DNA from: Natrialba hulunbeirensis JCM 10989
GTDB taxonomy: Archaea > Halobacteriota > Halobacteria > Halobacteriales > Natrialbaceae
Reading direction: 5' to 3'
DNA: 64,000 bases
NCBI RefSeq assembly: GCF_000337575.1
Contig: NZ_AOIM01000013.1
Span: 62,001-126,000, forward strand
Both the position numbers and the translations under genes were made by a program. Numbering within the stretch: the first letter of the stretch is position 1; each line of letters opens with the position of its first letter. Below the pieces are notes generated by a model that did no database searches, was not told the DNA's origin, and saw only the letters and a program-made list of their open reading frames with translations. Positions 1 to 64,000 of this stretch are shown in pieces.

Positions 1-1604
1 TCGATGGCGGCCTGGACGGCGCTCCCCCAGAGGTCGAGGCGGCGTGGGTTAGCATTGACCTCGAGTGCAGTGTTGTGCTCGGCGGCAGCCGCACCGAGCG
101 CGCTCGCGTCGAAGTCGAGACCGGAGCGCTCGTTCAGCATGCGGCCGCTGGGGTGGCCGAGAACGTCGATGGCTGGATTTTCGACGGCGGTGATGAGCCG
201 GTCGGTCGCTCGTTCGGCGTCCTGGTCGAGCGCGCTGTGGGTCGAGGCGACGATAACATCGAGTGCGTCGATGACCTCCTCGGAGAGGCCGATCTCACCT
301 TCGGCGTCGACGTTTGCCTCGATGCCGGCGAAGACGGTGATCTCGCTCTCGTCGTCGACCGCGCGGATTGCCTCGACCTGCTCCAGAATTTCGGCGTCCG
401 AGAGCCCCATGCCGCCGACGATGCCGGGCCCCTCTGCGTGGTCGGCGATACCAAAGTAGTCGTAGCCCCGGTCCTCGGCGGCCGCCACCATCGCCTTGAT
501 CGAGGTGTTGCCGTCGGACCACTCGGTGTGGCTGTGGAGGTCGCCGCGGATGTCCTCGCGCGTGAGCAGGTCCGGCAGGGCGTCGTTCTCGGCGGCCGTG
601 ATCTCGCCGCGGTCGGTCCGCAGCTCCGGCGGAATCCACGGCAGCCCGAGTGCGTTGTACATTCCCCCCTCGGTCTCGCCGGCGATGCGTTCGCCGACGC
701 GCTGGCCCTCGTCTCCGTCTTCGAGGTCGCTGACGTCGAAGACGCCGTACTCGTTGACCTTCAGGTCGCGGTCGATCGCGTAGTTACGGAGCCGGACGTT
801 GTGGTCCTTGCTTCCCGTAAAGTACTGCAGCGCGGAGCCGAACTCGTCGGGGACGACCACGCGGAGGTCGACGCGACTCTCGCCGATTCGCACGCTCGCC
901 TTCGCTGGGCCGGACTCGATTTCGCTGTCGACCGAGTCCCAGCCGACGAACTGCTCAATGACGGTTTCGTTCTCGTTCGTCGCGACGAGTACGTCCACGT
1001 CGCCGATGGTCTCGCGCCAGCGCCGGATCGAGCCCGCCACCTCGCAGCGCTCGACGACGTCGAGCGACTCGAGAAAGGCGAGCACGTCGTCGGCGAGCGG
1101 GCGGGCCTCGCCGAGCAACTGCCGCTGGCCGACCTCGCGTGCGAACTCGATGTTGTCGCGGATGTTTTCCTCCGTCTTCGGACCGAAGCCCTTGACCGCC
1201 TGAATCTCGCCGGCCTCGGCGGCGTCCTCGAGATCGTCCAGCGTTTCGATCCCCAGTTCGCGGTACAGTTTGCCGGCCGTCTTGGGGCCGACGCCCTCGA
1301 TTCGGGTGATGTCCGCGATGTCGATCGGGAGTTCGGCTTTGAGTTCCTCCAGTTCCTCGATCTCGCCGGTCTCGACGTACTCGACGATCTTTGCGGAAAT
1401 CGCGTCGCCGACGCCGTCGATTTCGTCGAGAATCTCCTCGTCGCCGTCTGCAACCCGGTCACCGATCGGAACGGGATGGGCACGAATGTTCTCAGCCGCA
1501 CGGCGATACGCGCGGGGTTTGTACTCCACGTCGTCGGCCTCGAGCAAGTCGGCGAACTCCTCGAAGCGGCCGGCGAGTTCGGCGTTGGTCGCCACCGTGA
1601 TCAC
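1..1604 (-). CDS. polX: DNA polymerase X family / PHP domain protein (3' end outside window)
   Basis: Translation of the minus strand gives a polymerase beta-like protein. Helix-hairpin-helix segments (residues about 50-130) are followed by a nucleotidyltransferase core with GDVDVLVAT (about residue 200) and a downstream VDLRVV acidic strand. A C-terminal PHP domain begins near residue 350 with DLHSHTEWSDG and later HADHAEGPG-like metal ligands. PolX enzymes fill short gaps in base excision repair, and the PHP domain usually gives 3'-5' exonuclease activity. I chose GTG at 1604 because it overlaps the upstream stop by 4 bases (GTGA), suggesting translational coupling. GTG at 1595 is an alternative. 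About 534 codons are present; homologues run near 575-580 aa, so only the C-terminal tip is missing. Confidence 0.9.
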   Translation of the reverse strand, partial: MITVATNAELAGRFEEFADLLEADDVEYKPRAYRRAAENIRAHPVPIGDRVADGDEEILDEIDGVGDAISAKIVEYVETGEIEELEELKAELPIDIADITRIEGVGPKTAGKLYRELGIETLDDLEDAAEAGEIQAVKGFGPKTEENIRDNIEFAREVGQRQLLGEARPLADDVLAFLESLDVVERCEVAGSIRRWRETIGDVDVLVATNENETVIEQFVGWDSVDSEIESGPAKASVRIGESRVDLRVVVPDEFGSALQYFTGSKDHNVRLRNYAIDRDLKVNEYGVFDVSDLEDGDEGQRVGERIAGETEGGMYNALGLPWIPPELRTDRGEITAAENDALPDLLTREDIRGDLHSHTEWSDGNTSIKAMVAAAEDRGYDYFGIADHAEGPGIVGGMGLSDAEILEQVEAIRAVDDESEITVFAGIEANVDAEGEIGLSEEVIDALDVIVASTHSALDQDAERATDRLITAVENPAIDVLGHPSGRMLNERSGLDFDASALGAAAAEHNTALEVNANPRRLDLWGSAVQAAI

Positions 1605-2068
1605 CGCCCCCGCCGTGCGCTCTGGTCGTCGTCGCGGCCGAGCGCCTGTTTGAGGAACGACATCCAGCGCTTGGTGTCGGCAGCCTGCTTGACCTGCTGT
1701 TCGCGCTCTATGTCTGTTGGGCCGAGGTTCTCGAGTGCGTTCAGCGCGCGGTCGATCCCGATGATGCTCTGGGCGAGTTCGTCGCCCTTCGTGTGAGAGA
1801 TGTCGCCCTCCTCGATCCGTTCGAGGCGTTCGACGCGCTCTCGTCTGAGGTTTCGTTTCGCCTGCTCGACGCGGTCGCGCTCGCCTGGGGGTACCGTCTC
1901 GCGGCGTTTGATCTCGAAGACGAAGGTGCGAAGGTCGAGCTCCTCGCCTTGCACCGTGATCGTCTCGGGGATGTCCGCGCCGACGGTCGCACCCTCGCGC
2001 TCGACGCGCTCGAGCAGTTGCTTTCGCTCGAACTCTTGCACGTCTCTGTGTTGGGGACTGAGGGCCAA
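1601..2068 (-). CDS. DUF5788 family protein
   Basis: This 155-residue, highly charged, mostly helical protein matches the haloarchaeal DUF5788 family from memory. Landmarks are ETITVQGEELDLRTFVFEIKR (residues about 35-55) followed by basic helices and a basic C-terminus. No catalytic motif is visible, and no membrane segment or signal peptide. It overlaps the polX start by 4 bases, so the two are probably one transcript and a role near DNA repair is possible, but that is inferred from position only. Confidence 0.7.
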   Translation of the reverse strand: MALSPQHRDVQEFERKQLLERVEREGATVGADIPETITVQGEELDLRTFVFEIKRRETVPPGERDRVEQAKRNLRRERVERLERIEEGDISHTKGDELAQSIIGIDRALNALENLGPTDIEREQQVKQAADTKRWMSFLKQALGRDDDQSARRGR

Positions 2069-2123
2069 AAGTGTACACCGTCGATCTCGCTATCGAACTG
2101 CCGTCGAACCACCATCGGCCCGG

Positions 2124-3524
2124 TCAGCGGTCGAAACCGATCCGGGACATCTCACCCCAGCTCGTCTCGCCGCGGAGGTACTGGACGAACGCAACCCAGG
2201 TGACGAACGACTTCCACTGGCGGAACGGCACGTGCTCGAGGATGCCGTAGAGCAACAAGAGTGAGATATCTCTCGGATTCCTGTATCGCCGGAAGCTCAC
2301 GACTTCGTTGAGCACGGAGAGCCACGAGAGCAGTGTCCCGATGCCGACCGCGATGCCGAGGAAGACCACGAAGAAGGGCACGTTCAGGTAGCCGAGGAGA
2401 AACGCGGCCGGAACAATGACGTATCCCAGTCCCTCGATGAGCGGGCCGAGCGCCTCCACAAAGAGGAAGAAGGGGAGCGCAAACAGGCCAACCATTCCGT
2501 ACTTCGGATTGCCGACCATCCGCCGGTGCACCCAGAGCGTCTCGAGCATCCCCTTGAACCAGCGACCGCGCTGGCGGGCGAGGACGGCCCGGCGCTCGGG
2601 TACCTCCGTCCAGACGACCGGGTACGGAACGAACGTAATTCGGTGCTGTTCGTCCGACACGTGCTTCTGGAGCCTGACGATCAGCTCCATGTCCTCGGTG
2701 ATCGTCTCCGTCGAGTAACCACCGACCTCGCGGACCGCACTCGTTCTGAACAGGCCGAACGCGCCGGAGATGATGAGCAGACTGCCGAGGCCACTTAGCC
2801 CAATCCGTCCGGAGAGAAACGCGCGGAGGTACTCGACGGTCTGGAGATTCGCAAGGTGGCTTCGTGAGAGTCCGACATCGGTAATGACACCGCGCGTAAT
2901 CGAACAGCCGTTTGCGACCCGAACCGCACCGCCGGAGGCGATCATCCGCTCGGGATCGCGCAGAAACGGCTGGACGACCTCGAGAAGGGCGTTCCGTTCG
3001 ATAATGCTGTCCGCGTCGATTGCACAGAATAGCGGCTGATCCGTGAAGAACACACCTGCGTTGAGCGCGTCCGCTTTCCCCCCGTTGTCCTTGTCGATGA
3101 CGACGAGATCGACGCGCGAGGACTGGTACACCTCGTGCACCGTCTCACATGGCAGATCGAACGGCACGTCCTCACCGACTGGTTCGAGGTCGAACGTCGA
3201 CACGAGGCGCTCGAGTGTCTCGTCTCGTGAGCCGTCGTTGACGACGACGATTTCGTGGTTGCTATACTCAAGATTGAGTAGCGATTGGACGGTGTCGACG
3301 ATGGTGACGGCTTCGTTGTACGCCGGGACGATGACCGCGATACCCGGCAGGAACGGCGAGTTGTAGGGCTGGTACACGGGTTCGAGCAGCCAGTCGCGGA
3401 TCCCGCGCTGGAGAGTGACGATTGAGACCAAGTGGACGAACAGGTAGCTGCCGTTGACCAGCGCGAAGTACGCGAGGAAGAACCAGCTAATGAGCCAGGC
3501 GATGGCCTCGATCGCTACGTCCAT
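2124..3524 (-). CDS. processive family 2 glycosyltransferase, membrane-bound
   Basis: The 466-residue protein has an N-terminal membrane helix, a GT-A domain and several C-terminal helices, the PgaC / hyaluronan-synthase / cellulose-synthase layout. Motifs are IAVIVPAYNEA, the nucleotide-sugar VVNDGS, the DxD in AIDADS, the acceptor acid in TEDMEL, and QRGRW, the QxxRW signature of processive beta-glycan synthases. It likely polymerises an exopolysaccharide at the cytoplasmic membrane; the sugar cannot be read from sequence. It is the last gene of a four-gene operon and its start overlaps the end of the HEAT-type gene by 10 bases. Confidence 0.88.
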   Translation of the reverse strand: MDVAIEAIAWLISWFFLAYFALVNGSYLFVHLVSIVTLQRGIRDWLLEPVYQPYNSPFLPGIAVIVPAYNEAVTIVDTVQSLLNLEYSNHEIVVVNDGSRDETLERLVSTFDLEPVGEDVPFDLPCETVHEVYQSSRVDLVVIDKDNGGKADALNAGVFFTDQPLFCAIDADSIIERNALLEVVQPFLRDPERMIASGGAVRVANGCSITRGVITDVGLSRSHLANLQTVEYLRAFLSGRIGLSGLGSLLIISGAFGLFRTSAVREVGGYSTETITEDMELIVRLQKHVSDEQHRITFVPYPVVWTEVPERRAVLARQRGRWFKGMLETLWVHRRMVGNPKYGMVGLFALPFFLFVEALGPLIEGLGYVIVPAAFLLGYLNVPFFVVFLGIAVGIGTLLSWLSVLNEVVSFRRYRNPRDISLLLLYGILEHVPFRQWKSFVTWVAFVQYLRGETSWGEMSRIGFDR

Positions 3525-4591
3525 CCGGTCGTCACCCGCCGCGGTGCGGCGTGTTCGGCACGAACCCAGTCAATGGTGCGGACGACGTTGTCGTCAGTGG
3601 CCGCAGGCAGTGGCGTCCCGGAGCGATCCAGAAGACGCGCGGCGGCGAGCCGCGAGCGTTCGTCCGGATCCGACGCAACACCGTACTGAAGCCAGTCGAG
3701 TGACTCCGAGTCTCCCCAGCGACTGAGCAGGTCGTACGCCGCCGTTCGTACCTGCGGCTCCGGATCGGTGAGCGCCTGTTCGACGTCGATTCGGTCGCGC
3801 AGCCGCCAGCGCCAGCCGTGCTGTCCGAGGGCGATCAGCGTCGCCGCCCGAACGCGCGGCGAATCGTGCTCTAAGAGCCCCAACAGCCACTCGAACTGCG
3901 CAAGTTCCTGCGTCGACTGACAGTAGCCAAGCGTCGTCAGCGCCTGTACCAACAGCCCTTCGTCCCACCAGACGCCGTCCGTGGCAGTCAGCGTCAACAG
4001 CGGCGTCGCGTCGGTGCTGTTGAGCTGGTATAGTGTGTCCAGTCCGAACGTCGACAGCCGGTCCTCACCCGACCAGCAGAGCAACGCCGTCCCGTTCTGG
4101 CTCGCCTCCGGCACGTCGCTGACGGCGAGCAACCGCGCCGCTGCCGCCCGTGTTTCGGGGTGTGACGTGCTCGTCACTCGCAGCCGCTCGACCGACACCG
4201 GGCACTCGAGTATCGTGAGCCAGACGAGTCCACGAAGTCGGTTAAACAGCAGCGGATTGCCAAGCAACGAGCGGGCGTGATCGATGAGTCCAACATCCTC
4301 TGCAAACTGAACGAGCTGTGCCCGTTCACGTCCACGAACACGACGTAGGTAGCTCGCGACCACCTCGCGGGCAACGTAGCGTTCGATCAGCGACAGATCC
4401 TGATACCAGTCGTTCCACTCCGGGTCGTCCCGGTCGAGACGTGCCAGTATCGCCGGTGCGATTTCAGTGCGAGCAGCCGTCCGCCTGCGATCGAGCCAGA
4501 AGAGAAACACCGACAGTGAGAGTGTGAAGATTCCGACGAACACCGTCACTACCACGATACCGACGAACACCGTCCAGAGAAGTCCGTTCAT
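3515..4591 (-). CDS. membrane-anchored HEAT-repeat-like protein
   Basis: This 358-residue protein has one strong N-terminal membrane helix (residues about 5-32, ending in positive charges) and a cytoplasmic helical-repeat region. Clear HEAT-like pairs occur in the C-terminal half, for example SPRVRAATLIALGQHGW and EPQVRTAAYDLLSRWGD. HEAT solenoids bind partner proteins and have no catalysis, so this is probably a scaffold for the adjacent glycosyltransferase. It starts 17 bases after the receiver gene and overlaps the glycosyltransferase start by 10 bases, so co-expression is very likely. Confidence 0.78.
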   Translation of the reverse strand: MNGLLWTVFVGIVVVTVFVGIFTLSLSVFLFWLDRRRTAARTEIAPAILARLDRDDPEWNDWYQDLSLIERYVAREVVASYLRRVRGRERAQLVQFAEDVGLIDHARSLLGNPLLFNRLRGLVWLTILECPVSVERLRVTSTSHPETRAAAARLLAVSDVPEASQNGTALLCWSGEDRLSTFGLDTLYQLNSTDATPLLTLTATDGVWWDEGLLVQALTTLGYCQSTQELAQFEWLLGLLEHDSPRVRAATLIALGQHGWRWRLRDRIDVEQALTDPEPQVRTAAYDLLSRWGDSESLDWLQYGVASDPDERSRLAAARLLDRSGTPLPAATDDNVVRTIDWVRAEHAAPRRVTTGWT

Positions 4592-4608
4592 CGTGTGGAC
4601 ATTGCGTG

Positions 4609-4974
4609 TTACTCGAGTACTCGTCGAAGCCGAGCAACGATTTCAGAGGGGCTGAACGGTTTCGTGACGTAGTCGTCAGCACCGAGGTCGAAGCCGGTCA
4701 AGACGTCTTGTTCCAGGCCGCGACCGGAGACGATGATGACGGCGGGTTCCGGGTCGAACTCGTACTCACGGAGTCGTCTGAGGACGTCGAAGCCGTCCAT
4801 GCCGGGCATCATCACGTCGAGTAGCAGGGCGTCCGGTGGCTCGTCGGCATCTGTAAGGTATTCCCAGCACTCCTCGCCGTTCTGGAAGGAGACCACATCG
4901 TAGCCCGCAGTTTCGAGCCGGTACACGAGCATCTCGTTGACGTGTTCGTCGTCTTCGGCGACCAGTACTTGCAT
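4609..4974 (-). CDS. single-domain response regulator receiver
   Basis: A 121-residue stand-alone CheY-like receiver with all canonical residues: acidic pocket in VLVAEDDEH, phospho-acceptor Asp in LLLDVMMPGMDG, Thr/Ser in IIVSGRG, and Lys in YVTKPFSP. There is no output domain, so it must signal by protein contact, plausibly to the HEAT-type protein or glycosyltransferase encoded next. Its ATG shares a base with the stop of the upstream pseudo-kinase gene (TGATG), indicating translational coupling. Confidence 0.9.
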   Translation of the reverse strand: MQVLVAEDDEHVNEMLVYRLETAGYDVVSFQNGEECWEYLTDADEPPDALLLDVMMPGMDGFDVLRRLREYEFDPEPAVIIVSGRGLEQDVLTGFDLGADDYVTKPFSPSEIVARLRRVLE

Positions 4975-6164
4975 CAGTCATCACCCCCGGGCAGCCAGCA
5001 GCGGAGTTCGGCTGCGAACTCGGCAGCGGTGATAGGTTTGTGTGCGAAGAGGTCCGAACCACAGGTTGGCTCCCACTCCTGATCCGATATGGGGAACTCG
5101 GCGACTGCGACGATCGGAATCGGGCGCTGTGGCGCGTCAGCGGGCGACCGGAACCGCGAGAGTGTGAGCGGGTCATACCGATCGAAGACGTCCGGTCCGA
5201 GGAAGAGACACGAGTCACCGCTGGGATCGAGTTCTGGCAGTGTCGCTGTCGTCTGGCGCTGGACAGTGTACGATTGGCCTGCGAGCGAGGACGCAAGCGG
5301 TTCCGTGCCGTCACCGGCGATGTGGACCGTCGAAATCGATGGTGCGTCAGGCGTGTGTACTAGCTCGTCCGCTAACAGGTCGGCCACGGTGGATTGACTC
5401 GCGTCCGGGTCGAGAACCCCGTCAATCCCGAGCAGTGGACCGGTGACTCTGACAGTGTCACCGGCCGCTCCACCGGCTTGCGTTCCCTCCGCTTCGATTG
5501 CTACCGGATCGACAGTCGACACAAGCGTTACCGACTGCCGCTGCTCCGTCGGCCCTGTGATCTCTCCGAGCCAGTCGATAGTCTCCGGTGTCGGAAATCC
5601 GCAGTCGACGACGAGATGGTGTGGGTCATCCAGTGTCTCACTCTCGTCATCGGCCCCATCTGTTACCGCCTCAGTCCCAACCGCCCCAACCTCAACCGTC
5701 ACTGCCTCGTGGCCTGCCAACTCGAGTTGCTCTGCGACGAGGTCCGCAAAGGTTTCGCTCTGGAGTGCCAGCACGATTGGATCGAACGCATCGGGGTCAG
5801 CCAGGGTCGACTCGTCACTCCCAGTCGAGTCGGGGAGCTGGTCGGCGCGGTCAATGGCGTCCTCGATGTCGTTCGTCTCGAACGTGTGCGCCGTGAGCGC
5901 GGTCAGCTCGCCGGTGTTTGCGACAATCTCTTCGAGTGCCTCGCGCTGGTCGGAGGAGAGTGAGCCAAAGGCCTCCTCGAGGAGGAGTTCCGAGTTGCCG
6001 TAGACGACGGCTAGATGGCGTCGGAACTCGTAGCCGAGTGTCGCGAACTCGTCTCTGGCACCGGTTTCGGTGGGGGTTGTGTTCTGGGTGGTATCCGTCT
6101 TCTCGTCAGCGCCCTTCTTACCTGTCCCAGGCTGAGAAGCGGATCCAGGCCCCATATCAGTCAT
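4974..6164 (-). CDS. degenerate histidine-kinase-like protein with receiver-like segments
   Basis: The 396-residue product has a low-complexity N-terminus, then a HisKA-like dimerisation helix pair (residues about 40-95). Aligning GYEFRRHLAVVYGNSELL with the usual SHELRTPLTSIRGYAELL puts Tyr45 where the phospho-His should be. No N, G1, F or G2 box of the ATPase domain is visible. The rest resembles two decayed receiver folds (LVVDCGFPTPETIDWL; final FAHKPITAAEF in the position of a receiver Lys loop). It may be a phosphorylation-dead adaptor for the coupled receiver. Start ATG 6164 was chosen over a longer in-frame start at 6341 because the extension lacks domain-like sequence and would abut the divergent rhomboid gene. 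Confidence 0.65.
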   Translation of the reverse strand: MTDMGPGSASQPGTGKKGADEKTDTTQNTTPTETGARDEFATLGYEFRRHLAVVYGNSELLLEEAFGSLSSDQREALEEIVANTGELTALTAHTFETNDIEDAIDRADQLPDSTGSDESTLADPDAFDPIVLALQSETFADLVAEQLELAGHEAVTVEVGAVGTEAVTDGADDESETLDDPHHLVVDCGFPTPETIDWLGEITGPTEQRQSVTLVSTVDPVAIEAEGTQAGGAAGDTVRVTGPLLGIDGVLDPDASQSTVADLLADELVHTPDAPSISTVHIAGDGTEPLASSLAGQSYTVQRQTTATLPELDPSGDSCLFLGPDVFDRYDPLTLSRFRSPADAPQRPIPIVAVAEFPISDQEWEPTCGSDLFAHKPITAAEFAAELRCWLPGGDD

Positions 6165-6340
6165 AGAGACGACAGAGTGCACAACATGTACGGGTATAAA
6201 TCCATGTGCAGTCATGAGTGAATGAACATCACAACAAGTGATAGAGCCGCCAAACTGGCGGTTAGTCGCGATAACTGACGATGCGCGGTCGATGAGCGGA
6301 ACCCCAAACCCCTTAGCGACGCCGCACATACCCCCCGGCA

Positions 6341-7294
6341 ATGGCCAAGTGCGACGTGTGTCGGAAGGACGAAAGCATGCCGTACAACTGTCGGCACTGC
6401 GGGGGGACCTACTGTGCCGACCATCGGCTGCCGGAGAACCACGACTGCTCCGGACTCCAAAACTGGAACGATCCGGGCGGTGTCTTCGATAGCGGTTTCG
6501 ACGAGAGTGTCAACGGCGGGAGCGGTGCCAGTACGTCGAAAACGGCGAGCATCGCCGACAAGGTGCCGATAGACACCGGCCCCGGTGGGCCGCTCGCATA
6601 CTTCCGTGGGAACATGACCTACACGGTCCTCGCGTTGATGGGGATCACGTTCCTCGCGCAGTTGCTCGTCGGCACGTTCGGCTCTGCCAGCCTCTCTCGC
6701 TCGCTGTTCGTGTTGACGCCGCAGAATCCGGAGTACGTCTGGACCTGGGTAACCTCAATCTTCGCCCACGGCGACATCATCCACATCGCGTTCAACGCCA
6801 TCGTGATCTTCTTCTTCGGCCCGCTCGTCGAGCGCTACGTCGGGTCGCGAGACTTCCTCATCTTGTTCCTCGTCAGCGGCGCTGTCGCTGGCCTGAGCCA
6901 GGTGGCTATCCAAATATATCAGGGGCCAGTGCTGCCCGGAACCGGCGGCGTCCTCGGAGCCAGCGGTGCAGCCCTCGCGATCATGGGCGTGCTCACCATC
7001 CTGAACCCGAACCTCACCGTCTACCTCTACATGATCGTCCCCGTTCGACTCTGGATGCTCGCGGTGGGGACGGCGCTCATCAGCGTCGGCTTCATCGGCA
7101 CCGGCGCGGGCGGTGCCGGTGGCATCGCTCACGCCGCCCACCTCGTCGGCCTCGTCATCGGGCTGGCCTACGGCGCATACATCAAGCGAACGAAGAACGT
7201 CCGCACCGCGAACCAGTTCCAGCTCGGCGGCGGTGGCGGTGGTCCCGGTGGCCCTGGCGGCCCTGGTGGGCCTGGCGGTCGACGTCGCTTCTAA
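6341..7294 (+). CDS. rhomboid family intramembrane serine protease with AN1 zinc finger
   Basis: The 317-residue protein begins with an AN1-type zinc finger (CDVCRKDESMPYNCRHCGG, YCADHRLPENHDC; residues 4-40). A linker leads to a six-helix rhomboid domain. Rhomboid hallmarks are the HG-x-x-H-I-x-F-N segment (FAHGDIIHIAFNAI), the catalytic serine in GASGA, and the catalytic histidine in GIAHAAHLVG. It cleaves membrane proteins within or next to the bilayer; the finger may recruit substrate. The C-terminus is a Gly/Pro-rich tail. It is divergent from the pseudo-kinase operon. Confidence 0.92.
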   Translation: MAKCDVCRKDESMPYNCRHCGGTYCADHRLPENHDCSGLQNWNDPGGVFDSGFDESVNGGSGASTSKTASIADKVPIDTGPGGPLAYFRGNMTYTVLALMGITFLAQLLVGTFGSASLSRSLFVLTPQNPEYVWTWVTSIFAHGDIIHIAFNAIVIFFFGPLVERYVGSRDFLILFLVSGAVAGLSQVAIQIYQGPVLPGTGGVLGASGAALAIMGVLTILNPNLTVYLYMIVPVRLWMLAVGTALISVGFIGTGAGGAGGIAHAAHLVGLVIGLAYGAYIKRTKNVRTANQFQLGGGGGGPGGPGGPGGPGGRRRF

Positions 7295-7587
7295 CTCACA
7301 ACGCTCACTACGCTCACTACGCTCACCACGCATCTCCCAAAGCCAGTTCTCACACCGGAAATTTCTTCGACACACCGTTCAGCCTCCACCAGCCAACCCA
7401 ACGATTGCGTTATAGAACCCTTCTCACAGCGTTGGGTACACTACCCACTCGACCTAAATGAACTATCTTAACAATCCACAAGACCGTGGAGAAAACATAC
7501 TGGCTGGAAGCTCCACTCTATTGGACAATGTCCAGTCAATATGGGAGAATTGTTCAGCAGAAAGACAAGAAGGATGTGGGAATTTGC
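7295..7587. other. AT-rich intergenic segment, left part of islet
   Basis: The stretch from about 7430 to the lipoprotein gene is much richer in A+T than the surroundings. It contains short frames (one at 7458-7697) without family resemblance, typical archaeal start context or haloarchaeal codon bias. The 9-mer gcgttgggt at 7429-7437 has its reverse complement acccaacgc at 8236-8244, just beyond the lipoprotein gene. I see no transposase or tRNA remnant. Confidence 0.5.
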
Positions 7588-8163
7588 CTATATATCCTGG
7601 TCATCACGGTAGAGATCAAATTCGACAGCTATCGGTTCAGTTGTTCCAAAATACACAAAGCGATACCGTCCAGATGGAAGTGAGGGACAAACAGTGAGTA
7701 CGTCATTATCACCAACGAGTCCACTATCAGTCAATTCGAACGTCCATTCGTATACTGTCCCGGGTCGATGACGACGTTCGACATCTATGTAGTCCATGTT
7801 CCCTTCGATGACACCACGTGCTTCTTCCCATCCTGCATCTGTATGTACAAGAATATTATAGTGATCTCGAGTCGCGGTATATTCTGAAGTGAAAGATGTA
7901 TTTCTGAGAGTAATCTCGACAGTATCACCGTATCTAAAGGATGTATCATTCACGCGCAACGAGAACGATCCTGCATCACCTACTTCGCCTGTACCTCGAT
8001 TTGATAGTCTATCAAAATTGTTGTCGTCACAATCAAGAGATGATGGAACACTTTCCGGTTCACGACTCGGTGAGATCTCACCACTAGCCAATATTTGTAG
8101 GCAACCACTGAGACTAGCAATAGTAATACCAGTTGCACTCGCAAGATATTGCCGTCGATTCAT
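7588..8163 (-). CDS. putative Tat-exported lipoprotein, islet gene
   Basis: The 191-residue product starts with a twin-arginine-like signal (MNRRQYLASATG) and a lipobox LSGC at residues 17-20, so it should be a lipid-anchored extracellular protein. The mature part carries a beta-sandwich-like segment (FSLRVNDTSFRYGDTVEITLRN) resembling haloarchaeal secreted proteins of unknown function. Codon usage is AT-richer than all neighbours. A TATA element sits about 20-27 nt before the ATG, so the transcript is probably leaderless. No operon partner. Function unknown. Confidence 0.72.
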   Translation of the reverse strand: MNRRQYLASATGITIASLSGCLQILASGEISPSREPESVPSSLDCDDNNFDRLSNRGTGEVGDAGSFSLRVNDTSFRYGDTVEITLRNTSFTSEYTATRDHYNILVHTDAGWEEARGVIEGNMDYIDVERRHRPGTVYEWTFELTDSGLVGDNDVLTVCPSLPSGRYRFVYFGTTEPIAVEFDLYRDDQDI

Positions 8164-8180
8164 ACATGATAGGATGTTTC

Positions 8181-8190
8181 AAATTATAAA
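8181..8190 (-). promoter_or_regulatory. TATA element for the islet lipoprotein
   Basis: On the minus strand this reads tttataattt, ending 18 nt before ATG 8163. The spacing fits an archaeal TATA box and a leaderless or nearly leaderless transcript. Confidence 0.5.
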
Positions 8191-8276
8191 CCCTTTATCC
8201 CATGTTGGGATATATGTGGCTGTGAAAGCAGCTTGACCCAACGCCTATTTTCCTCCGGCCGTACCACCCCGTATCA

Positions 8277-9122
8277 ATGACCGCTCCCCGCCGCACATCG
8301 CAACCGCGCCCCGGTCTCGCACCCGACCCATCTCTCGGCCGCGCGGAGATGGAAGCGCTGCAGCGCGAGATCGCCGACGCCGCGGTGTTCGAGGACGAGT
8401 TCAGATTCGATCCCGAACCGCTGACTAATCCACTGGCCGCGAGCGCCGCGGCGGCGACGGCAGAGACCGATGTTTCCGCCGACTCTGCGACTTCTCAGCC
8501 CACCGTCGTCGGCGTCGACCAATCGTTCCTCACCAACGACGCAGGCGACCAGGACCGCGCCCTGAGCGCCGTCGTCGCCATGCGCGGCGGCGAGGTCGTC
8601 GAGCGCGTCCACGCCGTCACCGACCTCGAAACACCCTACATCCCCGGCCTCCTCTCGTTTCGTGAAGGGGGCGCGATTCTGGCTGCACTCGAGTCCCTCG
8701 CAGTCGAACCCGACCTCATCTTGTTCGACGGGAGCGGTCGGATCCACTTCCGACAGGCCGGCATTGCGACCCACATCGGGGTTGTCCGCGACGTGCCGAG
8801 TATCGGTGTCGCGAAGAGTCTGCTCTGTGGTCGTCTGCAGGGAGAGACTGACAATCTGTCTGCAGGCACACGCGTCGCCATCGAGGCTGATGACTCGGTC
8901 GACGCGCCCGAGGGAACAGTACTCGGCTACGCGGTGCAGACGCGCCAGTACGACTCGCCGAACCGGTATATCAACCCGCTGTACGTGAGCCCCGGCCACC
9001 GCGTCGGTCCGGAGACGGCTGCTGATCTCGTGCTCGGACTCGGGGGCACCTACAAGTTGCCGGAGCCGGTTCGATTGGCGGATCAGTATGCCACCGAGGC
9101 CAAACACGAGTTCCTCGATTGA
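8277..9122 (+). CDS. nfi: endonuclease V
   Basis: The 281-residue protein has the endonuclease V core: VVGVDQSF (catalytic Asp81), SFREGGAIL (acidic residue), PDLILFDGSGRIHFR (metal-binding Asp and following His), and SIGVAKSLLCG (Lys). Endonuclease V nicks DNA or RNA one base 3' of inosine, initiating repair of deaminated adenine. The family is usually about 220 aa; the extra length is an N-terminal region with an Ala/Thr/Asp-rich insert (residues about 52-75) before the first catalytic strand. It is monocistronic between oppositely oriented or unrelated neighbours. Confidence 0.93.
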   Translation: MTAPRRTSQPRPGLAPDPSLGRAEMEALQREIADAAVFEDEFRFDPEPLTNPLAASAAAATAETDVSADSATSQPTVVGVDQSFLTNDAGDQDRALSAVVAMRGGEVVERVHAVTDLETPYIPGLLSFREGGAILAALESLAVEPDLILFDGSGRIHFRQAGIATHIGVVRDVPSIGVAKSLLCGRLQGETDNLSAGTRVAIEADDSVDAPEGTVLGYAVQTRQYDSPNRYINPLYVSPGHRVGPETAADLVLGLGGTYKLPEPVRLADQYATEAKHEFLD

Positions 9123-9300
9123 TACGGACTACTGTAAGTCATTTCCGGCCCGACCGCGAGCCGTCCTGCGGTCGGGCCGGTAAATCGTTACAGCAGACCG
9201 TATGAGTCGTTTCTTGGTCCCGACAGTCACGCGATCCGGAACTTCCACGCAGCGCGACAAACCGTCGATACTTAGGTATCGTCTCACGAACGGGTCACGT

Positions 9301-10299
9301 ATGGCCACCGCTGAGGAAGCCGATCGTCCCGCGGACTCCGACGGGGTCGGGGCCGATAGCGCCGACACGAATCGGGAGACGGACACGCGCACGGACACGG
9401 GTGCACAGACGGATCCAGAGACGGAGACGGACACGGACACCGGCACAACCACAGCCGACGACCGCTACACCCGCAAACAGTGCGTCCTGATCACCGGCTG
9501 CTCCTCCGGGATCGGTCGCGCGACCGCACTCGCATTTCTCCAGCGTGACTGGCAGGTCGTCGCGACCGCCCGCAACACCGACGACATCGCCGAGCTCGCA
9601 GAGGCCGGCTGTACCACGCTCGAACTCGACGTCACCGACCCCGAGCAGGTCGCCACCGCCGTCGAGCAAACCGTCGAGATCGGCGGTGCAATCGACTGTC
9701 TCGTCAACAACGCCGGCTACGCACAGACGGGGCCACTCGAGGACGTCTCCACGGCGGACCTCCACCGCCAGTTCGACGTAAACGTCTACGGGCCACACCG
9801 ACTCACCCGCGCCGCACTCCCACACATGCGCGCTCAGGGGGAGGGTCGAATCATCAACGTCTCGAGTGTGGTCGGCCGCATCTCGGTGCCGGGGATGGGG
9901 TCGTACGCCGGCTCGAAGCACGCACTCGAGGCGATGACCGACTCGCTTCGCGCAGAAGTCGAGGGGTTCGATATCGAGGTGACGTTGATCGAACCCGGCC
10001 CGGTGCAGACGAACTTCTCCGAGCGCCTGGACGAGGAGTTGCCGGATGACGAGCGGACGCCGGCCTACGAGACGCTGTACGAGTTGCTCGACGAGGCGGA
10101 GTTGATCGGCAGCGGTGCCGGTGGTCCGTTCGCCTCCGAGCCGAAAGACGTTGCGGCGGCGATTCTCGACGCGGCGTCGACGCCGGAACCACCGGCTCGG
10201 TATCCGGTCGGTCCGATCGCTCAGTACGGTGTCTACGCTCGTTTCCTGCCGGATCGGCTGCGTGATGCGGCCTACGGCCTCATTCAGCGGCTGGTGTAG
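9301..10299 (+). CDS. SDR family NAD(P)-dependent oxidoreductase
   Basis: The 332-residue protein is a classical short-chain dehydrogenase: TGCSSGIGRATA cofactor loop, NNAG motif (LVNNAGYAQTG), catalytic Ser in INVSSVVGR and YAGSKHALE (YxxxK). Substrate cannot be read. A 55-residue acidic N-terminal extension rich in Glu/Asp-Thr pairs (DTRTDTGAQTDPETETDTDT) precedes the domain and looks like an expanded hexanucleotide tract. I chose ATG 9301 over in-frame 9202 because the upstream codons do not look like haloarchaeal protein. Confidence 0.88.
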   Translation: MATAEEADRPADSDGVGADSADTNRETDTRTDTGAQTDPETETDTDTGTTTADDRYTRKQCVLITGCSSGIGRATALAFLQRDWQVVATARNTDDIAELAEAGCTTLELDVTDPEQVATAVEQTVEIGGAIDCLVNNAGYAQTGPLEDVSTADLHRQFDVNVYGPHRLTRAALPHMRAQGEGRIINVSSVVGRISVPGMGSYAGSKHALEAMTDSLRAEVEGFDIEVTLIEPGPVQTNFSERLDEELPDDERTPAYETLYELLDEAELIGSGAGGPFASEPKDVAAAILDAASTPEPPARYPVGPIAQYGVYARFLPDRLRDAAYGLIQRLV

Positions 10300-10371
10300 G
10301 GTGGTGTAGGGTGGCGTAAGGCTTCGTCACAATTACAGAACGGGAACGCGTAGAACGACACCAGAACTCGG

Positions 10372-11001
10372 ATGTCCGATTCCAACAGCGCTGTCGTTGC
10401 ACTCGCTGATACCGTCTCTGAACTCCTCTACGGCATCGTTGGCTGGCTCTTGGTCGGTCTCGGACTCTTCGCTGCCCTCACTGTCTCCCTGAACGCTGTT
10501 GGTGAGGGACTGGCCGGTATGGAGGCGCTGTTGACTGCGCTCATGCTGGCGGTGTCGTTCGTCTTCATTGCGCTCGGCATCTTCGTTAACCCGCGTTTTC
10601 GTCGCCGACTCAATCGACGGCACTCGCTCTCGACGGTCGGCCGCGTCCAGTCCGTTGACCAGCGCGTGATTCGATCCGAGGAGGACTGCACCGAACGCTG
10701 CGTCGCCTGCCAGTTGCCCATCGAGAAGGGGATGGTTCGGCGCTACCGAACCGAGTTCGCACTCGCGGGCGTTCCGGTATACACCGATTCCGTGGGGCAC
10801 AACCACTACTGTCTCTCGTGTTCGACTGCGGAACTACAACTCCCAGAAGCCACCGGCGAGGAGGAAATCGAATCTGGGAACTGGAGTGAGACCCCCACCG
10901 AGACCGCTGGGAGAACCGACACAGCCAGTGATTCGGAAAACAGCCTTGAGACTGAGTTCGAAACTGAGACCACCACCGATACCAGTCCAACACGGGACTA
11001 G
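10372..11001 (+). CDS. two-TM membrane protein with Cys-rich domain
   Basis: The 209-residue protein has two membrane helices (about residues 18-40 and 48-68). A cytoplasmic segment follows with two Cys pairs, CVACQLP and HYCLSCST, a probable zinc ribbon. The C-terminus is low-complexity Glu/Thr (ETEFETETTTDTS). No enzymatic motif is seen and I cannot assign a family. It stands alone between the SDR and a convergent winged-helix gene. Confidence 0.65.
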   Translation: MSDSNSAVVALADTVSELLYGIVGWLLVGLGLFAALTVSLNAVGEGLAGMEALLTALMLAVSFVFIALGIFVNPRFRRRLNRRHSLSTVGRVQSVDQRVIRSEEDCTERCVACQLPIEKGMVRRYRTEFALAGVPVYTDSVGHNHYCLSCSTAELQLPEATGEEEIESGNWSETPTETAGRTDTASDSENSLETEFETETTTDTSPTRD

Positions 11002-11034
11002 GCCGCAGAAAACAGAAGTATCGAACCAGACCGC

Positions 11035-11262
11035 TCAATCTGCAGCCGTTTGCCGCGTCGACGTACCCGCTCTCGTCAACCGATACGCGCCACCAGGTCC
11101 GCGATTCAGATATCCTGCCTGCTGTAACGCCTGGCAGCGACGCTCGACTGTCATCGGATGTGGTCTGGACTCGAGTACGGCTGCAAGTTCAGCGACGGTC
11201 GCCGGCTGTGCGCTGTCGAGGGCAGCAAGGATCGATCGGTCCTGAGAGGAGAGGCAAGTCAT
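11035..11262 (-). CDS. small winged-helix protein
   Basis: The 75-residue protein is essentially one winged helix-turn-helix: LSSQDRSILAALDSAQPATVAELAAVLES (helices 1-2), PMTVERRCQALQQAGYL (recognition helix) and a wing GGAYRLTRAG. It resembles MarR/PhiH1-type small haloarchaeal DNA-binding proteins. Start MTCLSS at 11262 was preferred to an upstream in-frame ATG (11304), whose extra 14 residues are not conserved-looking. Targets unknown. Confidence 0.7.
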   Translation of the reverse strand: MTCLSSQDRSILAALDSAQPATVAELAAVLESRPHPMTVERRCQALQQAGYLNRGPGGAYRLTRAGTSTRQTAAD

Positions 11263-11372
11263 CCGCGTAGGTGGTGGTTGTCGAGTTTGGAAATCAAGAG
11301 ACAAGGCGATTCTCAGCAGGTGGGAATCAGCGCCGGCGCCGGCACCGACGTCAACACCGGTCGACCAGCCAC

Positions 11373-12653
11373 CTAGCGAAGACAGGCCGCCACGACCTCG
11401 AGCATCCCCTCACCGCGGACTTCGTCCGCGAACAGCGGGACGCGCCGAACCTCCGGTCCGCGAAAGAGGTCTTGGGCCTCAGCAAGGGCGGACTGCTGGA
11501 CGTCCCAGCGTCGCTGACAGAACTCGCAGTCGTCCAGATTCGGCTGCAAGAACTCGCCGTGGACGTCGTCAGTCACGTTCGACAGCGGCTCCATCACGCG
11601 GTTGACGACGACTGTGCCGACCGGAATGTCGAACTCCTGGAGCTGTTGACGCAGTCGCGTCGACTCGTAGACGCTCATCTCCTCGGGGATCATCACGATC
11701 CGGAAGTCCGTCCGCGTTGGGTCCTGCAACGCCGCCCGCAGGCGTTCGATTCGTTCCTGCAGTTCGTCCAGATCGGAGAGATCCGGCGCCTGCTCTGCCG
11801 GCTGATCCTGTCCCCCGAACATCCCCTTCATTCCCTCGAAGAGGCCGCTCATACGCTGGCGGAACTGCAGGATTTTCCCGACCATCGAGTCCATGATTTC
11901 AGGTAGCTGGAGCAGTCTGAGGGTGTGACCCGTCGGCGCGGTGTCGATCACGACGCGCTCGAATCGCGGATCGTCCATGTACTCGAGTAGCAACTGCATC
12001 GCGGCGGCCTCGTCGGCTCCTGGCATGGACCCGCCGAAGAGGGCGTCCATGGGGTTGTCGTCGCCGAGGAGTTGGCCGATGCCGCCGAGATTGCCGAGGT
12101 TTCCTTGATCACCGCCGAAGGGGCTGCTGTCGCCTCCGAAGCTGTCGTCTCCGGGTCCATTGGCTTCCCACTCGGAATCTGTGTCTGTGTCTGCATTCGC
12201 GTTACTCCCAAAGACGGCCTGCCCGCGTTCGGCGGCTGCTTCGGGGTCGATCTCTGCGCCGTACAGCGGGATATCCTCGCGCAGCCGGCCCGGCTCTGCG
12301 GGCACGTCCGTCTCGAAGGTATCGGAGAGGGAGTGGGCGGGGTCCGTGGAGACGACGAGCGTGCTGGTGCCGCCGCGGGCGCTGTCGAGTGCGGTAGCCG
12401 CGGCCATGGTCGTTTTTCCGACGCCGCCCTTGCCGCCGTAGAGGATGTAGTCGGGGCCGTCGATCGGCTCGTCGGACGGTTCGACATCGATGGTCGTACG
12501 GTCTTCGACCGTGTCCGCGTCCGAATCCGCACTGTCTGTCGAACTGGTCGGCGTGACCTCGATGGTGTTGTCCGACTCGCCGTCTTCGTTCCCACCGTCC
12601 GCCGCAGTGTCCGCATCGTCCTCGTCGACGACCTCGACGTCGATTCCACTCAT
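11373..12653 (-). CDS. ArsA / Get3 (TRC40) family ATPase
   Basis: A 426-residue ATPase with deviant Walker A YGGKGGVGKTTMAAA, switch I STDPAHSLSDTF and switch II VIDTAPTGHTLRLLQLP. A CxxC (DDCEFCQRR) corresponds to the zinc-binding dimer cysteines of Get3. There is one ATPase half, as in Get3, rather than the tandem of bacterial ArsA. The role is probably tail-anchored protein targeting or a related chaperone function; arsenite export is less likely as no ars genes are nearby. An acidic Asp/Ser/Thr-rich N-terminal extension of about 70 residues precedes the Walker motif. Start ATG 12653 drops a non-haloarchaeal-looking extension to 12743. Confidence 0.88.
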   Translation of the reverse strand: MSGIDVEVVDEDDADTAADGGNEDGESDNTIEVTPTSSTDSADSDADTVEDRTTIDVEPSDEPIDGPDYILYGGKGGVGKTTMAAATALDSARGGTSTLVVSTDPAHSLSDTFETDVPAEPGRLREDIPLYGAEIDPEAAAERGQAVFGSNANADTDTDSEWEANGPGDDSFGGDSSPFGGDQGNLGNLGGIGQLLGDDNPMDALFGGSMPGADEAAAMQLLLEYMDDPRFERVVIDTAPTGHTLRLLQLPEIMDSMVGKILQFRQRMSGLFEGMKGMFGGQDQPAEQAPDLSDLDELQERIERLRAALQDPTRTDFRIVMIPEEMSVYESTRLRQQLQEFDIPVGTVVVNRVMEPLSNVTDDVHGEFLQPNLDDCEFCQRRWDVQQSALAEAQDLFRGPEVRRVPLFADEVRGEGMLEVVAACLR

Positions 12654-12799
12654 GGCAAGCGATTCGCGGTGACCACACGAGTATTCGTCGGTCCAGTGGT
12701 GCCGTTCGGCGGTGTGTCGGTCGTCTCCCGGTGGCACGTTCACGACCAGATCACCGGTGGAACGAACGGTGATCGAACGATCAGCTACCGAACGACCAG

Positions 12800-13231
12800 C
12801 TACCGAACGACAGTCACCGGCACCGGTGCCCGGCGAACGACACGCTCGGCAACGCTCCCGAGCAACACGCGCGATGCACTCGTCCGGCCGTGGCTCCCGA
12901 TAACCACGACGTCGACACCCTCCTGCGCGCGCTCGACGATCCGTCGATCGGGCTTTCCCGCTGCAATTTCGGTGTCCAGTTCACAGTCTGCGGCCCCAGC
13001 ACGACCGGTCGCCTCCTCGAGTACCCTCGCCGCGTACTCACGCGCCTGATCAGAAACCGGTGGCGTGAAGTCGGGACCGTCGAGCCGCTCGAGCCGCTCG
13101 AAATCGAGTTCCGGAATCGGGATGACGTAGAGGGCGGTGAGGTCGCCATCAGGGTAGGTTTCGAGCGCGAAATCGAGTGCAACCGTCGCTGGTTCCGACC
13201 CGTCGTAGGGGACGAGCACCCGGTCAGTCAT
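12800..13231 (-). CDS. universal stress protein UspA family
   Basis: A 143-residue single Usp domain: VLVPYDGSEPA strand 1 and ATP-binding GSHGRTSASRVLLGSVAERVVRRAPVPV (GxxG-x9-GS). This is the nucleotide-binding subclass. Role is general stress adaptation; partners unknown. It is followed by the ArsA-type gene in the same direction with about 146 bases between. Confidence 0.92.
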   Translation of the reverse strand: MTDRVLVPYDGSEPATVALDFALETYPDGDLTALYVIPIPELDFERLERLDGPDFTPPVSDQAREYAARVLEEATGRAGAADCELDTEIAAGKPDRRIVERAQEGVDVVVIGSHGRTSASRVLLGSVAERVVRRAPVPVTVVR

Positions 13232-13381
13232 AGTAACGACTCCAACGGCCAGCGATGTAAGCGTAGAGGCCGGGTTGAGACCGTGCGGTCACGCTCGCCA
13301 CACGATTACGATCGAGTGTGCCTCCGATTCGTCGCGCTGTCAATGCCGAGTGTTGCGGTTTCGGTTCGGTTACGGTTACGG

Positions 13382-13783
13382 TTACGCCATGTCCTGTTCG
13401 TCAGCCGTCTCGACCAGTTCGAACAGCGGGTCGAAGTCCTCGGGGAGTCCGTTATCAACCTTCTCGATATTTCCTGGCGGGACGACCGACGCGACGACGG
13501 CCATCACCTGCTGGGCGTGGTAGTTCGCATCCGACCGGTCGACGCCTTCTCGCTCCGCAACCCGGTCGAGAAACTCCTGGTAGTCAAAGCGCTGTCCGTG
13601 GGTTGCTGTCGTCAAATAGCGGTCGATCTCCATCGGAAGCGGGCTGGCGAGATCCGTCGCTTCCCCCTCCGGCAGCCGCTCGCCGAGCGTCGTCAGGACG
13701 GCACGCGTGGCGCGAACGGCCTGGCCAATCTGGGCGTACTCGAGTCGGTGCTGGACCTGCCCGGTGAATTCGTTGTACTTCAT
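13382..13783 (-). CDS. DUF2267 family protein
   Basis: The 133-residue protein begins MKYNEFTGQVQHRLEYA and shows the two helical repeats of DUF2267 (AVRATRAVLTTLGERLPEGEATDLASPLP; LDRVAEREGVDRSDANYHAQQVMAVV). The family is small, soluble and of unknown function, often beside stress genes. Start at 13783 fits the family N-terminus; an in-frame ATG at 13816 is less likely. It lies between the aminotransferase and UspA genes, all on the minus strand. Confidence 0.82.
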   Translation of the reverse strand: MKYNEFTGQVQHRLEYAQIGQAVRATRAVLTTLGERLPEGEATDLASPLPMEIDRYLTTATHGQRFDYQEFLDRVAEREGVDRSDANYHAQQVMAVVASVVPPGNIEKVDNGLPEDFDPLFELVETADEQDMA

Positions 13784-13861
13784 CGGCTCGGGAGTGACGA
13801 CACCGACGGTGTGCATAAAGGGTGGTGGACGGTGAGCGGTGAGGAGTGACCAGTCGCCGAC

Positions 13862-14968
13862 TCACTCGAAGTACCGCGCCAGTCGCTCTGCTGCCTCCTC
13901 GACGCGTGGCGAAACCAGCGCAAATCGGAGCCACTCCCCGCGGGAGTCGCCGAACGCCTCGCCCGGCATCCCTGCGACGCCCGTCTCGTCGATCAGTCGC
14001 TCGACGTTCTCGAGTGTCCCCGGGTAGCCGTCGAAGCGTGCCATCACGTAGAACGCACCCTGGGGTGTCGTGTACTCAGCACCTGCAGCATCCAACGCGT
14101 CAGTAAAGGTCTCGACCCGCTCGCGCAGGAGGTCCCGGTTCTGCTCGTAGTAGTCGGGACCCGTCTCCCGGAGTGCGTGCAACACCGCGTACTGCGAGGG
14201 CCGACTCCCGGCCACGTTCACCAGCATGTGGCGGCTCTTCGCGTTCTCGACCAGCTCCGGCGGGAAAATCGCATAGCCCACGCGAAAGCCCGTGATGGCG
14301 AGCGACTTCGAAAACGCGTTGGTGACGATCCGGTGATCAGAATCGAACCCGAGTGCGCTCGCGAAGCGCCCGGCCAGATCGAAGTGATCGTAGACCTCGT
14401 CGCTGACGAGGATCGCGTCGTTCTCCTCGGCGATGGCGACGAGTTCGCGGATCGTCTCTCGAGGATAGACCGCCCCCGTGGGGTTGTTCGGCGAGTTGAC
14501 GACGATAGCAGCCGTCTCGTCGCTCGCGGCGGCGCACACGTCGTCGGGATCGAGTTGGCCGTCCGCCGCCGTTTCGACGAAGTTCGTCGTCCCACCGAGC
14601 ATCGTCGTCTTCCCTGGGTAGTAGGGGTAAACCGGCTCTGTGAGTATGATTTCGATCCCACGGTCACGTTCCAGAGCGCGCGCCATCGCGAGGTAATTCG
14701 CCTCGCCCGCGCCGTTCGTGATGACGACCTGCTCGGTGGCGACGCCGCGTCGCTCGGCGATTTCCTCGCGTAACTCGAGTAGGCCCTCGCTCGGTGGGTA
14801 CTGGAACTGGTCGGGGTCGCCGTCGGCGTACTCGTGTAAGCCTTCGCGAAGCGCCGCGGGCGGCTCCCAGTCGGGGTTGCCGCTGACCATGTCGATCACG
14901 TCGGTGTCCGCGTTGCCGGCGTACTCCATGACGTGGAAGAAAAGCGGCGTCTCGTACTCCGTGTCCAT
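13862..14968 (-). CDS. pyridoxal-phosphate-dependent aminotransferase, class I/II
   Basis: The 368-residue protein has fold type I features: VSGNPDWEPP N-terminal arm, NSPNNPTGAVYP, VSDEVYDHF (Asp binding the pyridine N) and FSKSLAITGFRVGY, where Lys is the Schiff-base residue and Arg contacts phosphate. It likely transaminates aspartate, aromatic or branched amino acids; specificity is not readable. ATG 14968 was chosen over an in-frame start 77 codons upstream that would run into the divergent CinA promoter. Confidence 0.9.
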   Translation of the reverse strand: MDTEYETPLFFHVMEYAGNADTDVIDMVSGNPDWEPPAALREGLHEYADGDPDQFQYPPSEGLLELREEIAERRGVATEQVVITNGAGEANYLAMARALERDRGIEIILTEPVYPYYPGKTTMLGGTTNFVETAADGQLDPDDVCAAASDETAAIVVNSPNNPTGAVYPRETIRELVAIAEENDAILVSDEVYDHFDLAGRFASALGFDSDHRIVTNAFSKSLAITGFRVGYAIFPPELVENAKSRHMLVNVAGSRPSQYAVLHALRETGPDYYEQNRDLLRERVETFTDALDAAGAEYTTPQGAFYVMARFDGYPGTLENVERLIDETGVAGMPGEAFGDSRGEWLRFALVSPRVEEAAERLARYFE

Positions 14969-15080
14969 AGGTGAGTGTGTGCACGCTGGGACCGTCGTTC
15001 TTTCCGTTCGCCGCTCGCGCGCTGTGGGCAGGACGGGTGAAGACCGCGCCTTGACAAAGCTGGCGCTCCTCTGGAGAGCC

Positions 15081-15626
15081 ATGAACGACGACATCGACCG
15101 CACCCTCCCGATGGATGTCGCGGATGCCCTACGAGAGACCGAGGAAACCCTCGCAGTCGCCGAGTCCTGCACCGGCGGGCTGATCGGCGCGGCGATCACG
15201 GCCGTCCCAGGCGCGAGCGACTACTTCGATTCGGGGCTGACGACGTACGCGTACGACGCCAAGCGCCGCCACCTCGGCGTAAGCCGTGAGGCGCTCGACG
15301 AGCACGGCGCGGTTTCGGAACCGGTCGCGCGCGCGATGGCCCGCGGCGTTCGCGACGTGACGGACGTGACCTGGGGGATCGCGACGACCGGCGTTGCGGG
15401 GCCGACCGGCGGCACCGAAGACGAACCGGTCGGGACGGTGTATATCGCCATTTCCTACGCCGGTCCCTGGGGGAGCGAATCCTCCTACGCGACTGTCTCG
15501 CGCTACCAGTTCGACGGCGACCGGGCGGACGTGCGGGCCAAGACCGTTGATCAAGCGCTGGTGGATCTCCTCACCGCAGTCGAGCGCCAGCACCCCGAGG
15601 CAGTCGATCCCGAGTCGACGGACTGA
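15081..15626 (+). CDS. CinA C-terminal domain (PncC-type nicotinamide-nucleotide amidase)
   Basis: The 181-residue protein contains only the C-terminal CinA domain. The signature is AESCTGGLIGAAITAVPGASDYFDSGLTTY, with later GIATTGVAGPTGGT and PVGTVYIAI. In bacteria this domain deamidates NMN to nicotinate mononucleotide in pyridine nucleotide salvage. Stand-alone copies are common in haloarchaea. It is divergent from the aminotransferase gene. ATG 15081 directly follows a purine-rich ggagag. Confidence 0.9.
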   Translation: MNDDIDRTLPMDVADALRETEETLAVAESCTGGLIGAAITAVPGASDYFDSGLTTYAYDAKRRHLGVSREALDEHGAVSEPVARAMARGVRDVTDVTWGIATTGVAGPTGGTEDEPVGTVYIAISYAGPWGSESSYATVSRYQFDGDRADVRAKTVDQALVDLLTAVERQHPEAVDPESTD

Positions 15627-15770
15627 ACGCGGAGACTCCGACGTCGACGGAGTGGCCACAAACAGATACCGCGAGAACTGATACCGCAAAAACTGATCCC
15701 GCGAACAGATACCGTGAACTGAGAGTCACGACAGAAAGCTATTCGGCGGTCGGGTCGCCAGTTGCGGGTG

Positions 15771-16256
15771 ATGAACAAGAAGGGACACGTGCTCAACGCC
15801 GTCTTGCTGAGTATCGGGCTGGGGTATCTCCTCGAACCAGCCGGGAATATGGCAACGTTCGAGATGATCATCGCTATCGGCGTGCCGATCACGCTCGGAG
15901 CGATGGTCCCGGACATCGACACCGCGTTCGGGAAACACCGAAAGACGCTGCACAACCTGCCGCTGTTGGCCGGCTTCATGGCGTTTCCGTACTTCTTCGG
16001 TAATCTGGAGTGGGTCTGGGTCGGCATCCTGACCCACTACGTGCTCGACATCGCAGGGAGCAAACGCGGCATCGCGCTCTTCTACCCGCTCCTGAAGAAG
16101 GAGTACGGGCTGCCGGTCGGTGTCGCAGTCAGCAGCAAACGCGCCGACTTCGTGACGGTACTCGTCACCGCAGGAGAGCTCATCATCGCAGCCGTCATCA
16201 TCTTCGAACTGCCACAGGAAGGGTTCGAGTTGGCGCGCCAGTCGATCGGCGTCTGA
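15771..16256 (+). CDS. DUF457-like membrane-bound metal-dependent hydrolase
   Basis: A 161-residue membrane protein with about four hydrophobic helices. Motifs are MVPDIDTAFGKHRKTLHN and LTHYVLDIAGS, the conserved Asp/His positions of YdjM/DUF457 proteins thought to bind metal in the membrane. Substrate unknown. Start ATG 15771 is preferred; GTG 15768 and TTG 15762 precede it in frame. Confidence 0.78.
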   Translation: MNKKGHVLNAVLLSIGLGYLLEPAGNMATFEMIIAIGVPITLGAMVPDIDTAFGKHRKTLHNLPLLAGFMAFPYFFGNLEWVWVGILTHYVLDIAGSKRGIALFYPLLKKEYGLPVGVAVSSKRADFVTVLVTAGELIIAAVIIFELPQEGFELARQSIGV

Positions 16257-16270
16257 GCACCGGAGAACAG

Positions 16271-17326
16271 TTATCGCCGATTCGGCGTCCACTCCTCACA
16301 CGCATCCATATCGTCCATCGCCTGCTCGTGACGGGCACAGTAGGGCACCATTCCCGACGACGAACGCACGTACTCGAAGTGCCGGCAGTTACCACAGTAC
16401 CGATCCGTCGGCGCAGTCGTCGACTCGTCGGCGTCCGACGCATCCGTTACGATCTCGGCATCCCGGCCGTCCCCGATCGGCTGGGACTCGAGTGGCGATG
16501 AAATATCCTGGGTGGTCGAACCGCCGTCGCTGGTGACGGCACCGTGTCCGCCGAGTCCGGAGCCGGAGGCGTTCGACTGTGATTGCGACTGCGTGCGGCT
16601 CGTAGTCGACTGTGATTCGTTGTAGGAGAACGTCGAGTCGCCAGTGGCTGTGTCGGTTTGTGTGCCGGATGCGGTCGCGTTCTCGTCGTCGGTATCGTCC
16701 TCGCTCGAGGCGTTCGTCTGTGTCTCGACATCACCGTCGGGCGTGCCACCGAGGAAGCCGATACCGCCGAAGCCGCCGGTGTTCGTCGATTCGTCGACTT
16801 CGACGACGGTCTGGTTGTGTCGCGTCACGTTCATCTCGAGCATGCCGCCGGGATCGTTCCGGGTCTTGAAGTTGACGACGGCGACGAACAGACACCAGAG
16901 GGCGATGAAGAGCCCGAGCAGGTAGATGGCGGAGATTTCGAGCGTGAGTTGGTCACTCCCGAATCGCCAGCGCTGTGGGTAGGCGTGCCAAAAGAGGACG
17001 ACTCCGAGTAAACAGAGACTCGCACTAATCGCAGCGGCAGCGCGAACGCGACGGCTCGCCGGCAAGACGATGAAGACGCCCACGAGTGCGGCTGGAACGC
17101 CAATTCCCGCGAGCACGCCAGCGACGCGGACGACCGCGTACTGATCGTCCATCCCCCACTCGGAGAGCCCGATCGCGAGGTCAGCAAAGAAGTCTGTCGT
17201 CGCGACGAGCACAGCGACCACTGCAAGCGTCGCACCGAGCAGGACGAGGGCGGTTCCCGCGTACAGCCGCCGGAGGCTCGTCACCTCTCGTGCGTTCCCC
17301 TGATACGCCTCCGTCAGGCTTGTCAT
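16271..17326 (-). CDS. DUF7139-like membrane protein with C-terminal Cys motif
   Basis: The 351-residue protein has four predicted membrane helices in residues 20-150. A hallmark AYPQRWR lies at residues 115-121, preceded by RVAGVLAGIGVPAALVGVF. A long low-complexity linker rich in Thr/Gln/Ser/Asp follows. The C-terminus has four cysteines (YCGNCRHFEY, PYCARHEQAM, ACEEW) that probably bind zinc. The membrane part is homologous to the N-terminus of the 978-residue YegP-array protein at 59580-62516, but the tails differ. Function unknown. Start ATG 17326. Confidence 0.75.
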   Translation of the reverse strand: MTSLTEAYQGNAREVTSLRRLYAGTALVLLGATLAVVAVLVATTDFFADLAIGLSEWGMDDQYAVVRVAGVLAGIGVPAALVGVFIVLPASRRVRAAAAISASLCLLGVVLFWHAYPQRWRFGSDQLTLEISAIYLLGLFIALWCLFVAVVNFKTRNDPGGMLEMNVTRHNQTVVEVDESTNTGGFGGIGFLGGTPDGDVETQTNASSEDDTDDENATASGTQTDTATGDSTFSYNESQSTTSRTQSQSQSNASGSGLGGHGAVTSDGGSTTQDISSPLESQPIGDGRDAEIVTDASDADESTTAPTDRYCGNCRHFEYVRSSSGMVPYCARHEQAMDDMDACEEWTPNRR

Positions 17327-17417
17327 GCTGGGTCGTTCGTGGTCCCAGCACAAAACGATACGTCAGACATATGTCAGCGCCAGAAGAGTATCACCACCGT
17401 TGACAGCCGGTCGATGA

Positions 17418-19118
17418 CTACTCGTCAGTCACCGGGACGTCGACAACCGCAGGTCCCGCCGTCGTCAGTGCCTCTTCGAGTACCGACTCGAGTGCCCCCG
17501 GCTCTTCGACGGTCACTCCCGTCGCACCGTGGGCGGCGGCGCTCGCTGCGATGTCGACGGGCGGCTCGAAGTCGAAACCCTCGTACTCGTACTCGTCGGG
17601 GTCGCCGCCGAGCAGGTTCGCCGTGTTCTCTTTCAGGATCCGGTAGTTGCGGTTGTCGGGAACGACGACGGTGAGGTCGAGGTCGTTTCGCACCGCCGTG
17701 TACAGCGTCTGTGGGTAGTACAGGTACGAGCCGTCGCCGACGTAGCCGAGCACCGAGCGGTCGCCGCCGGCTTCCTGCTCTGCGACCGCAGCGCCCACGC
17801 TGGCCGGCAGTCCGTAGCCGAGACCACCGCCTTTCGTGCCCAGCAACTGGTTGGCCTCGAACTCGAACTCGTCGAACAGCGGCGGCGACGCGGTGATGGC
17901 CTCGCTGACCACGAGTGCATCCGGTGCGACGCTGTCGAACGCCCGAGCGAGCCCTGCCTTCGTCAGCAGACCGTCGATCGTCTCGGGGGCCGGCTCGGTG
18001 TCGTGTGCGTTCGCCCAGTCGCGGACGGACTCGAGTCGCCGCTCGCGTTCGCCGTCGTCGACAGCGTCGCTGACACGATCGGCGAGATCCGAAAGGACCG
18101 CTGTGGGGTCGCCGATCACCGCAGTCTCTGCGGGCGCGTGCTTGCCGAGTTCCCACGCGTCGGGCGAGATGTGGATCCGCGTTGCCTCGTCGGGCACGAG
18201 TTGAGTCGTCGGCCGCGTCACTGTCGTGTTCGTCGAACAGCCGACGAAGACGAGCGTGTCGGTGTCCATTGCGGCGGCCGAGCCGGGCGCTTTCGTCGAG
18301 AGTGCGCCCTGCCACTGGTCGTGATCCGTCGAGAAGTTCGCCTCGTAGGCGAGGATTTCGTTGTGGACGCGCGCCCCTGCTGCTTCGGCGAGGTCGACTG
18401 CGGCCTCGACCGCTGCCGGGCCGCTGCGCCCGATCTCGTCGCCGAGGACGAAGACGGGTTCGTCGGCGTCGGCGAGGGCTGCGGCTGCCTCCTGAATCGC
18501 CGCCTCGTCACCGCGGCCCGCCGTCGGAATCCGACCGAGCGGCTCCGGTGAGGCTGTCGTCTCCTCCGTCTGCACGTCGACGGGAATGGCAAGGAAAACA
18601 GGCCCCGTCGGCGGCGTCAGCGCGGTTCGGACGGCCCGACGAACCATCGTCGGCAGCGCGTCGACGTGTTTCACCTCGGCGCTCCACTTCGTGAACGGCT
18701 CGGCCATCTCGACGAGGTCGCCGCTGAGGATCGGCTCCTCCTGCTGGTAGTCCCGGCTGTGGGTTCCCGACGTGACCAGCAGCGGCGCGCCCGAGACATC
18801 CGCGTTGTAGAGGTTCCCCAGCCCGTGTGCCAATCCGCCGGCAAGGTGGAGGTTCGCGACACCGAGCGGGAGCACGTTGCCGGCATCGCGATCATCAGTA
18901 CCAGTTGCCGATTCGTTCGCGTGATGCCGCCGCCGCATTGCATACCCCGCCGCCGCTCCCACCGCAACGTCCTCGTGCAAGCCGAGTACGTACTCGAGTT
19001 CACTCTCGACGAGCGACTGCATGAGCGGGAGTTCGGTGGTACCGGGATTGCCGAACAGGGTCGTGACGCCGTACGATTCGAGACTGTCGATGAAGAGATC
19101 AGCACCCGTCGCTACCAT
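17418..19118 (-). CDS. thiamine-diphosphate-dependent enzyme (benzoylformate decarboxylase / acetolactate synthase-like)
   Basis: A 566-residue three-domain ThDP enzyme. The N-terminal Pyr domain has LFGNPGTTELP and the catalytic Glu in GLHEDVAVGAAAGYA. A central domain has LVFVGCSTN. The C-terminal PP domain has YVGDGSYLYYPQTLYTA, the GDG and Asn of the ThDP/Mg motif (VVPDNRNY). It resembles benzoylformate decarboxylase-type proteins more than the catalytic subunit of acetolactate synthase, and no small regulatory subunit is adjacent. Probably a 2-oxoacid decarboxylase/carboligase; substrate unknown. A TATA element lies 24-32 nt before the ATG. Confidence 0.86.
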   Translation of the reverse strand: MVATGADLFIDSLESYGVTTLFGNPGTTELPLMQSLVESELEYVLGLHEDVAVGAAAGYAMRRRHHANESATGTDDRDAGNVLPLGVANLHLAGGLAHGLGNLYNADVSGAPLLVTSGTHSRDYQQEEPILSGDLVEMAEPFTKWSAEVKHVDALPTMVRRAVRTALTPPTGPVFLAIPVDVQTEETTASPEPLGRIPTAGRGDEAAIQEAAAALADADEPVFVLGDEIGRSGPAAVEAAVDLAEAAGARVHNEILAYEANFSTDHDQWQGALSTKAPGSAAAMDTDTLVFVGCSTNTTVTRPTTQLVPDEATRIHISPDAWELGKHAPAETAVIGDPTAVLSDLADRVSDAVDDGERERRLESVRDWANAHDTEPAPETIDGLLTKAGLARAFDSVAPDALVVSEAITASPPLFDEFEFEANQLLGTKGGGLGYGLPASVGAAVAEQEAGGDRSVLGYVGDGSYLYYPQTLYTAVRNDLDLTVVVPDNRNYRILKENTANLLGGDPDEYEYEGFDFEPPVDIAASAAAHGATGVTVEEPGALESVLEEALTTAGPAVVDVPVTDE

Positions 19119-19141
19119 AGCGCTATCTCTCGATGGCAGTT

Positions 19142-19150
19142 CCTTATAGG
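19142..19150 (-). promoter_or_regulatory. TATA element of the ThDP-enzyme gene
   Basis: On the minus strand this reads cctataagg, centred about 28 nt before ATG 19118. The spacing predicts an almost leaderless mRNA. Confidence 0.5.
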
Positions 19151-19266
19151 GATATCACGGATGGCCTGACGTATCTCTGCGGGGTCACAATGCGGGGTCA
19201 CGAGCGGCTTCCCGAACGGCGCGTGGAAGCGAAACCTTGAATCAACGCGCTTGCAAACCTCCGGCC

Positions 19267-19551
19267 ATGAGTGACGAGGACGATTCCGAGCCGGCCGTCG
19301 AACTCGGCGAGCACGTACCCGTTGAGGGCGCACCCCTCGCTCGCGTGAGTTCGCGACTGACCTGGCCGAAAGAACGCAGCGAGGTCGACCGCATGGAAGG
19401 TGACAGCGTCATCCGCACGCCCGAGGGCCCGGTCGAACTCTCGACGGTACTCGAGTCGGTCGACGAGACCTACTTCCAGCGTCGTCAGGAGTTCGAGTCC
19501 CACGTGCGCGACGTGATCGGAACCGGTCCGGTCCCGACCGCGGACGAGTAA
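19267..19551 (+). CDS. DUF5789 family protein
   Basis: The 94-residue acidic protein matches the haloarchaeal DUF5789 family from memory, with PLARVSSRLTWPKERSEV and a C-terminal helix HVRDVIGTGPVPTADE. There is a VIRTPEGPVELSTVLESV segment typical of the family. No function is known. It ends 6 bases before the CPBP-like gene, so the two probably form a transcription unit divergent from the ThDP enzyme. Confidence 0.78.
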   Translation: MSDEDDSEPAVELGEHVPVEGAPLARVSSRLTWPKERSEVDRMEGDSVIRTPEGPVELSTVLESVDETYFQRRQEFESHVRDVIGTGPVPTADE

Positions 19552-19557
19552 CGACTC

Positions 19558-20265
19558 GTGGCGACCGAGGACGACCGGCCCGTTGCCGGCCTGCTCGGCT
19601 GGGTTCGCGACCAGACGGATCGCCTCTCCTGGTTTCAGAAATCGCTGCTGACCGGCGCGGTGCTCACGCTGCTGTGGATGCACTACGTCCCCGGCGAGCT
19701 CGACCGCCGCGTCGTCGTCGACAGTATCCTGTTGATCGGCGGCCCGCTCACGCTCGGTCTGACACATGGCCGCCACATCGGCTGGAATATCAACCGCGTC
19801 GCCGTCCGCAACGCGGTCTTGCTCTCGATGTTCGTCCTCCCCTTCTACCTCGTCGGTTCGACGCTGCCGACGATTCGCGAGTTCTATCCGATGTGGGAAA
19901 CTTCGACCGCGCCCGGCGAGTTCATCCCGCACGCGTTTCAGCTGTTCATGCTCGCGCTCGCCGCCGAAACCTACTACCGCGGCCTGCTCTGTGTCGGCGT
20001 CAAGGATATCGGCTTCAAGGCGGTGTTCATCAGCCCCATCGTCTACATGATCCACCACGCCTCGAAGCCACCGATCGAGTTCCTCCTGTCGGGGCCGACA
20101 GACGTCCTCTTCGGCGCAGTCGACTACAAATCGAACTCGATCCTCCCCTCCGTCATCGCCCACGGGGTCGGCCTCGTCCTCCTCGACTGGCTCGTCCTCC
20201 ACGACCCGCTGTTCGATCCGGGGCTGTTCCTCGGGGTACTCGAGTGGTCACCCATCCCGCTGTAA
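19558..20265 (+). CDS. CPBP-like intramembrane metalloprotease-family protein
   Basis: The 235-residue protein has about six membrane helices. It carries the CPBP landmarks AAETYYRGLL (the EExxxR motif with first Glu replaced by Ala), IVYMIHHASKP (FxxxH equivalent) and SVIAHG (third motif His). The ExxxR and both His are kept, so fold assignment is good but protease activity is uncertain. It starts at GTG 19558, six bases after DUF5789, with no ATG nearby. Confidence 0.72.
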   Translation: MATEDDRPVAGLLGWVRDQTDRLSWFQKSLLTGAVLTLLWMHYVPGELDRRVVVDSILLIGGPLTLGLTHGRHIGWNINRVAVRNAVLLSMFVLPFYLVGSTLPTIREFYPMWETSTAPGEFIPHAFQLFMLALAAETYYRGLLCVGVKDIGFKAVFISPIVYMIHHASKPPIEFLLSGPTDVLFGAVDYKSNSILPSVIAHGVGLVLLDWLVLHDPLFDPGLFLGVLEWSPIPL

Positions 20266-20330
20266 CGTGGCCTGCTTCCCAGACCCTCGTCGACCCAACT
20301 GCTTTTCATCGCCGAGTGCGAATCGACTGT

Positions 20331-20795
20331 ATGTCACTCCCCGTCGACCCCGCGACGATCGACCCGGACGCGTACGGCGAAAAACAGGCCGTACTCGAGA
20401 TGGATCACGAGGAGGCAGTCGAGTTCGTCCGTGAGGTCTGTACTGACTGTGGCTTCGGGATTCCCGTCGAGTTCTCGCCCTCCGAACTGCTGAACGAGAA
20501 GGTCGATGCGGACCGCGATCCGTACTACGTGCTCGGTGCCTGCAACCCCGAGATTGCGAATAAGGCACTCGACGAGACCAAACGGATCGGTGGGCTGTTC
20601 CCCTGCAACGTGATCGTCTGGGAGGAGGAGCCGGGGCGCCAGCGCGTCTACCACGTCTCGATTATGAAGATCGCGCGGTTGCTCGGCACCGCACCGGACA
20701 ACGAGGCCTGGGACGAGATTCTCGACGAAACCGGCGAACTCACCGAGACACTGTTCGAGGAACTCGAGTCCGCTGACGCCGCCGTCTCGGCGTAA
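20331..20795 (+). CDS. DUF302 family protein
   Basis: The 154-residue protein matches DUF302: VREVCTDCGFGIPVEFSPSELL, YYVLGACNPEIANKAL and PCNVIVWEEEPGRQRVYHVSIMKI. Family members are small soluble alpha/beta proteins of unknown function, sometimes linked to metal or redox stress. The CTDC pair is not generally conserved to my knowledge. Start ATG 20331. Same strand as the CPBP gene with 65 bases between. Confidence 0.85.
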   Translation: MSLPVDPATIDPDAYGEKQAVLEMDHEEAVEFVREVCTDCGFGIPVEFSPSELLNEKVDADRDPYYVLGACNPEIANKALDETKRIGGLFPCNVIVWEEEPGRQRVYHVSIMKIARLLGTAPDNEAWDEILDETGELTETLFEELESADAAVSA

Positions 20796-20856
20796 TTCGC
20801 ACTGCCAGCCTACGTTTTCATCTATTGTCCATCAGTCACAAAATACCAAGACTTAC

Positions 20857-21984
20857 GTGTCAGACGCATCACGTAGCCCCATGGACGTTCGAACCGCCGC
20901 CTTCGCCCTCCTCCTCCTCGTCCTCGCCGCAATTGCTGCCCTGATGGTCGCACCGCTGCTCCAGTACGTGATGGGTGCTGCGCTCCTCGCGTTCATCCTC
21001 TATCCGGCCTATGAGCGACTCGAACCCAGACTCGGAACGCGACCCAGTGCACTCCTGTTGACTGTTGTCGCAATCGTCGGCGCGATTGTCCCCCTCTTGC
21101 TCGTTTCTCTGATCGTTCTCGATACCGTCGTCTCGTTTCTCGTCGGCTTCGACGCCGCTGGCTCTATCGAGGAGCTCCGAACGATCGCAGAGGACGACTT
21201 CGGTATCGACACCGAACAGATTCAGTCACTCGAAACTGCCGTCGTCGAGGAACTCGAAGACTCGGTCGCGGGTGCACTCGAGTTAGCCCTGTTCGAACTC
21301 GTTGGCCTCCTCAACCGCGGGATCGAGATGGGAATCGGGCTGCTCGTGTTCATCTTCTTGCTGTATTACCTGCTCGCTGACGGCGACACCTTCCTCGCCT
21401 GGCTGCGCGATGTCGTCCCGCTCAAAGACCACATTCGTGAGGAGCTATTCACCGAGATCAACGTCGTGACCTGGGCGGTGATCAAGAGTCACGTGCTCGT
21501 CGCGGTGATCGAGGGATTGCTCGGTGGACTCGGCTTCTACCTGCTCGGCGTGCCGAACGTCGCCTTCTGGACGGTGATCATGATCATCGTCTCCTTCCTG
21601 CCGGCGATCGGCGTCTGGCTCGTCTGGGGGCCCGCGGTGGGCTACCTGCTGATGACCGCGAGTCCGGTGAGTGCGGTCGCGCTGTTGCTCTACGGAATTA
21701 CGGTCCTCTCGCTGGTTGATAACTACCTCCGGGCGTACGTCGTCGACCGCGGTTCCGGGCTCCATCCTGCGGTGGTTATCGTCGGTGTCATCGGCGGGAT
21801 CTACCTGCTCGGCATCATGGGGCTATTCCTCGGCCCGGTCCTGCTTGCCGTGTTCAAAGCGGGACTGAACGTGTTCAACAAAACGTCGCTATCGGTGGGG
21901 CAATACAGCGACACCGATGACGCACAGTCGTCCGGAGCCAAGCCGACCGGGTCAGGTGCAACGACCCCAGAGGCAACCGACTGA
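20857..21984 (+). CDS. AI-2E family transporter
   Basis: A 375-residue polytopic protein with about eight helices in the PF01594 pattern: paired N-terminal helices, a central soluble segment, then IFLLYYLLADGDTFLAWLRDVVPL and EGLLGGLGFYLLGVPNVAFWTVIMIIVSFLPAIG. Members export autoinducer-2 in some bacteria or act as Na+/H+ antiporters, so substrate is open. GTG 20857 is the longest sensible start; ATG 20881 would remove eight residues. Confidence 0.88.
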   Translation: MSDASRSPMDVRTAAFALLLLVLAAIAALMVAPLLQYVMGAALLAFILYPAYERLEPRLGTRPSALLLTVVAIVGAIVPLLLVSLIVLDTVVSFLVGFDAAGSIEELRTIAEDDFGIDTEQIQSLETAVVEELEDSVAGALELALFELVGLLNRGIEMGIGLLVFIFLLYYLLADGDTFLAWLRDVVPLKDHIREELFTEINVVTWAVIKSHVLVAVIEGLLGGLGFYLLGVPNVAFWTVIMIIVSFLPAIGVWLVWGPAVGYLLMTASPVSAVALLLYGITVLSLVDNYLRAYVVDRGSGLHPAVVIVGVIGGIYLLGIMGLFLGPVLLAVFKAGLNVFNKTSLSVGQYSDTDDAQSSGAKPTGSGATTPEATD

Positions 21985-22010
21985 CGCACCAGGGAGGCTC
22001 GTCTGACCGA

Positions 22011-22469
22011 TCAGCGGTGGTCCGGATCCTGGCTGCTGGGTTCGTTCTCGCGGTCGGTCCGATCGGCCGCGGACGTGTCACGGTTGTCGTCACGCTGCCC
22101 GCTCTCGTCGTCTCGCTCGTTCCTTCCGCTCTTTGCGCTCCCATGGCTCCACTCGTTCTCTGCGCCCTCAGTACGCTCCGTGTCCTCCGCGCCCTCTGCA
22201 CTCTCTACACCGTCCACACTCCCCTCACCCTCGAGTTCCTCGAGTTCGTCGAGATACTGCTCGGCGTCGTACCTCACGTACCCCGTATAGAGAAAGATGA
22301 GCGCAAAGAGGATCAGCGGGACGCCAAAGAGCATGAAAAGCGCCGCCAGGATCGTCCCGAGGTCGGACGGGAGTGATGCGGGTGCAAGAATGTTCGCAGG
22401 AATCACTGTCAGTACGGACGCGAAGAGAGACGAAAACGAAGACGTGAGCGTGACTGGAAGCGCAACCAT
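22011..22469 (-). CDS. small membrane protein with acidic low-complexity tail
   Basis: The 152-residue protein has a hydrophobic N-terminus with one strong and one weaker membrane helix (residues about 5-30 and 38-65, SDLGTILAALFMLFGVPLILFALIFLYTG). The C-terminal 85 residues are hydrophilic, rich in Glu/Gly/Asp/Arg and low in complexity. No family recognised. It is convergent with the AI-2E-type gene. Confidence 0.6.
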   Translation of the reverse strand: MVALPVTLTSSFSSLFASVLTVIPANILAPASLPSDLGTILAALFMLFGVPLILFALIFLYTGYVRYDAEQYLDELEELEGEGSVDGVESAEGAEDTERTEGAENEWSHGSAKSGRNERDDESGQRDDNRDTSAADRTDRENEPSSQDPDHR

Positions 22470-22896
22470 ACTGCAGTGGAGTCACCGTTCCGGCAAAGGC
22501 GTTCCCCTGTGTATGCGCCTGCCCTGGCGTTCGATGACTCACTGAACACGCGCTGACGAGCATCGGTGGAAGTCCGTGATGCTGGGAATTCGCTCCCGCA
22601 AGTGCGTGTCTTCCAGGCGCTCCCCTGCAAGCACCCACATACATACGCGAGGACGAGTTAGTAGGGCAAGGAATGAGATGGCGGTTCGTGCCGGCACGCA
22701 ATTGGGCTGCTAGCTGCTTGCACACGTGCCTCACCACCGACATAATCACCCTACAGCGCAACACTAACTGTTTCGACACTGTTGCCAGACGGCATCAGCA
22801 ACAGTATCAGAATCAGATCCACAATCGCAATCGCAACCACACCCACAGTCACAGTCACAGCCAGAGCCACACCCACAACCGCAATCAACACCCCCG
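22470..22896. other. 427-base intergenic region with simple repeats
   Basis: It lies between two divergent membrane-protein genes, so it should hold both promoters. From about 22795 to 22896 the plus strand is a run of imperfect hexanucleotides (variants of cacagt, caatcg, cacacc) up to the next ATG. I found no convincing ORF, tRNA or insertion-sequence end. Confidence 0.5.
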
Positions 22897-24198
22897 ATGA
22901 ACCGCCGCCATCTCCTGCTCATCGGCCTCCTCGTGCTCGCCGCCAGCTACCTGATCGCCGGCGGGATCATCGACCCGACGGGCGATCCAGACGACCCCGA
23001 GACGATCGATCGAGACCAGTTAGTCCAACCCGCAGAGAACGGCAGCTACGTCTGGCCCTATACCAGTCGCGACCGCTCCATCGACGAACGAACCCTCGCG
23101 ATCAACCTCATCGTCCACGGCCCCGACGAGCAGGTCCAACAAACGCTCGTTGACCAGGAGGAACTCGAGTGGGAAGAGCTCGATCTCGAGGCAGAAGAGG
23201 AACCGGAGATGTACGAGGACGCCGACGACTCGATCCGGTGGGACGACGCTCACGGCTCGACGCGGTACACCTACGTCGATACCGAACCCCACGGCGGCCA
23301 GCCTGTCTGGATCGAGGAGAGTTACCAGCTTCACACGGGCACGTACCTCGGAAGTCGGTATCACATCCGGGCGTACACGACGGAGCAGGACGAGTGGACT
23401 GTGATGCAGGTCCACGAGGAGTACTTCGACCTGTTCCGGCTTCGACACTCAGTGACCGATATTCAGGGATCACAGAACGCACTCGAGGCGGAGTTTCTCG
23501 ACGAGCCGTACGTCGAGGAGGTTCGACGCGAGTATCACGGGACCCACCAGGGCTGGAACGACGGGTGGGTCTCGGTCGTCGAGTTGGCGGCCATCGGTCC
23601 CACCGTAGCGGGACTTCTCTTCGGCATCGGTGGCCTGCTTGGTCTGATCGGCGGCGAAACAACGCGTGGAATCGTTCGCGGGACGCGAACGATGCTCAGG
23701 TGGGCCTACCGGAACAGTCGCGGCTTCGTCCTCGTCGGCGCACTCACTGGACTTGTGGTCGGCGTTCGGGCTGCTGGCCTCGCCGTGGAAGCGGCGGTGC
23801 CGTGGATCACGCCGCAGGCGTTCGTCGGCGTGCTGTATCCGGCGCTGGTGGTCGGCTTACCGGTGGTGACGATCGTACTCACGCAGCCACTCGAGCGAGC
23901 AACTCGATTCCTCAGACTCCAGCGTATCGCGAGTTGGCTCGGGCGGCCGCTCGAACCCCAGTCAGCGTTCACATTCACGATCGTCGGCCTCGGGCTGGGA
24001 TTCGTCCTGGATATCGTCGGCATCGGGATCACGACGCTGCCGCTTCAGTTGTTGCTGCACCGACTCGGATTGATGTTCGCACTCGGGCTGCTCGCTGCTG
24101 GCTCCGCTCGCAGTGATGCTGAGGGTGCAGTGCTTTTCGGTATCGGGATGCTGGGATGGATCGTCGGACTCGCGATGCCACTGTTTGGCTACATCTGA
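22897..24198 (+). CDS. uncharacterised membrane protein with extracytoplasmic domain
   Basis: The 433-residue protein starts with a signal-anchor (HLLLIGLLVLAASYLIAGG). A soluble domain of about 200 residues follows, then about six membrane helices. The soluble domain (YLGSRYHIRAY, DEWTVMQVHEEYFD) is faintly like LssY C-terminal domains, but I cannot confirm this. No catalytic motif seen. It is convergent with nreA. Confidence 0.6.
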   Translation: MNRRHLLLIGLLVLAASYLIAGGIIDPTGDPDDPETIDRDQLVQPAENGSYVWPYTSRDRSIDERTLAINLIVHGPDEQVQQTLVDQEELEWEELDLEAEEEPEMYEDADDSIRWDDAHGSTRYTYVDTEPHGGQPVWIEESYQLHTGTYLGSRYHIRAYTTEQDEWTVMQVHEEYFDLFRLRHSVTDIQGSQNALEAEFLDEPYVEEVRREYHGTHQGWNDGWVSVVELAAIGPTVAGLLFGIGGLLGLIGGETTRGIVRGTRTMLRWAYRNSRGFVLVGALTGLVVGVRAAGLAVEAAVPWITPQAFVGVLYPALVVGLPVVTIVLTQPLERATRFLRLQRIASWLGRPLEPQSAFTFTIVGLGLGFVLDIVGIGITTLPLQLLLHRLGLMFALGLLAAGSARSDAEGAVLFGIGMLGWIVGLAMPLFGYI

Positions 24199-24227
24199 GC
24201 CACCGCAAGCCAGCAGTGAATCCCGCG

Positions 24228-25529
24228 TCAGTCGCCCTGGGAAAACGCGTTCAAATTCGTCTGCAACCCCGCCGCAAGCTCCGATTTGCGCTGTAAACGC
24301 GCGTGGGACACCGGCAGCTGCGTCGCAATCTCGCCGATCGCCTCGTGGAACGTCTCCGCCTCGCCGTACTGGCCGTCGAAGGCGTTTCGCACACTCTCTC
24401 GAACCTGCCAGACGCCAACGGGTGCCCAGTAGTCGTCCGACACCTCCCGGAGAACCAGACACTTCGCCTGCCGGCCGATCGACTCGAGGTACTCGAGTAC
24501 ACCCAATCGTGCCGCATAGTAGGCACCGGCGGTTTCCTCGACGTAGCTGGTGCGGCCCTCGTAGCCCTCGCTGGCGCTCTGGAGCCAGATGTCGCCGTCG
24601 CTATTTGGATTCCAGATGCTGCCAGGGGCTTTCATTTCGACGAGTTCGAACTCCCAGGTGCCGGGTGCGAGGACGACCCAGTAGCGGTTGCCCATGTACT
24701 CGTTGGCCCAGACCTGGACCTCGTCGATGCTCTGTTCGGTGCGGATGCGGCCGCGAAGGAACTGGCTGACAGTGTCGTCGACTGCAGTGATCGACCAGCG
24801 GGTGGGGACGAGGCGGCGCTGCTTGGCCTCACCGAGTGCGCCGGCCGACAGAATCGAGTTGATCTCGTAGACGTCGAAGCCGCGCCGGTAGAGATAGGTC
24901 ATCGCGCCCTGTGCCTGCCAGTCGTCGTCCTCTAGGGTTTTCTTGACCGGCTTCGGGACGTATGGGTTCTCCCGGAGCTCTGCGTTCCGGGCGTTGGCTC
25001 GCGGACCGCGCGGCGTTGCGACGTCGGTCCCCGCGTCGAGTCCGAGGTCGGGCGTGTCGTCGAGACCGATCTCGAGGTCGACCGGGTTGCCGGCGATGGC
25101 GACCTCGCGCTGGACGCCGACGAAGCCGTCCCAGGTGTCGTGAACGGAGGGCGTGAGACGGCTCGCAATGGAGGGTGAGTCGACGTTCGCGCGCTTGTTG
25201 GAGTTCAGTAAGCCGGTGCGGCGCTGGAGTACGTCGTCGATGGCGTACCCCTGCTGGTACCAGTTGCCGTCGGTGACGTACTCCTCGGCGTCGTCCTCGT
25301 CGCCGACCGGAGAGAGCACGCCGATCGGAATGTCGGGGTAGTTCGATCGACCGACGAAGATGGAGGGGGCAGTCGAGCCGACGAGAGTGTCGCCGCTCAG
25401 CGCGTCGTCGAAGCGGCGTTCGAACTCCTCGAGATGGTCCGTGATCGCGTAGGATTTTTCCTTTGCGAGGCGCCGTCGCTCGGCTTCCTCGTCGGGTTCG
25501 AGTTCCTCGATATAGTCGTCGAGGCGCAT
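24228..25529 (-). CDS. nreA: DNA repair protein NreA
   Basis: The 433-residue protein matches archaeal NreA: conserved APSIFVGRSNYPDIPIGVLSP near the N-terminus, PYVPKPVKKTLEDDDWQAQGAM, and WEFELVEMKAPGSIWN. In Haloferax NreA contributes to repair of mitomycin-C damage, probably through the PCNA clamp. The C-terminus LQTNLNAFSQGD fits a PCNA-interacting box (QxxLxxF), at the position where such boxes occur in this family. Length is typical. It is divergent from the metallophosphoesterase gene. Confidence 0.92.
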   Translation of the reverse strand: MRLDDYIEELEPDEEAERRRLAKEKSYAITDHLEEFERRFDDALSGDTLVGSTAPSIFVGRSNYPDIPIGVLSPVGDEDDAEEYVTDGNWYQQGYAIDDVLQRRTGLLNSNKRANVDSPSIASRLTPSVHDTWDGFVGVQREVAIAGNPVDLEIGLDDTPDLGLDAGTDVATPRGPRANARNAELRENPYVPKPVKKTLEDDDWQAQGAMTYLYRRGFDVYEINSILSAGALGEAKQRRLVPTRWSITAVDDTVSQFLRGRIRTEQSIDEVQVWANEYMGNRYWVVLAPGTWEFELVEMKAPGSIWNPNSDGDIWLQSASEGYEGRTSYVEETAGAYYAARLGVLEYLESIGRQAKCLVLREVSDDYWAPVGVWQVRESVRNAFDGQYGEAETFHEAIGEIATQLPVSHARLQRKSELAAGLQTNLNAFSQGD

Positions 25530-25845
25530 TCACTCACTGTAGGGGTGGCTGGGGTTTGAATGTTGAGTTGCACGGCGCTCCGCGGGCAGGCGGTGCGCGT
25601 CCCCAGCGAAATGTCAGAGGCACGGCCAGGCACTCCACCACCCATCGGGCACGCCGAAACCGGTGTTGGATCGGTTTCGGCAGAGTGTGGCACCAGGCCG
25701 CATCCGATGATTCGGCGTGGGGTATAAAATAGACGGCTGGGCGTTTTCTGGGTGAGAAACTCCGGCACGCAGCGGTGGTCCGACAGACAGAGCCGGATTC
25801 AGGACAGCACAGGCAGTTATTGTGGTTGCACACGAACAGGACTGC
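25530..25845. other. divergent intergenic region with perfect hairpin and TATA box
   Basis: This 316-base spacer separates nreA (minus) from the metallophosphoesterase gene (plus). It contains a perfect 10-bp inverted repeat (gccgaaaccg 25653-25662; cggtttcggc 25672-25681) with a 9-nt loop, and a strong plus-strand TATA box ggtataaaatag near 25720. The TATA box is about 115-125 nt before the start codon, so the leader would be unusually long, or a small RNA may be made. No ORF here has protein-like composition. Confidence 0.5.
25653..25681. repeat. perfect 10-bp inverted repeat (hairpin)
   Basis: Arms gccgaaaccg and cggtttcggc pair perfectly around the loop gtgttggat. It is either a transcribed stem-loop or a protein-binding palindrome; no U-run follows on either strand. 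Confidence 0.65.
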
Positions 25846-27177
25846 ATGGGAGCTGACGGCGAAGAGCCGGTGTACTACGTCATCAGTGACCTCCACATCG
25901 GCGGCGACGAACAGCTGGGTGACATCGATTTTCTTCCCGAACTGCTCGCGTTCCTTCGCCGGCTCGAAACGACTGCCGAACCCGTAGAGCTCGTGATCAA
26001 CGGGGACCTATTCGGCCTCTGGGAGTTCACGGAATCCCAGGGTGTCGCAAAGTTTGACACACTGGTCGAACGCTATCCGAACCTGTTCGAACAGCTCCGT
26101 GCTACGGGTGCTGAAATTTCGATTACGCTGCTTCCAGGCAATCACGACACCGAACTCGCCGCATACGAGGAGTACGAACGCCTGCTAGCCGAATACAACG
26201 TCAGACTCGTTCGAGCCGAATCGCTAACCCGACCGCTCGGCGACCGGACGATTCACTTCGAACACGGCCATCGGCAGGATCCTAACAATCGGTTCGAGGA
26301 TTTCGGCAATCCCTACGAGAAACCGCTCGGCTACTACTACAATACGCTGGTGACGAGTCGAGCGGGACGACTTTCTGACCGCGGCCGGTACAACTGGCTC
26401 AAGGACGTTCAGGCGGTGACGCCAACCGAACGCGTACCCCGCTGGCTCCTCTCGAAATACTTCTACCGTGAGATGAGGCCGACGCTTCGATACGCCTTGG
26501 TACCAGTTCTCCTGCTGTTCAACGTCAGCGTCGTTATTACCCTCCTCGCAGCGCTCGATGTCGCGGGGATCTGGACAATGCCAGTCGAAGTGACGGATGA
26601 TCTCCTCACACAACTGGGGTTCGTCGGTGAAGCGGTCCACTTCCTGCTCGTCGCGAACGCCGTCGTGGTCGGTATCTTACTCCTCGCGAGCATCCCCGTC
26701 TATCTCGTGCTCCGCGACCTCAGTGCAACCATCGACCGGTTCGGCATCCGCGAAACCGACCTCACCGTCGACCCGGACGAACCGTACCGGAAGGCCGCAC
26801 GAGACGTCTTCGACGAACGACCGGACACCGCTGTTTTCTGTTACGGGCACACCCATCGGCCGATGATGTCCGTCGTCGACGACCGCCTGCTCGTCAACAC
26901 TGGCACGTGGCTGAAACGACTCCACCGCCGGGACGTCGTCGCCGGCCTCCTCCCGCCAGTCTACTACCCGTCGTACCACCTGTGTATCGTCCGCATATCG
27001 GTTGCCGACGACGGCGGACTCGTCGTCGCGTACGAGCCTGCTGACAAGCCAAGCCCCGCCGCAGACGAGATGACTCTCCTCGAGCGACTGCTGACACTGG
27101 GTCGCGCGCCGGTACTCGAGTACCCCGACCGGGCGCACGTGACGGAGTCGGGGACGACGATCGATTGGGGTGAGTGA
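25846..27177 (+). CDS. metallophosphoesterase with inserted membrane helices
   Basis: The 443-residue protein has calcineurin-like phosphoesterase motifs in order: ISDLHIGGDE, NGDLFGLWE, LPGNHDTEL, HFEHGHRQDP and CYGHTHRP. Between the fourth and last motifs lie two strong membrane helices (LRYALVPVLLLFNVSVVITLLAAL; VHFLLVANAVVVGILLLASIPVYLVL), so the enzyme is membrane-inserted. It resembles LpxH-type UDP-sugar or phospholipid pyrophosphatases, but archaea lack lipid A, so the substrate may be an archaeal lipid intermediate. Start ATG 25846; a GTG at 25822 is in frame. Confidence 0.82.
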   Translation: MGADGEEPVYYVISDLHIGGDEQLGDIDFLPELLAFLRRLETTAEPVELVINGDLFGLWEFTESQGVAKFDTLVERYPNLFEQLRATGAEISITLLPGNHDTELAAYEEYERLLAEYNVRLVRAESLTRPLGDRTIHFEHGHRQDPNNRFEDFGNPYEKPLGYYYNTLVTSRAGRLSDRGRYNWLKDVQAVTPTERVPRWLLSKYFYREMRPTLRYALVPVLLLFNVSVVITLLAALDVAGIWTMPVEVTDDLLTQLGFVGEAVHFLLVANAVVVGILLLASIPVYLVLRDLSATIDRFGIRETDLTVDPDEPYRKAARDVFDERPDTAVFCYGHTHRPMMSVVDDRLLVNTGTWLKRLHRRDVVAGLLPPVYYPSYHLCIVRISVADDGGLVVAYEPADKPSPAADEMTLLERLLTLGRAPVLEYPDRAHVTESGTTIDWGE

Positions 27178-27400
27178 GCAGGATTCTGGTATGCCGACAT
27201 TGTGAGCGGTGGCGATCGGTAGCGAGCGGTGGCGAGCAGCGACGAACGGCGGCGTATTGCGAGTGTTTCGGGAGTTGCAGGAGTTGCGGGAGTTGCGAGT
27301 GTTGTGGCTGTCGTACGTGTCGTGGACGTACGTGTCGCAGACACACACCAGGAACGCGCAAAAGACAACCGTTAAAAACGGCGGGCGGAAAGGAAGGGGT

Positions 27401-27580
27401 ATGAGTACGACGGACGATCAGCAGGCACGATCCTGCGTTTCCTGCGGAATCAATATCGCCGGCACGAACGCCGCGGCGTTCAAGTGCCCGGAGTGTGGCA
27501 AGCAGATTTACCGCTGTGCCAAATGCCGCAAGCAGAGCAACCTCTATGAGTGCAACGAGTGCGGATTCACCGGACCTTGA
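27401..27580 (+). CDS. HVO_2753-family zinc finger protein
   Basis: A 59-residue protein with four CxxC pairs ([30 protein letters not shown]), giving two zinc-binding pockets. It is an orthologue of the small haloarchaeal protein HVO_2753, for which a two-zinc-pocket fold is known. Function in the cell is not settled; regulation or RNA binding is suggested by its companion. It ends five bases before aEF-1beta, so the pair is co-transcribed. A gttaaaaac TATA-like element lies 21-30 nt before the ATG. Confidence 0.9.
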
Positions 27581-27585
27581 TACCA

Positions 27586-27852
27586 ATGGGAAAAGTTGCT
27601 GCCAAAATCAAGGTCATGCCGGACAGCCCAGAAATCGACCTGGACGCACTCCAGGAGCGCCTCGAGAGCGCACTCCCTGAGGGTGCAAAGATCAACGGCG
27701 TCGAGCGCGAAGAAGTCGCGTTCGGTCTCGTTGCACTCTACCCGACCGTGATCGTCCCTGACGGCTCCGGCGGCACGGAAACCGTCGAAGAGAACTTCGA
27801 TGACGTCGACGGCGTCGAGAGTGTCGGCGTCGAGAACGTCGGCCGTATCTAA
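27586..27852 (+). CDS. translation elongation factor 1-beta
   Basis: The 88-residue protein begins [22 protein letters not shown] and is the archaeal aEF-1B (EF-1beta), the nucleotide exchange factor for EF-1alpha. The conserved IKVMP strand, [15 protein letters not shown] and [12 protein letters not shown] are all present, and length is exactly that of the family. Co-transcribed with the upstream zinc-finger gene. A stem-loop follows the stop codon. Confidence 0.95.
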
Positions 27853-27854
27853 CT

Positions 27855-27879
27855 CGGATCCGAATCGATTTTCGATCCG
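27855..27879 (+). terminator. stem-loop after aEF-1beta
   Basis: cggatc (27855-27860) pairs with gatccg (27874-27879), enclosing an internal aatcgatt palindrome and a short T run. Its position 2 bases after the aEF-1beta stop suggests a termination or 3'-end processing signal. Confidence 0.4.
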
Positions 27880-28136
27880 TGTTGCTGTAACTGGTCGTGA
27901 GCGACTGCTCTGATCGCTTGGCTGCGTCGGGTAGCTGATCGCGTTGTGTAGCGGACCGTGTTTGATAGCACATCGTCGTGGCTCCCAGACCTGTTCGCAC
28001 TTCTGCCACACCATCACCCACCGCTAGTGCAGACAGTGGACTCGGAAACTCGGACCGTACTCGAAGTAGCTCGGAACGTACTCGAGTACCATCGATCCAG
28101 CGCGGGCCGATTCGAAGAGACTGAAAAAGTGACGAG

Positions 28137-29645
28137 TCAGGCCGATTCTCGGTACGCATCGAGTCGGCCCTTCAGGAACGGCCCGAACAGGATCGCGACG
28201 ATTGCGACCACGAGCAGCGGTGAGAGCCAGCCGTACTCGATCGGGTTGAGGAAGATCATGTACGAGCCATCGGAGATCTGCAGCGAGGTGTAGAGGTTCT
28301 CCTCGGCGATGCTACCGAGAACCACCCCGAGAACGAACGCGATCACGGAGTAGTTGTACCGCACCATGTAGAAGCCGATCACACCGAAGACGATGATCGT
28401 CACGACGTCGATGGGGTTCGAGTCGAGGGCGTACGTCCCGAGGAACGAGAGGACGACGACCATCGGGATGAGGTAGTTCGTGTCGATTCGGGTCAGGACG
28501 CCGAGTCGGGTAACCAGCGTGAGCCCGACGAGGAGGATAATGACGTTCCCGACCAGCAACGCGAGCAACATTGTGTAGGTCAACGCGAGCTCGCCACTCG
28601 GATCGAACATACTCTGGCCGGGTCGCAGGTTGTGCATGAGCAGACCGGCGATGAGGACGGCCGTCGAAGAACTTCCGGGAATACCAAAGGAGATTGCAGG
28701 AATGAGCGAGCCCGCGACGGTGCCGTTGTTCGACGCTTCCGAGGCGACGACACCGGTCTCGTTACCGGAGCCGAAGGAATCAGGGTCGTCCGAACTGCGG
28801 ACGGCCTCGGAGTAGGCGACGAAGTTCGAGACCGTTGAGCCGGCACCGGGAATGGAACCGACGATCATCCCGATCATGCTCGATTTGAACACCGTGAGCG
28901 GACGCTTGACTGTCTCGACTACGCCGTCGATGATACCGCCACCGATGTCGACCGCCTGATCGGCGATACCGCCCGTCTGCCCGGCGAGTTTCATCATCTC
29001 CGCGATCGCGAACAATCCGATGAGGACGGCGACGAAGTCGATTCCATCGTACAGCAGCATCGATTCCGTGTATCGGTTGTCGAGACTCATCGGGGCCGAC
29101 CCGACAGTCGTTACGAGCAGGCCGGCGACACCGGCGAGCAGTCCTTTCGCCATCGAGCCACGGGTGACGACGGTGATCATCGCCAGACCGAGCACGGCGA
29201 CGAGGAACCGCTCTGGCGAACCGACAGCCAGCACGATTTCGACGAGGAACGGCGAGAACAGGATCAGCGCCGTGATGGTGAACAGCCCGGCGATCGTCGA
29301 CGCTGTCGCCGAGATCGACAGCGCTGTGGCTGCTCTCCCCTGTTTCGACATGGGGTAGCCGTCGAACATCGTCGCCGCCGAGGACGACACCCCAGGCGTA
29401 TTGATGAGGATCGCCGCGATCGATCCGCCGTACATCGAGCCGCTGTAGATCCCGATCAGGAGGATAATCGCGTTTTCCGGCGATAGCGGTGCCGTCATCG
29501 GCAGGATAATCGCCATCCCGAGCGGCGGTCCAAGCCCCGGCAACGCGCCGACGATGATCCCCAGCAGAACGCCGATGATCACCCAGATCATCGTCTCGAA
29601 CGTGAGCAGTGTCTCGAGTGCCCCGAACAGTGACTCGACTGTCAT
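28137..29645 (-). CDS. tctA: tripartite tricarboxylate transporter, large permease TctA
   Basis: A 502-residue protein with about 12 helices and the TctA signature GALPGLGPPLGMAIILPMT near the N-terminus, plus SAATMFDGYPMSKQG and later SIPGAGSTVSNFVAYSEA. TTT carriers use a high-affinity extracytoplasmic binding protein and ion gradients to import citrate-like or other carboxylates. Its start overlaps the end of tctB by 4 bases (ATGA), and the order is C-B-A. Confidence 0.92.
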   Translation of the reverse strand: MTVESLFGALETLLTFETMIWVIIGVLLGIIVGALPGLGPPLGMAIILPMTAPLSPENAIILLIGIYSGSMYGGSIAAILINTPGVSSSAATMFDGYPMSKQGRAATALSISATASTIAGLFTITALILFSPFLVEIVLAVGSPERFLVAVLGLAMITVVTRGSMAKGLLAGVAGLLVTTVGSAPMSLDNRYTESMLLYDGIDFVAVLIGLFAIAEMMKLAGQTGGIADQAVDIGGGIIDGVVETVKRPLTVFKSSMIGMIVGSIPGAGSTVSNFVAYSEAVRSSDDPDSFGSGNETGVVASEASNNGTVAGSLIPAISFGIPGSSSTAVLIAGLLMHNLRPGQSMFDPSGELALTYTMLLALLVGNVIILLVGLTLVTRLGVLTRIDTNYLIPMVVVLSFLGTYALDSNPIDVVTIIVFGVIGFYMVRYNYSVIAFVLGVVLGSIAEENLYTSLQISDGSYMIFLNPIEYGWLSPLLVVAIVAILFGPFLKGRLDAYRESA

Positions 29646-30448
29646 GGGTTCGGGGTCACCCCGTGCTCACGGGGAGTGGTCCCCTCGCGGTCAGCGGGAG
29701 TGCCGCTCGAACGGGTTGTTTCGTACTTTGTCCGATCGCCACCGATGCCAGAGAGCACAGTGAGTGTGGCCAATGCACTGGTACTGGTGTCTCCCCCGCC
29801 GACGAACAGCGGTGCCGGTGGTTCCCAGCCGGTGTACCAGCCAACTGCGATTTCCGGCGCAATGACGAGGTAGAACACGAGCGCGGTGAGAAAGCCGACG
29901 CCGACGAGTGCGGCGGATCGCCGTCGGTCGATCCCCGCCCACCATGCAAAGAGGGCGACGAAAATCGGCGTTGCGTACAGCATCCCGATCGTGAACGTCA
30001 GGCCGAGATACAGCACACACAGTCCCGCGGTGACAGCGGGACCCCACGGATCGTCGATGTCGTACGTGTAGGCACCTGCGGTCGTCTCCTCGGTTGGCTG
30101 GTCGTCAGCGTCGCCGTCGTCCTCGTCACCGCCGAGTAACTGTGCCGGCTCGGCGACGAATCGCCGGAGCGGACCCGGAAGATAGTTTCGTCCGAGGAGC
30201 AAGAGCGAGAGTACGATCGTCGCTCCCGCCGTTAGCCGGGGAAACGTCGCCGCACTCGCGGTAAACTCGCTGGCTCCCCAGAACATGTAACTCGCAGCGA
30301 CGAGGAAACAGAGCAACAACACGTGCTCCATCGTCCCCCGTTCGCGGAACACGACTTCGCCCGCGTCACTGAGTCGGGTCGTGACCGTCTCGAACCCCTC
30401 TCGGGCTCTGCGTGAAACGGTCTCGCCAACGGTATCTGTGTCGTCCAT
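29642..30448 (-). CDS. tctB: tripartite tricarboxylate transporter, small permease TctB
   Basis: A 268-residue protein with four membrane helices (MEHVLLLCFLVAASYMFWGASEF; AGATIVLSLLLLG; GPAVTAGLCVLYLGLTF; ALVGVGFLTALVFYLVIAPE) in the TctB pattern, and an acidic cytoplasmic loop. N-terminal and C-terminal tails are longer than in bacterial TctB. ATG 30448 was chosen; an in-frame start at 30517 adds non-conserved residues. It is 179 bases after tctC and overlaps tctA. Confidence 0.85.
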   Translation of the reverse strand: MDDTDTVGETVSRRAREGFETVTTRLSDAGEVVFRERGTMEHVLLLCFLVAASYMFWGASEFTASAATFPRLTAGATIVLSLLLLGRNYLPGPLRRFVAEPAQLLGGDEDDGDADDQPTEETTAGAYTYDIDDPWGPAVTAGLCVLYLGLTFTIGMLYATPIFVALFAWWAGIDRRRSAALVGVGFLTALVFYLVIAPEIAVGWYTGWEPPAPLFVGGGDTSTSALATLTVLSGIGGDRTKYETTRSSGTPADREGTTPREHGVTPNP

Positions 30449-30627
30449 CGGTTGTGATTTTCTGGGTTGTCGGTTGCTGCTGGTACGGGGGTATCCTACG
30501 TCACTCACGCTATTCACGCACGTACACTACACACGCCATTTCCGCCGCATACTCTACTTCCACCACTCACACTACTCACACCCGCAGACACCCCACCAAA
30601 CCAGCGACTGTGAGCGACCACGGCAGG

Positions 30628-31611
30628 TTATGCGTCTTCGTCGATTCGCTCTTCGAACGCCTCGAAGTCGACGTTCTCTTCGAGGTCGTCGAGTGCGCCA
30701 TCGAGGTCGTCGGCCGCCGCATCTATGTCGCCGTACTCGAGTACGTTGCCGGTTTCTTCGGCCCACTCCTGGGCCTCGTCGTGGGTTGCAGCGTACTCGA
30801 TGGCGTCGGCGAGGTCCTGGCGAACGTCTTCCGGGGTGCCAGGTGGCGCGATCTGGGTCTGTCTGAATTCGGAGATGTACGCGAGACTGTCGCCGTAGTT
30901 GGTGATCTGGTCGATCTCCGGGAAGGCGTCGATATCGGTGTCCATCAGGTTGACGATGGCGCTGACGTTGCCGGAGTCGACGGCGTCGGCAGCGGAGGTG
31001 TTCGTTGCGATGCCGACCGGCGTTTCGCCGGAGATGACGGCTTCGTTGACTTCGCCACCGCCGTCGTAGGCGACGGCTGTCTCCCACTCGAGGTCGTACT
31101 CGTCGCGAAGCAGGTAGGAAATGACGTGGCTGTCGTGGCCAGTTCCCTGATGAGCGAAGTTGTCGACCTCGCCGTCGGCGTAGGCGTCCTGCAGTTCGCT
31201 GAAGTCGCTGACGCCGAGTTCGTCGTTGACGATGATCGTGTAGCCGAAGACACCGGAGTACGCGATCGGTTCGAAGTCAGACGGATGCCAGTCGTCGATG
31301 CCCTCGAGTCGCCAGCCGAACTGCCAGCTCGGTGTGTTCGCGGTGCCGAAGACGGTTCCATCGTCGTCCTGGCTGTGGAGCCACTCGATGCCGCGGAGGC
31401 TTCCCGCACCGGGCTGGTTGTCGATAACGACGGAGCCGTCGAGCTCTTCTTCCATGAGTGGGCCGAGCTGACGGGCGTAGGTGTCCGTGCCACCGCCCTC
31501 GGACCACGGAATCATCCAGGTTAGTTCCTCGTTGTCGAGACAGCCAGCAAGGCCAGCAAGCGAGACAGTAGATGCTGCACCAATTCCTTTCAGCAGACGT
31601 CGTCGATTCAC
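30628..31611 (-). CDS. tctC: tripartite tricarboxylate transporter substrate-binding protein TctC
   Basis: The 327-residue lipoprotein has a Tat-type signal (NRRRLLKGIGAASTVSLAGLAGC) with the lipobox Cys, then a Bug-type binding fold: TWMIPWSEGGGTDTYARQL, DNQPGAGSLRGIEWL, and FAHQGTGHDSHV. Bug proteins bind dicarboxylates, tricarboxylates or other small acids. Start GTG 31611 places the double arginine at the N-terminus; the longer ATG start (31659) would push it inward. First gene of the tct operon, divergent from the MFS gene. Confidence 0.88.
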   Translation of the reverse strand: MNRRRLLKGIGAASTVSLAGLAGCLDNEELTWMIPWSEGGGTDTYARQLGPLMEEELDGSVVIDNQPGAGSLRGIEWLHSQDDDGTVFGTANTPSWQFGWRLEGIDDWHPSDFEPIAYSGVFGYTIIVNDELGVSDFSELQDAYADGEVDNFAHQGTGHDSHVISYLLRDEYDLEWETAVAYDGGGEVNEAVISGETPVGIATNTSAADAVDSGNVSAIVNLMDTDIDAFPEIDQITNYGDSLAYISEFRQTQIAPPGTPEDVRQDLADAIEYAATHDEAQEWAEETGNVLEYGDIDAAADDLDGALDDLEENVDFEAFEERIDEDA

Positions 31612-31887
31612 AGTCCACCGTACCCGCTGAAACGGTGATAAGGGTGGCCACCTATGCAAGAGTTACAGGTATCTCGAACACAGATGAAAGATAATTGCGT
31701 ATAGATACGAACACTCCCCTTCCTTTTTGCCCAATAATCACACGATTGTGTTATGGTGGCATACCACTCACGACCTACGATACCAAGAGCCGGACGAGAC
31801 CGTCCAATCTGGGAACGGTGTTATCAATACGACTGTACTGCCGCCAGCGCAACGTTTACTGGACGGTGCCTGTGAGAGTGTGTAGGC
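31612..31887. promoter_or_regulatory. divergent promoter region tctC / MFS
   Basis: A 276-base AT-rich spacer should carry both promoters. It includes an imperfect inverted repeat gtggcataccac (near 31756-31767) and acacgattgtgt just before it, which could be operators for an acid-responsive regulator. I cannot identify the regulator. Confidence 0.4.
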
Positions 31888-33198
31888 GTGAATTTGCTCT
31901 CGGATCCGACGAACCGTCGCTGGCTTGCGTGGGGTGCGCTCGCGACGGTGTTCCTTCTCGTCAATCTTCATCGACTCTCGACCGGCGTCCTCTCCGAACA
32001 GTTGACTGTCGACTTCGGTACGACGGCCGCACAACTGGGCACTCTCCACGCCTCGTTCTTCCTCATTTATGCACTAATCCAGATTCCGACCGGCGTCCTC
32101 GCCGATCGTGTCGGTCCGCGATACGTCGGAACGGCCGGCGGTGTCGTCCTCAGCGTCGGTGCGATCGGATTTGCGCTCAGTAGCAGCTACCTCGCGGCGT
32201 TTCTCTCCCGTGCCCTGATCGGACTCGGCAGCGGCGTCATCTTCGTCTCGATTCTTCGATTCTGTGCGAACTGGTATCGCGCGGACGAGTTCGCCACGAT
32301 GACCGGATTGACGGCAAGTGTTGCCGGACTCGGCGCAATCCTCGCGACGACGCCGCTCGCCGTCGCTGTCGGCACGGTCGGTTGGCGATCAACCATCCTC
32401 GGCCTCGCGACCGTCGGTCTGGTCGCTGCCGGCGCAGTGTACACTCTCGCACGGAGTTCGCCCGCCGACGCCGGACTCGAACCAATCGACGGCGTCCCCG
32501 AGCAGCCATCGATTTCGCTCACAGAAACCTGGCAGAACCTTCGACTGCTCGCGAAAGACCGGGTCCAGTGGCTGCTCTCGATCGTTTTCTTTGCGGGCAA
32601 CGGTGCGCTCCTCACCCTGCTCGGACTCTGGGGAATCCCGTATCTGGTCGTCGTCTACGGCGTCGATACAACGACGGCCTCCTACTACACGCTGCTTGGC
32701 TCCGTCGGAATGCTGGTCGGCCCGCCAGTCATCGGCTGGGTTTCGGATCGCATCGCGCGGCGGCGACTCCCGATGGCGATCGGACTCGGCTTTTTCGCGG
32801 TCGCACTGAGCGTGATTCCACTATTCGGACAGCCACCCCTGTATCTCGTCGCCATCTCGTACTTTTGTTGTGGACTATTGGCCGGGGCAGCTATGCTCTC
32901 GCTTTCGATCGTCAAAGAGCGCTACCCTGCTAGCGCGAGCGGCGTCGCAACGGCAACCGTCAACACCGCCGGCTTCGTCGGCGCAACCGTGCTTCCCGCC
33001 GTGATGGGGCTCGCGCTCGACCAGTACCAGACCGGCGAAACCATCGACGGCACGGTTGCCTACACCGAATTCGGCTACCGCATCGCGTTCGGAATCCTCG
33101 CCGGTGCCGTCGCCATCGCGTTCCTGTGTTCGCTGTGGCTCCTGTTCGCCGAGCAACGCACGGATGCGCCCGCGGCCACGCCAGCCGAGACGAACTAG
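31888..33198 (+). CDS. MFS transporter
   Basis: A 436-residue protein with 12 helices. The first loop FGTTAAQLGTLHASFFLIYALIQIPTGVLADRVGPRYVGTAGG carries the MFS DRxGxR-type motif, and the second half repeats it weakly as GWVSDRIARRRLPMAIG. Similar to oxalate/formate-antiporter and other anionic-substrate subfamilies. Being divergent from tctCBA suggests a related substrate, by position only. Starts with GTG 31888, 11 residues into a tight promoter spacing. Confidence 0.85.
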   Translation: MNLLSDPTNRRWLAWGALATVFLLVNLHRLSTGVLSEQLTVDFGTTAAQLGTLHASFFLIYALIQIPTGVLADRVGPRYVGTAGGVVLSVGAIGFALSSSYLAAFLSRALIGLGSGVIFVSILRFCANWYRADEFATMTGLTASVAGLGAILATTPLAVAVGTVGWRSTILGLATVGLVAAGAVYTLARSSPADAGLEPIDGVPEQPSISLTETWQNLRLLAKDRVQWLLSIVFFAGNGALLTLLGLWGIPYLVVVYGVDTTTASYYTLLGSVGMLVGPPVIGWVSDRIARRRLPMAIGLGFFAVALSVIPLFGQPPLYLVAISYFCCGLLAGAAMLSLSIVKERYPASASGVATATVNTAGFVGATVLPAVMGLALDQYQTGETIDGTVAYTEFGYRIAFGILAGAVAIAFLCSLWLLFAEQRTDAPAATPAETN

Positions 33199-33262
33199 GA
33201 CTGTGGCGATACCGGATGCCGAATGCCAGATACCGGGACCGGACAGCGGACACCGACCGAAA

Positions 33263-33943
33263 TCAGTCGATCGTCCGGCGCGTCTCCGGATCCACCGCCG
33301 TCAAATACTGCTCTAGGAGCGTCGGGAACTCCCGACCCCGAATGAACCGGAGACCGAAATCCTCCGTCCAGTCGATGATCCCCCTGTCCTCGGTGACTAC
33401 GCCGGCGTCGAGTTCACGCGCGAGAATCAGCAGGTCGAAATCCTCGCGCGAGTCGAGCACTCCCGTCCGCATCGCAGTACGGTACTTCTCGCGCAGATCC
33501 GAGACGATGGCATCGATCTCCGTCTTGTACTCGTGGTCCTCGAGTGGTTCGTCGACTGCGTCCTCCGCGCGCCGAACCGCCTTTTCTGACACCCGGAGCC
33601 CGCGGTCGACGCGGCCGCTCATTTCGTCGACGAAGCTGTAGACGACGTTTGCAGGGATCGTCACGGCATAGCGGTCGGGATGTTTGCGGATCACCCAGGT
33701 GTGCAGCCGGGAGTACACCTCGTCGTCCACGTCGCGAGCCGCGAGCATCGTCGTGAACTCGTCGTGAATCGTCGGCGGCATGTAACACGAGATGCCCAGA
33801 TTGAGCCGCGCGTTGGCGATCAACTCGAGGAGGCGCAGGATGGCGTCCTCGAGTGACTCGTCCTCGCGGCGGATCTCCTCGGTGAGAAAGAGAGAGGTGT
33901 CGAGGACGAATCGTTGCTTGAAGGCCTCGCTGGAGGTGGCCAT
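33263..33943 (-). CDS. RNA ligase partner protein (PIN-like)
   Basis: A 226-residue protein matching the archaeal family named RNA ligase partner protein: [33 protein letters not shown], and near the C-terminus [24 protein letters not shown]. The latter matches PIN-domain metal ligands (LDT, E, D, ED), so ribonuclease activity is plausible. It is always found near an archaeal ATP-dependent RNA ligase, as here 0.8 kb away. The 5' side carries a heptanucleotide repeat. Confidence 0.88.
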
Positions 33944-34010
33944 GGGGTGTGTAGGGGACGAAGGAGGAAATAACTACGTCGAGAGTGCAGCCGAGGAGAG
34001 TTGACCAGTT

Positions 34011-34142
34011 GCGTCAGGCGTCAGGCGTCAGGCGTCAGGCGTCAGGCGTCAGGCGTCAGGCGTCAGGCGTCGGGCGTCAGGCGTCGGGCGTCGGGCGTCG
34101 GGCGTCGGGCGTCGGGTGTCAGGTATCCGGTGCAGGCGTCAG
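34011..34142. repeat. heptanucleotide tandem repeat, 16 units plus degenerate tail
   Basis: Ten units of gcgtcag and gcgtcgg alternate in a clear order: eight gcgtcag, one gcgtcgg, one gcgtcag, five gcgtcgg, one gtgtcag (34011-34122). A degenerate tail with one further gcgtcag ends at 34142. It lies between two minus-strand genes, 68 bases upstream of the RNA ligase partner start and directly against the stop of the CxxC gene. Confidence 0.9.
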
Positions 34143-34143
34143 A

Positions 34144-34626
34144 TTACGGCCCTGGCGAGGGTCCCGGCCCCGGTCCCTGGCCCTGGCCCTGCCCGCCTCC
34201 CTGCGGTCCCTTGGCACCAAGATCCGCCTGCGAGACGATCTGTGCGCCGCGCTCGGAGAGGTCGACGGTCACGTCTTCGTGGACGGCCTTGCTGATCTCG
34301 TCGATGTTCCCCGCGAGCACCGTCAGGATGTCGCTCGGGTTCGCGTACAGCAGCATATTACCGTCCTGTCCCTCCGCGACGAGCTGGGTGTCGTTGAGGA
34401 CGATCTGGTTGTTCTGGATGGTCGCTGCGACGACCGGCAGCGCCTCCGGCTTGCCCGGTTCGTCATCTCGAACGCGGCGGATGTGGACCGCGTCGAGGTC
34501 GAGGACGTGTTTGTGCTCTTTGATCTTCTCGGCGCAGGCCACCATGTCCTGCAACAGCTTCGACTTCTCCTCGGTCGCGTGATCGCCGTCGAGACAGTGC
34601 TGGCAAACGCGGAGTTCGATTCGCAT
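34144..34626 (-). CDS. uncharacterised CxxC protein with Gly/Gln/Pro tail
   Basis: The 160-residue protein begins MRIELRVCQHCLDGDHAT (C8 and C11 form a CxxC). The middle is mixed alpha/beta (ALPVVAATIQNNQIVLNDTQLV, DILTVLAGNIDEISKAVHEDVTVDL). It ends in a low-complexity GPQGGGQGQGQGPGPGPSPGP tail. I do not recognise a family. It sits between the RNA ligase and its partner, divergent from the ligase, so a role in RNA end processing is possible by position only. ATG 34632 two codons upstream is an alternative start. Confidence 0.72.
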   Translation of the reverse strand: MRIELRVCQHCLDGDHATEEKSKLLQDMVACAEKIKEHKHVLDLDAVHIRRVRDDEPGKPEALPVVAATIQNNQIVLNDTQLVAEGQDGNMLLYANPSDILTVLAGNIDEISKAVHEDVTVDLSERGAQIVSQADLGAKGPQGGGQGQGQGPGPGPSPGP

Positions 34627-34736
34627 TACCATTCGTTTGGGACGCCAGCCCGATGAGAATTCCGTTTCGGCGACCGGAGTCGGGAGGGGACAGCGGCGGG
34701 TCGGGGTTCTTTCCGCTACTCGTCGTACGCCCACCG

Positions 34737-35921
34737 ATGGGCCCACCAGACGACACTCCCGACACGGACGCCGAGGCAGAATCCACCTCCGACAGGGGTG
34801 ACGACACCAGCTACCACCGCCAGCTCGGCATCGGCGAGGCCGCCTTCGACGGCCTCCAACCCCATTTTCAGCAGCGAAACTACGAGGGACTCGAGTACCG
34901 TCACGTTCCGGACTACCGCCGCGGGGTCGAGCGCGGGACCGTCCTGATCGACGGCGAGATGGTACGGGGCTTTCCGAAGGTGCCCGGAACACTGGTACTC
35001 GAGACCGGCATTCCAACACAGTTCGACGAGCACGAGCGGATCGCCGTCGAAGAGAAGCTGAACGGCTACAACGTTCGTGTCGCCCGGATCGACGGAAAAC
35101 AGCTCGCGTTCTCCCGAAGCGGGATGGTCTGCCCGTTCACGACGCGCGTGCTCACACGGCTGGTCGACCTTGACGACCTGTTCGAGGAGCATCCCAACAC
35201 ACTGGTCTGCGGGGAGGTAATCGGCCCCGAAAATCCCTATACGGCACACGACTACCCCGGCGTCGACTCGATCGCGTTCCGGGCGTTCGACTGGCGTGAC
35301 CGGGAGTCTGGCGAGCCACTGCCAGTTCAGGAGCGCCGCGAGCGCTACGAGGCGTTGGGCGTCCCGCAAACGCCACTGTTCGAGGTCGTCAACGTTGGCA
35401 GCGCGGCCGCGAGCGTGCAGGAGATCATCCGCGAACTCGACGCCGAAGACCGCGAGGGAGTCATACTAAAATCGCTCGACGGAAACACGCTGCTCAAGTA
35501 CACGACCTCGTCGTCGACGAACTCGGATCTCGCGTACGCGTTCTCGCTCCCGTTCGACTACGGCCAGGCGTTCATGTTCCGCCGACTGCTCAGAGAGGGG
35601 TTCCAGACCGTTGAGTGGGGCGAAGACGACGAGGTCGCTCGCGAGCGCGCACACGAAGTCGGTGAATCGATCCTCTGCTCGATGCGAGAGGCGATCCAGA
35701 CGGTCGAGGACGGCGACGCCCTCGGCGAGCGCCACACTGTCCGTGCGAGCGACAAGACGATCGACGTGCTCTTCGAACACCTCCGCGGCCAGGGTCTCAC
35801 GATCGACATCGAAGACGACTCCCACGAGGACGGCGACCGCGTCGTGACGTTCTGTAAGCGGACGCCCTCCTCTAACGACACAATTCGGAACTATCTCGAT
35901 GGCCACGTCGTCCGCGAGTAG
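34737..35921 (+). CDS. ATP-dependent RNA ligase (archaeal Pab1020 type)
   Basis: The 394-residue protein has the nucleotidyltransferase motif I VEEKLNGYN, with catalytic Lys107, and further motifs LAFSRSGMVCPF, LVCGEVIGPENPY and EGVILKSLDG. This matches the archaeal ligase family exemplified by Pyrococcus Pab1020, which can circularise RNA. About 40 acidic residues precede the domain. Start ATG 34737 was chosen; an in-frame ATG at 34653 adds residues unlike the family. Its partner gene lies nearby on the minus strand. Confidence 0.92.
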   Translation: MGPPDDTPDTDAEAESTSDRGDDTSYHRQLGIGEAAFDGLQPHFQQRNYEGLEYRHVPDYRRGVERGTVLIDGEMVRGFPKVPGTLVLETGIPTQFDEHERIAVEEKLNGYNVRVARIDGKQLAFSRSGMVCPFTTRVLTRLVDLDDLFEEHPNTLVCGEVIGPENPYTAHDYPGVDSIAFRAFDWRDRESGEPLPVQERRERYEALGVPQTPLFEVVNVGSAAASVQEIIRELDAEDREGVILKSLDGNTLLKYTTSSSTNSDLAYAFSLPFDYGQAFMFRRLLREGFQTVEWGEDDEVARERAHEVGESILCSMREAIQTVEDGDALGERHTVRASDKTIDVLFEHLRGQGLTIDIEDDSHEDGDRVVTFCKRTPSSNDTIRNYLDGHVVRE

Positions 35922-35933
35922 CGGCGGTTGCTG

Positions 35934-36632
35934 TCAGCGTTGGTCCGTTTCTCCGATCTCGCGAATCCGATCCGCTCCTGCCGGAACGTAACCGCCGTGA
36001 TAGCAGAGCGTGTGTTCAACCTTGAGGTCGGCGAGCGTCGCGACAGACTCGAGTGCCTGTTCCATCTCAGGCGTAAACTCCGGTTTCGGACCGGCAAGTT
36101 GGTCGGCACCCTCTCCCGGACCGTCCGCGACCAGCGCGTCACCGGCGACCAGCAGCCCGCCGTCGGGGAAGTAAAGCGAGACGTGACCCGGCGCGTGTCC
36201 CGGCGTCTCGACGACCTCGAACGGGCCGGCAAGCGTCGGAACGCGAACGCCGCCAGCGAGTTCGATATCGACCGGTACCGGCGGATATCTGTCGTCGCCA
36301 CTACCCTTGATCGGGTCGCGCTCGCCCGTCACGTACGGCGTCTCCTCGCGGTGGGCCGCGACCACTGCGTCGGTGCGCTCGAGTAATCTCGCAAGCGCGC
36401 CCGCGTGATCACCGTCGTGGTGCGTGAGCACGACCAGCCAGATGTCCGTGAGGTCGTACTCGAGTGCCCGCAGGTGCGTTTCGATGGCGTCGACCGCGCC
36501 GGAGTCGGCGGGGCCGACGTCGAACAGGACGAGGCCGCGCTCGGTTTCGACGACCGCGGGCGTGATCGCGAGGTCCTGTCCGCCGTAGTCGACTGTGATC
36601 GGCAGTGCGTGCAAACCGGCATCAGTGTCCAT
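35934..36632 (-). CDS. MBL fold metallo-hydrolase
   Basis: The 232-residue protein has the metallo-beta-lactamase metal motif VLTHHDGDHAGAL (HxHxDH variant THHDGDH), a further His in TPGHAPGHVSLYFP, and Asp in LLVAGDALV. The pattern suits glyoxalase-II-like or lactonase-like enzymes with two metals; substrate unknown. It is convergent with the RNA ligase gene and divergent from the terpene-synthase-like gene. Confidence 0.88.
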   Translation of the reverse strand: MDTDAGLHALPITVDYGGQDLAITPAVVETERGLVLFDVGPADSGAVDAIETHLRALEYDLTDIWLVVLTHHDGDHAGALARLLERTDAVVAAHREETPYVTGERDPIKGSGDDRYPPVPVDIELAGGVRVPTLAGPFEVVETPGHAPGHVSLYFPDGGLLVAGDALVADGPGEGADQLAGPKPEFTPEMEQALESVATLADLKVEHTLCYHGGYVPAGADRIREIGETDQR

Positions 36633-36730
36633 GTGTGGCGGCTATGGGTCGCCGCCCCGATAGCTCTGCGGGGTTCTCTCACTGCACGACAGCGATGCAA
36701 CTAATACGGACAGTTTCCATTGGAAATACG

Positions 36731-37858
36731 ATGGAGAACGAGTCCACCATCGGACACCGCTCCCCGCTCGTCCCACCAGTTCCCGCGCTCGACAGCAAAA
36801 CGGATCCGATTACGGACCGAGAGCAGGATCCCGTCCCCGAATCGGTCACCGACACCGACCTTCTCGCACGCTACGAGGCAATCCTCGGGGATCGGGGGTA
36901 CTCGAGTTGGCGCTGGCTCTACAGCGCGTTTCCCGAGTTTCGGCTCTCGTGTGTCCCCGACGAGTATGGATCGAGAGTTCGGACGGCGAAACTACTCTCG
37001 ACGCTGTTCATTACGATCGCAGACGATGTTGCGGAACTGCACGACGACCGGGCCACGTTCGCACAGCTAGCGAACGTCCCGTTCGACAGCCAGCGCGCCG
37101 ACGCAGAACGCGCGGGGGTCGACGGTCCGGTGGTCGACCTCGCGATCGACGTCTGGTGTCGGTTTCGGGAACTGTACGACGCGAGCCCGCGTGCGGACGA
37201 ATTTGCCGACCTCCTCACGTTCGACCTGCGACAGGTGTTCGACGCCATCGAGTACTCGCTGCTCGCGAATCGCGACCCGGATCTCGTCTCAGAACAGGAG
37301 CTGTGGACCTACGACTCGTACAATATGATGGTGTACGTCCACGCCCTCACTGATCTGGCGAACGCGCCGACGTTCGACCGGGCGGAGCTCGCTTCGCTCC
37401 GGCAGGTGCTCGATAGAACCCAGCGCATGGCCCGGATCGGGAACTGGCTCGCGACCTGGCGGCGCGAACTCGCCGAGGGCGACTACAGTTCGGGCGTGGT
37501 CATCCGCGCGGTCGAAACGGGTGTGATCGAACGCGACGCGTTAGATGGGGTGTACTCGAGTCCAGGTAGTGAAACAGAGACGAATCAAGACACGGAGGCG
37601 CAGACAGACACGGGCACAAAGACAGACGCGGGTCGAGACACGGGAGCAGAACCAGCCCCAACAAAAGACGTTGACGCCCTCATCCAGGCGATCGAGGACT
37701 CCTCCGTCGAGGCTTACTTCCTCGACCGCTGGCACGTCGAGTGTGCCGACGCGGCGCGCTTCGACGACACGCTCGCGAGCGTGGACCTCGGAGCCTACCT
37801 CGACGGACTCCAGACCGTTCTGTGTTCCCACATCGGGAAACGGAACGCAGTGCGCTAG
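36731..37858 (+). CDS. candidate class I terpene synthase-like protein
   Basis: The 375-residue helical protein has both metal-binding motifs of class I terpene cyclases at family spacing. A DDxxE motif (IADDVAE, residues 98-102) is followed about 140 residues later by N238-x3-T242-x3-E246 in GNWLATWRRELAEGDYSSG, the NSE motif with the following Gly-Asp. Between them, EYSLLANRDPDLVSEQELWTYDSYNMM resembles the G-helix region of bacterial terpene synthases. Such enzymes cyclise prenyl diphosphates using three Mg ions. A Glu/Thr-rich repeat insert (residues about 279-307) lies near the C-terminus. The final Arg-Tyr is not evident. No prenyltransferase or P450 is adjacent. Confidence 0.62.
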   Translation: MENESTIGHRSPLVPPVPALDSKTDPITDREQDPVPESVTDTDLLARYEAILGDRGYSSWRWLYSAFPEFRLSCVPDEYGSRVRTAKLLSTLFITIADDVAELHDDRATFAQLANVPFDSQRADAERAGVDGPVVDLAIDVWCRFRELYDASPRADEFADLLTFDLRQVFDAIEYSLLANRDPDLVSEQELWTYDSYNMMVYVHALTDLANAPTFDRAELASLRQVLDRTQRMARIGNWLATWRRELAEGDYSSGVVIRAVETGVIERDALDGVYSSPGSETETNQDTEAQTDTGTKTDAGRDTGAEPAPTKDVDALIQAIEDSSVEAYFLDRWHVECADAARFDDTLASVDLGAYLDGLQTVLCSHIGKRNAVR

Positions 37859-37921
37859 TTGGGACGGTGGGTAGGAATGAGGCGTCAGGACTCGAGTGCC
37901 CCGCAGTCAGATGACAGCAGG

Positions 37922-39118
37922 TCAGGACTCGAGTGCGCCGTCGATCGCCTGCTCGAGGTCGCCGATCAGGTCGTCGACGTGCTCGATGCCGACCGAGACG
38001 CGGACGAGGCCGTCCGTGAGTCCCGCTTCGATGCGCTCCTCGCGCGGAATCGCGGCGTGGGTCATCGGCGCGGGCTGTTCGATCAGGCTCTCGACGCCGC
38101 CGAGACTCTCCGCGAGCGTGAATACCTCGGTGTTCGAGACGACCTCGCTCGCCTCCTCCAGGCTGGCGTCGAGTTCGAAGCTCAGCATGCCGCCGAAATC
38201 GGCCATCTGTTCGCTGGCGATCTCGTGGCCAGGATGGGACTCGAGTCCGGGGTAGTAGACGCGGTCGACGTCGGGGTGGTCGTCGAGCCACGCCGCGATG
38301 GCGCGGGCGTTCTCGCAGTGGCGGTCCATCCGGACGGGAAGCGTCTTGGTGCCACGGAGGACGAGGAAGCTCTCGAAGGGACCGGGCGTCGCGCCGACGG
38401 CGTTCTGGTAGAAACCGAAGCGCTCGTCCAGTTCTTCGTCGTTCGTGAGGAGTGCACCGCCGACGACATCCGAGTGACCGCCGAGGTACTTCGTCAGCGA
38501 GTGCGAGACGATGTCAGCGCCGAGGTCGAGTGGCTGCTGGAGGTACGGCGTCGCGAAGGTGTTGTCGATCGCACAGAGTGCGTCGTGCTCGTGGGCGATG
38601 TCCGCCGCACCCGCGATATCGACGATCGACATGAGCGGATTCGTCGGCGTCTCGAGCCAGAGCAGTTCCGTGTTCTCCTGGAAGGCCGCGTCGATGGCGT
38701 CGAGATCGGTCATATCGACGAACGAGAACTCGATGTCGTACTCCTCGTACACCTGCGTGAAGATGCGGTGGGTGCCGCCGTAGACGTCGTTGCCCGTGAC
38801 GACGTGGTCGCCGGCCTCGAGCAGGTTGAGAACGGTGTTGATCGAGGCCATCCCACTCGCGAACGCGCGGCCGTACTCGGCGTTCTCGAGGCTCGCGAGG
38901 TTTGCCTCGAGGTCAGACCTGGTTGGGTTGCCGGTTCGCGAGTACTCGTAGCCGCGGTGGTCTCCCGGGGCGTCCTGCTCGTACGTCGAGTTTGCGTGGA
39001 TCGGCGTCATCAGCGCGCCAGTCTCTTCGTCGGGCTCCTGGCCGGCGTGAATCGAGCGCGTTTCGATCCGGAACTGGTCTGTGTCGGCGTCGACGTTGGC
39101 AGCAGCGTCGTCGTCCAT
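37922..39118 (-). CDS. PLP-dependent transsulfuration enzyme (cystathionine gamma-synthase family)
   Basis: A 398-residue Cys/Met metabolism enzyme with [40 protein letters not shown], and [17 protein letters not shown], where the Lys binds PLP. It likely forms or cleaves cystathionine in sulfur amino acid interconversion. The cystathionine gamma-synthase and gamma-lyase activities are not separable by eye. Methionine synthase genes lie 6.6 kb away on the other strand. ATG 39118 chosen; the upstream in-frame extension is unlike the family. Confidence 0.9.
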
Positions 39119-39267
39119 ACAGAGCAAGGCGTTGCGCGGTCGGATTATTGTTACTGTTACGCTCACGGCGACTGTTGCGAGTGGATACCGCCTCGTCGTC
39201 CCATGTCGTCGGTTCGTGTGGGAACCGTCGACATTCGAACGGGCCGAACTGCAGCGAAAGACGTGCG

Positions 39268-39275
39268 TTTTATAA
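39268..39275 (+). promoter_or_regulatory. TATA element of the L21e operon
   Basis: tttataac lies about 30 nt before ATG 39305, consistent with leaderless or near-leaderless transcription of the ribosomal operon. Confidence 0.55.
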
Positions 39276-39304
39276 CCATCACCGGTCAAGACGGGCGTAC
39301 GACT

Positions 39305-39613
39305 ATGCCGAAATCTAATGGCCCTCGTCAGGGAACCCGGAACAAGCTATCCAACAGTCCACGAGACCGCGGTGCCTCGCCGCCACAGCGTGCGATTCAG
39401 CAGTATGAGGTCGGTGAAAAGGTCCACCTGAAGATCGACCCAAGCGTTCACAAGGGACGCTTCCACCCACGCTTCGACGGCCACACCGGCGAAGTCATCG
39501 GTACGCAGGGCGACGCCTTCAAGGTCGAGATCAACGACGGTGGCAAGGATAAAACGCTCATCGTCACCGCAGCACACATGCGCGCCCAGGACCGCTCGGA
39601 AGAGCGTGTCTGA
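39305..39613 (+). CDS. rpl21e: 50S ribosomal protein L21e
   Basis: The product [23 protein letters not shown]...ends near ARDRSEERV and matches archaeal/eukaryotic ribosomal protein L21e: basic N-terminus for rRNA contact, then the [30 protein letters not shown]3-like fold. It is the first gene of a conserved archaeal cluster with rpoF, DUF655 and ksgA. Length about 102 aa is normal. Confidence 0.95.
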
Positions 39614-39646
39614 GACCGCACAGCCCCCTCGAACACAGACACCACT

Positions 39647-40003
39647 ATGACGATCTTCAAAGAGATCGTCGACGAGGAGTTCCTGACGGTCTCGGAGACG
39701 AAGGAGCTGCTCGCCGACATCGAAGCCGACCGCGCACTGGACGAGGAGCGGGAACTGCCGTACGAACTCGCGCGAGCGATCGACCACGTCAACCAGTTCA
39801 CCGTCCTCGAACCCGACGACGCACAGGACCTCGTCACCGATCTGCAGGAGATCGAAAAGGTCGACGAACCGACTGCGTACAAGATCGCCAACCTGCTGCC
39901 GCGCAACCGGAGCGAACTGCGTTCGGTCTACGCACAGCAGCGCTACTCGCTCTCCGGCGAGGAACTCGACGACATTCTCAACGTCGTCGCGAAGTACGCC
40001 TAA
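39647..40003 (+). CDS. rpoF: RNA polymerase Rpb4/RpoF subunit
   Basis: A 118-residue helical protein matching archaeal RpoF: MTIFKEIVDEEFLTVSETKELL, ARAIDHVNQFTVL and AYKIANLLPRNRSEL. It forms the stalk of archaeal RNA polymerase with RpoE (Rpb7). It is 33 bases downstream of L21e, in the classic order. Tandem small helical repeats and no HRDC extension, as usual. Confidence 0.94.
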   Translation: MTIFKEIVDEEFLTVSETKELLADIEADRALDEERELPYELARAIDHVNQFTVLEPDDAQDLVTDLQEIEKVDEPTAYKIANLLPRNRSELRSVYAQQRYSLSGEELDDILNVVAKYA

Positions 40004-40082
40004 GCGATCACCACCCGATCGAACGATCGAACGACGGGGGGCCGACACACTGCTGCAGCGCTCGCTGCAAGCGGGCCGACTC

Positions 40083-40090
40083 TTTAAGTA
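40083..40090 (+). promoter_or_regulatory. TATA-like element before DUF655 gene
   Basis: tttaagta ends 24 nt before ATG 40114 in a 110-base gap after rpoF. This would let DUF655 have its own promoter besides read-through. Confidence 0.4.
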
Positions 40091-40113
40091 CGCCGTACCC
40101 GTATCGCCTGACA

Positions 40114-40710
40114 ATGAGCGAAGTCGATAGCGATGGGACGGACGTTCGGCGCGCGGTCGTGTTGGACTACCTCGCACATGGCCTCTCCGACGATGGGCGA
40201 CCACAGTACGCAAAGTCGCCTGCAGGCTACGCCCTCGGCACGACGGACTTCCAGCTCTACGAAGTCGCCTTCGACGAGGACGAACGCCTCACCATCGGCA
40301 GCGAGGTCGTCGTCGAACCCGCGTCCGAACGCGACATCGTCACCGAGAGCAACCGCGTCGAGTACGAGGACCTCTCCTCGGGCGCCCAGTCGGAACTCGA
40401 GTACGTCGTCGCTGACCTCGTCGAGGAAGACGAACAGCGCTTCGTCGACTTCTACAACGACGCCCAGCCGATCACGCTGCGACTCCACCAGCTTAATCTC
40501 CTCCCTGGGATCGGAAAGAAACTCCGCAACGGGATCCTCGACGAGCGAAAGCGCAAACCGTTCGAGAGCTTCGAGGACCTCTCTGAGCGTGTCTCCGGCC
40601 TCCACGACCCGGATGAGATTATCGTCGAGCGCATCATTCAGGAGTTGCGCGACGAGGATCTGAAGTACCAGACGTTCGTCGGACGTCGTGAGCAAGAGCA
40701 GAATCAGTAA
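40114..40710 (+). CDS. DUF655 protein (HhH domain)
   Basis: The 198-residue protein matches archaeal DUF655. An N-terminal beta region (YALGTTDFQLYEVAFDEDERLTIGSEVVVEP) resembles an OB-like fold. A C-terminal helix-hairpin-helix (LLPGIGKKLRNGILDERK) suggests RNA or DNA binding. It lies between rpoF and ksgA, the order conserved in archaea, hinting at a ribosome-assembly role. The exact function is unknown. Confidence 0.9.
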   Translation: MSEVDSDGTDVRRAVVLDYLAHGLSDDGRPQYAKSPAGYALGTTDFQLYEVAFDEDERLTIGSEVVVEPASERDIVTESNRVEYEDLSSGAQSELEYVVADLVEEDEQRFVDFYNDAQPITLRLHQLNLLPGIGKKLRNGILDERKRKPFESFEDLSERVSGLHDPDEIIVERIIQELRDEDLKYQTFVGRREQEQNQ

Positions 40711-40869
40711 GGTTGGGAGACGACGAAACGGCGCGACGCGACAGTGCGACGACCGGCAGTAGCCGAGGGCCGACATCACGGCAGTCCGATCACAGCAGTC
40801 CGATCACGGGCGTATCACCGTACCCTGTTCTTGGCCGTGACTCAGCACACGATAGCGAAGCGTATCACG

Positions 40870-41418
40870 TCACGGACCAGACCGTCGATTCTGTGTTGCA
40901 GACTGCTCCTCTGGTGCTGCAGACTGCTCTTCCCGCGCGCCAGACTGCTCGTTTCGGTCAGTAGACTGCTCTTGTGACGACTCCGAAGATTGCTCCACGA
41001 TCGTGAGCCAGAACTCCTCGACCGACTGGACGAACTCGAGAAACTCGTCCGCCGAGACCGGCTTCTGGAGGTAGTCATCCGCCTCGATGTCGTGGGATTT
41101 GACGATCTTTTCGCCCGTACTCGAGCTGGTCAGGACGACGACGGGGATCTCACACAGCACCGGTTCACCCTTCAACTCCGCGAGTACGTCGAAGCCAGTC
41201 GTTCTGGGGAGTTGCGGTTCGAGGAGGATCAGGTCGGGCGTCGGCTCGTCCGCGTAGGGCCCACGCTGGTGGACGAAGTCGAGTGCAGACTCGCCGTCGG
41301 TGACCGTGTGAATCGTGTTAGTCAAGTTGGCGTCCCGGAACGATTCGGTAAAGAGACGGGAGTCACCGGGGTTTGGCTCGATGAGCAAGATGTCGATCGG
41401 ACTGTCTGCGGCCGTCAT
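40870..41418 (-). CDS. receiver-domain protein with Glu at the phosphorylation site
   Basis: A 182-residue protein: a CheY-like receiver (residues 1-135) and a Glu/Gln/Ser-rich tail with EQS repeats. The acidic pocket is E14-P15 (LLIEPNPGDS) instead of a double acid, and the phospho-acceptor is Glu67 (LILLEPQLPRTTG) rather than Asp. Thr97 (VVLTSSS) and Lys119 (YLQKP) are kept. Asp-to-Glu can mimic phosphorylation, so the protein may be locked on. It is encoded on the opposite strand between DUF655 and ksgA. ATG 41418 removes a non-receiver extension to 41679. Confidence 0.82.
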   Translation of the reverse strand: MTAADSPIDILLIEPNPGDSRLFTESFRDANLTNTIHTVTDGESALDFVHQRGPYADEPTPDLILLEPQLPRTTGFDVLAELKGEPVLCEIPVVVLTSSSTGEKIVKSHDIEADDYLQKPVSADEFLEFVQSVEEFWLTIVEQSSESSQEQSTDRNEQSGAREEQSAAPEEQSATQNRRSGP

Positions 41419-41541
41419 TACAGTGCGTTCCCACCGAGAGAATAAAACAACGTGGGTCGACCGGAAGCGACGCACCACCGGTGGCCGAACCGGACACCAC
41501 GAGACGGTGCGTTTACACCATTGCCACCCATACCGCCGGCA

Positions 41542-42399
41542 ATGAGAGACCCAGACGGACTGATCGCCCGCGCGGGCGTCCGGGGCGATCCGAACCGCGA
41601 TCAACACTTTCTCGTCGACGATCGCGTCCTCGACCGACTGCCGACCTACCTCACAGCGATCGACGCCGACACGAGCCACGTCCTCGAGATCGGCGGCGGG
41701 ACCGGCGTGCTGACCGACCGCCTACTCGAGACAATCGGCGCGGACGACCACCTCACCGTCGTCGAGCGAGATCCACCGCTCGCCGAGTTCCTGCAAGAGG
41801 AGTTCAGCGATGCGATCGACGCGGGTCGCCTGACCGTGATCGAGGGCGATGCACTCGAGGTCGACCTCCCCGAGTTCACGTCGTCGGTGTCGAATCTTCC
41901 CTACGGCGTCTCGAGCGAGATCACGTTCCGCCTGCTGCCCGAGCAGCGCCCGCTCGTGTTGATGTTTCAGCAGGAGTTTGCAGAGCGAATGGTCGCGGAG
42001 CCGGACACCTCGGAGTATGGCCGGCTCTCGGTGTCCACCCAGCACTACGCCGACGCCGAACTCGTCGAGTCGATTCCGAAGGAGGCGTTCTCGCCGGCGC
42101 CAGCGGTCCAGAGCGCGGTCGTTCGGCTGGTGCCCCGAGAGCCGGACTACGACGTAGAGAACGAGGCGTTCTTCCTCCGGTTCGTGAAGGCGCTATTCAC
42201 GCAGCGGCGCAAGACGATCCGCAACGGGATTCGGAACACGGCCCACATTTCGGGGCTCCAGGACCCCGACGCAGTCGTCGACGCGGCAGCCGAGGACGTG
42301 CTCCAGAAGCGCGCCGGCGCGATGGCACCGGCCGAGTTCGCCGCGCTCGCGGAACTCGCGAGCGAGGTCGGAGAACCAACCCTGGAATCGGAGTCCTGA
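41542..42399 (+). CDS. ksgA: 16S rRNA adenine dimethyltransferase KsgA/RsmA
   Basis: The 285-residue protein has the KsgA N-terminus (RGDPNRDQHFLVDDRVLDRL), motif I VLEIGGGTGVLTDRLLE, and the catalytic NLPYGVSSEITFRLL (NxPY). It dimethylates two adjacent adenines in the terminal helix of 16S rRNA during small-subunit assembly. A C-terminal helical domain (FTQRRKTIRNGIRNT) fits the family. ATG 41542 is standard. Confidence 0.95.
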   Translation: MRDPDGLIARAGVRGDPNRDQHFLVDDRVLDRLPTYLTAIDADTSHVLEIGGGTGVLTDRLLETIGADDHLTVVERDPPLAEFLQEEFSDAIDAGRLTVIEGDALEVDLPEFTSSVSNLPYGVSSEITFRLLPEQRPLVLMFQQEFAERMVAEPDTSEYGRLSVSTQHYADAELVESIPKEAFSPAPAVQSAVVRLVPREPDYDVENEAFFLRFVKALFTQRRKTIRNGIRNTAHISGLQDPDAVVDAAAEDVLQKRAGAMAPAEFAALAELASEVGEPTLESES

Positions 42400-42513
42400 C
42401 CGAGCGATGTGGGCCGAACCGACTCGATCTGTCTCACGGGCGATGCGACGCGCGCCTGACCGACGGATACTCAAAGCTGTACGAACGAGAGAGTCGAGAG
42501 ACCGACGATAGCT

Positions 42514-43683
42514 ATGGATGCCGGACTATCGGGCTTCGACTGGCTCGCAGAGACGTTCCAGGCGACCGAACTCAGGGTCGCCATCACCGTCGCAGCGGCC
42601 GGACTCCTGCTCGCGGTATTGCTCACCTACAGGCGGCTACAAGCCTGGATTAGCAACCGGAGCCGGCCGCTGTACGGCGATATCGTCTCGACAGTCGTGC
42701 TCACCGGGACCTGTATTCTCTCGCTCGCAATCGTCCTCGGCGTCTGGGGACAGACGGACGAAATATACGAACTCTCGAGTCGCCACGATTTGAGCGGTGC
42801 GGTCGTCGCACAGGCGATCGTCTCGTTTATCCTGATCGTCGGCGCGTTCATCGTCACGCGATTCGTCAAGCGCGTGCTGGACGAGGTGCTCGGCTCCGCG
42901 TCGGCTGTGACGGACCACCAGCGCGAGGTCACCCACCGCATCTCGCAGGTCATCATCTGGTCGGTTGCGGTCGTGATGATCCTCGGCGTCTGGGTCGACG
43001 ACCTCGGCGGCCTCCTCGTCGGTGCCGGCTTCCTCGGCATCGTCGTCGGGATGGCCGCCCAGCAGGTCCTCGGCACCGTCCTCGCCGGCTTCGTCCTGAT
43101 GTTCGCCCGCCCGTTCGAGATCGGCGACTGGATCGAAGTCGAGGACAACCAGGGGATCGTCACCGACATCTCGATCGTCAACACGCGCATCCGATCGTTC
43201 GATGGCGAGTACATCATGATCCCCAACGATGTCATCTCCTCGAGTATGGTGACGAACCGCTCGAAACGCGGACGCCTCCGTGTCGAAATCGACGTCGGTG
43301 TGGACTACGACGCCGACATCGAACGCGCCGCCGAACTCGCCGAGGAAACCATCGACGACCTCGAGCGGCCGCTCTCCGCGCCGGGGCCGCAGGTCATCAC
43401 CAAACAGTTCGGTGACTCCTCGGTCGTGCTCGGCGTCCGCTTCTGGATCGATAAGCCGAGCGCCAGGCGGTATACGCAGACCCAGACCGCCGCAATCAAC
43501 GCGATCAAGGAGGCCTTCGACGAGGAAGGAATCGGCATCCCGTACCCACAGCGAGAGCTCTCGAGTCGCCCCGACACCGACGTGCCCCTCGCGGGCGTTG
43601 GCGCGACACCGGATGGAACCTCGTCGACGGGCGACGAAAGTGACGGAACGGAGTACCAGATGACCGAACCGGAGGACCGCTGA
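42514..43683 (+). CDS. mechanosensitive ion channel, MscS family
   Basis: The 389-residue protein has four to five N-terminal helices. A TM3/pore region GFLGIVVGMAAQQVLGTVLAGFVLMFARPFEIGDWIEV leads into the MscS beta domain (DISIVNTRIRSFDGEYIMIPNDVISSSMVTNRS). These channels open under turgor and protect cells in osmotic downshift, relevant to halophiles. A Ser/Asp/Glu-rich tail follows. Its stop is one base from the next ATG, so it is coupled with the methyltransferase. Confidence 0.92.
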   Translation: MDAGLSGFDWLAETFQATELRVAITVAAAGLLLAVLLTYRRLQAWISNRSRPLYGDIVSTVVLTGTCILSLAIVLGVWGQTDEIYELSSRHDLSGAVVAQAIVSFILIVGAFIVTRFVKRVLDEVLGSASAVTDHQREVTHRISQVIIWSVAVVMILGVWVDDLGGLLVGAGFLGIVVGMAAQQVLGTVLAGFVLMFARPFEIGDWIEVEDNQGIVTDISIVNTRIRSFDGEYIMIPNDVISSSMVTNRSKRGRLRVEIDVGVDYDADIERAAELAEETIDDLERPLSAPGPQVITKQFGDSSVVLGVRFWIDKPSARRYTQTQTAAINAIKEAFDEEGIGIPYPQRELSSRPDTDVPLAGVGATPDGTSSTGDESDGTEYQMTEPEDR

Positions 43684-43684
43684 G

Positions 43685-44275
43685 ATGGACCTACGAGACC
43701 AACGCGGCATCGAGACGGAGGTGTACCAGCCCGCAGAGGATTCGGAGCTCCTCGCCGAGGCAGCGTGTGGCTACCTCGACAAACACGGCCGTGACGGCCC
43801 CGAGGCGACGATTCTCGAGGTCGGAACCGGTTCGGGCTACGTCGCCAACCGCGTCGCCGACGAGACGGCTGCCCGCGTAATCGCGTCGGACCTGAACCCA
43901 CACGCTGTCCGGCAGGCACGGACCGAAGGCGTCGAGACGGTTCGGGCAGACCTCGTCTCGCCGTTCGCTGACGACACCTTCGACGCCGTGCTGTTCAACC
44001 CGCCGTATCTGCCGACCGAACCCGAAAACGAGTGGGACGACTGGATGGAACACGCTCTGTCAGGTGGTGAAGACGGCCGCGCCGTCATCGACCGGTTCCT
44101 CGCCTCCGTCGGGCGCGTGCTCGCCCCCGACGGCGTCGTCTACCTGCTCGTCAGCAGCCTCACCGGCGTCGACGAAGTGGTCGAACGCGCCGGCGAAGAA
44201 GGCTTCAGCGCCGTCGCCATCGCCGACGAGTCGTTCCCGTTCGAGACGCTGACGGTACTCGAGTTACACTGTTGA
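43685..44275 (+). CDS. HemK2/Mtq2-type methyltransferase
   Basis: A 196-residue class I SAM methyltransferase with ILEVGTGSGYVANRV (motif I), VIASDLNPHAVRQA and the catalytic FNPPYLPTEPE (NPPY), which methylates Gln in GGQ release-factor loops or a histone/translation factor in the HemK/Mtq2 family. It is the archaeal/eukaryotic short form, probably acting on aRF1. Same cluster as ksgA, one base after MscS. Confidence 0.9.
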   Translation: MDLRDQRGIETEVYQPAEDSELLAEAACGYLDKHGRDGPEATILEVGTGSGYVANRVADETAARVIASDLNPHAVRQARTEGVETVRADLVSPFADDTFDAVLFNPPYLPTEPENEWDDWMEHALSGGEDGRAVIDRFLASVGRVLAPDGVVYLLVSSLTGVDEVVERAGEEGFSAVAIADESFPFETLTVLELHC

Positions 44276-44328
44276 GTCCCGACACTGAATCCGAAACTAC
44301 TTTTCAAGCGGCTGAACACTCTCGACTG

Positions 44329-45537
44329 ATGCCCTCTACACGTCGCTCCCTGCTGGCGAGTACACTCGTCGGTAGTGCCGCCCTCGCCGGCTGCCTGTCG
44401 CGTGTCCGGTCACCGTCGCCCAGCGAGCCGCCGGCCGCTGGCGTCGACGAACTCCCCGATCCCGAAAGTCACATTCTCGGTGCGAACGGCTCGTGGTCGA
44501 GCGTCGGCTGCAACGCGGGTAACACTCGTGTGGTAGCCGACGGCGAGGCACCGGTCGAGGACGTGACCGAACGCTGGCAGGTCGAAACCACACAAACGAC
44601 CCACCACGAACCCGTCGTCGCCGACGGCACGGTCTACCTTCTGGAGTCACAGCGACAGCTTCGCGCGCTGGACACAGCCGACGGTGGCGAGCTGTGGACG
44701 TTCGAGGATGCGAGAGCGCCACCGCTGATTCGCGATGGCGTCGCGTACGTGCCGACATCGAGTTCGATACACGCACTCGACGCTGGCACTGGCGAGCAGG
44801 GGTGGGAGCAGACGTTCGACGGCTCAGGGTCTGTCACGGCGCCGACGACCGCCGGCGGAGACGAGTTGATCTGCGGGGTCGGTGAGACACTCGTCGCACT
44901 CGAGTCGGATACCGGCGAGAAACTGTGGCGACGCGAGCTGTTCGGGCAGGTCCACGACCACGCCGCGTTCTACCGGGGGTACGGAATCGTCGTCGCGACG
45001 GAAGCGGGGATGCTCTACGTCGTCGGCACCGACGGCACCGGATACCGGCGGTGGCAACTTCCTGCCGCACCGATGGCACCCCCGAGCGTCGACTCGAACA
45101 CGATCTACGTCAGTTGCCGGGATGGGATGACCTACGCGCTGACCGACGACGCCGGTCACGCGGACGACATCTACTGGTCGGCAGACACCGGCTGGACGGA
45201 ACGCGGCATCGCCGTCGCGGACGGCTTCGCCTTCCTCACCGGAAGGGGGACGCTCTCCGCACTCGAGACCGACACCGGCTCAGCCCACTGGGAGTACGAC
45301 ATCGGCGACTGGCAACACACCGCGCCCGCGTACGGCCGCGAGACGCTGTTCGTCGGCGGTGACGCGCTGTATGCGCTCGATCCCTCCCCTGGCGGGGTTC
45401 TCTCGGACGGTCCCGCGGTCCGATTCCGGCAAGAGTTCGGCGGTCGCGTCGGCCCCGGTCCCGTCCTCGACGACGGCGTCCTCTACGTCGTCGCCGAAGT
45501 CAGCGAACAGGAGTTCGTGCTGCTTGCACTCGAGTAG
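44329..45537 (+). CDS. PQQ-type beta-propeller lipoprotein
   Basis: The 402-residue protein has a Tat signal (STRRSLLASTLVGSAALAGC) with a lipobox Cys. PQQ-like WD-type blades follow (GTVYLLESQRQLRALDTADGGELWTF, GVAYVPTSSSIHALDAGTGEQGW, and others, about 7). It is an outer-surface propeller, with unknown ligand, and most members lack PQQ catalysis. An in-frame start at 44272 adds non-signal residues; ATG 44329 places the RR at the N-terminus. Confidence 0.85.
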   Translation: MPSTRRSLLASTLVGSAALAGCLSRVRSPSPSEPPAAGVDELPDPESHILGANGSWSSVGCNAGNTRVVADGEAPVEDVTERWQVETTQTTHHEPVVADGTVYLLESQRQLRALDTADGGELWTFEDARAPPLIRDGVAYVPTSSSIHALDAGTGEQGWEQTFDGSGSVTAPTTAGGDELICGVGETLVALESDTGEKLWRRELFGQVHDHAAFYRGYGIVVATEAGMLYVVGTDGTGYRRWQLPAAPMAPPSVDSNTIYVSCRDGMTYALTDDAGHADDIYWSADTGWTERGIAVADGFAFLTGRGTLSALETDTGSAHWEYDIGDWQHTAPAYGRETLFVGGDALYALDPSPGGVLSDGPAVRFRQEFGGRVGPGPVLDDGVLYVVAEVSEQEFVLLALE

Positions 45538-45683
45538 CACTAGCCACGGCTGAGAGCCATGCAGTCGGAAGAACGCCTCCCTCCAATATCCCTGCGTTGC
45601 TGTTTGCCGCCGTCAGGCTCCCTCCTGCCGTTCAATGCCTGTTCATGAGAAGAACCTGCCCCGTCGATAAGCAGATGGAATTA

Positions 45684-45699
45684 CTGTAATGCATTACAG
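45684..45699. promoter_or_regulatory. perfect 16-bp palindrome, operator candidate
   Basis: ctgtaatgcattacag reads the same on both strands. It ends 8 nt before the TATA box of the methionine synthase pair, a position overlapping or abutting the BRE. This is a plausible operator for a homodimeric regulator of methionine biosynthesis. Confidence 0.6.
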
Positions 45700-45706
45700 A
45701 GGATGG

Positions 45707-45717
45707 AAAATATTAAG
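45707..45717 (+). promoter_or_regulatory. TATA box for methionine synthase operon
   Basis: aaaatattaag lies 28-38 nt before ATG 45745, giving a short leader. Confidence 0.55.
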
Positions 45718-45744
45718 CACCGGTATAGCCTAGCCCGCAGTACG

Positions 45745-46749
45745 ATGACTGAGTACGTTTCGACCACACCGGGACTCTTTCCGCTCCCGGACTGGGCGAA
45801 AGACGACCTCTCTGACCTGAAGGGCCACCAGAAACACGACCTCATCAGCGGCGACGAGGGCGGCGAGATCACCGCCGCCTACGAGGACGCCCGCGAGGAG
45901 GTAATCGCAGCCCAACAGGACGCCGGCCTCGACCGCATCACCGAGGGCCAACTGCGCTGGGACGACATGCTCGCCCACCCGCTGGCCGTCAACGACGCCG
46001 TCGAGACGCGCGGAATCGTCCGCTACTACGACAACAACAACTTCTACCGAGAGCCCGTCGTCAACGGCGACCTCGAGGCCTCCGGCGACGTGGCGGCCGA
46101 ACTCGAGACGGCCGCCGAACTCGCGGGCGACGATGCCCTGCAGGCCGTCCTCCCCGGCCCGTACTCGCTCGCCGATCTGGCGACCGACGAACACTACGGA
46201 GACGAGACCGAGTTCCTCGGCGCGATCGCCGACTTCCTCGAGGACGAAGCGGCAGCCTTCCCCGAGGTCGAGACGCTGTTCCTGCTCGAGCCATCCCTCG
46301 TCGAGAACGCGCCGGAGGACGGCGTCGACGAACGCGCAAGCGAGGCGATCGACCAGGTCGCCGGCGCGGTCGACGCCGACGTGGTCGTCCAGCCGTACTG
46401 GGGTGCACTCGAGGAGAAGGTGTACGCACACCTGCTCGATGCCGACATCGACGCGGTCGGCTTCGACTTCGTCGCGAATCAGGAGGACAACCTCTACAAC
46501 ATCCAGGAGTACGGTGCGACGGACGACGTCTCCCTCGGCCTCGCTGACGGGCAGAACACGCTCGTCGAGGAGCCAGAAGCGATCCGTGACCGCGTAGACT
46601 GGGTGTACGACCAGATTCCCGTCTCCGAGTTCGAGACGGTGTACCTGACGACGAACACCGAGACGTTCTACCTGCCGTACGCGAAGTTCGAGGAGAAACT
46701 CGCCGCCCTTGCTGCGGCCGCAGAACTCGCCGAGGTGAAAGCCGCATGA
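45745..46749 (+). CDS. cobalamin-independent methionine synthase-like protein, first subunit (MetE-type)
   Basis: The 334-residue TIM-barrel protein of the UROD/MetE class has STTPGLFPLPDWAKDD, LPGPYSLADLATDEHY, and FLLEPSLVENAP. It lacks the full C-terminal zinc-binding His/Cys cluster of the next gene's product. In haloarchaea two MetE-like genes are adjacent, and together may perform methyl transfer to homocysteine. Start ATG 45745; 46746 is the next start, giving a 4-base ATGA overlap. Confidence 0.85.
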   Translation: MTEYVSTTPGLFPLPDWAKDDLSDLKGHQKHDLISGDEGGEITAAYEDAREEVIAAQQDAGLDRITEGQLRWDDMLAHPLAVNDAVETRGIVRYYDNNNFYREPVVNGDLEASGDVAAELETAAELAGDDALQAVLPGPYSLADLATDEHYGDETEFLGAIADFLEDEAAAFPEVETLFLLEPSLVENAPEDGVDERASEAIDQVAGAVDADVVVQPYWGALEEKVYAHLLDADIDAVGFDFVANQEDNLYNIQEYGATDDVSLGLADGQNTLVEEPEAIRDRVDWVYDQIPVSEFETVYLTTNTETFYLPYAKFEEKLAALAAAAELAEVKAA

Positions 46750-47846
46750 GCGCAAACGAGGACACACCAGTGACCGTCAACGAGAACAAAGACCAGTTCC
46801 GACCGGCAGACCACGAGCACGACCACTTCCTGCTGACGACCGTCGTCGGCAGCTACCCGAAGCCAAAGTGGCTAAACCGCGCGAAGGAGCTCTACCAGGA
46901 TCCGGACCATGAGTTCGACGAAGACGATTGGCAGGAAGCAAAAGACGACGCTTCCCGCCTCATCACGGCCGAGCACGAACGCGCCGGGCTCGATGCCGTC
47001 GTCGACGGTGAGATGCGCCGGAACGAGATGGTCGAGTTCTTCGCCCACCGGATCGAGGGCTACGAGTTCAACGGCCCGGTCAAGGTCTGGGGCCACAATT
47101 ACTTCGACAAGCCCTCCGTCGTGAGCGAAGTCGAGTACGACGAGAGCTGGCTGGTCGATGAGTACAAGTTCACCGCGGCCGCCTCCGATCGACCCGTCAA
47201 GGTCCCGATCACGGGACCCTACACGCTCGCGAACTGGTCGTTCAACGAGGCTTACGACGACGACGAGGCACTCACCTACGACCTCGCGGATCTCGTTAAC
47301 GAGGAAATCGAGAAGCTCGTCGAGGCCGGCGCGCGCTACATCCAGATCGACGAGCCCGCGCTCGCGACGACGCCCGACGACCACGCGATCGTCGGCGAGG
47401 CTCTAGAACGCATCGTCGCCGACATCCCCGAGGAGGTCCGTATCGGCCTCCACGTCTGTTACGGCGACTACTCGCGTATCTACCCCGAAATTCTGGAGTT
47501 CCCCGTCGACGAGTTCGACCTCGAACTCGCAAACGGTGACTACGAACAGCTCGATGTGTTCAAAGACCCCGAGTTCTCGAAGGATCTCGCACTCGGTGTT
47601 ACGGACGCCCACGTCGCCGAGGTCGAGTCCGTCGAGCAGATTGAAGAGAACATCAAGAAAGGACTGGAGGTCGTCCCACCGGAACAGCTGGTCGTCTCGC
47701 CGGACTGTGGCGTGAAGCTGCTCCCCCGCGAGGTCGCCTACGGCAAGATGGCGAACATGGTCGAGGCCGCCCGGAACGTCGAGGCTGATCTCGACGCGGG
47801 GAACATCGACATCGAACGCGGCGCGCCCGCACCCGCCGACGACTGA
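46746..47846 (+). CDS. cobalamin-independent methionine synthase (MetE C-terminal type)
   Basis: A 366-residue MetE-class barrel with TTVVGSYPKPKWL at the N-terminus, VDGEMRRNEMVEFF, QIDEPAL, GLHVCYGDY (zinc-binding HxC) and VVSPDCGVKLLPREVA (second Cys). The zinc activates the thiol of homocysteine. The methyl donor in archaea is not the bacterial folylpolyglutamate in all cases. It overlaps the first subunit gene by 4 bases, so translation is coupled. Confidence 0.9.
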   Translation: MSANEDTPVTVNENKDQFRPADHEHDHFLLTTVVGSYPKPKWLNRAKELYQDPDHEFDEDDWQEAKDDASRLITAEHERAGLDAVVDGEMRRNEMVEFFAHRIEGYEFNGPVKVWGHNYFDKPSVVSEVEYDESWLVDEYKFTAAASDRPVKVPITGPYTLANWSFNEAYDDDEALTYDLADLVNEEIEKLVEAGARYIQIDEPALATTPDDHAIVGEALERIVADIPEEVRIGLHVCYGDYSRIYPEILEFPVDEFDLELANGDYEQLDVFKDPEFSKDLALGVTDAHVAEVESVEQIEENIKKGLEVVPPEQLVVSPDCGVKLLPREVAYGKMANMVEAARNVEADLDAGNIDIERGAPAPADD

Positions 47847-48054
47847 CACGGATCGTTGTAGCGTCCCTGCGTCTCCCCTTGCTCCTGTTTCTGCGAATCA
47901 CGAACGGTGAGTTACGCGACCGTTTCGGACTGCTGCGTGCGACACAGCTATTAGTCAGTCTGCTACTATGTGTGAGTGTAGGACGTGCCCCATGAGGCGC
48001 GAAACCACGTGCCGACGACGTGACTGTTACCAGGTTACCCGAGTGTCAGGAAAC

Positions 48055-48064
48055 ACATACATAG
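48055..48064 (+). promoter_or_regulatory. TATA element of the nitroreductase gene
   Basis: acatacatag lies 23-32 nt before ATG 48087, fitting a leaderless transcript. Confidence 0.45.
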
Positions 48065-48086
48065 AGTCGGTTCCAAGGAATGGGTG

Positions 48087-48704
48087 ATGCAACAATCCGT
48101 TCCGAAGCCCCACGAACTCGACGAGGAAGTCGCCGACCACCGCGACACAGCGTACGATATCGACCCCCTGTTCGTCAACCGCTGGTCGCCGCGCGCGATG
48201 ACCGGCGAACCACTCGATGAGGACGAGTACCTCCCACTGTTCGAAGCCGCCCGCTGGGCACCATCCGCGTTCAACAACCAGCACTGGCGGTTCATCTACG
48301 CCAGCCGCGAGGACGAGGAGTGGGACACCTTCGCCGACCTCCTGCTCGGCGGAAACGAAGAGTGGGCGACCGACGCCGCTGTTCTCGCTGTCATTGTCTC
48401 GAAGACGACGTTTGACCACAACGGCGAACCCGCACCAGTCCACTCCTTCGACACCGGTGCCGCCTGGCAGAACCTCGCACTCGAGGGTGCGCGCCGCGGG
48501 CTGGCCGTCCACGGGATGGCCGGCTTCGACTACGAGCGCGCCGCCGAGGAACTCGACGTGCCCGAGGAGTTCGAGGTCGAGGCGATGTTCGCCGTCGGCG
48601 AGCGTGCACCCGCTGAGTCGCTCCCCGAAGAACTGCAGGAGCGCGAACAGCCGAGTGACCGCAAGCCGGTCGACGAAATCGTGTTCCACGGTAGCTTCGA
48701 GTAA
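48087..48704 (+). CDS. nitroreductase family protein
   Basis: A 205-residue FMN-binding nitroreductase-like protein: FVNRWSPRAMTGEPL (Arg-Trp-Ser FMN loop), ARWAPSAFNNQHWRFIYA (second loop) and DTGAAWQNLALEGARRGLAVHGMAGF. It likely reduces nitro or quinone compounds with NAD(P)H. GTG 48084 immediately upstream is possible; ATG 48087 chosen. Confidence 0.88.
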   Translation: MQQSVPKPHELDEEVADHRDTAYDIDPLFVNRWSPRAMTGEPLDEDEYLPLFEAARWAPSAFNNQHWRFIYASREDEEWDTFADLLLGGNEEWATDAAVLAVIVSKTTFDHNGEPAPVHSFDTGAAWQNLALEGARRGLAVHGMAGFDYERAAEELDVPEEFEVEAMFAVGERAPAESLPEELQEREQPSDRKPVDEIVFHGSFE

Positions 48705-48832
48705 CGACCACCCCACTCTCCGTTGGCTCTCCTGAAGCCATTCTTGGGCATCCCCCGTTGTTTCTCTGCCGGTCGCGTGGCCCTGTACTCGCGACGGAAA
48801 CGGCTAACTGCGCGACGGCTGAAGGGACAGCC

Positions 48833-49978
48833 ATGACCCTCGACGTCGGCGTTCTCGGCTACCGATTCATGGGGAAAGCACACGCAAACGCCATGGCGCG
48901 CCTGCCGATGTTCTTCCCGGACGCGCCCGAAATCGAACGCTCAGTTCTGGTCGGGCGCAACGAGGAAAGCCTCCGCGAGGCCGCCGACCAGCTCGGCTTC
49001 GACTCCATCTCGACGGATTGGGAGGCCGTTGTCGACGATGTCGACGTCTTCTACAACCTCGGCCCGAACCACGTCCATCCCGAGCCATCGATCGCCGCAC
49101 TCGAGTCCGGCACGCCAGTGTTCTGTGAGAAGCCACTCGCACCGACGCTCAAGGATGCCGAGCGGATGGCTAAGGCGGCGGCAGACGCCGGCGAAAGCGT
49201 CCCTGCCGGTACTGCGTTCAACTACCGATTCGTGCCGGCGATCCAGTACGCGAAGGGGCTACTCGAGTCGGGTGACCTCGGCGAGATTCGGCACGTCCGC
49301 GGGAGCTACCTACAGGACTGGCTCGTCGATCCCGAGGCGGCCTGGTCGTGGCGCAACGACGCGGAGATGGCGGGTGCGGGCGCGCTCGGCGATCTCGGCT
49401 CGCACACGGTCGATCTGGTGCGGTTCCTCGTCGGTGACGACGACCTCGCGGGCGATATCGAGCGGGTGAGTGGACATCTACAGACGTTTGTCGACGAGCG
49501 GCCGGTAGAGGGGGACGGCAACGGCGACGGCGACGGCAACGAAACCCGACCCGTCACCGTCGACGACGCCTACGCTGCCCATCTCGAGTTCGAAAACGGT
49601 GCGATGGGGACACTCGAGGCGACCCGCTACGCGACGGGACACAAGAACGATCATACGATCGAGATCCACGGCTCGAAGGGGAGCCTGCGCTTCTCGCTCG
49701 AACGGTTGAACGAACTCGAAGTATTGGGTGAGGGCGACCGCGGCTACGAGACGATTCTGGTCACGGACGAGGACGACCCGTACGTCGACCACTGGTGGCC
49801 ACCGGGCCACGTCCTCGGCTGGGAGCACACGTTCGTCCACGAGAATTACGAGTTCCTGAGCGCTGTGTCGGAGGGGCGTGCGTTCAGTCCGGGTTTCGAC
49901 GACGGGCTGGCGGCCCAGCGCGTGCTCACGGCGATTCAAGAGAGCGACGAGCGCGGCGAGTGGGTCTCGGTCGACTAA
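48833..49978 (+). CDS. Gfo/Idh/MocA family oxidoreductase
   Basis: A 381-residue NAD(P)-dependent dehydrogenase: Rossmann start VGVLGYRFMGKAHANAM, LGPNHVHPEPSIAAL, the EKPLAPT motif (Lys contacts cofactor) and AGALGDLGSHTVDLV. It oxidises a sugar or polyol (inositol, glucose or similar). An acidic insertion (GNGDGDGNETRPV) breaks the second domain. Start ATG 48833. Confidence 0.9.
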   Translation: MTLDVGVLGYRFMGKAHANAMARLPMFFPDAPEIERSVLVGRNEESLREAADQLGFDSISTDWEAVVDDVDVFYNLGPNHVHPEPSIAALESGTPVFCEKPLAPTLKDAERMAKAAADAGESVPAGTAFNYRFVPAIQYAKGLLESGDLGEIRHVRGSYLQDWLVDPEAAWSWRNDAEMAGAGALGDLGSHTVDLVRFLVGDDDLAGDIERVSGHLQTFVDERPVEGDGNGDGDGNETRPVTVDDAYAAHLEFENGAMGTLEATRYATGHKNDHTIEIHGSKGSLRFSLERLNELEVLGEGDRGYETILVTDEDDPYVDHWWPPGHVLGWEHTFVHENYEFLSAVSEGRAFSPGFDDGLAAQRVLTAIQESDERGEWVSVD

Positions 49979-50012
49979 CGGCCCTGTTCGGAACCGCTGA
50001 AACCCTCCCCAC

Positions 50013-50243
50013 TCACTCCAGAACGATGCACGTCCGCGTGTGACCGACGTTTTCAACCGATTGAATGTCTTCCGTGATCACCGACAGCAGCTCTTGATTC
50101 GACTCTGCTTCGACCTCGGCGATGACATCGAACTCGCCGGCAATGACGCGTGCACGGCTAACTTCGTCCCGTTCATCGATCGTCTCGGCGACTGTACGGG
50201 CGGTTCCGGCGGCAGCCGTAATCATCACGTATGCCTCAATCAT
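50013..50243 (-). CDS. stand-alone Lrp/AsnC ligand-binding (RAM) domain
   Basis: The 76-residue protein is only the C-terminal RAM domain of Lrp/AsnC regulators (EAYVMITAAAGTARTVAETI...IAGEFDVIAEVEAES...VGHTRTCIVLE). It has no DNA-binding helix-turn-helix. Such proteins may hetero-oligomerise with full Lrp proteins as amino-acid sensors. Encoded convergently with the dehydrogenase. Confidence 0.9.
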   Translation of the reverse strand: MIEAYVMITAAAGTARTVAETIDERDEVSRARVIAGEFDVIAEVEAESNQELLSVITEDIQSVENVGHTRTCIVLE

Positions 50244-50286
50244 GTGTGCTCGCCCCTGCTGGAACGATAGATGACGACGGCATAGC

Positions 50287-50547
50287 TCAGCGGCCGCCGG
50301 TGTCGGCGTCGACTCTCGTCACGGTACGCATCTCATCGTATCGCGGACTGCCCTCGTCGGGAGATTTGCCGTCGAGTTCGAGATAGCCGGGTTCGACCCC
50401 CGTCACCTCGCCAGTTATCGAGGGATCATCGCCACCAGTACGATCCGCTTCGCGGACTTCGACGTGGTCACCAACCTCGACGTGTTCCTTGACCAGTGCG
50501 GAGGCCTCATCGGTGTTGGCGTCCCGCGGAATGGTAAGCTCTGTCAT
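50287..50547 (-). CDS. small acidic protein, SH3-like barrel predicted
   Basis: An 86-residue acidic protein with LVKEHVEVGDHVEVREADRT and SITGEVTGVEPGYLELDGK, reminiscent of a small beta-barrel. No family recognised. Start MTELTIP at 50547 is preferred over an in-frame 50658. It is 43 bases after the upstream RAM gene start region, same strand. Confidence 0.6.
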   Translation of the reverse strand: MTELTIPRDANTDEASALVKEHVEVGDHVEVREADRTGGDDPSITGEVTGVEPGYLELDGKSPDEGSPRYDEMRTVTRVDADTGGR

Positions 50548-50716
50548 CGAACCTGATCCAACGACGGCGAGGCGTGTAAAAGCGCACGCGTCAGGTGACG
50601 GCCGCTTTTGTGCCAGTGTCGGTTCCAGCACACTGGTCGTTTCTCGTGTAAGTACCACAACAGCACCAACGCCGGCGAGAACGGTTATGTATCCTCACGC
50701 GAGTCACTACTACGAA

Positions 50717-50989
50717 ATGGCGGATCGACGAGCCACGCAGGAGACGGGCCGAATCGACCTCGAGAACGGCTTTACGATGCACGACTACCGAACGAAGCTC
50801 AAACTCCTGACGGACTCGGGAACGACACGGACACTCGAGAACCGGGAGGGACTGTTGTGTCCGGCCTGTGGCCACGAGTTCGACCGGCTATTCGTCACTG
50901 AGGAGGAGACGACGACGTTCGAGTCGCCGGCGGAGCGACCGTTCTGTCTCGCCCGTACCGCCGAGAAGTTGCTGTTGTGTACGCACTGA
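50717..50989 (+). CDS. DUF7385-like zinc-ribbon protein
   Basis: A 90-residue haloarchaeal protein with LENGFTMHDYRTKLKLL and a CPACGHEFDRLF pair and later Cys residues (FCLARTAEKLLLCTH), giving a CxxC...C...C zinc ribbon. Similar to a family I remember as DUF7385. Function unknown. Start ATG 50717; the longer frame upstream is antisense to the previous gene. Confidence 0.72.
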   Translation: MADRRATQETGRIDLENGFTMHDYRTKLKLLTDSGTTRTLENREGLLCPACGHEFDRLFVTEEETTTFESPAERPFCLARTAEKLLLCTH

Positions 50990-51092
50990 CCGGACGACTG
51001 TCGGACTGATCACACCACTACTCAACAGATTCGTCCACCGCGTTCTCGGGCGTTCACGACAGTTTTTCTACGATAGCGCCGCAACGGCGGGT

Positions 51093-52325
51093 ATGAAGAT
51101 CATCAAGGACAGCGTCCACGACCACATCTCCGTGGACGGCGTCGCCCGAGATCTCGTCGACACCCCCGCCGTCCAGCGACTGCGGCGGATCGCGCAACTG
51201 GGAACCGTCTCACTCGTCTACCCCTCCGCGAACCACACCCGCTTCGAACACAGCCTCGGCGTCTACCACATCGCCTGTGAAGCCCTCGACCACCTCGGCG
51301 TTGAGGGAAAGCAAGCGGACCGCGTCCAGGCCGCAGCCATGCTGCACGACGTCGGTCACGGCCCGTTCAGCCACAACCTCGAGTCCCTGACTCACCGCCG
51401 GACTGGTCGCTATCACGACGACGTCCACACCCTCCTCGCGGACGGCGAGGTCGGCGACGTCCTGCGCGAGCACGACATCGACCCCGACGCCGTCGCTGAC
51501 CTCGTCGCCGGCGACGGCCGCTTCGGCCAGCTCGTCTCCGGCGAACTCGACGTCGACCGGATGGACTACCTCGTCCGCGACGCCCACCACACCGGCGTCC
51601 CCTACGGCACCATCGACCACGGCCGGCTGATCCGTGAACTCGTCTTCGTCGACGACGAACTCGTCCTCGACGAGGGCAACGTCCAGGCCGCCGAGAGCCT
51701 ACTCGTCGCCCGCGCGCTGATGAATCCGACCGTCTACAGCCACAGCGTCGCCCGGATCAGCAAGGCGATGCTCCGGCGGGCCAGCGAGCGGCTACTCGAG
51801 TCCCCCGAGGCTGACGTCGACGCGGCAACGTTGCAGCGGATGGACGACTACGACCTGATCGTCGCGCTGCGCTCGTGTGAGGCGACACAGGAATTCTCTC
51901 GGCGCTACGACCAGCGGGACCTGTTCAAGCGGGCTGTCTGGGCCGAAATCGACGACGTGCCGGGTGGCGTCATCGAGGCCGAACACGAGGCGATCCGCGA
52001 GTTCGAACAGGATATCGCTGTACGAGCGGACGTGGATCCGTCGAGCGTCATCCTCGACGTGCCGAGCCGGCCGTCGATGACCGAGTCGTCCTCGCGCGTG
52101 ATGGTGAACGGGGACATTCGCCGACTCGAGCAGCAGTCCCCGCTGGTCGAGGCGCTGCGAGCGGCGCAGTACTCTCAGTGGCGGCTTGGCGTCTATTCGC
52201 CGCCGGAACTGCAAGAGCGGGTCGGCCACGCCGCGGTCGACGTACTGGGACTCGATATCGACGGCGCGCTGGTCAGTGAAGTTCGAGATGGGCTGGATAC
52301 GACGCTGGATCAGTTCGCGGAGTAG
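51093..52325 (+). CDS. HD domain phosphohydrolase (dNTPase-like)
   Basis: A 410-residue SAMHD1/dGTPase-like protein. The His-Asp metal set is in HTRFEHSLGVYH and AAMLHDVGHGPFSH (H...HD), with a later Asp in ELDVDRMDYLVRDAHHTGVPYG. These enzymes hydrolyse deoxynucleotide triphosphates or related phosphates. Length suits archaeal members. ATG 51093 begins MKIIKDSVHDHI, the conserved N-terminus. Confidence 0.92.
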   Translation: MKIIKDSVHDHISVDGVARDLVDTPAVQRLRRIAQLGTVSLVYPSANHTRFEHSLGVYHIACEALDHLGVEGKQADRVQAAAMLHDVGHGPFSHNLESLTHRRTGRYHDDVHTLLADGEVGDVLREHDIDPDAVADLVAGDGRFGQLVSGELDVDRMDYLVRDAHHTGVPYGTIDHGRLIRELVFVDDELVLDEGNVQAAESLLVARALMNPTVYSHSVARISKAMLRRASERLLESPEADVDAATLQRMDDYDLIVALRSCEATQEFSRRYDQRDLFKRAVWAEIDDVPGGVIEAEHEAIREFEQDIAVRADVDPSSVILDVPSRPSMTESSSRVMVNGDIRRLEQQSPLVEALRAAQYSQWRLGVYSPPELQERVGHAAVDVLGLDIDGALVSEVRDGLDTTLDQFAE

Positions 52326-52429
52326 AACCGAAACCGACCCAGCACTGCTCTCTGCCAGTCCGGAGCCGAACGAACCGTTCAACCGGAATCGAACGAACCG
52401 TTGATGGAACTGCCCACGAACACACGCGT

Positions 52430-53473
52430 ATGGAACGAACGGGCACGATTCTTTGCGGCCGCGAGTTCACTCCCGTCGAGGGGCGACTCATCATCGACGA
52501 ACAGGGGCGAATCGAGGCTATCGAGGAGGAATCCGTCGACTCCACTGATATCATCCTCCCGGCGTTCGTCAACGCCCACACCCACATCGGCGACTCCATC
52601 GCCAAGGAGGCCGGTGGCGGTCTCTCGCTCGAGGAACTCGTCGCTCCACCCGACGGCCTGAAACACCGCCTGCTCCGGGCCGCCTCGCGCGAGGAACTCG
52701 TCGCCGCGATGACCACCTCACTCGAGTTCATGCACCGAAGCGGGACCGCGGCCTGTCTCGATTTCCGCGAGGGAGACGTAGCGGGCGTGGAGATGCTCCG
52801 AGAGGCAGCCACTGCCGCAGATGGAGCCGTCGACGCGCTCGCGTTCGCTCGCGGCTCCATCGACGCAATGCACGCCGGGGACGGCTTCGGCGCGAGCGGT
52901 GCCAACGACGCCGAGTTCGGCGAGGAGCGGACGGCGACTCGTGAGGCGGACAAACCCTTTGGCATCCACGCGGGAGAGGTCGACGCGAGCGACATCGATC
53001 CAGCGCTCGATCTGGAGCCCGATTTCCTCGTTCACATGGTCCACCCCGAACCGGACCATCTCGACCGGATCGACGAACAGAACGTGCCGATCGCCGTCTG
53101 TCCGCGCTCGAATCTGGTTACTGGCGTCGGACTCTCTCCATACACTGCACTCGCCGAGCGGACGACGCTCGCGCTCGGCACCGACAACGTCATGTTGAAC
53201 TCGCCGTCGATGTTCCGCGAAATGGCGTTCCTCGCCAAGCTCTCCGACCTCTCCGCGACCGAAATTCTGCGGATGGCGACGATCAACGGAGCCGAGATCG
53301 CCGGCCTCGACTACGGCGTGATCGAACCCGGTCGAGAGGCACGCCTGCAGGTCCTGGATGGCGACTCCGCCAACCTCCAGGGAGCACAGGACCTCGTCCG
53401 CGCCGTCGTGCGACGGGCCGGCGTCGACGACGTACGCGAGGTCAGCACGGATACGACGCCCTCCGCAGAGTAA
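52430..53473 (+). CDS. amidohydrolase family protein
   Basis: A 347-residue metal-dependent hydrolase of the cytosine/guanine deaminase (ATZ/TRZ) branch: FVNAHTHIGDSIA (HxH), FGIHAGEVD (His), HMVHPEPDHLDRI (His), and GTDNVMLNSPSM (catalytic Asp). Probably deaminates or hydrolyses a heterocyclic ring; substrate unknown. Shorter than most members (about 400 aa). Confidence 0.88.
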   Translation: MERTGTILCGREFTPVEGRLIIDEQGRIEAIEEESVDSTDIILPAFVNAHTHIGDSIAKEAGGGLSLEELVAPPDGLKHRLLRAASREELVAAMTTSLEFMHRSGTAACLDFREGDVAGVEMLREAATAADGAVDALAFARGSIDAMHAGDGFGASGANDAEFGEERTATREADKPFGIHAGEVDASDIDPALDLEPDFLVHMVHPEPDHLDRIDEQNVPIAVCPRSNLVTGVGLSPYTALAERTTLALGTDNVMLNSPSMFREMAFLAKLSDLSATEILRMATINGAEIAGLDYGVIEPGREARLQVLDGDSANLQGAQDLVRAVVRRAGVDDVREVSTDTTPSAE

Positions 53474-53558
53474 CCTATCCCGACTTCAGACGGATTGAGG
53501 GTCACGATTTTCACGAAAACGTTCTTATAGCAGCCATGCCATATACTATCATAGCACA

Positions 53559-54035
53559 ATGTACGACTGTATCCTCGTTCCGACGGACGGCTCCGCCGAG
53601 GGCGAACGCGCACTCGAGTACGCGTTCGACCTGGCGCGCGCCCACGATGCGACGATCAGGGCGCTGTACGTCGTGAACGTCAGCGGGTACGGGGGGTTGC
53701 CGATGGAGACTGCCTGGGATGGGATTAGCAACGCGTTGCGCGACGAGGGTGAGGCGGCGGTCGAGCGGGTCAGGGAACTCGCGCCGGACGATATCGAGGT
53801 CGAAACGGCGATACTCGAGGGGTCGCCGAGTCGGGTGATCGTCGAGGAAGCGAGGCCGTCGACGTGTGATCTGGTTGTGATGGGAACCCACGGACGAGGT
53901 GGGATCGACCGATTGCTTCTCGGCAGTGTGACCGAACGCGTGGTTCGGCAGGCACCGGTACCGGTGCTGACGGTGCAGGTCGATCCACCGGAGGTACCAG
54001 AGCAGCCTGGTGAGTCGCAGGTTGCAGTAGAATAG
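53559..54035 (+). CDS. universal stress protein UspA family
   Basis: A 158-residue Usp domain with CILVPTDGSAEGERAL and ATP loop GTHGRGGIDRLLLGSVTERVVRQAPVPV. It is the ATP-binding type. A cttatag TATA element lies 29-35 nt before the ATG. Independent of the UspA at 12.8 kb, with which it shares modest identity. Confidence 0.92.
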   Translation: MYDCILVPTDGSAEGERALEYAFDLARAHDATIRALYVVNVSGYGGLPMETAWDGISNALRDEGEAAVERVRELAPDDIEVETAILEGSPSRVIVEEARPSTCDLVVMGTHGRGGIDRLLLGSVTERVVRQAPVPVLTVQVDPPEVPEQPGESQVAVE

Positions 54036-54071
54036 TGACAGAGCCAGTCGCGAGACGACGCAGCGACGTTC

Positions 54072-55019
54072 TCAAACCGGTCGTAGATGCTCGCAGTCGC
54101 CAGCAGCGACCGTGTCTCGTTCTCCTGACTCGTCTGATTCGACGACGAGCGCGCCGGAATCCGTAATATCGACTGCCTCACCGACGAGTTCCCCCGATGA
54201 TCGGTCGACACGGACGCGCTGACCGAGCGTGAGCGCGAGGTCACGCCAGGCCGGGACAACGCCGTCGAGGTCGGCCCGCGCAGCGTCGAACTCCTCGAGT
54301 AGCCGCTGGACGAACACGCGCCGGTTGACGTCCTCGCCTGCTTCGTCGCGGATCGTCGTGGCACCCTCGGGCAAGCCGTCTGCATCGAGGTTGGCGTTGA
54401 CGCCGATACCGACGGTGAGCCACTCGACGCGGTCGGTTTCGCCCTCCATCTCGGTGAGGATCCCCGCGAGCTTTCGGTACGCGCCGTCCTCGTCGACGGG
54501 AACGACCACGTCGTTTGGCCACTTGATACGTGCGTCGACACCTGCCTCGCGCGCTGCGTGGGTCGTCGCGACGGCGGCAGCGAGCGTGTAGAGTGGCGCG
54601 CGCGCCGGTGTGATCGCCGGGCGCGTCACGATACTCAGCCAGACGCCACCCGCGGGCGAGGACCACTCACGCTCGAGTCGGCCGCGACCGCCGGTTTGTT
54701 CGTCTGCGAGGACGACCACGTCGGTTGCGCCGTCGATCGCGCGCTCACGCGCTACTGCGTTCGTACTCCCGACTGCGTCGTGGTACTCGACAGTGAAGGG
54801 GGCCTCGAGGCCGAACTCGACTGCGGGACCGCTGTAGGCGTCCGCCGAGACGAGTTCGTACCCCGACGAATTGCTCTCGATTTCGAAGCCAGCCTCACGG
54901 AGCGCGTCGACGTGTTTCCAGACGGCAGCCCGCGAGACGGACAGCGAGTCCGCAAGCTCGGGACCGGAGACGGGGCCGTCAGCAATCGCGTCGAGAATTG
55001 CGCGTCGCGTCTCGTTCAT
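54072..55019 (-). CDS. birA: biotin--[acetyl-CoA carboxylase] ligase BirA with HTH domain
   Basis: The 315-residue protein has an N-terminal winged helix (ILDAIADGPVSGPELADSLSVSRAAVWKHVDALREAG) and a class-2 biotin ligase core: GRGRLEREWSSPAGG (biotinyl-adenylate loop) and IKWPNDVVV. A C-terminal SH3-like domain closes the protein. It biotinylates carboxylase carrier proteins and may repress biotin genes through the HTH. Convergent with UspA. Confidence 0.94.
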   Translation of the reverse strand: MNETRRAILDAIADGPVSGPELADSLSVSRAAVWKHVDALREAGFEIESNSSGYELVSADAYSGPAVEFGLEAPFTVEYHDAVGSTNAVARERAIDGATDVVVLADEQTGGRGRLEREWSSPAGGVWLSIVTRPAITPARAPLYTLAAAVATTHAAREAGVDARIKWPNDVVVPVDEDGAYRKLAGILTEMEGETDRVEWLTVGIGVNANLDADGLPEGATTIRDEAGEDVNRRVFVQRLLEEFDAARADLDGVVPAWRDLALTLGQRVRVDRSSGELVGEAVDITDSGALVVESDESGERDTVAAGDCEHLRPV

Positions 55020-55231
55020 GCGCGAACGCGGGTCGCGCTTGCACTTTAATCAGCAGGATTAGGATTCGAATTGGAACGAGGGAGAGAGCAGGGCGAGCCG
55101 TCTCGCTCCGTCCGCCGCTGTTCATACTGCCGAACAGAAATCAGCGAGAAGTCGGTCGCGAAGTCGTGGCCGTCACCTTCGGGGACGGCCACAGTAGTGC
55201 GCCCGATCTTCGAATAGTTCTGTCGGCAGTA

Positions 55232-56212
55232 TCAGTCCCGAATCTCGCGCAGCTTCTCGCGACCCGGCGCGATGAGTTCGTCGAGGTACGTCGCGAGCGT
55301 CCCCTTCGCGTCGGCTGGATGAAGATCGCCGGACTCGAGATCAGCCGCCAGCGTCTCGTAGTCCTCGTAGGTCAGATCGCCGCCGTACTCCTCGGGGCGC
55401 TCGACGACGATTTCGTCGAAGCGCGGGAAGACGTGGTACTCGAACAGTTCGAGCACGGGATTCTCGAGGTCACCCTCGGGATCACGCGTCGGCGGGCAGA
55501 ACGCCGAGTTGACTTTCTCCTCGAGTTCCTCTGTAGAGTCTTCCATCGAAATGGTGACGCCCTCACTCGAGGACATCTTGCCCTCGCCGCTGGTAAGATC
55601 GGCGACGATGGGCGTGTGCAGTGCCGGTCGTACGTCGTAGCCCAGCTCTGGGAGTTCCTCGCGGGCGAGCATGTGGACCTTGCGCTGGTCCAGGCCGCCG
55701 ACGGCCAGATCGAGGTCGAGGTACTCGATGTCGAGCGTCTGCATCAGCGGGTAGACGACGTGGCTCACCTTCGCGGTCTCGCCGCCCTGAATCTCGGCCA
55801 TCGCGCGCTGGGCGCGATTGAGCGTCGTCGCCAACTCGAGTTCGTGCAGGTCGAGGGTGTACTCCTCGTCGAGCTGGAACTCGGAGCCGTAGACGAACTC
55901 GGTGTTGTCCTCGTCGAGTCCGTAGGCGACGAACTGGGCTTTCATCTGTTCTGCGGTCTCGCGGATCTCCTCGAAGGACCCCTTCCCGTTCAGGTAGGCG
56001 TGGACGTCCGCGAGGAGGACGACGACCTCCATGCCCGCCTCCTGGAGGTCGATGAGTTTGTTCGCGGTGAGCAGGTGCCCGAGGTGGAGCACGCCCGAGG
56101 GCTCGTAGCCGACGTAGGCGCGCGTTCCGTCCGGCTCGTCGGCGAGCTCGCGCACCTCCTCGTCGGTCACGACTTCCTCGGCGTTTCGCGTGATCAGATC
56201 GTACGTCTCCAT
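55232..56212 (-). CDS. tyrS: tyrosyl-tRNA synthetase
   Basis: A 326-residue class I synthetase of the archaeal/eukaryotic TyrRS type, with YEPSGVLHLGHLLTANKL (HIGH-like HLGH), KMSSSEGVTIS (KMSKS) and GGLDQRKVHMLARE. It charges tRNA-Tyr; no C-terminal S4-like domain, as expected for archaea. ATG 56212 is preferred over an in-frame 56233. A cataagc TATA-like element lies about 30 nt upstream. Confidence 0.94.
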   Translation of the reverse strand: METYDLITRNAEEVVTDEEVRELADEPDGTRAYVGYEPSGVLHLGHLLTANKLIDLQEAGMEVVVLLADVHAYLNGKGSFEEIRETAEQMKAQFVAYGLDEDNTEFVYGSEFQLDEEYTLDLHELELATTLNRAQRAMAEIQGGETAKVSHVVYPLMQTLDIEYLDLDLAVGGLDQRKVHMLAREELPELGYDVRPALHTPIVADLTSGEGKMSSSEGVTISMEDSTEELEEKVNSAFCPPTRDPEGDLENPVLELFEYHVFPRFDEIVVERPEEYGGDLTYEDYETLAADLESGDLHPADAKGTLATYLDELIAPGREKLREIRD

Positions 56213-56321
56213 GGCTTGTCTCACCTGAATCAACGAACAGGCTTATGCGTTCTTGAACGATGTTCGCATAGCGGACGGGTCGTGAGTCATGAGGATCGAG
56301 ATTCAACGGCGGCCGGTCCGA

Positions 56322-57599
56322 TCACGAGGCGGACTCGAGGTCCTGCACTTTCTGATCGATCCGGTCGAGGTGCGGTCCCAGCAACTGTTCGGCGGCCGGT
56401 CTATCGCCGACTAGCGCCGTTTCCGCATAGCGGTGGTCGTCTCGCTGTTCGCGAAGCGTTCCGAACACGAGCGATTCGCGGTCGGCGAACAGAAGGCGAC
56501 CGACAGTCTCGTCCTGGACGGAGAGCGTCAGCCATTCGTCGGTCGGTTCCCAGAGGGAAATTGCCGGCGCGTTCTCTCGGACGAGTTCCCGGACGACCGG
56601 ATCAGTCGTCCCGAGATAGACATCGACCCCACGGCGGGAGGCGTCCATAACGCGCGCGAAGCAGCCGGACTCGAGTAGCCGCGGCGAGGTGAAGACCGAG
56701 AACAGTTCCTCCTCAGCTCGCTCGAGGAGCGACTGGCTATACGCCACGATGCCGTCACGACCGTCGATTACTTGGACAGTAGATGATGTCGGCAGGTCGA
56801 TGGTGAGTGGCCAGTCCGTGACTGGCGGGTCAGTCGACAGGTGGGTTCGAAAGTCCTGGTTGAGTACCGAGTGCAGCCAGGAGACACAGAGATTCGGATG
56901 GCCGTTGTAGGCGGCTGTCTCTGTTTCAGGGTCGAAATCGATCAGTCCGGCCTCCGAAAGAGATGGGATGTGGGTGTGGCGAAGGTGTTTGAGAATGGTG
57001 TCGGTGTCGCCGTCTGGTTCTGTCTCTGTCTCTGCCTCTGCTTCTGTCTCTACCTCTGTCTTTGCCTCTGCCGCCGTCTCTGCTTCGATCAGTTCTTTCC
57101 TCACAACGTCGCGTGCGAGCGTTTCGAGGTGAATCGCCTGGAACGAGTGGTTGAGACACGCAAGAACGCGACGCCGTCGAGGGTCACTGAGTGCATCGAA
57201 CAGCGCATCGAGCGACGAGTCCCGTGCCGTCTCCGACGATTCGATCACGTCGATGATCGCAGAATCGCGATATGCGCGGTGGGATGTAAGTGCAATGTCG
57301 CTGTGGTCGCCAGCATCAGCGATGTCGTACTCGATCAGGCCGGCATCGGCCAGAACTGGGAGATGCACGTGATACAGCGAGACCAGCGTTTGTTCGACGG
57401 TGTCGTCCGAGACGTTCGGGCGCGGTAACCCTGCTTCTCTGGACGCGATTCGTGTCGCACAGTCTGTGAGAGACAGCGATGCTGAATCGTGTTCGTACAG
57501 CACACCGAGAAGGTGTCGACGAGGTTCGCGAGCGAGCGCGGAGAAGAGCGAAGCCAACGGACTGTCATCGCCGTTTGTTGTTCCGAGACCATAGTCCAT
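56322..57599 (-). CDS. two-copy winged-helix regulator (DUF7344-like) with repeat linker
   Basis: A 425-residue protein with two similar winged-helix units: residues about 15-95 (LFSALAREPRRHLLGVLYEHD...VLADAGLIEYD) and about 128-245 (LFDALSDPRRRRVLACLNHSF...SLSEAGLIDFD). The second is interrupted by a 25-residue Glu/Ala/Thr repeat (AKTEVETEAEAETETEPD). A C-terminal domain (FTSPRLLESGCFARVMDASRRGV) resembles the sensor half of haloarchaeal regulators. Probably a transcription regulator with unknown ligand. Start ATG 57599. Confidence 0.78.
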   Translation of the reverse strand: MDYGLGTTNGDDSPLASLFSALAREPRRHLLGVLYEHDSASLSLTDCATRIASREAGLPRPNVSDDTVEQTLVSLYHVHLPVLADAGLIEYDIADAGDHSDIALTSHRAYRDSAIIDVIESSETARDSSLDALFDALSDPRRRRVLACLNHSFQAIHLETLARDVVRKELIEAETAAEAKTEVETEAEAETETEPDGDTDTILKHLRHTHIPSLSEAGLIDFDPETETAAYNGHPNLCVSWLHSVLNQDFRTHLSTDPPVTDWPLTIDLPTSSTVQVIDGRDGIVAYSQSLLERAEEELFSVFTSPRLLESGCFARVMDASRRGVDVYLGTTDPVVRELVRENAPAISLWEPTDEWLTLSVQDETVGRLLFADRESLVFGTLREQRDDHRYAETALVGDRPAAEQLLGPHLDRIDQKVQDLESAS

Positions 57600-57843
57600 C
57601 GACAACTGTTCTGTTTGCAACGGCAAAAAATCCTTGAGCAGGCGGCAACCCTGACTGTCCATCTGGCATGACTCGAGTTAGTACAACCGTCTCTGTGACA
57701 GATTTCTGTCCGCAACAGGTCTTTGGAGAACGGATACCTATCAGCGACGCTATCAGCGATGGATTTTGCGGGGAACGAGTCCCTGCTGGCGACGGGTGCC
57801 TGCCGAACACTCATCCCCTTCGAGCGCGTGATTTTGCACCTAT

Positions 57844-58494
57844 ATGGGGTACACAGAGGACTTCGTCAACGCCGTTCGCCGCAGTTTCGTCCCGCAGATA
57901 CACTACCTGTTACAGGGCAGTTTCGACGGCTACGCGGTCAGCCACACCTCTGCCGACGAGTACGCGCTCACCGCCCACTGCTCCGAGGAGACCATCGAGG
58001 AGGTCCTCTCCTCGCTCGGCTTCTCGCGTAATCCAATCGCGGCGCTGAAGGTGCGCGCCGACGGTAACACCTCCGAGGGGTCGTGGGTCTGGCGACCCTC
58101 ACCGCTCTCGTCCTATCAGGTCCACGTCGTCCTGCACGAACTCGAGAACGAGGCCGGCGTCGATGTCTACGCTCACTGGGAGTGCTCGTGGATCCGCCAT
58201 CCGTACAAACACTACGCCACGCACGGCTACGACGCCGAGAAGGGCGTCACCCTCGCCCGCCGCTGGCTCACGAACTACGCAGGCGAGGAACTCGAGGGTC
58301 GCGGCATCGAGTTCGAGATCGACGACTCGCCGGCCCGCCAGGCGAGCGAGTATTTCTCGCTGTCGTACTACCAACTCGAGGAGGCGGTGGCCGGTGTCAG
58401 GTCGCGGTTGCCGCTCGTCGGCGGTGACGGATCACTGACGATCGAACGGGACGAGGAACGTGACGGCGTCTCGCCGCGGATCGTCGATCAGTAG
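57844..58494 (+). CDS. conserved haloarchaeal protein of unknown function
   Basis: A 216-residue soluble protein beginning MGYTEDFVNAVRRSFVPQIHYLLQGSFDGYAVS. No signal peptide or membrane segment. Aromatic-rich strands (GSWVWRPSPLSSYQVHVVLHEL, DVYAHWECSWIRHPYKHY) suggest a compact alpha/beta fold. I cannot assign a family or catalytic residues. It is divergent from the DUF7344-like regulator, 244 bases away. Confidence 0.75.
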   Translation: MGYTEDFVNAVRRSFVPQIHYLLQGSFDGYAVSHTSADEYALTAHCSEETIEEVLSSLGFSRNPIAALKVRADGNTSEGSWVWRPSPLSSYQVHVVLHELENEAGVDVYAHWECSWIRHPYKHYATHGYDAEKGVTLARRWLTNYAGEELEGRGIEFEIDDSPARQASEYFSLSYYQLEEAVAGVRSRLPLVGGDGSLTIERDEERDGVSPRIVDQ

Positions 58495-58712
58495 CGTGTT
58501 CTGTTGTTCTGTTGTCTCTCCGGCCTGAAGTGGCGGTGAGCAGCCTGCTCTGACTCCTCCCCCTGAGTTGCCTCGGGATGGCACTCGTGACGCCCTGGCA
58601 GGTCCGCCTCTCTCGGTGGCGTTGCCTCCGCTGAGTGAGACCGAACGATGGGTGCTGCAATAACTCGAAAACGAGAACAGGGACCACGACAAATCAAGGC
58701 TCGTACTCCCGT

Positions 58713-59489
58713 CTAGACACCGTTTCGGATCCGTTCCTCAGCCGCCGCCAGCGCGTGCTCGCGGTCGAACTCCTCGATAATCGCTACCAGTTCGTCCTCG
58801 CTCGCCGTCGCAAGCTCCTCGGCGTGTGCCGTCATGTTCGGCACCGCTCGGATGATGTTGTCGACGATCGGAACCTCGGCGACCTGTGGCGAGCGCGAGA
58901 GCGGGTTCAGGTCGATCACGATCTCGGTTTTCTCCATCTCCTGGAGAGCTTCTGCACGGTCGCCATCTTCGAGCGGGACGACGACTACGTCCGCCGCATA
59001 AATGCCGTCGGCGTCGACCTTCGCCCGCTGGTGGTCGAGGTTCGGAATACGAGCGTCCGCAGTCAGCCCCTTCACGTCCTCGGCACCGTGCTCTCGCAGA
59101 TGGTCGGCGATCGCCTCGATTCGCTCCGGCGTCCGGTTGAAGAGGTTCACCTCGAGATCGGCGTCCACCGCCTCGGCCAGCTCGACCATCTCCCCAGGCA
59201 CGAGCGCGGCGACGTTCCCGTTGATCGATAATACTGGCTTTTCGGCGAGCAGCAGGTGGGCCGCCGCCGCCCGCTCTGCCGCGTCGGCGCTCGGAATCGT
59301 CTCCTCACCCAGCAGGTAATCGAACGCGCTGCCACGTCCCTCCGCGTGCATCCCCTGCAAGTGCGTAATCCCCTTCTCGACACCGTTCTCGATCCGGTGG
59401 CGGGTAATCAGATCCTGATATCTGGGATGATCCTCCGGAATCTCCTCCTCGTGTTGAACATCTGCCGAGACGGTGTCGTACTCGCTCAC
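58713..59489 (-). CDS. 4-phosphopantoate--beta-alanine ligase (archaeal phosphopantothenate synthetase)
   Basis: A 258-residue protein matching the archaeal PPS family: EIPEDHPRYQDLITRHRIENGVEKGIT, LSINGNVAALVPGEMVELA and PLEDGDRAEALQEMEKTEIVIDLNPLSRSPQ. In archaea PPS joins 4-phosphopantoate and beta-alanine, replacing the bacterial PanC/PanK order. GTG 59489 is chosen because a TATA box lies 22-31 nt before it; the ATG at 59534 would place the promoter inside the gene. It is separated from the pantoate kinase gene by the 978-residue repeat protein. Confidence 0.9.
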   Translation of the reverse strand: MSEYDTVSADVQHEEEIPEDHPRYQDLITRHRIENGVEKGITHLQGMHAEGRGSAFDYLLGEETIPSADAAERAAAAHLLLAEKPVLSINGNVAALVPGEMVELAEAVDADLEVNLFNRTPERIEAIADHLREHGAEDVKGLTADARIPNLDHQRAKVDADGIYAADVVVVPLEDGDRAEALQEMEKTEIVIDLNPLSRSPQVAEVPIVDNIIRAVPNMTAHAEELATASEDELVAIIEEFDREHALAAAEERIRNGV

Positions 59490-59510
59490 GATCGAGTACT
59501 CGAGTGCGTC

Positions 59511-59520
59511 GATAAAAAGG
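59511..59520 (-). promoter_or_regulatory. TATA element deciding the PPS start
   Basis: Minus strand reads cctttttatc, 22-31 nt before GTG 59489. This supports a leaderless start at the GTG rather than the ATG at 59534. Confidence 0.55.
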
Positions 59521-59579
59521 AGACCGATCTGCAAAAAACGGCGTCGGAATCAGTCGTTCGACGCCGTGCTACAGCGCAA

Positions 59580-62516
59580 TTACTCCGTGAACGTGATCCA
59601 GCCCTCTGGTGCTTCGGCTTTCACGTTGTTCATCGCCTCGCGGGCGTTCGTCCGGGACTCGTAGACCTGCGTGCTCTGGGCCATCGTCGAGCCGTACTCG
59701 TCGACGAGCCGCCAGACCCAGCCGTCTTCGTCCTCCGCAGTGTGGAGTTCGAACGAGACGCTGTCGATCTCGAGGATGCTCGCTGCGTCGATCAGTTCGC
59801 GGACGTTCTCGAGTGCCTCGCGAGCGGCCTCGCTCGACTCGTGTGATTCGGAGCCGGTGGCGACTGTGCGGCCGTCCTCGTCGATGAGCCGCCACTGCCA
59901 GCGCTCGTCCTCGTCGGCGACGAGTTCGAACGAGGCGACGTCGAAGTCGACGCGGCCGGCCATCGGTGCGAGCTGGCGGACGGTTTCGATCTCCTCGTGG
60001 AGTTCCTCGCGGCTCGCTGCGGTGTCGACGGCGCTTGCGAGGACGGTGCGCTCGCGGTCGACGAGGTCCCAGCTCCAGCCTTCCTCGTCATCGGTGACGC
60101 GGATCGCGGCGTCCTCGATCGTGAAGATCGGTGCATCGTCGGCGTGTGCCTTGAGATCCTCGACGATCTCGAGTGCGGCGTCGCGTTCCGCGTAGGTGTC
60201 GGTTGCGTCGGCGATCTCCTCGCGATCACGGTCGAGGAGTCGGTAGCTCCAGTCGCCGCTGCGGTAGAGCTGGATCGTGACGGTGCCGATCGTGTAGTCC
60301 TGTGCGGTTTCGGCTGCGTCGCGAACGGCAGGGATAGCGTCGACGAGTTCGTCGCGGGTCGCGTAGGTGTCGCCGGCGACGGCGACCGTTTCGCCGGTCG
60401 GGAGGACGAACCGCCAGTGCCAGTCGTCCGCTGCGTACGGCTGGAAGATCGCCTCGTCCATCGTGCGCACGTCGGAGTCGAGATGTTCGAGGAGCCGGTT
60501 CATCGCCTTGCGTGCGGCACCGCGGGTGGGGTGCGTCGACGGATCTTCGGCGACGAGCTGACCGGCTTCGTCGATGAGCCGCCAGCCCCACTCGTCGTCC
60601 TCGTTGACGAAGAGTTCGAAGGCGGCGGTCTCGATCTCGAGCAGTTCGGCGTCCGGTGCCTGCTCTTTGAGCGTCATCATCGCTTCTGCGGCCTCGCCGC
60701 GGGAGGTGTGTTCTGCGCCGCTGTCTGCGAGGACGTTGCCGTCCTCGTCGATGAGCCGCCAGCGCCACTCGCCGTCGTCGGCCTCGTAGACCTGGAAGGC
60801 GGCCTCCTCGAACTCGATGAGTTCGGCTTCGCTCGCCTGCTCGCGAACGCGCTGGATCGCTTCGGTCGCCGTCTCGGCGTCGTAGTGGGGTTCGGTGCTT
60901 CCGGCGATGACGTCGCGGTCTTCGGTGACGAGCCGCCAGTGCCAGGAGCGACCGTCGTCTGCGCCGCCCGCACCGCCGTCGCTGTCCGCAGTCGCCGTCC
61001 CGCCGTCGGTCGAAACCATCTGCTGCTCGTCGGACGTTGCAGGCAGGGCGTCGCCCTCGTCGTAGGTCAGTTCCTCGCTGTCGGTCGGGTAGACCTCGTA
61101 CTCCGCGTCCTCGATCTCGACGACGTCGGCGTCGCGGGCGTGCTCTCCAAACGTATCGGTTTCGTGAGTTGCGTCAGCCTCCGTCTCGGTGTCGCTCGGA
61201 CTCTGGGCAGCGACGTGTTCGGACTCGTCGATGAGCCGCCAGCGCCACTGTTCGCCGGTCTGATAGCGTTCGTAGGTCGGTTCGCCGGCAACCGTCACCG
61301 ACGCAGTCCCGAGTTCCGAAAGCAGTGCGTCCGCAGCTTCCTCTGCGTCCCGCCGGGCGTCGTACGCATCGGTTGCGGCGGCGAGCGGCGAATCCTGATT
61401 GTCGACGAAGCGCCACGACCAGCCGTGTGCGCCGTTGTCGCCTGTCCGCTCGTAGAGTTCGGCACCGACGTGTTCGAGGTCGAGCACGCGTGCCTGGTCG
61501 AATCGCTCGGCGAACGTCCGTGCGGCCGTCTCGGCGTTCTCCTGCGTGCCGTGGCCGTCTGCGCCCGAGGCCAGCGGCATCCGCTCGTCGTCGACCAGTT
61601 GCCAGTGCCACTGGTCGCGTTCTTCGGCGTACGTGAACGCTGCACCGTCGATTTCGATCACGTCGGCCGTCGGTCCGCGATCCTTGAGGAAGCTCACGGA
61701 CTCCTCTGCACCATCGCGCTCGCTAAACTCGCCAGCACAGGTGCCGACGACGCTGCCGTCGTCCCGTGCGAGCGTCCATTGCCAGCTTCCGTCTCTATCC
61801 TCGTAGAGCCGGAACGCGGACGTGGTGAGTTCCATCAGTCCGGCAGAACTGATCTGCGACTGGACACGCTCTATGCCCTCGGTCGCCTTCGGCCGGGTCA
61901 CAGCGCTCTCGTTGCTCGTCGCCAGCGCTTCGAGGTGGAGGACGTTCCACTTCCAGTCGCCGTTCTCGTCACGGAAGACGGCGAACTGGGCACCCTCCAG
62001 CGCGTCGCCGGTGAGAATCGGTGGATCTTCCGTGTCGCCCTCCTCTTCGACGAACATCCCCTTCCGACCAGTCAGGACGGGGACTAGTGCGGTGACACCC
62101 GCGATAATGCCGACACCGATCGTGTAGACGAGGATGACGTGGACGCTGTAGTCCGTGCCGAGCTCTCGCCAGTTGTACGGATACGCCCACGCGAAGAACG
62201 CAACGCCGCCAAACGAAATCAGCAGTCCCAGCGCACTCACCTGAATCCCCCGTTTCCGAACTGGAAGCATGAGAACGATCCCGAACAGACAGAGTGCAAG
62301 TCCTGTCCCGGCGATGACGCCAGACATTCTGATCAGTCCGTACGTGTCTGCGTCACCCGCATAGCCGACGACGAACGTAAACACGGCGGCTGCGGCGATA
62401 ACGTAACCGACAATAAACAGCCAGTAGCCGTAAACGTCCTTCGTCGAGTCGGGTTCCCCGACGTAGCGTTCGTACAGCCGGTACAGTTTGTGGTGAACGT
62501 CACTTGGTGAAGACAT
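59580..62516 (-). CDS. membrane protein with 13 tandem YegP-like (DUF1508) repeats
   Basis: The 978-residue protein has a DUF7139-like membrane domain (residues about 27-155, four to five helices, AYPYNWR at 111-117). A long array follows of 13 units of about 55-60 residues. Each has the pattern F-x-x-Y-x-D...W-x-W-R-L-(I/V)-D-(E/D)-D-G...(A/G)...E-x-A-x-x-A-(L/M)...A...(I/L)-E-I, the YegP/HVO_2922 motif with its Trp-x-Trp pair. Unit 6 holds an 80-residue Gly/Asp/Thr insert. YegP monomers usually occur as two units. It sits between the two pantothenate genes in the same direction. Function unknown; the array may be an extended cytosolic binding surface. Start ATG 62516. Confidence 0.8.
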   Translation of the reverse strand: MSSPSDVHHKLYRLYERYVGEPDSTKDVYGYWLFIVGYVIAAAAVFTFVVGYAGDADTYGLIRMSGVIAGTGLALCLFGIVLMLPVRKRGIQVSALGLLISFGGVAFFAWAYPYNWRELGTDYSVHVILVYTIGVGIIAGVTALVPVLTGRKGMFVEEEGDTEDPPILTGDALEGAQFAVFRDENGDWKWNVLHLEALATSNESAVTRPKATEGIERVQSQISSAGLMELTTSAFRLYEDRDGSWQWTLARDDGSVVGTCAGEFSERDGAEESVSFLKDRGPTADVIEIDGAAFTYAEERDQWHWQLVDDERMPLASGADGHGTQENAETAARTFAERFDQARVLDLEHVGAELYERTGDNGAHGWSWRFVDNQDSPLAAATDAYDARRDAEEAADALLSELGTASVTVAGEPTYERYQTGEQWRWRLIDESEHVAAQSPSDTETEADATHETDTFGEHARDADVVEIEDAEYEVYPTDSEELTYDEGDALPATSDEQQMVSTDGGTATADSDGGAGGADDGRSWHWRLVTEDRDVIAGSTEPHYDAETATEAIQRVREQASEAELIEFEEAAFQVYEADDGEWRWRLIDEDGNVLADSGAEHTSRGEAAEAMMTLKEQAPDAELLEIETAAFELFVNEDDEWGWRLIDEAGQLVAEDPSTHPTRGAARKAMNRLLEHLDSDVRTMDEAIFQPYAADDWHWRFVLPTGETVAVAGDTYATRDELVDAIPAVRDAAETAQDYTIGTVTIQLYRSGDWSYRLLDRDREEIADATDTYAERDAALEIVEDLKAHADDAPIFTIEDAAIRVTDDEEGWSWDLVDRERTVLASAVDTAASREELHEEIETVRQLAPMAGRVDFDVASFELVADEDERWQWRLIDEDGRTVATGSESHESSEAAREALENVRELIDAASILEIDSVSFELHTAEDEDGWVWRLVDEYGSTMAQSTQVYESRTNAREAMNNVKAEAPEGWITFTE

Positions 62517-62865
62517 TCGAAATGTGAGCGGAGAACTGCAACCCACCATAATAAACCTCCGGCCACCTGGCAACAGGCAGATATGTAAGAATTTGTTTAG
62601 AAGGCCGACAACGGTTTCAACTTTGATTTTTAGAACCGGTGTGGTGATCGGCCGGGAGTGGCGGCTAAACGGACGTCTCTGAAACGAATGGACTGCTTGA
62701 AGCGATACCAGCCACCCTTGTTATCGAACATATCTGTGTTGTGACTGTCTTGGTACCCAAAAATAAGCCAACAAACTGGTCTGGTAGCCGAGAAGTGTAC
62801 CCGGATAAATGAACAGTCGAGACGACGGGCGATGCGAGCGGGCAACTGTCCAAACTGACGACGAC
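62517..62865. other. 349-base intergenic region, AT-richer
   Basis: It holds the promoter of the YegP-array gene (tttattatgg on the minus strand, 62547-62556, about 35 nt before ATG 62516) and probably the 3' end of the pantoate kinase mRNA. Short frames here have no protein-like features. No repeat or RNA gene recognised. Confidence 0.45.
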
Positions 62866-63705
62866 CTACCGCAACAGCGCACCCGCGGGATGGGTCGCAC
62901 AGACGGACGGCTCGTAGCCAGCATCCGAGAGCCCGGTTCCGAGGGCGAACACCGTCTCACCAAGCATCGCCATCGATGCCTGCCCGTTAACGTCTGTTAC
63001 GTCACCGATCGTATGTGCGACCTCCTCCGTTAGCAGTTCAGCCTCACGCGCGAACAGGCGCGAGGCGTACATGAACGACAGCAGCGTCGGCTCCTCGACG
63101 ACGCGCGAGAGCGCCTCCTTCCCTGCAGCCGTCAACTGGTCCGTCTCACCCGCAAGCACGTCTGCTGTCGACAACTCTCCAAACGAAACGTACTCGACAC
63201 GGGCACGCGCCGGAATCGCATCGAGTTTGTTCTCCTGTGGCCCACCCGGCTCGAGTCGGATTGGAATCCCGCCACAGTCCTGGGCGACGACATCGCCGAG
63301 TCCCGTCCCAGCCTGTACTTCCGCGCCGTGGGCAATCGTGACGAGTTCGTTCCGGGATAGCTTACAGCCAAACACACGGTTCGCGGCAAGCGCCGTTCCG
63401 AGCGCCATTGCACCCGAAATACCGAACCCCGCTCCAAGCGGTAGATCCGACTCAGCCTCGACACGAGCGACTACGTCGAGCGTTTCGAGAACGATGTCGA
63501 CCGGTTCGATCTCGATCATTTCCCCGTCGAGGATGACGATCGACTCCGAGGCCTCCTCGGCTACCGGTTCGACCGTCACCGTCACGCCGTCGGTCAGCGT
63601 CAGCCCTGCCCCCCGCGATCCGGCCATCGTCGGATCGTCAGCGGGATGAGCGCTGAAAAAGCCCGTAATGTGCCCTGGTACGAACGCCGTCGCCTCCTCG
63701 CGCAT
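62866..63705 (-). CDS. pantoate kinase
   Basis: A 279-residue GHMP-family kinase of the archaeal pantoate kinase type, with AFVPGHITGFF at the N-terminus and PLGAGFGISGAMALGTALAAN as the phosphate-binding loop. It phosphorylates pantoate to 4-phosphopantoate, the step before PPS, so the two genes at 58.7-63.7 kb make the archaeal CoA precursor. ATG 63705 fits the family start; an in-frame extension to 63948 is antisense to the next gene. Confidence 0.92.
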   Translation of the reverse strand: MREEATAFVPGHITGFFSAHPADDPTMAGSRGAGLTLTDGVTVTVEPVAEEASESIVILDGEMIEIEPVDIVLETLDVVARVEAESDLPLGAGFGISGAMALGTALAANRVFGCKLSRNELVTIAHGAEVQAGTGLGDVVAQDCGGIPIRLEPGGPQENKLDAIPARARVEYVSFGELSTADVLAGETDQLTAAGKEALSRVVEEPTLLSFMYASRLFAREAELLTEEVAHTIGDVTDVNGQASMAMLGETVFALGTGLSDAGYEPSVCATHPAGALLR

Positions 63706-63787
63706 TGGCGACCCTTGCGACTCGGACAGTATAACGTTGCGGATTTGGGCGACTACGACCGCTGCTGCTGGCGTTTTGTCGTTTCCA

Positions 63788-64000
63788 TCACACTTCTCGT
63801 TCCCGACCGGCCAGGGTACTCGAAACGGTCGCACCGACGAGCGCAGATTCGATCCGGCGCAGTGTCTGACCGACGGCGCTCGCCGAACAGTCCAGTTCCG
63901 CCGCGATATCGCTGTAGGTCGCCTCCCGAGGGACCTCGTAGTAGCCATGTTCGTGTGCGGTCTGTAACACCTCCCGCTGGTGAGCGGTGAGATCGTGATA
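63788..64000 (-). CDS. Bat-type helix-turn-helix (HTH_10) regulator, C-terminal part
   Basis: The visible 70 residues are the C-terminal HTH_10 domain of bacterioopsin-activator-like regulators: LTAHQREVLQTAHEHGYYEVPREATYSDIAAELDCSASAVGQTLRRIESALV. The rest of the gene lies beyond position 64000. Such proteins often carry PAS/GAF sensor domains and regulate light, redox or metabolic genes. Its stop is 82 bases before the pantoate kinase start. Confidence 0.9.
   Translation of the reverse strand, partial: YHDLTAHQREVLQTAHEHGYYEVPREATYSDIAAELDCSASAVGQTLRRIESALVGATVSSTLAGREREV

Follow-up and report, generated by a model that had tools for sequence, protein, structure and literature searches.

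A haloarchaeal membrane protein carrying a constant array of thirteen unequal YegP-like units

Introduction

We know of no function for the YegP-like (DUF1508) domains, which are widespread and for which structures have been solved. HVO_2922 of Haloferax volcanii (PDB 6q2z) is a single unit of 60 residues, with two chains in the entry, and Escherichia coli YegP (2k8e) and SO3888 (2k49) each consist of a tandem pair of units. YegP-type pairs swap their last strands. In the open literature that we searched, DUF1508 was named merely in passing, no ligand or partner of any YegP-like domain was given, and the haloarchaeal membrane domain DUF7139 was not described. A longer protein with similarity to these domains, as we report below, is Anabaena All3315. 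This protein, named Cis12, is a baseplate protein with an extension (residues 610–1,100) that is absent from AFP; an extra domain of Cis12 is the 'wide connector' that joins a contractile injection system to the thylakoid membrane (PMC8894136). YegP is not mentioned for Cis12 in that paper.

Here we describe a protein in which 13 diverged YegP-like units follow a DUF7139 membrane domain, an unusual length for a YegP-like protein, as the initial annotation had remarked. It is encoded in a 64,000-nucleotide stretch of Natrialba hulunbeirensis DNA, which we call the window. The names of its domains are already in databases; its fixed architecture and unequal units appear to be undescribed in the open literature searched.

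Results

The gene lies on the minus strand of the window, with its ATG at 62516 and a stop codon that ends at 59580, and encodes 978 residues (Table 1). The whole chain matched both Pfam PF07411 (DUF1508; E = 5.7e-69, 228 bits against a curated cut-off of 22) and NCBIfam NF041908 (HVO_2922; E = 1.3e-82, 272 bits against a cut-off of 90, in 12 stretches). Thirteen W-x-[WY] motifs are present, at residues 188, 245, 303, 366, 424, 525, 584, 643, 699, 756, 814, 873 and 933, and a profile made from 12 units of the window protein itself found 13 units scoring above 5 bits. Taken singly, seven of the 13 units (2, 6, 7, 9, 10, 12 and 13) reached the curated cut-off of PF07411, units 1, 8 and 11 matched below it, and units 3–5 gave no match to this profile at E ≤ 10. 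In orthologues, however, units 3–5 scored well above shuffled controls, and AlphaFold2 gives them the common unit fold. The expectation that most units would match PF07411 was thus borne out narrowly by single-unit searches and clearly by the iterated profile, the shuffles and the fold. An open frame of 696 codons runs antisense over the array (59997–62087, plus strand) and is likely a by-product of high GC content and codon bias.

Table 1. Features of the gene and its neighbours in the window (residue numbers in brackets; AF2, AlphaFold2)
Feature	Position	Strand	Evidence
CDS, DUF7139 membrane domain and 13 YegP/DUF1508 units	59580..62516	-	Pfam/NCBIfam profiles; AF2; 100 distinct orthologues
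DUF7139 four-helix membrane domain (10-153)	62058..62489	-	PF23600 E 3e-41, 140.9 bits, cut-off 30; AF2 helices
Array of 13 YegP-like units (172-978)	59583..62003	-	Profiles; orthologue counts; AF2
Unit 1 (172-228)	61833..62003	-	PF07411 12.6 bits, below cut-off; own profile; AF2
Unit 2 (229-286)	61659..61832	-	PF07411 26.3 bits
Unit 3 (287-349)	61470..61658	-	No single PF07411 match; own profile; AF2; above shuffles in 96% of orthologues
Unit 4 (350-407)	61296..61469	-	No single PF07411 match; own profile; AF2; above shuffles in 100% of orthologues
Unit 5 (408-466)	61119..61295	-	No single PF07411 match; own profile; AF2; above shuffles in 98% of orthologues
Unit 6 (467-567), contains insert	60816..61118	-	PF07411 36.7 bits over 523-568
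Low-complexity insert, ~43 residues, in beta1-beta2 loop of unit 6 (479-522)	60951..61082	-	W spacing; pLDDT
Unit 7 (568-626), central, most conserved, signature DEDGNVLADSG, candidate docking unit	60639..60815	-	PF07411 37.9 bits
Unit 8 (627-682)	60471..60638	-	PF07411 15.5 bits; own profile; AF2
Unit 9 (683-739)	60300..60470	-	PF07411 25.6 bits
Unit 10 (740-797)	60126..60299	-	PF07411 32.9 bits
Unit 11 (798-856)	59949..60125	-	PF07411 15.6 bits; own profile; AF2
Unit 12 (857-916)	59769..59948	-	PF07411 35.2 bits
Unit 13 (917-978), C-terminal strand GWITFTE	59583..59768	-	PF07411 30.2 bits; AF2 strand 973-976
Phosphopantothenate/pantothenate synthetase (4-phosphopantoate--beta-alanine ligase, PPS), ~46 bp downstream	58713..59534	-	PF02006 E 1.4e-74; NF010324
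Pantoate kinase (PoK, GHMP family), upstream	62866..63948	-	NF040725 E 1.2e-53, below equivalog cut-off; PF00288

An AlphaFold2 model built with 46 orthologues contains 13 consecutive beta-beta-beta-alpha-beta units (mean pLDDT 84.7), with a full-chain pTM of 0.59 that limits global accuracy and leaves the overall shape loosely defined. Repeated beta-alpha units had been anticipated for the whole chain, and the array, together with the membrane domain before it, stands as the initial annotation read it from the motifs. Units 3–5 and 9–11 are the most confident part of the full model. By contrast, a fragment of four units (9–12) modelled alone folded poorly (pTM only 0.32), a difference that is compatible with long-range contacts but also with weak alignment support. 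The linkers from the last strand of one unit to the first strand of the next span only 2–6 residues in the model, so that neighbouring units probably share strands. The distance between the fifth and sixth W motifs is 101 residues, as compared with about 58 elsewhere, giving an insert in unit 6 of about 43 residues rather than the 80 first proposed. This insert is predicted to be disordered (pLDDT below 50 at residues 481–519) and is variable among orthologues, in which the same gap ranges from 57 to 103 residues, the insert being missing in some.

We compared the array with the known structures. HVO_2922 matched unit 7 (phmmer, E = 1.3e-8) and the unit profile (E = 1.3e-20), and its fold is alike, with a TM score of 0.73 to the chain and a Foldseek probability of 1.00 to 6q2z; it differs from the 13-unit protein, in which diverged units stand behind a membrane domain. 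YegP and SO3888 belong to the same fold class (Foldseek probability 1.00) and have two units only. The array aligned to the pair with a TM score of 0.42 over 116 columns, which suggests that neighbouring units are placed differently from those of YegP, within the limited global accuracy of the model. The short linkers fit a two-unit pairing with swapped last strands, whereas the TM score to the YegP pair does not. Many Foldseek matches were to beta-propellers, which we rejected (TM about 0.04, probability mostly below 0.2), as we did matches to FtsQ_DivIB, transposase, 14-3-3 and the like, which were weak or composites of repeats.

The 13-unit profile also matched residues 961–1160 of Cis12/All3315 (7b5h; E = 4.9e-5), with a Foldseek probability of 0.91 over 451 columns and weak, recurring unit-like matches from residue 683 onward. 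This YegP-like region overlaps the extension that connects to the membrane. Cis12 differs in that it belongs to the baseplate of a contractile injection system, lacks DUF7139 and has units that are only weakly similar. It offers the sole experimental hint to a role of YegP-like repeats, and that role is a structural one. Among Cis12 baseplate proteins of such systems, YegP-like units are seen in chain AD of 7b5h (residues ~683–1160) and also in 7aeb/9wsz (Algo12/Alg12, residues ~585–638).

The membrane domain, initially described as four to five helices, has four predicted transmembrane helices (25–53, 58–83, 88–111 and 124–149) preceded by a short N-terminal helix (6–18). The N terminus aside, lysine and arginine are most abundant in the loop that joins helices 2 and 3 (mean 2.6) and in the stretch after helix 4 (mean 1.6); the opposite loops have means of 0.1 and 0.9. 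We infer from this positive-inside pattern, a topology read from charge counts only, that the array is on the cytoplasmic side and that both ends of the protein are inside. N-glycosylation sequons are rare, at about one per array. Another haloarchaeon encodes a membrane GT2 glycosyltransferase with a fused array of four DUF1508 units (locus L192, 4921–7227, plus strand). The catalytic domain of GT2 glycosyltransferases faces the cytoplasm, which supports a cytoplasmic location for the related array studied here.

The number of units is constant. A search with the N-terminal domain among haloarchaeal genomes returned roughly 100 open frames of about 930–1100 residues. Our orthologue set combined 63 loci from this listing with 60 loci from named genomes, including Natrialba, Natrinema, Natronorubrum, Halopiger, Halovivax, Haloferax marinum, Halorubellus, Halosimplex, Salinarchaeum, Halorientalis and others. 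Every intact orthologue has 13 units (120 of 120 with duplicates, 100 of 100 without), so the architecture recurs in about 100 haloarchaea and is conserved, not peculiar to a single genome. The variation in repeat number between strains that the initial annotation proposed to survey was looked for in these orthologues and not found. Four loci alone depart from 13 (L154, L164, L175 and L177), and these look like frameshifted genes or genes cut by contig ends, as judged by split frames and contig ends. Median unit spacing is 56–59 residues across orthologues, the insert in unit 6 excepted.

The units also keep their identities. When proteins of different species sharing under 50% identity were compared, 353 of 546 units found their best match at the corresponding position, as against the 8% expected by chance. 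Because positional identity holds across distant species, we regard the array as ancestral and rule out a recent tandem expansion. The protein from which our sampled orthologues descend therefore already had the 13-unit array, and nothing suggests that units have been gained or lost since then. The gene is patchy in families outside Natrialbaceae, and partial spread by transfer is possible. A copy on the Natrialba magadii plasmid pNMAG02 (locus L199, 8007–10625, plus strand) is 47% identical and still has 13 units; membrane helices 1 and 2 are absent from it, and it is annotated as a 'DUF1508 domain-containing protein'. Transposases and a universal stress protein are encoded near this copy.

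The 13 units are not equal. In protein pairs less than 50% identical, mean identity was 64% for unit 7, 32–50% for the remaining units and 42% for the DUF7139 domain. The canonical signature, G-[NERKD]-[IV]-x-[AGS]-D-S in its strict form, was found in unit 7 of 58% of 55 non-redundant proteins and in no other unit; a looser form was found in unit 7 of 91% and in at most 11% for any other. Since this pattern was picked after the sequences had been inspected, similarity to HVO_2922 is the cleaner test. Unit 7 had a mean score of 122 against HVO_2922, compared with 56–84 for the other units and 22 for shuffled units, and was the best match among the 13 in 53 of the 55 proteins. Conservation and likeness to HVO_2922 are roughly symmetric around unit 7. 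Twelve units thus appear degenerate, the canonical form being retained only in the exact middle of the array.

DUF7139 itself was found in 376 of the 391 haloarchaeal genomes searched. The DUF7139 proteins sampled at random from the top of the list that this search gave are short (about 270–450 residues) and lack YegP units. One such unit-less paralogue lies in the window (16271–17353, minus strand) and has a C-terminal, cysteine-containing DUF7140 domain. A sister class shares with the 13-unit class the N-terminal DUF7139 and the unit family, and differs in having mostly five units in about 500–610 residues (for example, L115, L179 and L200), all near HVO_2922. Thirteen of the sampled loci of this class have five units in one frame, with DUF7139 in another frame in two of them; some further loci have three or four units. 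In two genera, the five-unit array is divided 3+2 over adjacent frames (L191, 5662–7431; L195, 5640–7370), perhaps as two genes. Mean scores against HVO_2922 are 144–174 at each unit position of the sister class, which is canonical throughout. A DUF7139 tree separated repeat-bearing from unit-less proteins with support of 100/99, grouping the two repeat classes together, and is compatible with the 13-unit class being one clade or more than one. We rejected the idea that the five-unit array corresponds to a block of the longer one, as its units resemble the consensus-like unit 7 or 12 and match no collinear block.

We next consider the genomic neighbourhood. Of 64 orthologue loci, 49 have PPS downstream on the same strand, no more than 150 bp away in 35 of them, and 50 have PoK upstream on the same strand. 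Both genes flank the array gene in 45 loci, which span Natrialbaceae, where this is the arrangement in most members, and three further family-level groups. Several Haloarculaceae and Haloferax marinum lack this synteny. Ten loci, most of them from a single other family, have the gene at another place, beside varied housekeeping genes (RpoL-like, LeuRS-like and others), and no constant partner was found outside the CoA context. In many genomes without the array gene, PoK and PPS are side by side, indicating that the gene is dispensable for the CoA pathway.

Discussion

The reading that we favour, at roughly even chances, is that the protein forms a membrane-tethered, cytoplasmic arm of fixed length, made of strand-sharing units and one specialized docking unit. 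The four-helix DUF7139 domain would anchor the 13 YegP-like units at the membrane as a stiff array in which adjacent units probably share strands in the fashion of a YegP pair. The twelve degenerate units would be mainly structural, fixing length and shape, and a partner or ligand would probably dock at unit 7, which bears the canonical DUF1508 signature. Such an arm may keep an enzyme or complex of the cytoplasm close to the membrane; given that the gene adjoins those for PoK and PPS, this could be one of the CoA pathway.

The initial annotation had offered multivalent binding or a ruler as the function. Of these, the ruler gains from the constancy of 13 units in all 100 orthologues, and YegP-like repeats have a precedent in the Cis12 membrane connector. 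Nevertheless, we consider a pure ruler or spacer, which would itself carry no binding site and would set the distance from the membrane to something at its far end, to be unlikely: conservation is strongest in the middle rather than at the end, and unit 13 ends the protein with no further domain. For multivalent binding, in which each unit would hold one copy of a common ligand and the membrane domain would cluster them, the 13 units are homologous and the sister class is canonical throughout. However, the inequality of the units speaks against 13 equal binding sites, with the signature confined largely to unit 7 and low identity in the rest; moreover, a multivalent array should tolerate gain or loss of units, none of which was seen. 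We therefore regard multivalent binding as very unlikely. Many haloarchaeal repeat proteins are external, and an external stalk spanning the cell surface or S-layer would be in keeping with this general pattern, but it is highly improbable here: the positive-inside pattern and the even number of transmembrane helices put both termini inside, no signal peptide was seen by inspection and sequons are few.

A role dedicated to CoA synthesis, as a regulator or a scaffold that recruits PoK and PPS, would account for the position of the gene between those of both enzymes in four family-level groups and for its closeness to PPS in the window. Yet the gene is absent from many genomes that have the pathway, in which the enzyme genes are adjacent, and located elsewhere in other lineages, making this quite unlikely. 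A rather unlikely, though more far-reaching, idea is that the number 13 is set by closure of a strand-sharing structure, either a fold-back arm or a closed ring, which would be a new repeat architecture. In the fold-back version, unit i could pair with unit 14-i, giving six pairs with the canonical unit 7 as an exposed tip. Closure would explain why the number is fixed and odd and why the conserved unit stands in the middle. It is hinted at by the symmetry about unit 7 and by the poor folding of units 9–12 alone, set against the high confidence of units 3–5 and 9–11 in the full-length model. Covariation (MI-APC, effective depth about 49) gave values of 3.89 and 3.99 for unit pairs summing to 14 and 15, as compared with a null of 3.47 ± 0.31; at about the 90th–95th percentile, this is not significant.

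A constant number of units is unusual for tandem repeats. Twelve copies have decayed and the middle one has been kept across haloarchaeal families, a contrast that should mark which surface of a YegP domain matters. The likeness to an injection-system membrane connector suggests that YegP-like repeats more generally act as structural arms at membranes. DUF1508 units occur in further haloarchaeal settings: fusions of an Amphi-Trp domain with one or two DUF1508 units recur (L117, 4389–5702, plus strand; L196; L197), and the first of these is encoded in the same genome as the 13-unit protein, on contig C35.
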